Part shown: positions 1 through 27,803 of the stretch, piece after piece
Layout: each line of letters opens with the position of its first letter
Numbering within the stretch: position 1 is the first letter of the stretch
From: a virus
Reading direction: 5' to 3' (one strand)
IMG/VR virus record: IMGVR_UViG_3300024999_000323
Span: 1-27,803 of that record
Length of the DNA stretch: 27,803 nt
The notes under the pieces: model-generated
The model's input: only the letters and a program-made list of their open reading frames with translations
Databases searched by the model: none
Told to the model about the DNA's origin: nothing
Program-made: the position numbers and the translations under genes

Positions 1-927
1 CAATGTTGTATAGATTTATTTACATATTTGGTAAATAAATATGATGATTGTAAAACTGCATTATATTTTTTATGTAGATTGCTTGATGTATATTTTGATT
101 CTAGTTTATATTATAGTGCAGAACAACAAGCAAATAATAGTAATAGCAATATAGCTCAGATCTACTTTCAAAAAGTAAATTCATTACCACAATACGGATC
201 ACGTACATTTTCTGAATCTTCTCCATTAGATTCTAATAATAATATAAATATATTTGAAACAGAAATTAAATTGGATACAAATGAAGAAGATAAAAGAAAC
301 CAAGAAGATGTAATTCGTATGGTTGGTTATGATCCATTTGAAAATGATAATCCAATGGATAAAAAGTATCTTTATAATACTCTTGTTGATTTTCTTGATG
401 AATCTACACTTGAAGATTCTTTTAAACTTCCTATAGTAATTGAAATAGTAAAAAGTTTTAATCAGATAGATAAACTTAATCAAGCATTAACATTAATGAC
501 AAGTGATATAAATAATGTTCAAAGTCAAGTTGGTGGAGTTAAGTCTTTATTTGAAACAAAAGATAAAATATATCGTGCTATTCTTGCTATGGCTAAAGAT
601 AATGGCATTTCTGTTAATCATGCTACTAATAAATCAAAAGGAGCAGGTACTTTATCAGGAATTATTAAACAACTTCAAGAAAAAGGTTTTATGGAAGTAG
701 AAGTAAATCTTTTTGATATAGAAACTTGTGAAGGAATGCAACAAGTAGCAGATATTAGTAATAATAGTATTTTAAAACAATTGCAATTTGATGAAAATGA
801 TTATACTTTTATGATTAACGAGCAACGTAGTTTACTTCAAAATTTACAAAAAAGAAATACAGAGTTAGAAGAAGAAAATAGATTATTAAAAATAAAAATT
901 AGAGAAGGTGACATAGTTAATGAATAA
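1..927 (+). CDS. Probable small terminase subunit (5' end outside window)
   Basis: The reading frame is open to the left edge of the window, so the true start lies outside. A TTG at 28 is available but has no ribosome binding site in front of it. At least 308 residues are visible. The part from about nt 300 to 800 is a soluble, mixed helical domain, and the last 30 or so residues (nt 835-920, rich in Leu, Glu and Lys) look like a coiled coil. The stop overlaps the terL start, the usual arrangement for a small terminase, which recognises phage DNA and loads it onto the large subunit. The assignment rests mainly on position and on recalled similarity to proteins in this slot of Firmicute phages. 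No classical helix-turn-helix is obvious. A portal-vertex or other packaging accessory protein is the alternative. Confidence 0.55.
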   Translation, partial: QCCIDLFTYLVNKYDDCKTALYFLCRLLDVYFDSSLYYSAEQQANNSNSNIAQIYFQKVNSLPQYGSRTFSESSPLDSNNNINIFETEIKLDTNEEDKRNQEDVIRMVGYDPFENDNPMDKKYLYNTLVDFLDESTLEDSFKLPIVIEIVKSFNQIDKLNQALTLMTSDINNVQSQVGGVKSLFETKDKIYRAILAMAKDNGISVNHATNKSKGAGTLSGIIKQLQEKGFMEVEVNLFDIETCEGMQQVADISNNSILKQLQFDENDYTFMINEQRSLLQNLQKRNTELEEENRLLKIKIREGDIVNE

Positions 928-941
928 AAAAACTATGTCAC
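908..941 (+). promoter_or_regulatory. Hairpin enclosing the terL start codon
   Basis: Positions 908-918 (GTGACATAGTT) and 931-941 (AACTATGTCAC) are perfect inverted repeats of 11 bp. The 12-nt loop contains the terL ATG (920-922), and the 5' arm includes the 3' half of its ribosome binding site (GAAGGTGA, 905-911 region). The stop codon of the upstream gene (925-927) is also in the loop. This is the geometry of translational coupling: a ribosome finishing the upstream gene would open the stem. The base pairing is seen directly; the regulatory role is inferred. Confidence 0.5.
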
Positions 942-2725
942 AGAGAAAAATTGATGGATACTTAAAACTTGCAGAAATAGTTAATTGGGGACGTAAATTT
1001 CCAGTACGTTTTGCAGAAAGATTTTTCGGATTAGATCTTCTTGATTTTCAAAAATTTGTATTTTTAAAAAGTTGGTATACTCCTAATTGTGTTTGGTGTA
1101 TGGGAAGAAGTAGTGGAAAAACAACTCTTGGGTCTCCTTTTTTAATGGCAAAAAGTTTACTTATACCTAATTTTCAAGCTTATATTTTAGCTGGTTCAGG
1201 AAGTCAGAGTCAGGAAATGTTTTCGAAAATTGAAAAGATAGCAAAAAAAGAAATAGCATCTTTTACTGGTTTAACAGATGTATTTTTAAATGAAACAGTA
1301 AAAAGTGCATCCAATAAAGATGGTTTTACACATAATCCAAGTTCTTTTGAGTACAACCTTTATAACGGCAGTGCGGTAAATTCATTAAATGGAGCAATTA
1401 ATAATATTCGATCAAAAAGATCGAATTGCAATTTTTATGATGAAAGCGGTTTTGCTCCAGATGAATTATTTGCCGTATCATTACCATTTATTACACAAAA
1501 TAGTAGTTTTAGACTTGGTGGAGATGTAGATGTATCAACTTTCCCAAAACAATTTCCAAACCAAGCAATATTTGCATCCTCTGCATCAAGTACAGATACT
1601 TTTTTCTTTAGAATATATAGAGAATATGCACAAAAAATGATGATTGGTGATTCTAATTATTTTGTAGCAGATATAAATTCTGATGTAGTAATTAATGCTA
1701 CATATAATGGTAAATTATATCCAGTTCCATTGCTTAGTCAACAAACAATAGATAATGCTATGCGTGAAAACTATGACAAGGGAATGAGGGAGTACAAAAA
1801 TATTTTTACTACGGAAGGCTCTGATAAGCAAATTATTAAAAGATCAATACTTATTAGAAATTCTCAGTTAAGGAAACCAGTATTTGCCAATGATGGTAAT
1901 AGAAAATTTGCATTGGCATATGACCCTAGCAGATCCTACGATAATGCTATTACGATGGTTGGAGAAATTATACTAGATGAAAATGTTGGTTATAAAATGG
2001 AAATATGTAATGGGGTAAGTTTTGTAGATATTGCTAAGAAAAAAAAGACACCAATGAGAACACCAGAACAAACAAGTCATTTAAAACAAATGATATTGGA
2101 TTATAATGGTAAACAATCTGCTGATTATGAAAACATAGAAACTATCTGCATTGATGCCGGAAGTGGAGGAGGCGGTGTTAATATTGCAGACTATCTTATG
2201 GAAGATTGGACTGATAATACTGGAATTAAACATAAAGGTTTAATTGATAAAATTGAATCATCAGATTATGTTTCAAAATTCCCAAATGCAGTTGATAAAA
2301 TTAAATTACTTTCTCCGCAAAAGTATAAAAAAATGTTATTTGATGCACTTATTGAAATGTTAAATCTTGATTTAATAAGTTTTACAGAAGATTATGATAT
2401 GAAAGGTTTTTTAACTTTTGCAGATAGTGAAAAATCATATAAATTATCTTTTGATGAAGAATTAGCTTTAAAAAATATTGATTTAGCAAAAGAAGAATTA
2501 GTTAATATGTATAGATATGATGGAACTAATGGTAATTATAGATATGATTTAAGAGATGATAGAGTAGGTAGATTATTTGATGATAGAGCATATTGTTTAG
2601 CTATGCTTGCATGGTATTTATCAGAATTAAGAAGAAAACATATTACAGGTAAGAAAAAAAATACAAACATCTCCCCTTCATCATATTTTGCAATAGCAAA
2701 TAAATCATCAAGAGCAAGACGTTAA
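920..2725 (+). CDS. terL: Terminase large subunit (packaging ATPase-nuclease)
   Basis: This is the motor that pumps phage DNA into the prohead and cuts it. The 601-residue length is normal for the family. The ATPase half has a Walker A loop at residues 62-69 (GRSSGKTT), a Walker B with Asp174-Glu175 (NFYDES) and a probable coupling motif at 218-224 (FASSASS). The RNase H-like nuclease half has candidate metal-binding acids Asp335 (AYDPS), Asp412 (CIDAGSG) and Asp554/Asp555 (FDDRAY), in the order expected for TerL. The start at 920 follows a GAAGGTGA site and overlaps the upstream stop; an in-frame ATG at 935 is a less likely alternative. All catalytic elements look intact, so it should be functional. 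The C-terminal tail is basic, and the portal gene follows. Confidence 0.93.
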   Translation: MNKKTMSQRKIDGYLKLAEIVNWGRKFPVRFAERFFGLDLLDFQKFVFLKSWYTPNCVWCMGRSSGKTTLGSPFLMAKSLLIPNFQAYILAGSGSQSQEMFSKIEKIAKKEIASFTGLTDVFLNETVKSASNKDGFTHNPSSFEYNLYNGSAVNSLNGAINNIRSKRSNCNFYDESGFAPDELFAVSLPFITQNSSFRLGGDVDVSTFPKQFPNQAIFASSASSTDTFFFRIYREYAQKMMIGDSNYFVADINSDVVINATYNGKLYPVPLLSQQTIDNAMRENYDKGMREYKNIFTTEGSDKQIIKRSILIRNSQLRKPVFANDGNRKFALAYDPSRSYDNAITMVGEIILDENVGYKMEICNGVSFVDIAKKKKTPMRTPEQTSHLKQMILDYNGKQSADYENIETICIDAGSGGGGVNIADYLMEDWTDNTGIKHKGLIDKIESSDYVSKFPNAVDKIKLLSPQKYKKMLFDALIEMLNLDLISFTEDYDMKGFLTFADSEKSYKLSFDEELALKNIDLAKEELVNMYRYDGTNGNYRYDLRDDRVGRLFDDRAYCLAMLAWYLSELRRKHITGKKKNTNISPSSYFAIANKSSRARR

Positions 2726-2745
2726 AATAATAATATAAATAGAAA

Positions 2746-2788
2746 GGAGGTTTTATTTTTTTAATGTCAGAATTAGATCAAAACCTCT
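2746..2788 (+). promoter_or_regulatory. Potential hairpin hiding the portal ribosome binding site
   Basis: GAGGTTTT (2747-2754), which includes most of the portal AGGAGG site, is perfectly complementary to AAAACCTC (2780-2787) inside the first codons of the portal gene. One further G-U pair (2746/2788) extends the stem. The loop of about 25 nt contains the ATG at 2764. The distance from AGGAGG to this ATG is long (13 nt), which may suit a structured start. The pairing is seen directly; a role in controlling portal dose is inferred. Confidence 0.35.
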
Positions 2789-4332
2789 CCCCTACCCTAT
2801 TCTCATTAAAGAAATCATGGGATTCAGCTAAAAACTTTTCCCTATCAAGAATAGGTGGTTTATTTAAAAATAAACAAAAAAAATTAAAAAATGTAACAAT
2901 AGATAAAATAAAATTATGGCTAGAAAATCCACAAAAATATCAAAATGAGATACTTGATTTATCAGATAATCTGTATGCACCTGAAGGCATCTATAAAGTT
3001 TTAGTAAATCTAACTACAAATATGGCGACATTAGATAATTATCTTCAACCTGATTTTTATACAATGCAAAAATTAAAAGAAGAAATTGCTAATCAAACTT
3101 CAAAAGTAATGTCTGAAGAAGAATCTCAAGAAGTAATAAATAAACTTTTAAAAAACTTTAATAATGAATTTAATACTGTTAGAAAATATGTTGATAATAT
3201 TGATATAAAGAAAACAGGACGTAGAATTATAGAAAGTTTAGTTAGATATGGGGCTTATTGCGGTTTTGAAAAGAATGACGGCAATTTTCCTTATTTATGG
3301 GACTTGCCTATAAAATATGTTAGATTATATTCTATAAAAAACAGTCAATATTCTGTTGAATTTAACTTCAAATATTTTGAAGATTTAAATAGGGATAATG
3401 AATTATCTGAATTTGCTTGGAGTATTTATCCTGATGAATTTAAAATATTATATGATAAATATAAAACTAATTCTGATAGATTAAGATATCCAGAATGGCA
3501 ACCTTTACCTAGTGATAAAGTATGTTGTATTAAATTAGGTGGAGATAATGATACATTTTTCTTACCATTGTACAGTCAATTGTTTACTGAATTATTTTTA
3601 TTAAATGATTTAGTTGATGAAGAGATTGAAAGTTCAAGGGATGATAAAATAAAATTAATAAATATTGAATTTCCTAATCAGGATGGTATACCTCTTGTAG
3701 AACCAGATGTTGTTGCACAATGGGTTAATGTTGTTGCTTCGGGTGTTCCAGAAACTGTATGTGTAACGGGTTCACCTTTTCCTCTCAAAGAGATACCTTT
3801 TAAATCAATACAAAATGAAAAAACAAGTTTAATTGAATTTACAAAATCAATGGCATACATGCAGAGTGGTGCTAATCCTCTACTCTTAGGTGGAAGTTCA
3901 ACCAATAGTTCAGTAGGTATATCTCAAAATTTGATATATATTCAATCTATAGTTTTTAATATGCTTGATAAGATTCAAAGTTGGTTTAACTATAGAATTT
4001 CTAATGTAAATTTAAGAAAGAAATATACTTTTAGATTAAATATATGGAAATTAACTTGGTTTAATCAAAATGATGAGTTTGAAAAAGAACACAAATTGAC
4101 TTCAATTGGTGGAAGTTTAAATGTACTGTCTAGTAAATGTGGTCACTCGTCAGATGATTATAATGCAACTCTTATATATGAAAATTTAATTAAATCAAAA
4201 GATTTATGGATTCCACCTAAAAATATGAATCAACAAGCAGTAGATAATGATGATTCAGGTGGAAGACCGAAGACAGATAATCCAGCAGATAATACCATTA
4301 TTACACAAGACAAAGAAAATAACATACGATAA
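2764..4332 (+). CDS. Portal protein
   Basis: The portal forms the dodecameric ring at one head vertex. DNA enters through it and the tail joins there, and it docks the TerL motor. At 522 residues the protein has normal portal length. It has a basic N-terminal segment, an acidic central stem region and, near residues 365-400, the Gly/Ser-rich stretch (GANPLLLGG followed by SSVGIS) and helix common before the portal crown. The position directly after terL and before the protease and capsid genes is diagnostic. AGGAGG lies at 2745-2750, with unusually long spacing to the ATG at 2764. An in-frame ATT at 2755 is better spaced, so a slightly longer N-terminus is conceivable. The C-terminal 40 residues are polar and probably disordered. 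Confidence 0.85.
   Translation: MSELDQNLSPTLFSLKKSWDSAKNFSLSRIGGLFKNKQKKLKNVTIDKIKLWLENPQKYQNEILDLSDNLYAPEGIYKVLVNLTTNMATLDNYLQPDFYTMQKLKEEIANQTSKVMSEEESQEVINKLLKNFNNEFNTVRKYVDNIDIKKTGRRIIESLVRYGAYCGFEKNDGNFPYLWDLPIKYVRLYSIKNSQYSVEFNFKYFEDLNRDNELSEFAWSIYPDEFKILYDKYKTNSDRLRYPEWQPLPSDKVCCIKLGGDNDTFFLPLYSQLFTELFLLNDLVDEEIESSRDDKIKLINIEFPNQDGIPLVEPDVVAQWVNVVASGVPETVCVTGSPFPLKEIPFKSIQNEKTSLIEFTKSMAYMQSGANPLLLGGSSTNSSVGISQNLIYIQSIVFNMLDKIQSWFNYRISNVNLRKKYTFRLNIWKLTWFNQNDEFEKEHKLTSIGGSLNVLSSKCGHSSDDYNATLIYENLIKSKDLWIPPKNMNQQAVDNDDSGGRPKTDNPADNTIITQDKENNIR
4301..4330 (+). promoter_or_regulatory. Weak candidate promoter for the EDxHD endonuclease
   Basis: TTACAC (4301-4306) and TACGAT (4325-4330) are separated by 18 nt within the last portal codons. 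Transcription would start close to 4341, exactly where the structured leader begins, which parallels the much better promoter at 15423-15451. The match to consensus is modest and AT-rich DNA yields such pairs by chance. Confidence 0.25.
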
Positions 4333-4340
4333 TAATTTTT

Positions 4341-4425
4341 GTGGCTAGGTAGTGCAGACCGAAAAGGAGTTTCCCTACTCCCTGCCACTTATATAATTTA
4401 AAGGGTATTATTATATGAAGGGAGA
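4341..4425 (+). promoter_or_regulatory. Structured leader of the EDxHD endonuclease gene
   Basis: GTGGC (4341-4345) pairs with GCCAC (4384-4388), AGG (4347-4349) with CCT (4381-4383), and TAG (4350-4352) with CTA (4375-4377). An alternative small hairpin joins GGAG (4366-4369) to CTCC (4378-4381). CTCCCT (4378-4383) is also exactly complementary to AGGGAG (4419-4424), the ribosome binding site of the gene starting at 4433. The leader can therefore fold in exclusive ways, one of which blocks translation. The 7-mers TAGGTAG (4346-4352) and CCCTACT (4373-4379) recur in the same order in the leader at 15456-15541. Confidence 0.5.
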
Positions 4426-4432
4426 TATAAAA

Positions 4433-5935
4433 ATGAAAAAGACAGATTTTAACATAGTAAAACAATACATAGAAGAATTAGGTTATGAATTAATTAGCAA
4501 AGAATATTTAAATAACTCACAAAAATTAATTTTAAAAGACGCTATTGGATATTATTATGTAATTCGTTGGGCAGATTTACTTAGTGGATATAAACCTAGT
4601 TTTGTACATAAATCTAATCCTTATTCTATTAATAATATTAAATTATTTCTACATATTAATAATTCAAATTTAACATTATTATCAGAAGTGTATGAAGGTG
4701 ATGAGATTGATTTAAAATTAATTGATACTGAAGGATATTACTATTCATCTCCTTGGTGTGCTTTAAAAGGACTTAGTAGAAATATTTTTGTTGCTAAATT
4801 TAATAAATATTCTAATAAAAATATTATATTATTTTTAGATAGAAATAATATTGATTTAGAATTAGTAAGTAATTTCAAAGATAGTCATAGTAAATTAACA
4901 CTTAAAGATAAATATGGTTATTTATATAGTATATCTTGGAATAATTTATATAAAGGTAAAACTCCACATTTTGTTGAGAAAAATAATCCTTATTCTATAC
5001 ATAATATTAAAATATTTTTAAAACTTAATAATTATGATTTTACCTTATTATCAGAAAAATATGAAGGTGAAGATTTTACTTTAATTTTATGTGATAACGA
5101 AGGATATTACTATTCACAAACTTGGCGTACATTATTAAAACTTACTCGTCAATTATTTGTTAGTGGTAATAATAAATATTCTACACAAAACATTCAATTA
5201 TTTTTAGATAAGAACAACACAGGTTTAAAATTAGTTAATCAATATAAAAGTAATAAAGATAAGTTAATTTTAATAGATAGTAATGGATATTTATATGCAC
5301 AATCATGGGGAGATACACAATATTTAAGAATGCCTAGTTTAGCATATAAAGGTAATCCTTATTCTATTAGAAATATCAATCTTTGGTGTAAGTTAAATAA
5401 TAAACCATACAAATTATTAAGTACAAAATATATAAAAAATAATAAATTATTATTATGGAAATGTTTAAATGATGGTTGTGGAAAAGAATTTAAAATGTGT
5501 TGGGGCAATATATTTCAAGGTCAAAATTGTTCATATTGTCATGAATCAAAAGGCGAAAGAAAAATAAATACATGGTTGAAACAAGAATTTTTACCATATG
5601 ATAAACAATATAAATTTAATAATTTAAAAGGTGTTGGTGGAAGATTATTAAAATTTGATTCTGCTGTATTTTGGGATAAAGAAATGACTAAATTAAGATT
5701 ATTAATTGAATATGATGGTAAACAACATTTTGAATGGATTGAAGGATGGATGACTAAAAAACAATTTGAAACTTTACAAATCCATGATCAACTTAAAAAT
5801 GAATATTGTAAGAAACATAATATAAAATTAATTCGTATTCCCTATTGGGATTTTAATAATATAGAAATAATTCTTACTAAAGAATTAAATATTATATCAT
5901 ATCAATTACAAAACGCATTACAAAACGTATCATAA
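4433..5935 (+). CDS. Free-standing EDxHD (Vsr-like) homing endonuclease with DNA-binding repeats
   Basis: The C-terminal third resembles the EDxHD homing endonucleases (type enzyme I-Bth0305I, Vsr fold). Glu375 (KGERK), Asp409 (KFDS), His432 (KQHFE) and Asp452 (HDQLK) lie in the expected order. A zinc ribbon precedes it (Cys344, Cys349, Cys366, Cys369). The first 340 residues are five to six tandem repeats of about 61 residues, each starting near YS-x-x-N-I-x-L-F-L. Alternate repeats are most alike, which suggests an older two-repeat unit of about 123 residues. They probably read an extended DNA target. The start at 4433 is preferred over the in-frame ATG at 4415 because AAGGGAGA (4418-4425) is correctly spaced before 4433. 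The gene sits between intact portal and downstream genes, so it is intergenic and not inside an intron. Endonuclease class is fairly sure; target unknown. Confidence 0.75.
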   Translation: MKKTDFNIVKQYIEELGYELISKEYLNNSQKLILKDAIGYYYVIRWADLLSGYKPSFVHKSNPYSINNIKLFLHINNSNLTLLSEVYEGDEIDLKLIDTEGYYYSSPWCALKGLSRNIFVAKFNKYSNKNIILFLDRNNIDLELVSNFKDSHSKLTLKDKYGYLYSISWNNLYKGKTPHFVEKNNPYSIHNIKIFLKLNNYDFTLLSEKYEGEDFTLILCDNEGYYYSQTWRTLLKLTRQLFVSGNNKYSTQNIQLFLDKNNTGLKLVNQYKSNKDKLILIDSNGYLYAQSWGDTQYLRMPSLAYKGNPYSIRNINLWCKLNNKPYKLLSTKYIKNNKLLLWKCLNDGCGKEFKMCWGNIFQGQNCSYCHESKGERKINTWLKQEFLPYDKQYKFNNLKGVGGRLLKFDSAVFWDKEMTKLRLLIEYDGKQHFEWIEGWMTKKQFETLQIHDQLKNEYCKKHNIKLIRIPYWDFNNIEIILTKELNIISYQLQNALQNVS

Positions 5936-5952
5936 AGGAGGCATTATAATAT

Positions 5953-6129
5953 TTGAAATTTATTCACTGTTTCTCAGAAGAATTAAAAAATAAATTACTT
6001 CAAAATGGATTTAAACTATTGTCTCAGAACAATAGTTTTTTTATTTTTGAAAACTCCCCCACTATAACATTTAACTTTAAACAAATAGATAAAAAACAAT
6101 TTGTTTTTAGTAATAAAATGACTTTTTAA
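5953..6129 (+). CDS. Small conserved-type phage protein, 58 aa, TTG start
   Basis: A complete frame starts at TTG 5953 behind a strong AAAGGAGG (5934-5941) and stops at 6127-6129, just before the next gene's ribosome binding site. The product begins (M)KFIHCFSEELK and is a compact mix of a helix and beta strands (FKLLSQ, FFIFEN, ITFNF, QFVFS). No function is recognised. Its place between portal and protease suggests that it was the original downstream neighbour of the portal before the endonuclease gene was inserted. A small head-assembly accessory role is possible. Confidence 0.7.
   Translation: MKFIHCFSEELKNKLLQNGFKLLSQNNSFFIFENSPTITFNFKQIDKKQFVFSNKMTF
6013..6048 (+). terminator. Terminator-like hairpin inside the small gene
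   Basis: AAACTATTGT (6013-6022) and ACAATAGTTT (6029-6038) form a 10-bp stem with a 6-nt loop, followed by a T-rich run (TTTTATTTTT, 6039-6048). It lies wholly inside the coding sequence of the 58-aa protein. The stem has only two G-C pairs, so it would be at most a partial terminator, able to reduce transcription from portal into protease. It could also be a coincidence of coding sequence. Confidence 0.35.
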
Positions 6130-6144
6130 AGGAGGTGAAAAATA

Positions 6145-7746
6145 TTGTCAAAATTACAAGAATTACAAAATTTATCTCTTGCTACTACCTATGAAATAGA
6201 TAGTAATTTTGATTCTGATAAATTTATCAAAATGAGGCTTAGGGTATGCCATGACCAAATTAATCCTAATAGAAGTGAATTTGATGTTGAAAATATGGAA
6301 AAAACTAAAGATTCTATTAAAAATATACCAATATTAGCCAATGTAATTTTTGATGAAAATGAACAGCCGCAATTTGGTGGTCACGACATGGAAATAGAAG
6401 AAGATAAAGTTAATAGTGGTGAGTATAGAATTATATATAAAGAGACTCCAATAGGATTAGTGCCTGAGAATTGTAATCATACAATTGAAAAATATAATGA
6501 TAAAAATTATGTATTCTGTGATGCATATATTTGGAAAGAGTATTCAAATTATGCTCAAGATATTATTGAAAGAGATAAAGAAATTAAATTATCAATGGAA
6601 ATATTGATAGATTCTTATTCTTATAATGCTAAAGATAAAGTTTATAATATCACAGATTATAGATATCAAGGAATTACTTTTTTAAATAAAGATTTTGGTA
6701 CTGGTATGGAAAATGCATTAGCAACAACTGGTACATTTTCAGAAGATAATTTTAAAGAAAAGTTTATTATTATGATGCAAGAGTTGAAAGATACTCTTAC
6801 TCAATATGATAATATAAATAATTCTATGGAAGAAGGAGGTAATGTTTTGGACGAACAAATCAAAGAGTTATTAGAAAAATTTAATTTTACAATTGATAAC
6901 TTACCATTTGATATTGAAGGAATGAGTTTTGAAGATTTAGAAATTAAATTAAATGAATTTACTACTGAAAATGTTGAAGAAGTAATTGAAGAAATTGCAA
7001 CAGAAGAATCTATTGAAAAAGTTAAAACAGAAACAGAAGTATTTGAAGAAGATGTTGTTGTAGAGACAGAAAAATTTAAAAAAATATTTGAACTTTCTCA
7101 TTCAGATATTAGATATGCATTATATCAATTATTATATCCTGTAGAATCAGCAGATAATGAATGGTATTTTATTGATCAAGTATTTGACAATCGTTTTGAG
7201 TACGAAAATTGGGAAGGAACAAAAATATATCGCCAAGAGTATAAAAAAGATGGTGATAATATATCTTTTGAAGGAGATAGAATTGAATTATTTCAAGAAA
7301 GACTTACCCAAGAAGAAAAAGCAGAATTAGATAAAATGAGAAATAATTATTCTAAACTTCAATCAGAATTCAATTCTCTAAAAACAGAAAATGAAACACT
7401 TGTTAGTTCAAATGAAATTCTTACTCAAACTAATACCTCCCTTCAAGAATTTAGAACAAACATTGAACAACAACAACAAGAAGCATTTGAAGCACAGCAA
7501 TTACAACTTAAAGCAGAATTAATTGAAAATTTCTCTAAAGTATTATCTGTTGAAGAAATTAAATCAATAGATGGTAAAAATTTATCTCTTGAAGATATGG
7601 ATAAAGAATTTAAACTTATGTATGCTTCAAAAGAATTATCTGCAAAATTTGCAAAGAAAACTAAGAAAACTGAAACAGAGATTCCAATTTTTAATTTTTC
7701 AATTAAGAAAAAAGAAGATTGGACTTCATTAATACCTAAGAAATAA
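6145..7746 (+). CDS. Prohead protease fused to scaffold domain
   Basis: The N-terminal 225 or so residues look like a phage prohead serine protease (peptidase U35/U9-like). Candidate catalytic residues are His80 (GGHD) and Ser150 (IKLSMEI). The PIGLVPE segment at 102-108 matches the usual strand between them. The rest, residues 235-533, is acidic and helical with a probable coiled coil at 385-460, typical of a scaffold that guides capsid assembly and is then digested. The TTG start at 6145 follows AAAGGAGGTGA (6128-6138). A second, internal start appears to yield the scaffold alone (separate entry). The order portal, protease/scaffold, decoration, capsid is classical. The serine and histidine assignment is from motif context, not from alignment. 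Confidence 0.75.
   Translation: MSKLQELQNLSLATTYEIDSNFDSDKFIKMRLRVCHDQINPNRSEFDVENMEKTKDSIKNIPILANVIFDENEQPQFGGHDMEIEEDKVNSGEYRIIYKETPIGLVPENCNHTIEKYNDKNYVFCDAYIWKEYSNYAQDIIERDKEIKLSMEILIDSYSYNAKDKVYNITDYRYQGITFLNKDFGTGMENALATTGTFSEDNFKEKFIIMMQELKDTLTQYDNINNSMEEGGNVLDEQIKELLEKFNFTIDNLPFDIEGMSFEDLEIKLNEFTTENVEEVIEEIATEESIEKVKTETEVFEEDVVVETEKFKKIFELSHSDIRYALYQLLYPVESADNEWYFIDQVFDNRFEYENWEGTKIYRQEYKKDGDNISFEGDRIELFQERLTQEEKAELDKMRNNYSKLQSEFNSLKTENETLVSSNEILTQTNTSLQEFRTNIEQQQQEAFEAQQLQLKAELIENFSKVLSVEEIKSIDGKNLSLEDMDKEFKLMYASKELSAKFAKKTKKTETEIPIFNFSIKKKEDWTSLIPKK
6847..7746 (+). CDS. Nested scaffold protein from an internal TTG start
   Basis: Inside the protease gene, GAAGGAGGT (6832-6840) is a near-perfect ribosome binding site followed, 6 nt later, by an in-frame TTG at 6847 (residue 235 of the long protein). 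Translation would give a 299-residue acidic, coiled-coil protein without the protease domain. This matches the established arrangement in phage lambda, where scaffold Nu3 is translated from within protease gene C. The site falls at the domain boundary, just after the protease domain ends. The sequence is seen directly; use of this start in vivo is inferred. Confidence 0.65.
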   Translation: MDEQIKELLEKFNFTIDNLPFDIEGMSFEDLEIKLNEFTTENVEEVIEEIATEESIEKVKTETEVFEEDVVVETEKFKKIFELSHSDIRYALYQLLYPVESADNEWYFIDQVFDNRFEYENWEGTKIYRQEYKKDGDNISFEGDRIELFQERLTQEEKAELDKMRNNYSKLQSEFNSLKTENETLVSSNEILTQTNTSLQEFRTNIEQQQQEAFEAQQLQLKAELIENFSKVLSVEEIKSIDGKNLSLEDMDKEFKLMYASKELSAKFAKKTKKTETEIPIFNFSIKKKEDWTSLIPKK

Positions 7747-7778
7747 TAAAATAATAAAATTTAAGGAGGAATTAACTT

Positions 7779-8330
7779 ATGGCTAATGTAAACAATGTAG
7801 CAACCGGGAGATATGGTATTGTTAATTTAAGAAAAGTAGCAGGTGTTAAAACAGGTGAGCATAACATTCAATATGCTTTGAATGCAACTGATTTTGCTGC
7901 TACTGCTTGTCAAAATGGTTTTCTTTTAGAAGAAGAGCATTATACAAAAACTCTTGGACTCCCTTCTGCTGCAACTGACAGAGTTGGTTTAGTAGCATGT
8001 GTAGAAAAAATGTATGATGAAAGTGATATGTCTTTAGGTAATTTTAGATTAAATCTTAATGAATATTTACCTAGAATTTATCGTTTGCAAATTGGTGACA
8101 TGTTCGACACTAATAACTTCAAGTATGATGATGGAGATTATGCTAACTATGCTGCTATTGTAGCTGCTATTACTGCTGGTACTGCTGTATATGCGTACCC
8201 TTCCACCAATGGTCAAATTGAATTAGAACCTATTCAAAATGCTGGTGCTGCTGTTGAATTACAGGCAACTAGAGTTGTAACTTTGCCTGCTGGTGAATCT
8301 GGTTTAATGTTTGTCTGCACAAAAAGTTAG
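7779..8330 (+). CDS. Probable head decoration protein
   Basis: This 183-residue protein lies between the scaffold and the major capsid gene, the usual place for a capsid decoration or stabilising protein. It has no signal peptide or membrane segment. It is rich in Ala, Thr and Gly with many short beta strands, and an Ala-rich patch at about residues 125-140. The ribosome binding site AAGGAGG is about 9 nt before the ATG. Base composition is slightly richer in GC than the neighbours, as is common for abundant structural proteins. The assignment comes from position and composition. Confidence 0.55.
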   Translation: MANVNNVATGRYGIVNLRKVAGVKTGEHNIQYALNATDFAATACQNGFLLEEEHYTKTLGLPSAATDRVGLVACVEKMYDESDMSLGNFRLNLNEYLPRIYRLQIGDMFDTNNFKYDDGDYANYAAIVAAITAGTAVYAYPSTNGQIELEPIQNAGAAVELQATRVVTLPAGESGLMFVCTKS

Positions 8331-8376
8331 TAGTAATATAATATAAATATAATAATTAAAGGAGGAATAATTTAAT

Positions 8377-9378
8377 ATGGAAAGAAAATATTTTGAATTA
8401 GCCAAAGCTACATATAATAGAAATGATTCAATTGTAGATGATATTGTATACACTTCTGCTGAAAAAAATGAGGCATTAAGAAATGCTTTTAAAGAATTAG
8501 TACCTGATGGTAAAAATAGGTATAAAAGTTTCCGTAAAAACAAGAATGAAATTTTTGAATTAGTTGAAGAAAATGTTGATGAAATTCTCCCTAAGAGAGT
8601 TGATGATGCTTATGGTGGTTTTGTTGAATACCAAATTTTAGATCAAGGACAAAAACCTAAATTTAAAACTAAGAAAGGTAAAAGGGGCTTACTTAATTTT
8701 ATTACCAAAGTTGGTTTAGGTGGTGTAATTGAAAGAACTAGATTAGATGTTGATTACATTAATATGACTATGGAAGCATTTGGCGGTGCAGTATATGTCG
8801 AATTTGAGAGATTTTTAGACGGGGTTGTGGACTGGACTGATTTAATTAATGCTATCGTAGATGGTATTATGGAAAAAATTAATCTTCAAATTCAAACTAC
8901 TTTAATTGCTTCATTTACTGGTCTTTCTGCCAATATGAAAGTACAAGCTAATGCTTTTGTTCCTAGTCAAATGGGTCAATTGATTACTAATGTTCAATCA
9001 TATGGTGATAATGTAGTTATTTTCTGCACTCCTACTTTTGCAGGTACTATTGAAGAAACTCCTGGATTTGTAAGTGATATGGATAGAACTGAACGTAGGG
9101 AATTTGGTAGAATTGGTAAATTTAGAGGTGCAAGTGTAATTGTATTGCCTAATGCTTTTGCTGATGATACTAATACTAGTAAAGTATTGAGTGACCAATA
9201 TGCTATTATTGTTGCAACTAATGAAAGTAAAATTGTTAAAGTGGCATTTGAAGGTGAAACTATTGTAAGAGAGACTGAAAATGCTGATATGAGTATTGAT
9301 TTCGAAAGTTATAAAAAATTTGGGATCACTATTGTTTACTCCAATTGGTATTGTATGTTTCGTAATACGTCCTTATAA
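8377..9378 (+). CDS. Major capsid protein (HK97-like)
   Basis: The 333-residue product has the features of an HK97-fold capsid protein: a charged helical N-terminal arm (residues 1-75), then a globular part with the long spine-helix region (about 140-180, DLINAIVDGIMEKI), a P-domain-like stretch with VVIFCTPTF, and a C-terminal beta segment. It follows the protease/scaffold and decoration genes, has a strong AAAGGAGG site, and is closed by a strong terminator, all expected for the most highly expressed virion gene. The N-terminal arm could be the part removed by the prohead protease, but no cleavage site is evident. Confidence 0.82.
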   Translation: MERKYFELAKATYNRNDSIVDDIVYTSAEKNEALRNAFKELVPDGKNRYKSFRKNKNEIFELVEENVDEILPKRVDDAYGGFVEYQILDQGQKPKFKTKKGKRGLLNFITKVGLGGVIERTRLDVDYINMTMEAFGGAVYVEFERFLDGVVDWTDLINAIVDGIMEKINLQIQTTLIASFTGLSANMKVQANAFVPSQMGQLITNVQSYGDNVVIFCTPTFAGTIEETPGFVSDMDRTERREFGRIGKFRGASVIVLPNAFADDTNTSKVLSDQYAIIVATNESKIVKVAFEGETIVRETENADMSIDFESYKKFGITIVYSNWYCMFRNTSL

Positions 9379-9424
9379 ATTAATATTATAATTATTTAAT
9401 TATAACTAAAATATTAATAGTCTA

Positions 9425-9463
9425 ATTATAAAAAGAAGTGATTATCTCACTTCTTTTTATAAT
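9425..9463 (+). terminator. Strong intrinsic terminator after the capsid gene
   Basis: Positions 9425-9441 and 9447-9463 are perfect 17-nt inverted repeats with a 5-nt loop (TTATC). The core is AAAAAGAAGTGA, and the 3' arm contains a run of five T. It lies 46 nt after the capsid stop and would end most head-operon transcripts. The A/T-rich flanks make it symmetrical, so it could act in both directions. Confidence 0.85.
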
Positions 9464-9484
9464 TTAAAATTAATTAGAATTGAG

Positions 9485-10309
9485 ATGATTATATTAGAAA
9501 CAATTAATTTACAAATCATTACAAGTGATATGAAATATCCAGGAATCTATTTAATTATAAATTTAGTAAATAATAAATTTTATGTTGGCAGTGCTAAAAA
9601 TATATGGTCACGTAAATTAGGGCATCTTAGGGATTTAAAAAATAATAAACATAAAAATATTTATTTACAGAATTCTTATAATAAATATGGTTCACAATAT
9701 TTCATAGTAATCTTATTAGAAAAAGTAGAATCTGAGAATGATTTAGTTAAACGTGAACAATATTGGATAGATACATTAGATGCTACCAATAAAGAAATTG
9801 CTTATAATATATGTCCTACTGCTGAAAGTACATTAGGTCGTCATCATTCAGAAGAAACTAAAATAAAAATGAGTAAATCAATGAAAGGCATTAAACGTAC
9901 TGATGAAGGTAAAAGAAATATAAGTTTATCTCAAAGCAAACCTATAATTCAATGCACAATTGATGGTAGATATATTAAAGAATGGGAAAGTGCTGTTTAT
10001 GTTTCCAAGGCATTAAATTTATCTCAAACTAATATTTCTAGAGCATGTCTTCATAATAATAATTATGCACATAATTATTTATGGTTTTTTAAATCTGAGT
10101 ATGAACAAAAAGATTTTGATGTAAACAAATTCATACCTAGAATTGGTAAGAAGATAAATCAATATACTTTAGATGGTGAATTAATTAAAACATGGGACAC
10201 ATACAAAGATATAAAAATTGATTCTGAAATCAGAACGACTTATCTTCTTGGATGTTGTGAAGGTACATATAAATCTCACAAAGGTTTCGTATGGAAATAT
10301 GCATCATAA
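9485..10309 (+). CDS. Free-standing GIY-YIG homing endonuclease with NUMOD domains
   Basis: The nuclease domain spans about residues 17-110: GIY at 20-22, YVG at 33-35, a conserved basic and His stretch (RKLGHL, 43-48), catalytic Glu91 (REQYW) and Asn108 (YNIC). A NUMOD3-like segment follows (LGRHHSEETK, about 117-148). Two NUMOD1-like helix-turn-helix units, about 153-200 and 222-270, should bind DNA. The ATG at 9485 has only a weak GAG site; an in-frame ATG at 9530 (residue 16, directly before the GIY domain) is an alternative. The gene sits just behind the capsid terminator, so without its own promoter it should be poorly transcribed. Both neighbours are intact, so it is not inside an intron. 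Confidence 0.85.
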   Translation: MIILETINLQIITSDMKYPGIYLIINLVNNKFYVGSAKNIWSRKLGHLRDLKNNKHKNIYLQNSYNKYGSQYFIVILLEKVESENDLVKREQYWIDTLDATNKEIAYNICPTAESTLGRHHSEETKIKMSKSMKGIKRTDEGKRNISLSQSKPIIQCTIDGRYIKEWESAVYVSKALNLSQTNISRACLHNNNYAHNYLWFFKSEYEQKDFDVNKFIPRIGKKINQYTLDGELIKTWDTYKDIKIDSEIRTTYLLGCCEGTYKSHKGFVWKYAS

Positions 10310-10374
10310 TATCAACAAATCAACTAAATAAAATAACTAAATAAATTTAAAATAAAAAAGGATGATCTATTTTT

Positions 10375-10887
10375 ATGGCAAAAACAATTAAATCAAACGA
10401 ATTTAACACAATTGATCCAGATAGGAAAGTTAGAATCATAAATAATTCTAATTCTAAAATTTATTGGACTCAATTAAATGGAAGACCTATTAATTTAATG
10501 AAAATTGCTGCACCTGCTTCATTGCCTTATGTGGAATTAGAAAATATGGCTTATACTAGCGATTTAATTCAAACAGGAGATATTTATGTTCCTGATAAGG
10601 ATGTATTTGATTCATTAGGTATTATAAATCTAAAACATGAGGATATTAAATTACATTCTGAATTAAAACGCATGTTAGCAAATTTAGATGCAGAAGAATT
10701 AAAAGAAGAAATATCTAAACTTCCAGACGGTAATAAGGAATTATTAGCTGAATTAGCAATTAATGAATACAACAATTTAAAAGGTTCTGTCATTGATACT
10801 ATTGAGGATGAGACAAAAGTTAAAATTTCTCTTATGAAAGAAGATGAAAAAGCAAATAAAGAAAATCAAGAGAAAAATAAAAAATAA
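10375..10887 (+). CDS. Neck-region structural protein, unrecognised
   Basis: This 170-residue soluble protein has a beta-rich N-terminal half (VRIINNSNSKIYWT) and a helical, very charged C-terminal half ending in a Lys/Glu/Asn-rich tail. No signal peptide or membrane segment is present. It is the first gene after the capsid that is not an endonuclease, a slot normally used by head-completion or decoration proteins. The site AAGGATGAT is about 9 nt or more from the ATG. No specific family is recognised. Confidence 0.6.
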   Translation: MAKTIKSNEFNTIDPDRKVRIINNSNSKIYWTQLNGRPINLMKIAAPASLPYVELENMAYTSDLIQTGDIYVPDKDVFDSLGIINLKHEDIKLHSELKRMLANLDAEELKEEISKLPDGNKELLAELAINEYNNLKGSVIDTIEDETKVKISLMKEDEKANKENQEKNKK

Positions 10888-10905
10888 TTATAAAGAGTTG
10901 ATTAT

Positions 10906-11343
10906 ATGACTATTTCTTATGATTTAATATTTCAAAAATTTATGCATGAAATTGATGATTTTGATTTAACTTCTTTAAATGAAGAACAAATGTTGACAGA
11001 AAATAAATTAACTTTGTCTAAAGCTGTGACGTTATTTAAAAAATGTAAACAATCTTTAACTAGAGATGATGAATTAGAAGAATTTACAAATGATTTAACG
11101 GAAGAAGAACAATGGATAATTGCTGATTATATGAGAAAAGTTTGGTTAGATGAAAAAATAAATAATGGTGAATTATTAAAACTTAGATTGACAGATAAAG
11201 ATTTTAAAACTTTTAGTCCTGCTGATTTATTAGGTACTATGAGTAAATTGAAAACACAATATGATAAAGAATTAAAATTAAAAGTTAATGATTATCTATA
11301 TGATGGTTATTTATATTCTAAATTTTATAAGTCTGGTGGTTAA
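10906..11343 (+). CDS. Probable head-tail connector protein
   Basis: The 145-residue product is mainly helical. Its pattern FTNDLTEEEQWIIADYM (about 62-78) recalls small phage neck proteins that share a motif of the form LTEEEQ-x-I-x-A. It lies 18 nt after the previous gene with an AAAGAGTTGAT site and probably belongs to the same transcript. Its position between capsid and tail-tube genes supports a connector or adaptor role at the head-tail joint. Similarity is from memory of motif shape only. Confidence 0.55.
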   Translation: MTISYDLIFQKFMHEIDDFDLTSLNEEQMLTENKLTLSKAVTLFKKCKQSLTRDDELEEFTNDLTEEEQWIIADYMRKVWLDEKINNGELLKLRLTDKDFKTFSPADLLGTMSKLKTQYDKELKLKVNDYLYDGYLYSKFYKSGG

Positions 11344-11362
11344 GTAAAGGAGGATAATAATT

Positions 11363-11554
11363 ATGAGTGATTTTAAGTTTATAAAAGAACAAGCTGCAAT
11401 TGTTAATATTACAGAAACAGATGGTGTTGCAGCCGTTGGTGCTAATCCAACTAAAGCTGAATATGATGTTGTTGTAACTTTAGCAAATGCTAATAAAGCT
11501 AAAATAAATGATATATTAGCAAAACTAAGACTTGCTAATATTATAATTGAATAA
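11363..11554 (+). CDS. Small protein, 63 aa, unrecognised
   Basis: A short frame with an excellent ribosome binding site (AAAGGAGG, 11346-11353) and an ATG at 11363. The product is soluble, with a beta-rich first half and an Ala/Lys-rich helix near the end (ANANKAKINDILAKL). It is tightly packed between neck genes, which argues for a real gene. No function is recognised; a small virion component or a chaperone is possible. Confidence 0.65.
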   Translation: MSDFKFIKEQAAIVNITETDGVAAVGANPTKAEYDVVVTLANANKAKINDILAKLRLANIIIE

Positions 11555-11583
11555 TAATATAAATTAAAGGAGGAATATTAATT

Positions 11584-11853
11584 ATGGCAAATGTAACTGG
11601 ATTTGTTACTGTATCAGCTACGGCTACCACTACTCAGGCTTCATCTACAGTCAATTGTAAAGAAATTAAATTAATTAAAAATGATGGTGCTGTTGATTTA
11701 ACTATAGGTATTGATAATATTATAACTGATGGTAATACAATTACTCTTAAAGCTGGTGAAAGTTTAGAAAATTTCCCTGTTTATTGTAAAGTATTATATT
11801 ATAAATCTGCTTCTAGTACTGCTGCATTTAGGTTTATTGGAATAAGAGAATAA
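11584..11853 (+). CDS. Small beta-rich virion protein
   Basis: This 89-residue protein is almost all beta strand, with Thr/Ser/Val-rich stretches (GFVTVSATATTTQASS) and no charged coiled coil. It resembles small jelly-roll or beta-sandwich proteins on phage heads and tails, and a similar pattern recurs within the 186-residue protein at 18312 (ISVSTTSTIVLPANSNRK). A strong AAAGGAGG site precedes the ATG. A hairpin terminator follows. A decoration or spike role is inferred from composition and position. Confidence 0.55.
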   Translation: MANVTGFVTVSATATTTQASSTVNCKEIKLIKNDGAVDLTIGIDNIITDGNTITLKAGESLENFPVYCKVLYYKSASSTAAFRFIGIRE

Positions 11854-11875
11854 CTTTTTAAAAGTAAAATAATAT

Positions 11876-11907
11876 AATAAGTGAGAGTAAAATATCTCTC
11901 ACTTATT
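11876..11907 (+). terminator. Intergenic hairpin, possible terminator
   Basis: AATAAGTGAGAG (11876-11887) and CTCTCACTTATT (11896-11907) form a perfect 12-bp stem with an 8-nt loop. There is no clean T run behind it, so termination may be partial, leaving read-through into the next neck genes. Confidence 0.55.
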
Positions 11908-11945
11908 AAAATAATTTGTTAGAATAATTTAAAGGAGGTTGATAT

Positions 11946-13112
11946 ATTATAACTTGGTGGACAGATTATCAGGAAAGAAGAGGACAAGATCGTAAATCAC
12001 TATATGTAAACAATATGAAAAATACAATATCAACTGAATTTAAAAATTCTACAAGTTATAATTTAGTAAAAATTAATAATGTTGATAGAGATGTTCGTAT
12101 TGTTGAAGAAAGTTCAATTATAAAAAATCCAAATAAAAAGAGATTATTATGCTATCCAGATGAGACTATAAGTATCGGAGATATTATTTTATGGGATAGT
12201 GAAAATTGGATATGTACTGAAACTGATACTACTTCTCAGGTATCAGATGTTGGGATAATTAGCAAATCCAACAACACTCTAACTATACACAAAAACAACA
12301 CACCATATCAAATCCCTTGTATAATAAATTCAAATATAAATCTTGACACTGACCAAACTACTTATATAGAAACTCCATCAACTACTATTGTATTAAAAAT
12401 TCCTAATACAGAAATCACAAGACAAATTAAACGTGGAGAGATTTATAAACTAGGATTGCAGAATTATGAGATTAAAGATATCAATGATATAGTTGAACCT
12501 GGAATTCTTAGATTAGAGATTATGTATAGTCAAGAGGTACAAGAAGAACATGTTTATACTTTAGAAATCACTAATGGAATTTCGGTAAATATTCAAGAAT
12601 CTACTACTCTGCAACTTAATATTAATGTGTTTGACAATGGAATTTTATTATCACCTCTCCCCTTTTTAACTTTTACAAGTAGTGATGAAACTATTTGTAC
12701 AGTTAATTCTAGTGGTTTGGTAACTTCATTAAATAATATTGATAATTGTGATATTACTGTTAGTTTAAGTAGTGATAGTAGTATTTTTAAGAATATTAAT
12801 ATAAATGTAATTGAAGATGTGCAGAATAATATAACTTATACCCTTACATCTACAAGTTTACCTGATAATGAAATTATTATAACACAAATAAAAACATATA
12901 CAATTCAAAAATATAATAATGGTATTCCTATTGAGCAGAATTTTAGTTTTAATGTTGTTGGGGATAGTTTAAGTTATCAATTGATAATTGTTGATGGGAA
13001 TAATTGTAGTGTTAAATGTTTAAAAAGTGGTAGTGTTATTACTTTAAAAGCGATTGATGATAATAATGGTGAAATTGTTGTGAAGGATATTAGATTGAAG
13101 AATTTATTTTGA
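11946..13112 (+). CDS. Neck/tail protein with Ig-like domain, apparent ATT start
   Basis: The first standard ATG is at 12015, but the frame is open upstream to a perfect AAAGGAGGTTGAT (11931-11943), and the codons between read as protein beginning near TWWTDYQERRGQDRK. The start is therefore probably ATT at 11946 or ATA at 11949, giving about 388 residues. The first 190 or so residues, with NPNKKRLLCYPDE and WICTETD, resemble a phage neck protein type that I recall with the same WWT-x-YQ N-terminus. Residues 205-290 form a bacterial Ig-like (BIG2) unit (SSDETICTVNSSGLVTSL), a fold often added to virion proteins to bind cell-surface sugars, and a second beta domain follows. The terminal codon is followed by tightly linked tail genes. 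Confidence 0.65.
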   Translation: MITWWTDYQERRGQDRKSLYVNNMKNTISTEFKNSTSYNLVKINNVDRDVRIVEESSIIKNPNKKRLLCYPDETISIGDIILWDSENWICTETDTTSQVSDVGIISKSNNTLTIHKNNTPYQIPCIINSNINLDTDQTTYIETPSTTIVLKIPNTEITRQIKRGEIYKLGLQNYEIKDINDIVEPGILRLEIMYSQEVQEEHVYTLEITNGISVNIQESTTLQLNINVFDNGILLSPLPFLTFTSSDETICTVNSSGLVTSLNNIDNCDITVSLSSDSSIFKNININVIEDVQNNITYTLTSTSLPDNEIIITQIKTYTIQKYNNGIPIEQNFSFNVVGDSLSYQLIIVDGNNCSVKCLKSGSVITLKAIDDNNGEIVVKDIRLKNLF

Positions 13113-13145
13113 TTTTTTTAAGAGTAAAGTAAAGGTTGTGAAATA

Positions 13146-13625
13146 ATGGGTCAGTTTGCTCAGTTAACAAATTATAAAAATAACATTATCTATAAATTAA
13201 TATCTAATGAAAATTTACTTAAAGCATTGGTAATTAATCCTGAAGATTTCTTAAATCATAATTTACCAAGTGGTTTTAATCCTGCCAGTTTAATACATTC
13301 GCAAATATTTCCTTATCAATATGCTATAGATATCCAAGATACACCGTTGAGTTATATAACAATGTCATTTGGTAATTATAAGTATATTAATAATTCATTT
13401 AAATCTGGTTTATTAAATATTTATATTTTTTCTCATACTTCATTAATTAAAACAGATTATGGTCTTCGTTACGATTACATACTTGATCAAGTCGATTCAA
13501 TGTTTAATAAAAAAAAAGATGTTGGTTCATTTAATTTAGAGTTAAATACAGGTGGTGATTTTAAAGTAAATGATGATTATTTTGGTTGTGTAGTATCTTA
13601 TAAATTTATTGATTTTCAAATTTAA
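13146..13625 (+). CDS. Probable tail terminator / tail completion protein
   Basis: The 159-residue product has a length and position typical of tail-terminator proteins, which cap the tail tube where it meets the neck. The middle and end contain motifs such as YITMSFGNYKYI, LNIYIFSHTSLIKTDYGLR and DYILDQVDSMF that fit the alternating strand and helix layout of that family. It starts at ATG 13146 after AAAGGTTGTGA and its stop is just before the next gene's site. The assignment is from layout and gene order, not from a specific catalytic motif. Confidence 0.55.
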   Translation: MGQFAQLTNYKNNIIYKLISNENLLKALVINPEDFLNHNLPSGFNPASLIHSQIFPYQYAIDIQDTPLSYITMSFGNYKYINNSFKSGLLNIYIFSHTSLIKTDYGLRYDYILDQVDSMFNKKKDVGSFNLELNTGGDFKVNDDYFGCVVSYKFIDFQI

Positions 13626-13638
13626 GGTTGTGATTAAT

Positions 13639-14358
13639 ATGATTTTAAAAGATGATCTTGAATTATTATTATTAAGTGGTATGCCAATAGATTTAAATTT
13701 TGGTAAATTATACCCATTAAAATTAATAGATATAGTTAAATTAGGATATAGTAAATATAATTATTATATTTCTTTATTATTAATTGACAAATCAAATTTA
13801 CAAAACAAAGAAGATGATTTAAATGATATTACTAATTTTGAAGTAATATATGAAATTTGTAATTTTAACGAACAATTTAAAAAAAATTATTTTAATATGT
13901 TGGAATTATTCTCAAAAGAAACTGTTCAATTATGGAATGGTTTTTTTTATTTTGGAGAATTAAAAGAGAATAGAATAATTAATAAAAATAATTTTGATGA
14001 GATTGTTAGATTATTAAAAGAAATAAATTGTATGATAAATAAAGAAGAAACTGAATTTAATCCAGCAAATGAAAAAGCAAGAGAAATTGCAGAAAGAATT
14101 AAAAGAGCCAGAGAAAAAATTAATAAAGTAAAATCAAAAAGTGGAGAAAATTTAAGTTTAAGTGATTTAATATCTGCTTTTGCTTTTTACAATAAAAACA
14201 CTGATTTAAATAGTATTTTTGAAATGACTATTTATCAGTTTAATAATCAATTTCAACGTATGCAGTTAGTTAATAATTATGAAATTAGTATTCAAAGTTT
14301 ATTACATGGTGCTGATCCAAAGAAAGTTGAAATTAAAAATTTTATCACAAAATTATAA
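13639..14358 (+). CDS. Unrecognised tail-region protein, 239 aa
   Basis: ATG 13639 is preferred over upstream in-frame codons because AAGGTTGTGATT (13624-13635) lies just before it. The protein opens with a hydrophobic stretch (ELLLLSGMPIDL), has a charged helix rich in Arg, Lys and Glu (about 147-170, AREIAERIKRAREKINK), and ends with a pattern (QFQRMQLVNNYEISIQSLLHGADPKKVE) seen at the ends of several phage assembly proteins, where a helix is followed by a GA-x-PK turn. This suggests a structural or assembly-chaperone role for the tail tube encoded next. No precise family is recognised. Confidence 0.55.
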   Translation: MILKDDLELLLLSGMPIDLNFGKLYPLKLIDIVKLGYSKYNYYISLLLIDKSNLQNKEDDLNDITNFEVIYEICNFNEQFKKNYFNMLELFSKETVQLWNGFFYFGELKENRIINKNNFDEIVRLLKEINCMINKEETEFNPANEKAREIAERIKRAREKINKVKSKSGENLSLSDLISAFAFYNKNTDLNSIFEMTIYQFNNQFQRMQLVNNYEISIQSLLHGADPKKVEIKNFITKL

Positions 14359-14379
14359 TATAATAAGGAGGAATTTATT

Positions 14380-15153
14380 ATGGCAAGATTTGGTACTAGG
14401 GAAATATCTAATGTTGTTTTTAAAGAAATTGCTACTGGTAAACCTGCGCTTTATTTGGAGAGCTTGAAAACTAGTTCAACTGAGGTTACTGCGGATGCTT
14501 CGTACGCTAGAGGTGGGGCAGGTAATCCCAAGCGTTTAATGTGGGAATCAAATAAAGAAGTTATGTATAATATGCAAGATAGTTTAATTTCACCTGAAAG
14601 TCTTGCGATGTTAGCTGGTACTACTGTTGCTACTGGAGTAGTAAAAGTACATAAAAAAGAAGTATTAACTTTAAATAGTTCAAAACAAGTAACTTTAGAT
14701 GAAACTCCAGTAATTGCTACTGCTACACCTATGTTTGTTTTTATTACTGTAAATGGTGATGATATTGGCATAACAGTTCCTTCTAATGTTACTAATGGTT
14801 ATACATTAGCTACTGATCAACTTACTTTTGCTGGAACAGTAAGTTCGCATTTATTTGCTGAAGGTGATAAAGTAATTGTAGATTATTATTATGATTCTGC
14901 CGCTACTGCTAAAGAAATTGTAATTGAATCTGGTAAATTTGCTGGTTACTATAAGATTGAGGCAGATACACTTTGGAGACGGGAGACTGATGGAGTTGAC
15001 CTTCCGGCACGGTTTACTATGCCTAAGATTAAGATTGCAAGTTCATTTACTATTGAAAATGCATCTGAAGGTGATCCTTCGGTATTTGATTTTAAATGTG
15101 AGGCATTTCCAAATGCATCTAATCAGATGGTTATTATTGATATTATAGAATAA
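14380..15153 (+). CDS. Probable tail tube (major tail) protein
   Basis: This 257-residue, beta-rich protein has a strong AAGGAGG site and relatively GC-rich codons, signs of high expression. It has the order expected for a tube subunit, with an N-terminal region (LYLESLKTSSTEVTA, YARGGAGNPKR), a central variable insertion (about 85-170) and a conserved-looking C-terminal beta region with DGVDLPARFTMPKIKIAS and EGDPSVFDFKCEAFP. I recall similar proteins in large Firmicute phages as abundant tail components. It could alternatively be a baseplate hub-like protein; no sheath protein is visible, so tail type (contractile or not) is undecided. Confidence 0.65.
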   Translation: MARFGTREISNVVFKEIATGKPALYLESLKTSSTEVTADASYARGGAGNPKRLMWESNKEVMYNMQDSLISPESLAMLAGTTVATGVVKVHKKEVLTLNSSKQVTLDETPVIATATPMFVFITVNGDDIGITVPSNVTNGYTLATDQLTFAGTVSSHLFAEGDKVIVDYYYDSAATAKEIVIESGKFAGYYKIEADTLWRRETDGVDLPARFTMPKIKIASSFTIENASEGDPSVFDFKCEAFPNASNQMVIIDIIE

Positions 15154-15174
15154 TAGTAAAAGGATGTGAATTTT

Positions 15175-15405
15175 ATGGCAAATATATTAAAAGGTAAGTT
15201 TCCTATCTTTGAAAAACATGGCGAAGTTATTTATATCCTTGTTAATGGTCAAGTAATGGTTGCAGATGGAGAAGTTATTAATATAAACGGTAATTTCGTA
15301 GAATCAGAATATATAATTGATGAAAAAAGTAATTATATTTTTGGTTTTAGTAAGTTAGAAAATAATGTAGGAGTAAATAAAGAAACTATCGTAGTTAAAA
15401 AATAA
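15175..15405 (+). CDS. Small tail-region protein, 76 aa
   Basis: ATG 15175 is preferred to the in-frame GTG at 15166, because GTG is inside the ribosome binding site AAGGATGTGA (15160-15169). The product is compact and beta-rich (VIYILVNGQVMVADGEVININGNF) with no membrane segment. It lies 21 nt after the tube gene and is probably co-transcribed. No family is recognised. Confidence 0.65.
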   Translation: MANILKGKFPIFEKHGEVIYILVNGQVMVADGEVININGNFVESEYIIDEKSNYIFGFSKLENNVGVNKETIVVKK

Positions 15406-15422
15406 GAAATAAAAATAAAATA

Positions 15423-15451
15423 TTGACAGAATCATAAAATAAATGTATAAT
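15423..15451 (+). promoter_or_regulatory. Consensus sigma-70/sigma-A promoter
   Basis: TTGACA (15423-15428) and TATAAT (15446-15451) are both perfect and are separated by the ideal 17 nt. Transcription should start near 15458, at the first bases of the leader hairpin. This is the best promoter in the window and points straight at the large endonuclease gene at 15548, which would give that gene independent, host-polymerase-driven expression. Confidence 0.9.
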
Positions 15452-15455
15452 ACAT

Positions 15456-15541
15456 ATAGGGATAGGTAGGAGTAATTACCCTACTGATAAGAGCCTCACA
15501 TCTTCCCTATTTATAATTTTTGTGAGGAAGAAAAGTGAGGT
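15456..15541 (+). promoter_or_regulatory. Structured leader that can hide the endonuclease ribosome binding site
   Basis: ATAGGGA (15456-15462) pairs with TCCCTAT (15504-15510) and encloses the hairpin GTAGG/CCTAC (15466-15470, 15480-15484). A rival fold pairs CCTCAC (15494-15499) with GTGAGG (15535-15540), the ribosome binding site, and CTTCC (15502-15506) with GGAAG (15526-15530). A second GTGAGG at 15522-15527 offers a further partner. The two folds share 15504-15506, so they compete. The shared 7-mers TAGGTAG and CCCTACT link this leader to the one at 4341-4425. This could be a sensor, a timing device or a simple translational brake. Confidence 0.6.
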
Positions 15542-15547
15542 AATAAA

Positions 15548-18019
15548 ATGTTAATAACAAAAGAATTAATGGTAAAATGGAATCCAACTACTAGAAAATA
15601 CTATGAGGATTTAGGACATGAATATACTAAACACAATGATGAATTTTTAATCCCTATAGAACATTTACATCATGGTTCTAATACATACATAGAATTTCAA
15701 TGTGATGAATGTAATGAGATTGAAAGTAGAATATATCGAGATTATGTTTTATTAAAAAATAAATATAATAAAGATATATGTGGCATATGTCTTAATAAAT
15801 TAAATATGAAAAATAGAAGTTCAAAAGCAAAAACAAAAGAAGATTTTGGATATTATACTAATCATGAGAATAGAAAATATGAATTAGATAAATATTTAAA
15901 AAAGTATAATGAATTATCAAATATGATTGACAATACAGAAGGTAAAAGATTGTATGATAATTTTCATAGTCATAAAGATGATATTTATGATACTGCAATG
16001 GAATTAGGTTATAAAATAGAAGATATTTGTAAATCATTACCTAAAAATTATTATATCAAGTATCCTGAAATATTAAAAGAAAAATTATTAATATCCATAG
16101 AAGAAAATAAAAGATTCCCTAAAAGTAAAGAAATAGAAAAAATATTACATGTAAGTAATAAGTTTATTAGTAACTTTGGTGGTATTAATGAATTTAAAAA
16201 ATTGTTAGGATATGATGATAGTAAAGATTTAATAGATCTTCGTGGAGACTATAACAAATCTTTAGGAGAATTAATTTGTGCGAATTATTTTTGTTCCCAA
16301 GGATTAAAAGACAAATATAAAAGAGAACAATATCCATTCAGCAAAGAAAATAGATATTTTAGGTCTGATTTTACTTTTTACTTAGAAAATAATAAAGAAT
16401 TACATATTGAAGTATGGGGATTTAAAAAGTCAGAAATTAGTTCTGAAAGAGCAAAAGAATATCATAAAGTAAGAAGTATAAAAGAAAATTTATACCAAAA
16501 ATATTCAAATGATATTATATTAATTGGTATTGATTATGAAATATTTGACTTAAAATATGATGAAATACAAAAGTATTTATATAATTTAATTTCACCATAC
16601 ATTAATTTAAAATTTAAAGATGTATCATATAAAAAATTATTATCTCCATCCCTTATTAGTGATGATGAAATATTTAATGGTATTATGGAAATTAGTTCTG
16701 ATGGTAAAACATTCCCTACAACAATTGAATTATCTTCATATAATTCTTGTTTATATAGTCAAATATTAAAACGTGGTTATTCATATAATGAATTTGCTAA
16801 TAAATATAATGTTAAAACAAAATTAGATAAAACTAATTGGACAAAGAAATTAATATTTAAGTATTTTGATAATATTTTAAAAGATGGGAAAATAATCAAC
16901 AAACAATCATTAAATGAAGAATATAGTGGTTTATCTGAAGCAACCGAAAAATTTGGATACATGACAAAATTAAAATTAGAATATTTTATAAAATTTAATA
17001 TTATACCTAATCAAGAATTAAATTGGGTAATTAATTTAGCAAATAATACAACAAAAACAACATCAATTTTTTCTAAAGTAGAAGTAAATAAAGCAAGAAT
17101 ATTATTAGATAAAATATATCCTAATATAAATAATAATATTTGTTGCAAATCTTGTGGTAGAGAATTTGTTCAATATCATATTTATGAGTTATATTGTAAA
17201 GAATGTAGTGATAATATTTCTAATGGAAAATCAAAATATACAAAATCATTATATACTGAAACTGAATACAATAATAATTTTATTATTAAAGCAATAAAAC
17301 CATATTTATTAACTAGTAAAGGATTTAATAGTGTATCTGATATTAAAATACAATCTTATAGAAATTATTTTAATATGAAATGGATAGATGTTATAAAGAA
17401 ATATAATAGATTTGATGATTTATATGGTTATATTATTAATGAATTTAAAAATTATTGTAAGATAAACACTAAAAATATACATAGATTTGCAAATAATCAT
17501 GATTATATAACTTATGATATTCTTACTGGTATAGGATTAGATAATATTTATAAAGATGTGGGAATAGTTAAACAGAGATATGCAGAAGAAGATTATAAAA
17601 ATAATTTTTTAACTATAATTGATAATCTTGGATATATACCAATATACAAAGAATTTGTTGATAATACTAAAATAAATATTGTTTCTTATTCTAATAAATT
17701 TAACATACATAAAAATATATATGATGAAATTGTTAAAATGTATTCTTCTGAAAGTGATTATGAAGATTATATGAAACGTAAAAAAGAACATAAATCAAAT
17801 ATTGGCAAAGCAACAGGTAAATTAGCAAGAATTCTTAGTGATGAATATTTACAAAAAGAATTTACTGATACATTTGATAATTATTTTGCACTACATAACA
17901 AATATCCTTCTAGTAAAGTATTTAGTTCAATATCTAATCATGATAGTAGTGTTTATAGGAAAAGATATAAAAAATCATGGAGTGAAATTTGTGAAATGTA
18001 TGGTTATTGTAGTAGTTAA
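15548..18019 (+). CDS. Large PD-(D/E)XK-like endonuclease with zinc fingers and many helical repeats
   Basis: This 823-residue protein combines a zinc-finger-like knuckle near the N-terminus (Cys52, Cys55, Cys78, Cys81), a nuclease core at about 232-335 with Glu241 (LGE), Asp274 (RSDF) and Glu288 (IEVWG; Trp replaces the usual Lys), and a second knuckle (Cys533, Cys536, Cys550, Cys553). About seven helical units surround the core, for example 175-221 (RFPKSKEIEKILHVS...), 374-420, 435-485, 575-620, 683-732 and 770-821. Their form, a helix, a G/F-x-x-P/P-S-type turn, a second helix and a W or F-x-x-L/I close, matches the homing-endonuclease-associated repeat. The protein probably cuts DNA and reads a long site. 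It sits between intact tail genes with its own promoter and leader. Whether the variant E-x-W core is active is open. Confidence 0.7.
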   Translation: MLITKELMVKWNPTTRKYYEDLGHEYTKHNDEFLIPIEHLHHGSNTYIEFQCDECNEIESRIYRDYVLLKNKYNKDICGICLNKLNMKNRSSKAKTKEDFGYYTNHENRKYELDKYLKKYNELSNMIDNTEGKRLYDNFHSHKDDIYDTAMELGYKIEDICKSLPKNYYIKYPEILKEKLLISIEENKRFPKSKEIEKILHVSNKFISNFGGINEFKKLLGYDDSKDLIDLRGDYNKSLGELICANYFCSQGLKDKYKREQYPFSKENRYFRSDFTFYLENNKELHIEVWGFKKSEISSERAKEYHKVRSIKENLYQKYSNDIILIGIDYEIFDLKYDEIQKYLYNLISPYINLKFKDVSYKKLLSPSLISDDEIFNGIMEISSDGKTFPTTIELSSYNSCLYSQILKRGYSYNEFANKYNVKTKLDKTNWTKKLIFKYFDNILKDGKIINKQSLNEEYSGLSEATEKFGYMTKLKLEYFIKFNIIPNQELNWVINLANNTTKTTSIFSKVEVNKARILLDKIYPNINNNICCKSCGREFVQYHIYELYCKECSDNISNGKSKYTKSLYTETEYNNNFIIKAIKPYLLTSKGFNSVSDIKIQSYRNYFNMKWIDVIKKYNRFDDLYGYIINEFKNYCKINTKNIHRFANNHDYITYDILTGIGLDNIYKDVGIVKQRYAEEDYKNNFLTIIDNLGYIPIYKEFVDNTKINIVSYSNKFNIHKNIYDEIVKMYSSESDYEDYMKRKKEHKSNIGKATGKLARILSDEYLQKEFTDTFDNYFALHNKYPSSKVFSSISNHDSSVYRKRYKKSWSEICEMYGYCSS

Positions 18020-18037
18020 CTAACTAATAAATTAGGG

Positions 18038-18075
18038 AATTTAGAGAATAACACCTCTCCCCTATTCTATAAATT
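18038..18075 (+). other. Hairpin displaying a C-rich loop
   Basis: AATTTAGAGAATA (18038-18050) pairs with TATTCTATAAATT (18063-18075) with one mismatch. The 12-nt loop is C-rich and carries most of the 12-mer ACCTCTCCCCTA that also occurs at 2783-2794. It lies 18 nt after the endonuclease stop and lacks a T run, so it is not a typical terminator. Confidence 0.4.
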
Positions 18076-18147
18076 ACTATATTCTAAATATATCTAACAA
18101 AAAAAATCAAAACAAAACCGCAATTTCATATCAATATCCAATCCAAC

Positions 18148-18181
18148 AAACCCTTTATCTATAAGGGTTTTTTATTTTATC
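18148..18181 (+). terminator. Intrinsic terminator after the large endonuclease
   Basis: AAACCCTT (18148-18155) and AAGGGTTT (18163-18170) form an 8-bp stem with a 7-nt loop, followed by TTTATTTTAT. It isolates the endonuclease transcript from the fibre genes. The rest of the 292-nt gap between 18020 and 18311 shows no gene; several TATAAT-like hexamers near 18223 lack a well-spaced -35 box. Confidence 0.8.
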
Positions 18182-18311
18182 CATTCCAACCTAATTGTTT
18201 ATATTATAAATATAACTACTAATATAATTATTACCCAAACAATATCAACAATTTACTAAAACTAAATCCTAAACTAAAACCAAAATTCAAAAAAGAAGGT
18301 GATACACAAAC

Positions 18312-18872
18312 ATGCCTATCATAAGTACATCTCGTTATAAACATTTACAGCATTATTGGGGTACATCATTAGATGATCAACCAATTCATGCTGATATGGG
18401 TGATTTATTTCATTTATTTACTGAAGATGATAATATAATAGATTATATCTTCAATGGTACAACATGGGAATTTGATGAAACTTTCATAAACACAAAACAA
18501 AAAGGTATTGCAACGGATGGTTCAACCGTACAACAATCATACGAAAAAGATCCTCAAGGTTTAGGTGTACAACGCACAGTAATAGCAGCATTTCCAAATT
18601 TAACTCTTACTCATACAACCATCTCAGTATCTACTACATCTACTATTGTCCTCCCTGCTAATTCTAATAGAAAATATTTACTTATAGTTAATGATAGTGA
18701 TACAAATATGTATTTATCATTTGGAACTAATGCTGTGGTTGGTGAAGGTATTCCTATTAGTGCAAGTGGTAATTATGAATTACAACCTTGGTTTATATCT
18801 ACACAAGCAATAAATTGTATTCATAATGTTGAGGGAGTTACTAAGAATCTACTTGTAACTGAAGGGGTGTGA
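18312..18872 (+). CDS. Virion surface protein, 186 aa
   Basis: The N-terminal 50 residues are helical and polar (MPIISTSRYKHLQHYWGTS). Residues 95-175 form a beta-rich module (ISVSTTSTIVLPANSNRKYLLIVNDSDTNMYLSFGTNAV) of the kind found in small phage decoration or fibre-linked proteins. It has a GAAGGTGAT site and lies 7 nt before the tail fibre gene, whose own ribosome binding site lies in its last codons, so the two are coupled. It may be an adaptor that attaches the fibre to the tail. Confidence 0.6.
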   Translation: MPIISTSRYKHLQHYWGTSLDDQPIHADMGDLFHLFTEDDNIIDYIFNGTTWEFDETFINTKQKGIATDGSTVQQSYEKDPQGLGVQRTVIAAFPNLTLTHTTISVSTTSTIVLPANSNRKYLLIVNDSDTNMYLSFGTNAVVGEGIPISASGNYELQPWFISTQAINCIHNVEGVTKNLLVTEGV

Positions 18873-18879
18873 TAAATAA

Positions 18880-21861
18880 ATGCCTTTAATTTCTAAAAGT
18901 CCAACTACAATTACATCTAATTCTTCAGGCATTACTTATATTGTCGGTGATGAGAATACCAATAATAGTATTAGATTAATTGATGATAATGGTACACCTG
19001 TTTTTCAAAAACGTGAAAATAGTGTTTGGAATGATTCTGATTTACGTGTAAGTGGTAATTCTTTACATATCGGACGTGATCTTTCTATTTCTGCTGCTGG
19101 TCATCATATGGTTGTTTCCTCTAAATCTGGTTCAGGAAAATTTTTATTGATACCTGCTCCATTTAGTGATTCTGGCACAAATGAACCAGAAATGCCTATT
19201 CTTAATGTAAAAGAAACCAGAATTATTACTCAAAGTGATGATACTAATGAAGTAATTGGGACATCTTTTGGATATGTAGTAATTCCTTCTGAAAGTCAAA
19301 TTATTTCACGATTATACTATCAAACTGGTTCAATTCCTGCTACTAAAGATATTGTTTTACGTGCTTATTTTGGTACTGATAATACAGGAGTTATGTATTT
19401 ACAAAAAGTTATTCCTGCTTCTATTTGGATTACTAATACTGAAATTCAAATAGATATTCCTGGTTTTCTTAATTATATTGATGGTGTATCTATTTATGGT
19501 GAATTAACTAGTACAGAAAACTTTTCAATTAAAACTAATATAACACAAGACCAACCTTGGAGAGCAATTGATAGATGGGTAATGACACATGAAAGAATAT
19601 CTTATGCACCTGCTTGGAGTGAAAAAACTTGGAATAAAGATAATTGGTGTATTGAGAATGGGAAAATTTATGTATGTAATATGACTGGTGCTCAAAGTGG
19701 GTCATTTGAAGCAAATAGCAATAATTGGGATCTCTTATCAGATTTAATTGCAAAAGTTTTAAATTATAAAGGTGCTATTAGTGTTGCAAATTTTAATGCA
19801 CTTACCAGTGGAGCAATTGGTGATCAATATAAACTTAGTGATTCTGGTACTCTTGTTGGTGATGTAATAGTAAATGCTAATGATACTGTAATTATTAAAA
19901 CAAATTTTTCGTCTTTAATTACAGTAAATGACTATGATCATTTTGCTGATCCATCTGATATTGTATTACAAACAGGTCGTGCAGGTGGACAACAAATTGC
20001 TGGTGGTACTGCTATTAATGAAAATTTAACTCTTAAAAGTACAGAACATGCTACAAAAGGCAAAATTTTTATTGGTAATTCAGCTTATGATGAAGCAAAT
20101 AATAATTTAGGTATTGGTACGACAGATTTAGATGGAATCCCTGCAATTGGCAAAATCACAGTAAAAGGTATTACTTCAGATGGAACTAGTAATATATTTG
20201 TTGGTCGAGATAGCACTGAAACAAATGTAATTGAAATAGATACAGATGGAAATATTAAACCAACAATAACCAATATATCAAATATTGGTACTTCTGCATT
20301 AGTATATAAAGAAGTTGATGTACGTAAAATATATTCAGATGATAATTTAACATTGGATGCTATAACTGGCAAGAATGTTGTAATTAAAAAGAGTATTTTA
20401 CCAGATTTATCAAATACTTATAGTATAGGTTCTTCTACTAAAGTTATTAAAGAAGTTTTTGTAGAAACTATCACTTCTGATGGTGATTTAGTATTAGGTG
20501 CAACTACTGGTGATATTATTTTTAAAAATGGTAATGTGTCAAATGGAATAATTACATCAACTGGAGATGTTGGAATTGGTAATATTAATCCAACTAAAAA
20601 ATTAGAAGTAACCGGAGATGTTTTTATTGATGGAGCATTAACTGTAGATGGTACAGTAACGCAAGTTAATGTAACAAATCTTGATGTTACTAATAAAAAT
20701 ATTAATTTAGCAGTTAGTGAAACTCCTACAGATACATTAGCAAATGGTGGAGGTATTGTTTTAAAAGGCACTACTGATAAAACTATATTATGGGACAATT
20801 CTAATGTTGAATGGGATATATCAGATGGATTAGATGTTGATGGAATAGTTAAAGCAAAAGGAATTTCTAGTGATGGTAGTACAAATATATTTATTGGAAA
20901 AGATTCTCTTGCAACTGATGTATTTAAAGTAGATACAGATGGGAAAGTTACAGCATCAGCCATTGCTCCTGCATCAGATAGTATAACAGGTGTTCAGATA
21001 ACTAAATCTGATAAAATAACGCCAATCATTAATGTTGATACCACTAATGAAAGAGTAGAGATCAAAGGTGTTTCTACTTATGGAATAACACAGTTTATTG
21101 GAAATGGAGCAGATTCAGAATCTTCAATTGGTTTTAAGGATTCTACTGATACAAATGATGAAGCTTGGGTTATTGGTAAGAATGTAGGTTTGAGTAATAC
21201 GACAGGCAGATTTGGTATATTTTATTTAAATGGTGAAAAATTCGTTATTACTACTGATGGTCGAACGGGTATTGGAGTTGTGACACCTGATACAAGTGCT
21301 ATACTAGACTTAACAAGTACTACAAAGGGGTTTACTACTCCGAGAATGACAACTGCACAGAGAAATGCTATTGTTTCACCTATTTCTGGACTTGAAGTGT
21401 ATGTAACAGATGGAAGTTCTGGTAAGTATGTTTATAATGGTTCAAGATGGGATAAAATTAGTAACCTCGCATATCTAAAAGCAAGTAATGTAGTAGCAGT
21501 AAATCCAGCCGCAAACACCTTACTTAATTTTAGCACAGGAGTTATTTCTAATTGCATCAAAACAAATATGGGTGGCGGGAGATACGAATTATATCCAGGA
21601 GTTTATGAACTAATGGGCGTACAGCTTATAAGTGATAATGATGCTGGTATGACCTTTCAATTTTATAATTACACAACATCAAGTTATATAGGTGAAAAAG
21701 GTAGTGCATCTGATGTACTAGGTTCGTCTGGTGTATCAAGTACTACATTCGCAATATTAGAGTGTACTATTGATACTCAAATAGGACTTAGATGTCTTAG
21801 TGATAGTACTGTTCTTACAGATACAACAGGTAACTGGTTAAAAATTGTTCAAATAGCTTAA
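18880..21861 (+). CDS. Tail fibre with repeated shaft and C1q-like tip
   Basis: The 993-residue protein is a trimeric-fibre type. The N-terminus (MPLISKSPTT) should attach to the tail. Residues 245-287 are Trp-rich (WSEKTWNKDNWC...) like a carbohydrate-binding module. The shaft (about 400-860) has repeated units, for example GITSDGTSNIFVGRDS near 430 and GISSDGSTNIFIGKDS near 661, with GIG-x-x-x-P motifs. The stretch TTKGFTTPRMT near 812 is common just before fibre tips. The last 125 or so residues look like a C1q/TNF-type jelly roll, ending GNWLKIVQIA. Such tips bind the host surface. The gene is complete; no S74 chaperone domain is fused to it, although an orphan one lies 1.6 kb downstream. 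Confidence 0.8.
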   Translation: MPLISKSPTTITSNSSGITYIVGDENTNNSIRLIDDNGTPVFQKRENSVWNDSDLRVSGNSLHIGRDLSISAAGHHMVVSSKSGSGKFLLIPAPFSDSGTNEPEMPILNVKETRIITQSDDTNEVIGTSFGYVVIPSESQIISRLYYQTGSIPATKDIVLRAYFGTDNTGVMYLQKVIPASIWITNTEIQIDIPGFLNYIDGVSIYGELTSTENFSIKTNITQDQPWRAIDRWVMTHERISYAPAWSEKTWNKDNWCIENGKIYVCNMTGAQSGSFEANSNNWDLLSDLIAKVLNYKGAISVANFNALTSGAIGDQYKLSDSGTLVGDVIVNANDTVIIKTNFSSLITVNDYDHFADPSDIVLQTGRAGGQQIAGGTAINENLTLKSTEHATKGKIFIGNSAYDEANNNLGIGTTDLDGIPAIGKITVKGITSDGTSNIFVGRDSTETNVIEIDTDGNIKPTITNISNIGTSALVYKEVDVRKIYSDDNLTLDAITGKNVVIKKSILPDLSNTYSIGSSTKVIKEVFVETITSDGDLVLGATTGDIIFKNGNVSNGIITSTGDVGIGNINPTKKLEVTGDVFIDGALTVDGTVTQVNVTNLDVTNKNINLAVSETPTDTLANGGGIVLKGTTDKTILWDNSNVEWDISDGLDVDGIVKAKGISSDGSTNIFIGKDSLATDVFKVDTDGKVTASAIAPASDSITGVQITKSDKITPIINVDTTNERVEIKGVSTYGITQFIGNGADSESSIGFKDSTDTNDEAWVIGKNVGLSNTTGRFGIFYLNGEKFVITTDGRTGIGVVTPDTSAILDLTSTTKGFTTPRMTTAQRNAIVSPISGLEVYVTDGSSGKYVYNGSRWDKISNLAYLKASNVVAVNPAANTLLNFSTGVISNCIKTNMGGGRYELYPGVYELMGVQLISDNDAGMTFQFYNYTTSSYIGEKGSASDVLGSSGVSSTTFAILECTIDTQIGLRCLSDSTVLTDTTGNWLKIVQIA

Positions 21862-21872
21862 ATATAATAACT

Positions 21873-21888
21873 AATTAAATATGGTTCT
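21873..21888 (+). repeat. Left copy of a 16-bp direct repeat
   Basis: AATTAAATATGGTTCT begins 12 nt after the tail fibre stop and recurs exactly at 23556-23571, where it overlaps the last codon of the S74 remnant. The two copies bracket the GIY-YIG gene and the remnant. It may record a duplication of sequence downstream of two alternative fibre tips. Confidence 0.7.
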
Positions 21889-21922
21889 CTTTTGAGGTTG
21901 CAAACTTATAAGATGTAAAACG

Positions 21923-21948
21923 AAGAGATGTGCTGTAACACATCTCTT
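21923..21948 (+). terminator. Hairpin between tail fibre and GIY-YIG gene
   Basis: AAGAGATGTG (21923-21932) and CACATCTCTT (21939-21948) form a perfect 10-bp stem with loop CTGTAA. Only a short T run follows (TTTA), so it may terminate incompletely or act as a processing site. Confidence 0.55.
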
Positions 21949-21992
21949 TATCCATTTATAAAACTTTTTTACAGAAAGGTGTATGATAAAAA

Positions 21993-23426
21993 ATGAGTAA
22001 ATACAAATATAAAATATCTACGGATAAAAACCCAACAGATTATAAAATATATTTAGCAACAAGTCCAAGTGGAAAACAATATGTTGGTATGACAACACAA
22101 AAAATAGAAGAAAGAATAAGACAGCACAATAATACGTCGCTTCAAAATAAGAAAAATGCTTTTTCTAATGCCATAAGAAAATATGAAATAAATAATATAA
22201 ATTTTAAGGTTATTGACTACGCAAATTCAATAGAAGAATTAAAAGAGTTAGAAAAATATTATATTAGAAAATATGATACATATGAAAATGGTTATAACTG
22301 CACGTTGGGTGGAGAAGGCACTAATGGATTTAAAATGTCTAAAGAACAAAAAGCAAAAATAAGTGAAAACATCACGAAATATTTTGAAGACCCAAATAAT
22401 AGAGAAGCACAATCTCAACGAATTAAACAGTATTTTCAAAGTGAAGAAAATAAAATAAAAAATTCAAATAGTGTTATACAAGCATATATAGACAATCCAA
22501 AGTTAAGAGAAAATCTATCAAAAATAAAGATAAAACACTTTGAAAATAAAAAGAATAGAGAAAAAATGTCAAATATAAAAAAACAATTATATATTGATAA
22601 TCCAGAGTTAAAAATAGTTCAATCAAATAGAATGAAAAATTTCTATATCAATGAAGAAAACAGGAAAAATATATCTAAAAAAAGAAAAGAATTTTGTCAA
22701 GATAGGAGCAATAGAGAATTATTATCTTTATCTCATGGTATAAATAATTTTTTCGTGTATGATAAAAATGGAAATTATATAGGAGAATGGCACTCTATTG
22801 CATTATGTGCTGAAGATTTAAAAATAAATCGTCAAGGTATCAGTAAGTGTCTAAAAGGCAAAAGTATTTTTGTTAAAGATTATGTTTTTATAAATAAGGA
22901 TAATTTCTCATTAGAAAAATTATCCTTATTAACTGGTAAAGCGAATGAGTCAAGATTTAGTAAAAAAGAATTTAGTGTATATACAAAGTCAATAAATCCT
23001 GAGTTTGTTAACAAATGGCAAAATCAAATAGAATGTGCTAGAATATTAAATTTACAAAGTCAAAATATAAATAATTGTTTGCTTGGCAAAAGACTTTTTC
23101 ATAAAGATTATATATTTGTTTACACAACAGAAAATGAAGAAGAAGAAGAATTAAATAAAATTGTCAATCTTATATATGATAAAAATAAATTTATAAACAT
23201 GTATAATAAACAAACTAAGGAATTAATAAATACTTTTCAAACTGTCAAAGATATTGCTAATAACTATCAACTTGACGATTCAAGTGTTCGTAAATGTTTA
23301 CGAGGTGAAAAACAATATTATAAAAATTATGAGTTTTATTATATTGAAAATGATATATATTTAAAGGAAAATAAAAACAATTTACAAGAAGTAGTATCTC
23401 AAAATGCCACTTCTTTTTCTATTTAA
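21993..23426 (+). CDS. Second GIY-YIG homing endonuclease with repeated NUMOD domains
   Basis: The nuclease domain is at about residues 16-105, with KIY at 18-20, YVG at 30-32, Arg41 (EERIRQH), Glu87 (LEKYY) and Asn102 (YNCTLGG). Residues 115-245 hold several NUMOD3-like basic units. Three NUMOD1-like helix-turn-helix units follow (FFVYDKNGNYIGEW..., FSVYTKSINPEF..., FINMYNKQTKEL...), for DNA recognition. The site AAAGGTG precedes ATG 21993. The last 15 or so codons (NLQEVVSQNATSFSI) resemble an S74 chaperone segment more than a NUMOD domain, and after two TAA stops the same frame continues into an S74-type fibre end. The gene may therefore have been inserted in, or fused at its 3' end to, an old fibre-tip gene. 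Confidence 0.85.
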   Translation: MSKYKYKISTDKNPTDYKIYLATSPSGKQYVGMTTQKIEERIRQHNNTSLQNKKNAFSNAIRKYEINNINFKVIDYANSIEELKELEKYYIRKYDTYENGYNCTLGGEGTNGFKMSKEQKAKISENITKYFEDPNNREAQSQRIKQYFQSEENKIKNSNSVIQAYIDNPKLRENLSKIKIKHFENKKNREKMSNIKKQLYIDNPELKIVQSNRMKNFYINEENRKNISKKRKEFCQDRSNRELLSLSHGINNFFVYDKNGNYIGEWHSIALCAEDLKINRQGISKCLKGKSIFVKDYVFINKDNFSLEKLSLLTGKANESRFSKKEFSVYTKSINPEFVNKWQNQIECARILNLQSQNINNCLLGKRLFHKDYIFVYTTENEEEEELNKIVNLIYDKNKFINMYNKQTKELINTFQTVKDIANNYQLDDSSVRKCLRGEKQYYKNYEFYYIENDIYLKENKNNLQEVVSQNATSFSI

Positions 23427-23429
23427 TAA

Positions 23430-23561
23430 TCAAAACCTAAATCAGATGAGGATTTCTATGGAATAAAATATGAAAAATTGATTCCTTATTTAACTAAAGC
23501 TATTCAGGAACAACAAAAACAAATTGAGGAGTTAAAATTATTAATAAATAAATTAAATTAA
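23430..23561 (+). pseudogene. Orphan C-terminus of an S74 intramolecular-chaperone fibre tip
   Basis: In the same frame as the GIY-YIG gene, directly after TAA TAA, 43 codons read SKPKSDEDFYGIKYEKLIP and end with AIQEQQKQIEELKLLINKLN before a stop at 23559-23561. The Y-G-x-x-Y-x-x-L-I/V-P-x-L-x-x-AIQEQ pattern with a terminal coiled coil is the hallmark end of the peptidase S74 (endosialidase-type) chaperone domain that trims trimeric fibres. There is no standard start codon with a ribosome binding site and no upstream S74 catalytic part, so it is a remnant unless expressed by stop read-through. It suggests that the fibre once ended in an S74 tip. Confidence 0.6.
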
Positions 23562-23571
23562 ATATGGTTCT
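23556..23571 (+). repeat. Right copy of the 16-bp direct repeat
   Basis: Exact second copy of AATTAAATATGGTTCT (see 21873-21888). Just after it, AAAAGTT (23576-23582) can pair with AACTTTT (23607-23613), a weak hairpin upstream of the 56-aa gene at 23631. Confidence 0.7.
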
Positions 23572-23630
23572 TCCTAAAAGTTCAAAATTTTAGTTGAATG
23601 TAATAAAACTTTTAAAGAGGTGATATAAAT

Positions 23631-23801
23631 ATGAATTATATCTGGTTAGGAAATAACGAACAAATAAATCCAACTCAAAATATTAATATAAATAATGTGA
23701 TTAATACTACCACAATAATTAACAACATGTCAATAGGTGGTTTTTTTAACCTGCTTTTTAACATTAATATTACAAACAATATTGATAGAGTTTGGATTTA
23801 G
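23631..23801 (+). CDS. Small Asn/Ile-rich protein, 56 aa
   Basis: ATG 23631 has a good site (AAAGAGGTGAT, 23613-23623) and the frame runs to a stop at 23799-23801. The product begins MNYIWLGNNEQINPTQN and is strikingly rich in Asn and Ile (NININNVINTTTIINN), with an amphipathic or membrane-like patch SIGGFFNLLFNI. No function is recognised. A small fibre-associated protein or the end of a fibre-assembly factor is possible. Confidence 0.6.
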   Translation: MNYIWLGNNEQINPTQNININNVINTTTIINNMSIGGFFNLLFNINITNNIDRVWI

Positions 23802-23878
23802 ATATTTTAAAATGTTATATTACAAAAATAATAATTATTTATAATAAATATTAAATTATATTAAGGATGTGATAAATT

Positions 23879-24691
23879 TTGCCTGAAAATATTCCTTTAA
23901 CAGATTTATTATCTGGAGGAACAAATTCTTTAAGAACAGAAGTAACAAATATTCCTACTGTAACTAATGCTAATATTGATATTGCATTATCTGCATTAAG
24001 AGATGCAATTACAAAAACTGGAGAAACGGTTAAAACATTAGCAGATGTAGTTGATAAATTGAGTGATGTAGGTGTAACAAGTTTACCTAGTTTAATTGCA
24101 GGTAGTGATATTGTTGGTAAGGTTGGAATTGATCAAACTACAGGTGGGACTACAAATGGTGTAGTGAATAAAAATGCAAGTGGGAATGAGATATTCACTG
24201 ATGCTAGTCCGGGGAGTATGAAACTAACTGGTAGTAATGTTGAACAAACATTAAACCAAAATTTACCTACAAAAGCTAATTTAATTGGTATTTCAGATGG
24301 TACAAAGATACAAGCAATGACAGGCAATTATGCAATGACTTTATTGGCAAGTGCCGAAAGGACAGCATCAACATTAAGTCCCGAACAAACAAATACAAAC
24401 TCTAAAGGTTTAATTGTAGAAATTAATGTAACGGTGGCTGGAACAGGTACATTGATACCACAGTTAGTCGCAACTGTCAACAGTCAATCACACATATTTT
24501 TTGTTGCTACAACCGCAATAAGTGCAGTAGGGAAAAAAATGTATATGTTTTACCCTGGCACTTTATCTGCTGGTATGAGTGAGTTAACCGAAACAAAGTC
24601 ATTAATAATACCTTACAAGTGGCAAGCTAGGATAGCGCATAGTGACAGTTCTGCATGGACTTATTCTGTAGGTGCTATTTATGCTGTTTAA
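23879..24691 (+). CDS. Virion surface / fibre-related protein, TTG start
   Basis: TTG 23879 lies after AAGGATGTGAT. The 270-residue product has a helical N-terminal part (LTDLLSGGTNSLRTEVTN, about 7-65), a short Gly/Thr/Ser-rich linker (about 75-115), and a C-terminal beta-rich domain of about 120 residues (LIVEINVTVAGTGTLIPQLVATVN to SVGAIYAV) like phage receptor-binding or spike domains. It lies in the fibre cluster and is probably a second host-contact or baseplate protein. No enzymatic motif is seen. Confidence 0.6.
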   Translation: MPENIPLTDLLSGGTNSLRTEVTNIPTVTNANIDIALSALRDAITKTGETVKTLADVVDKLSDVGVTSLPSLIAGSDIVGKVGIDQTTGGTTNGVVNKNASGNEIFTDASPGSMKLTGSNVEQTLNQNLPTKANLIGISDGTKIQAMTGNYAMTLLASAERTASTLSPEQTNTNSKGLIVEINVTVAGTGTLIPQLVATVNSQSHIFFVATTAISAVGKKMYMFYPGTLSAGMSELTETKSLIIPYKWQARIAHSDSSAWTYSVGAIYAV

Positions 24692-24706
24692 AAGGGGGTG
24701 TGTGTA

Positions 24707-24913
24707 ATGTTAACTACTAAAATTTATGAGGAATCAAATCATTTTTTATTTGTTGTTACTGATGGAACCTACACATTCGAATATAGATGGGGTAAAGAAA
24801 CAACTGAAGGTCAGACAACAGAAGTATATCTTCAAAATTGTAAGCGCGAAGCAGAGTTATTAGCACAACATGAAATTGACAAAATGCGACCACCACAAGA
24901 AATAACTATCTAA
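24707..24913 (+). CDS. Small fibre-region protein, 68 aa
   Basis: ATG 24707 is preferred because GGGGGTG (24694-24700) is well placed before it; an in-frame GTG at 24698 overlaps that site. The product has a beta-rich first half (HFLFVVTDGTYTFEYRWG) and a helical second half (NCKREAELLAQHEIDKM). It lies 15 nt after the preceding surface protein and is the last gene before two terminators. Small proteins of this kind after fibres often act in assembly, but no family is recognised. Confidence 0.6.
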   Translation: MLTTKIYEESNHFLFVVTDGTYTFEYRWGKETTEGQTTEVYLQNCKREAELLAQHEIDKMRPPQEITI

Positions 24914-24940
24914 CTATCGAAGGTGCGTTAGTTTGATAGT
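24905..24940 (+). other. Stem-loop overlapping a stop codon
   Basis: ACTATCTAAC (24905-24914) can pair with GTTA (24927-24930) and GATAGT (24935-24940), leaving GTTT (24931-24934) as a bulge. ACTATC is duplicated (24905-24910 and 24913-24918), so alternative pairings are possible. No T run follows. It may stabilise the 3' end of the fibre transcript. Confidence 0.3.
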
Positions 24941-24994
24941 GAAATAGTAGATAATTAAATATTATATACATAATAATTGCATATTTATTTATTT

Positions 24995-25045
24995 AATAAT
25001 TAAGTAGGATTGAAGTTTAATATCTCTCCTACTTAATTATTTTTT
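24995..25045 (+). terminator. Strong terminator after the fibre genes
   Basis: A perfect 15-bp stem, AATAATTAAGTAGGA (24995-25009) and its complement (25027-25041), has a 17-nt loop and is followed by TTTT. It closes the fibre transcription unit. Confidence 0.85.
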
Positions 25046-25102
25046 ACATTTTTCATAACAAAAGCGTTGTTTTGTGTTGATTTATGGTAATTTGAGAGTG
25101 AA

Positions 25103-25134
25103 GAAACCCTTGAAATATAAGGGTTTCATTTTTT
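25103..25134 (+). terminator. Second terminator in tandem
   Basis: GAAACCCTT (25103-25111) and AAGGGTTTC (25119-25127) form a 9-bp stem with a 7-nt loop, followed by ATTTTTT. With the terminator at 24995 it separates the fibre genes from the resolvase gene. No clear promoter is visible in the 50 nt that follow. Confidence 0.88.
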
Positions 25135-25185
25135 GTGATTTTTATGATTATTTAAAAATTTAATTTAGAAAGTGAGTGATTAATT

Positions 25186-25659
25186 ATTAAAATATTAAAT
25201 TTTGACCAAGCTACAAAAATATCAGGTTATTCTTTGTTTGATAACAAAGAATTAGTAGCATACGGAAAACTTGAAGTAGATAAAAAAGAAAAGAATATAA
25301 TTGAACGTATGAAACAAATGATTTCATTGATTAAATTAAAAATTAATGAACATAAACCTGATTTTATTGTTTTTGAAGATACACAATTCCAGAAATCATA
25401 TAAAACATATCAAGAGTTATCTCAGATGCAAGGTGTATTAATGAATGTATTATTTGACTTAGACATTGGTTTTGAAATTGTATCTCCTGGAACATGGAGA
25501 AGTTATTCCAAAATAAAAGGGAGGAAAAGAATCGAACAAAAGGCTAACACAATTCAAATGATAAAAGATAAATATAATTTAGAATTATCAGAGGATATTT
25601 GCGATGCAATCGGAATAGGGTTGTGGTCAATTAATAAGATTAAAGTTAAAAATAAATAA
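25186..25659 (+). CDS. RuvC-like Holliday junction resolvase, apparent ATT start
   Basis: This nuclease would cut branched DNA before packaging. The first standard start is TTG 25234, but that removes the first catalytic Asp. Upstream codons read KILNFDQATKISGYSLF behind AAAGTGAGTGAT (25169-25180), and ATT 25186 is correctly spaced. With that start (157 residues) the catalytic acids are Asp7, Glu64, Asp137 and Asp140, almost the same numbering as E. coli RuvC (Asp7, Glu66, Asp138, Asp141), which strongly supports it. No ATG, GTG or TTG exists between the last in-frame stop (25177) and 25234. A lost base in the read is the alternative explanation. The gene lies behind two terminators and before the coiled-coil/DUF2325-like gene. 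Confidence 0.85.
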   Translation: MKILNFDQATKISGYSLFDNKELVAYGKLEVDKKEKNIIERMKQMISLIKLKINEHKPDFIVFEDTQFQKSYKTYQELSQMQGVLMNVLFDLDIGFEIVSPGTWRSYSKIKGRKRIEQKANTIQMIKDKYNLELSEDICDAIGIGLWSINKIKVKNK

Positions 25660-25725
25660 AATATTAATATAAATATATTCTTACCTCCTCCCATATTATT
25701 TACACTTTATTTTATCACTTATAAA

Positions 25726-25734
25726 TGGTATAAT
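25726..25734 (+). promoter_or_regulatory. Extended -10 promoter of the DUF2325-like gene
   Basis: TGGTATAAT is a perfect extended -10 element. A -35 box with normal spacing is weak (TTTATT near 25706-25711), which is acceptable for extended -10 promoters. Transcription would start near 25741. An inverted repeat in the leader (ATATAATA, 25750-25757, and TATTATAT, 25764-25771) could be an operator, but is A/T only. Confidence 0.55.
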
Positions 25735-25793
25735 ATTTTTATATGTTTCATATAATACTATAATATTATATACAATAGAGGTGATAAAATAAA

Positions 25794-27215
25794 ATGAATA
25801 TTAAAATGATGTCAGAAGATCCTAAACTTAAATTTGCGGAAACTTATAAAAATGATAAAGACAAAACAGCAAATAAGAAAAAAAAATTATTAGAAAAATT
25901 CATAAATGTAACTAAAGTTGAAAATGTAAAAGATTCTGAAGAAATAAATGATATTATTAGCAATAACAATGATAAAAGTAATAAAGAATATTCAAAAGAA
26001 TTACGTCAAAAAGATAAACAAATTGAGAATTTACAAAAGGATTTAGTACTAAAAAATAAAGAATTAAAAGATAATAAATCTACTATCTCTCTCTTAAAGA
26101 AAGAAATTTATTATTTAAAACAGAAGAATATTCTTTATGAAAGTGCTGAAATATTATCATTGAGAAATAAAATTACTGAGCAGGAAAATATTTTAATTAA
26201 AATTCAGGAAGATGTATTAAATAGGCTACCTTATAAGGATAATTATGATAAGTTAGTAGAAGATAATAAGAGCTATAAAAATACATTTGCAATAATGAAA
26301 CTTCAACATCAAGAAGTACGTGTTAAATATGAAAAACTTAAAACTGTTTTAACACATATTAATACTTCTACTGTAGCAGAAGATTTAAAGAAACATAAAG
26401 AAATTATTAATAATATGAGTATTGAATTACAACATTTTAAATACCTTTCTGAGAATTATAAAGAATCTTTGACTGTTCTAGATTTAATAGATGAATTAAT
26501 TGCAAGGTTTAATGATACAAATTATATGGAATATGAAAAAATCTATAATTTATATAAGTTATATTTTAATAAAATGAAATTTGGATTAGGTTATAATTGT
26601 AAATCTGATGTGCAGAAAATAGAAGATAATGTTAACATAGAATTTGGTTGGTTAAGATTAATTAATAATAGATGGTTTTTTATTGGAACAAATTATAAAA
26701 CTTATCCTATTATTAATACTATTCCATATATGAAAAATGGAATTCCTGCGAAAGCAATTGTAGAATTTGGATTAGCAAAATTAGTTAAAGCATTTCAGTA
26801 TTATAGTTTTAATTATGATATGTATGAAGAAAATTCTTTATTTATTAATAAGTATAAGCGTAAAAATAACAACGCTGATGAATATGTTAATTTTGGTAAT
26901 TTTACAGTTTTAATTGTTGGCTCACAATATAAGAATCAATATATGGGCAGATTAAAAAAGCATGGATTGAATGTATTATGGTTTGATTCATTTGATTTAG
27001 ATGATGTAAATAAGTTAGAAATTATGATTAAACATTCAGATATAGTTATTATTTGTAGAAGACATACCAGACATTATGTTAATAAGTTGGTAAATATGTC
27101 TTTTAAAGACAATGATAAATTTCAATTCATAGAGAAAGATAATGAAGACAGTATTGTTGGAAGAGTGAGGTTTGCTGGAATTAAATTGGGATTGATTAAA
27201 ATGGATAGTGATTAA
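25794..27215 (+). CDS. Coiled-coil protein with C-terminal DUF2325-like Rossmann domain (moron candidate)
   Basis: The 473-residue product has a very charged N-terminus, a long coiled coil at about 66-225 (KELRQKDKQIENLQKDL and following), a central folded part (230-365), and a C-terminal alpha/beta domain (about 369-470). That domain reads TVLIVGSQY (371-379), then GLNVLWFDSF (391-400), then SDIVIICRRHTRHYV (415-429). This is the plan of DUF2325: a first strand with a VG turn, then a D-(I/V)-V-I-I strand leading to a conserved S/T-x-H segment. Host DUF2325 proteins with coiled coils are common in Bacillales; their role is not established. The gene has its own promoter and AGAGGTGAT site (25777-25785) and is closed by a 31-bp hairpin. 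It is probably cargo rather than a virion gene. The function is unknown; host-signal or anti-defence roles are guesses. Confidence 0.6.
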   Translation: MNIKMMSEDPKLKFAETYKNDKDKTANKKKKLLEKFINVTKVENVKDSEEINDIISNNNDKSNKEYSKELRQKDKQIENLQKDLVLKNKELKDNKSTISLLKKEIYYLKQKNILYESAEILSLRNKITEQENILIKIQEDVLNRLPYKDNYDKLVEDNKSYKNTFAIMKLQHQEVRVKYEKLKTVLTHINTSTVAEDLKKHKEIINNMSIELQHFKYLSENYKESLTVLDLIDELIARFNDTNYMEYEKIYNLYKLYFNKMKFGLGYNCKSDVQKIEDNVNIEFGWLRLINNRWFFIGTNYKTYPIINTIPYMKNGIPAKAIVEFGLAKLVKAFQYYSFNYDMYEENSLFINKYKRKNNNADEYVNFGNFTVLIVGSQYKNQYMGRLKKHGLNVLWFDSFDLDDVNKLEIMIKHSDIVIICRRHTRHYVNKLVNMSFKDNDKFQFIEKDNEDSIVGRVRFAGIKLGLIKMDSD

Positions 27216-27225
27216 TAATATTTTA

Positions 27226-27292
27226 ATTTAAAAAGAGTAATAAAAAAGAATATAGATTTTTTCTATATTCTTTTTTATTACTCTTTTTAAAT
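27226..27292 (+). terminator. Exceptionally long perfect terminator hairpin
   Basis: The 31-nt arms 27226-27256 and 27262-27292 are perfectly complementary with a loop of five T. The 3' arm contains a run of six T and a run of five T, so the structure can terminate transcription in either direction. It separates the DUF2325-like gene from the tail assembly chaperone gene. Confidence 0.85.
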
Positions 27293-27343
27293 ATTTTACA
27301 TAATTAAATAAATAAAATAAAAATAAACGGAGGTATTCCTATC

Positions 27344-27803
27344 ATGGCAAAATCAAAACAATTAACATCTTCTATTCTCCTTCAAGAACAATCAAAATTA
27401 TTTGTTCAGAAAAAAGTTAATATCCATATCAACAAAAAAGATTATGAAGTATTGGTAGATCAGAAGTTTCTACCTACCAAATTAAATGCATTAATTATGG
27501 AGTCTATTAGTAATTATGAAAATCTTAAAAATTTAGATGAATCAGTTAAAATTAGCTATTTAATGCTACTTGCAATAAAACAATTTACAGATATTGAAAT
27601 TGCTAAAACAGATGATTTTGAATATCAGATTCGTGTGCTAAATTCATTAATTAATCTAGAGGTATTTGATAAGATAGTAAGTGAATTCCCAGAAAGTGAA
27701 TTAGAAAAAATTAATGAGTATATGTTGAAATTTAATAATAAGATTGATGAATTTATGAAAGACGGAAAAAGTATTGAGTATTTGAAGGAAGTTTTTGGTG
27801 GTG
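27344..27803 (+). CDS. Tail assembly chaperone-like protein (3' end outside window)
   Basis: ATG 27344 follows ACGGAGGT (27328-27335) and the frame is open to the right edge (153 residues visible). The N-terminus MAKSKQLTSSILLQEQSKLFV, the KKVNIHINKKDYEVLVD strand, and the helical middle (ISYLMLLAIKQFTDIEI) resemble the chaperones that sit before the tape measure gene in long-tailed phages and prevent its aggregation. Many such genes are extended by a programmed frameshift, which would fall outside the window. No definite slippery heptamer is seen in the visible part. Confidence 0.6.
   Translation, partial: MAKSKQLTSSILLQEQSKLFVQKKVNIHINKKDYEVLVDQKFLPTKLNALIMESISNYENLKNLDESVKISYLMLLAIKQFTDIEIAKTDDFEYQIRVLNSLINLEVFDKIVSEFPESELEKINEYMLKFNNKIDEFMKDGKSIEYLKEVFGG

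Follow-up and report, generated by a model that had tools for sequence, protein, structure and literature searches.

The open reading frame at positions 15548-18019 of the plus strand, which is intact and specifies 823 amino acids, almost certainly encodes a large multi-part DNA-cutting enzyme, namely a free-standing homing endonuclease that copies itself between phage genomes. The window analyzed here is an entire IMG/VR virus record of 27,803 bp. It covers the head-tail region of a large phage, and the tail protein encoded at 14380-15153 is similar to its counterparts in Lactococcus, Bacillus, Enterococcus and Clostridioides phages. In our main reading, to which we give a probability of roughly 0.8, a free-standing homing endonuclease from an unnamed PD-(D/E)XK family is encoded by the gene, which is carried with a promoter and a leader RNA in an intergenic cassette just upstream of a tail-fibre gene; the repeats and zinc modules would bind DNA, the core would cut it, and the leader would limit translation. 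The fold, the invariant residues, the selection, the empty or alternatively filled sites and the covariation of the leader were computed. From these, we infer that the protein binds and cuts DNA and homes, and that its translation is controlled.

To gather relatives, viral contigs were searched with profiles of the nuclease core. Proteins of 450-570 amino acids were recovered from L013, L016, L018, L021, L028, L029 and G013, and most core relatives have this length. The ORF is real and, as the first-pass annotation had stated, unusually large. Full-length relatives were found in L002 and L015, the latter being a further intact long form of 826 amino acids. Among the relatives, the long form is common only to L002, L003 and L015, all from one metagenome group. 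The relative in L010 had been considered as C-terminally truncated; this idea was dropped, because short forms of about 500 amino acids are of the usual length. No significant match to the 823-aa protein was detected in Pfam, NCBIfam or the PDB sequences. The match to phage protein families was limited to the first ~124 residues (phrog_5104), and relatives in isolate phages were found only for the zinc-ribbon part, over about 80-150 residues. For the core, no relative was detected by tblastn in 50,697 phage genomes, nor among bacterial genomes with the patterns tried.

The promoter, the leader and the ORF together form an inferred mobile cassette at 15410-18028 (plus strand, approximate bounds), with a small tail-region ORF on one side and the tail-fibre gene on the other. 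In the related phage contig L009, the tail-fibre gene and the right flank are as in the window, and only 240 bp separate them from the preceding small ORF. This is the empty site. The gene is thus free-standing, being an ORF of its own between conserved phage genes that is absent from L009. Since the upstream gene differs in L009, the left junction is approximate at the base level. In the siblings L006 and L007 (79-85% DNA identity), the cassette site is occupied by a different nuclease of 385 amino acids. The nucleases at this site in L006 (8173-9330) and L008 (8141-9301) are EYDGGGH-type enzymes, and the zinc ribbon at their N-terminus is related to that of the 823-aa protein. Because the same intergenic site is filled by a different nuclease in L006 and L008, it is a hot spot. 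In L010, the site holds a 38%-identical relative whose N-terminus is frameshifted. The cassette itself is common to the window, L002, L003 and L004 at 88-95% identity, with different upstream genes; between phages with unrelated upstream flanks, its identity is 88-90%. In L002, L003 and L004, the identity starts sharply near the promoter. A frameshift at L003:6498-6501 splits the nuclease gene of that contig after residue 166. Elsewhere in the window, a GIY-YIG homing gene at 9485-10309 is absent from L006 and L007, where the flanks join across 9484-10324 to give a clean empty site. Neighbouring ORFs of the window phage are homing-type genes too. Beside the tail-fibre region of L008, an ORF of 726 amino acids (11509-13689) consists of a short recurring Q-x-x-R-x-I motif.

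These allele patterns bear on the question whether the protein is primarily a resident phage nuclease acting against competitors or host DNA, that is, an exclusion or defence enzyme. The cores of relatives match the candidate-defence profiles PDC-S69 and HEAT_CxxC_PDDEXK of PADLOC, and intact copies are under purifying selection. However, the 823-aa protein of the window was itself unmatched by PADLOC. Homing genes typically show such a mixture of empty, alternatively filled and decayed alleles at a single intergenic site, as well as moves from one set of flanks to an unrelated one, and the neighbouring ORFs are of the homing type as well. We therefore regard a primary role in exclusion or defence as unlikely.

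The PD-(D/E)XK core lies at 16223-16627 (plus strand; residues 226-360) and contains E241, D274, the E288-x-W290 motif and K312. In 11 aligned sequences, S238, E241, R259-E260-Q261, D274, E288, W290, Y305, K312, L315 and Y316 did not vary, and E241, D274, E288 and K312 were unchanged in relatives down to about 32% identity. W290 is kept in all relatives except the more distant paralogues; the G013 member and L010 carry EVWA in place of EVWG. The lysine of the usual (D/E)-x-K motif is absent and W290 stands at its position, whereas the invariant K312 sits in the helix after the E-x-W strand. By analogy, K312 is probably a migrated lysine that replaces the usual one; such sites are already known in the COG4636 PD-(D/E)XK nucleases (PMC551604). 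No invariant H-D pair, as in the E-D-H-D motif of the EDxHD nucleases, was observed among the core residues. In two cousins, L028:104-1060 and L038:1385-3076, the HNH_repeat units are clear, and the core, which is related, reads E-Y-A-G or E-Y-C-G, not E-V-W-G.

The window gene is under purifying selection, with a dN/dS of 0.23-0.25 overall and 0.25 against L015. Few parts of the protein are more constrained than the core (0.07 against L002 and 0.17 against L015). Since the core residues are unchanged in the relatives and the gene is under purifying selection, E-x-W is a family-wide signature and not a sign of decay. The altered active site proposed in the first-pass annotation is thus correct in that the third residue is non-canonical; it is better described as a family-wide variant in which the lysine has probably migrated to K312. 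The C-terminal region of R4-R6 also showed a dN/dS of 0.17 against L015, and the extra 290 C-terminal residues are therefore kept by selection. An inactive nuclease that now serves as a DNA-binding regulator, for example of the adjacent fibre gene, might explain both the missing E-x-K lysine and the large size of the DNA-binding part. The invariance of E241, D274, E288 and K312 and the strong constraint on the core argue against it, and we give this idea even less credence than a defence role.

To model the fold, residues 168-424 were predicted with an alignment of nine relatives (pLDDT 78.6, pTM 0.69). The modelled core has an alpha-beta-beta-alpha-beta arrangement, with D274 and E288 on adjacent strands. 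Its neighbours in VIA-align were McrC, XisH, VRR_NUC, Bax1, a tRNA-splicing endonuclease, TnsA, Can2 and DdmD; the Z values are themselves moderate (4.7-6.1), nearly all of the top rows are PD-(D/E)XK proteins, and the absence of a family from this list does not exclude that family. In BFVD, a library of viral models, the matches included VSR endonucleases and an intron VSR homing endonuclease. No match below E 0.001 was found by Foldseek against the PDB. The L028 core matched the HEAT_CxxC_PDDEXK profile of PADLOC at E 4e-8. The predicted fold, its nuclease neighbours and this profile match bear out the PD-(D/E)XK-like core with E-x-W that had been read from the sequence. The family, unnamed until now, is one of phage PD-(D/E)XK nucleases. 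The model of the whole protein was poor (pLDDT 44.6) and unusable for the arrangement of the DNA-binding parts.

The N-terminal zinc-ribbon domain (15548-15832, plus strand; residues 1-95) contains Cys 52, 55, 78 and 81. This domain is common to other phage nucleases (phrog_5104, and phrog_12131 in relatives). A second zinc knuckle lies at 17141-17206 (plus strand; residues 532-553) and gave a zinc_ribbon_6 match of E 0.006 in L003. Both of the previously noted knuckles were confirmed as CxxC pairs, the second being formed by Cys 532 or 533, 536, 550 and 553.

The count of about seven homing-endonuclease-associated repeats was overstated. In the profile-profile comparison, R4 (17246-17413; residues 567-622) and R6 (17573-17752; residues 676-735) were clearly related (E 3e-5). 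R7 (17834-18010; residues 763-821) is a probable HNH_repeat unit, clear in the relative L003, where a divergent copy stands instead. Matches for R4-R7 and R6-R7 were marginal (E 0.002-0.01), as were those between R1 (16058-16213; residues 171-222) and R2 (16655-16807; residues 370-420) at E 0.008, and between R1 and the repeat-like R3 (16835-16981; residues 430-478), itself weak, at E 0.002. R5 (17411-17563; residues 622-672) matched none of the other units convincingly, and its status as a repeat is unsupported. For residues 104-156, the only match was a short one of 20 residues to R1. All of these units are on the plus strand. The 26-bit cut-off of PF18780, the homing endonuclease associated repeat, was reached only by R7 of L003 (26.6 bits). 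Other units in the relatives were weak (E 0.02-0.05, including R1 of L010 at 0.047 and R2 of L018 at 0.024) and stayed below the cut-off in the other EVW members scanned, and no unit of the window protein itself scored. In the cousins, PF18780 is strong, with 81 bits and five stretches for the L038 protein and 30.6 bits for L028:104-1057.

At L003:8290-8410 (about residues 757-800), some 45 residues matching R7 are replaced by a divergent version. Across this stretch, the DNA identity between L003 and the window changes from 0.97 to 0.67 and back to 1.0, and the surrounding part of the gene is about 95% identical. This replacement suggests that the repeats, as DNA-binding modules, are exchanged. 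The fold search, the invariant residues and the purifying selection on the C-terminal extension agree with the earlier view of a modular DNA reader around the core, as predicted from sequence and model. An undescribed DNA-targeting architecture can be upheld at the level of the family; the parts are all of known kinds.

A sigma-70-type promoter, TTGACA-17-TATAAT, is located at 15423-15451 on the plus strand. It matches the consensus at all 12 positions, and no other exact site occurs in the window, where 0.07 would be expected on each strand, so that it deserves its earlier description as the best promoter. It is also exact, and in the same place, in five relatives (L002, L003, L004, L006 and L010). 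As to the claim that the gene is expressed independently, transcription of its own is plausible, and a leader that the first-pass annotation missed suggests control at translation. Transcription should begin at the first helix of this leader, which we call the class A leader RNA (15456-15540, plus strand). P1 (15456-15461/15505-15510) encloses P2 (15466-15470/15480-15484) and P3 (15489-15492/15501-15504). The P3 loop, CCTCACA (15494-15500), can pair with TGTGAGG at 15521-15527, just upstream of a second GTGAGG (15535-15540) that is the probable Shine-Dalgarno sequence.

The same plan with different bases was found in L006, L010, L016 and L029. The kissing pair is kept as TTCCGAT/ATCGGAA in L010, as TCCTGAA/TTCAGGA in L006 and as TTATCCTAG/CTAGGATAA in L016. 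When the kissing strands of all leader classes were compared, own pairs gave 15.4 against 8.8 for swapped partners (0 of 300 permutations). Judged from the sequence, these results suggest that the leader RNA controls translation of the nuclease.

A second class of leaders, class B, lacks a promoter and precedes several other members of the family. Its DNA pattern was searched for regardless of genes, and 30 stretches, not all with the full structure, were obtained. Those with the full structure lie 58-70 nt upstream of nuclease-type ORFs, with two kinds of exception that look broken: L040 without an ORF, and L043, L046 and L062 with an ORF of 34 amino acids. The L040 leader (4453-4571; 74.5 bits), which no nuclease ORF follows, is possibly a relic. 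In the window, a class B leader at 21879-21994 (94.8 bits, E 5.5e-16) lies directly upstream of a GIY-YIG ORF (21993-23426), whose nuclease type is unrelated to that of the 823-aa protein. Class B leaders show strong covariation. In an alignment fitted to the structure, and thus leaning towards it, 98.9% of the cells were paired and 20 of the 22 pairs had changed on both sides (0 of 500 shuffles); in slid controls, the pairing fell to 33-57%. A first MAFFT alignment had mis-registered P3 and the kissing strands, and was replaced by the own-versus-swapped test and the model-fitted alignment. By eye, a UCUC/GGAGA hairpin that covers the Shine-Dalgarno sequence can also be formed by the strand 3′ of the class B kissing strand. 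Class B leaders were absent from four isolate phages carrying the N-terminal domain, and were not found in bacterial genomes with a narrow pattern.

The P1-P2-P3 plan is found in leaders ahead of phage nuclease genes that belong to five or more catalytic types. According to motifs read from the sequence and, in part, PHROG matches, the ORFs behind them are EVW, EYDGxGH and zinc-array EFQGxQH nucleases, GIY-YIG enzymes (window 21993 and L061) and an HNH-like one (L063). Neither class was found in Rfam 15. The leader, a type missing from the public RNA catalogue, is a more novel feature than the protein architecture. An int-alpA RNA (RF02996) was detected at 4338-4405 of the window (43.2 bits; cut-off 35.8), directly upstream of an HNH/homing-type ORF (4415-5935), and another at L002:1085-1155, upstream of a short zinc-ribbon-like ORF. 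Like the class A and B leaders, int-alpA has a P1 that encloses P2 and P3, its loop can pair with a 3′ strand, and it precedes nuclease-type ORFs here. It differs in sequence, and its model finds neither class; the class A leader was not found even at E 10. On balance, we favour the view that at least five unrelated types of homing nuclease share one transferable P1-P2-P3 leader, with int-alpA as an outlying member, in which the P3 loop kisses a strand at the Shine-Dalgarno sequence, and which sets the timing or amount of the nuclease and moves with the cassettes. A leader acting in trans with the nuclease, as a guide or in a ribonucleoprotein, would fit the presence of leader and nuclease gene together in nearly all cases (on a basis of about 20 distinct leaders), but it is the least credible of the alternatives and very improbable, since leaders of one class are found ahead of no fewer than five unrelated nuclease types, the strand that covaries is located at the Shine-Dalgarno sequence or overlaps it, and no part like a target-derived guide was seen in an unsystematic look.

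For the homing endonuclease with a cis-acting leader, the following course can be proposed. It would begin with the zinc ribbons and helical repeats binding a long target in a co-infecting phage whose allele lacks the cassette. This target would be cut by the core (E241/D274/E288), where K312 takes the place of the usual E-x-K lysine, and recombination repair would then copy the cassette into the cut allele. Kissing between P3 and the strand next to the Shine-Dalgarno sequence would limit translation of the nuclease.

Several known systems resemble parts of this one. T4-type phages keep their homing endonucleases switched off until late infection by means of hairpins in which the ribosome binding site is hidden (PMC2988022). 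The T4 seg and mob genes (PMC2988022), like the present cassette, are intergenic, are present or absent between related phages and lie beside conserved genes; in contrast, their catalytic domains are GIY-YIG or HNH. As in the present case, the leaders of segB, mobE and I-TevI fold over the ribosome binding site or close to it, and seg43(25) has a hairpin upstream of it. However, the T4-type leaders are simple gene-specific hairpins, whereas one P1-P2-P3 kissing plan extends across unrelated genes here. By analogy, the most economical reading is that the leader would do the same job as the T4-type hairpins by means of a kissing loop. The EDxHD/VSR-like I-Bth0305I (PMC3943268) shares with the 823-aa protein a PD-(D/E)XK-related core, an extended multi-domain DNA-binding region and a phage host, and VSR-type proteins are among the best fold matches of our core. 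The present family differs in having no conserved H-D pair, and in its E-D-ExW-K signature, zinc ribbon and HNH-type repeats. COG4636 (PMC551604), likened here by description, also has a third-motif lysine moved in sequence and consists of proliferating selfish genes; its domain make-up and hosts are different.

Our analysis adds to the phage homing enzymes an unnamed catalytic family that is marked by its E-D-ExW-K signature and by a repeat array whose units are apparently exchangeable, and the family offers new long-target DNA readers. If the leader does follow homing genes whatever their nuclease type, it would be a rare example of selfish genes that are unrelated and yet have a regulatory RNA part in common, and a sequence handle for finding homing genes. 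To the question of how a dangerous nuclease is restrained by phages and homing genes, it further provides an answer that can be tested.
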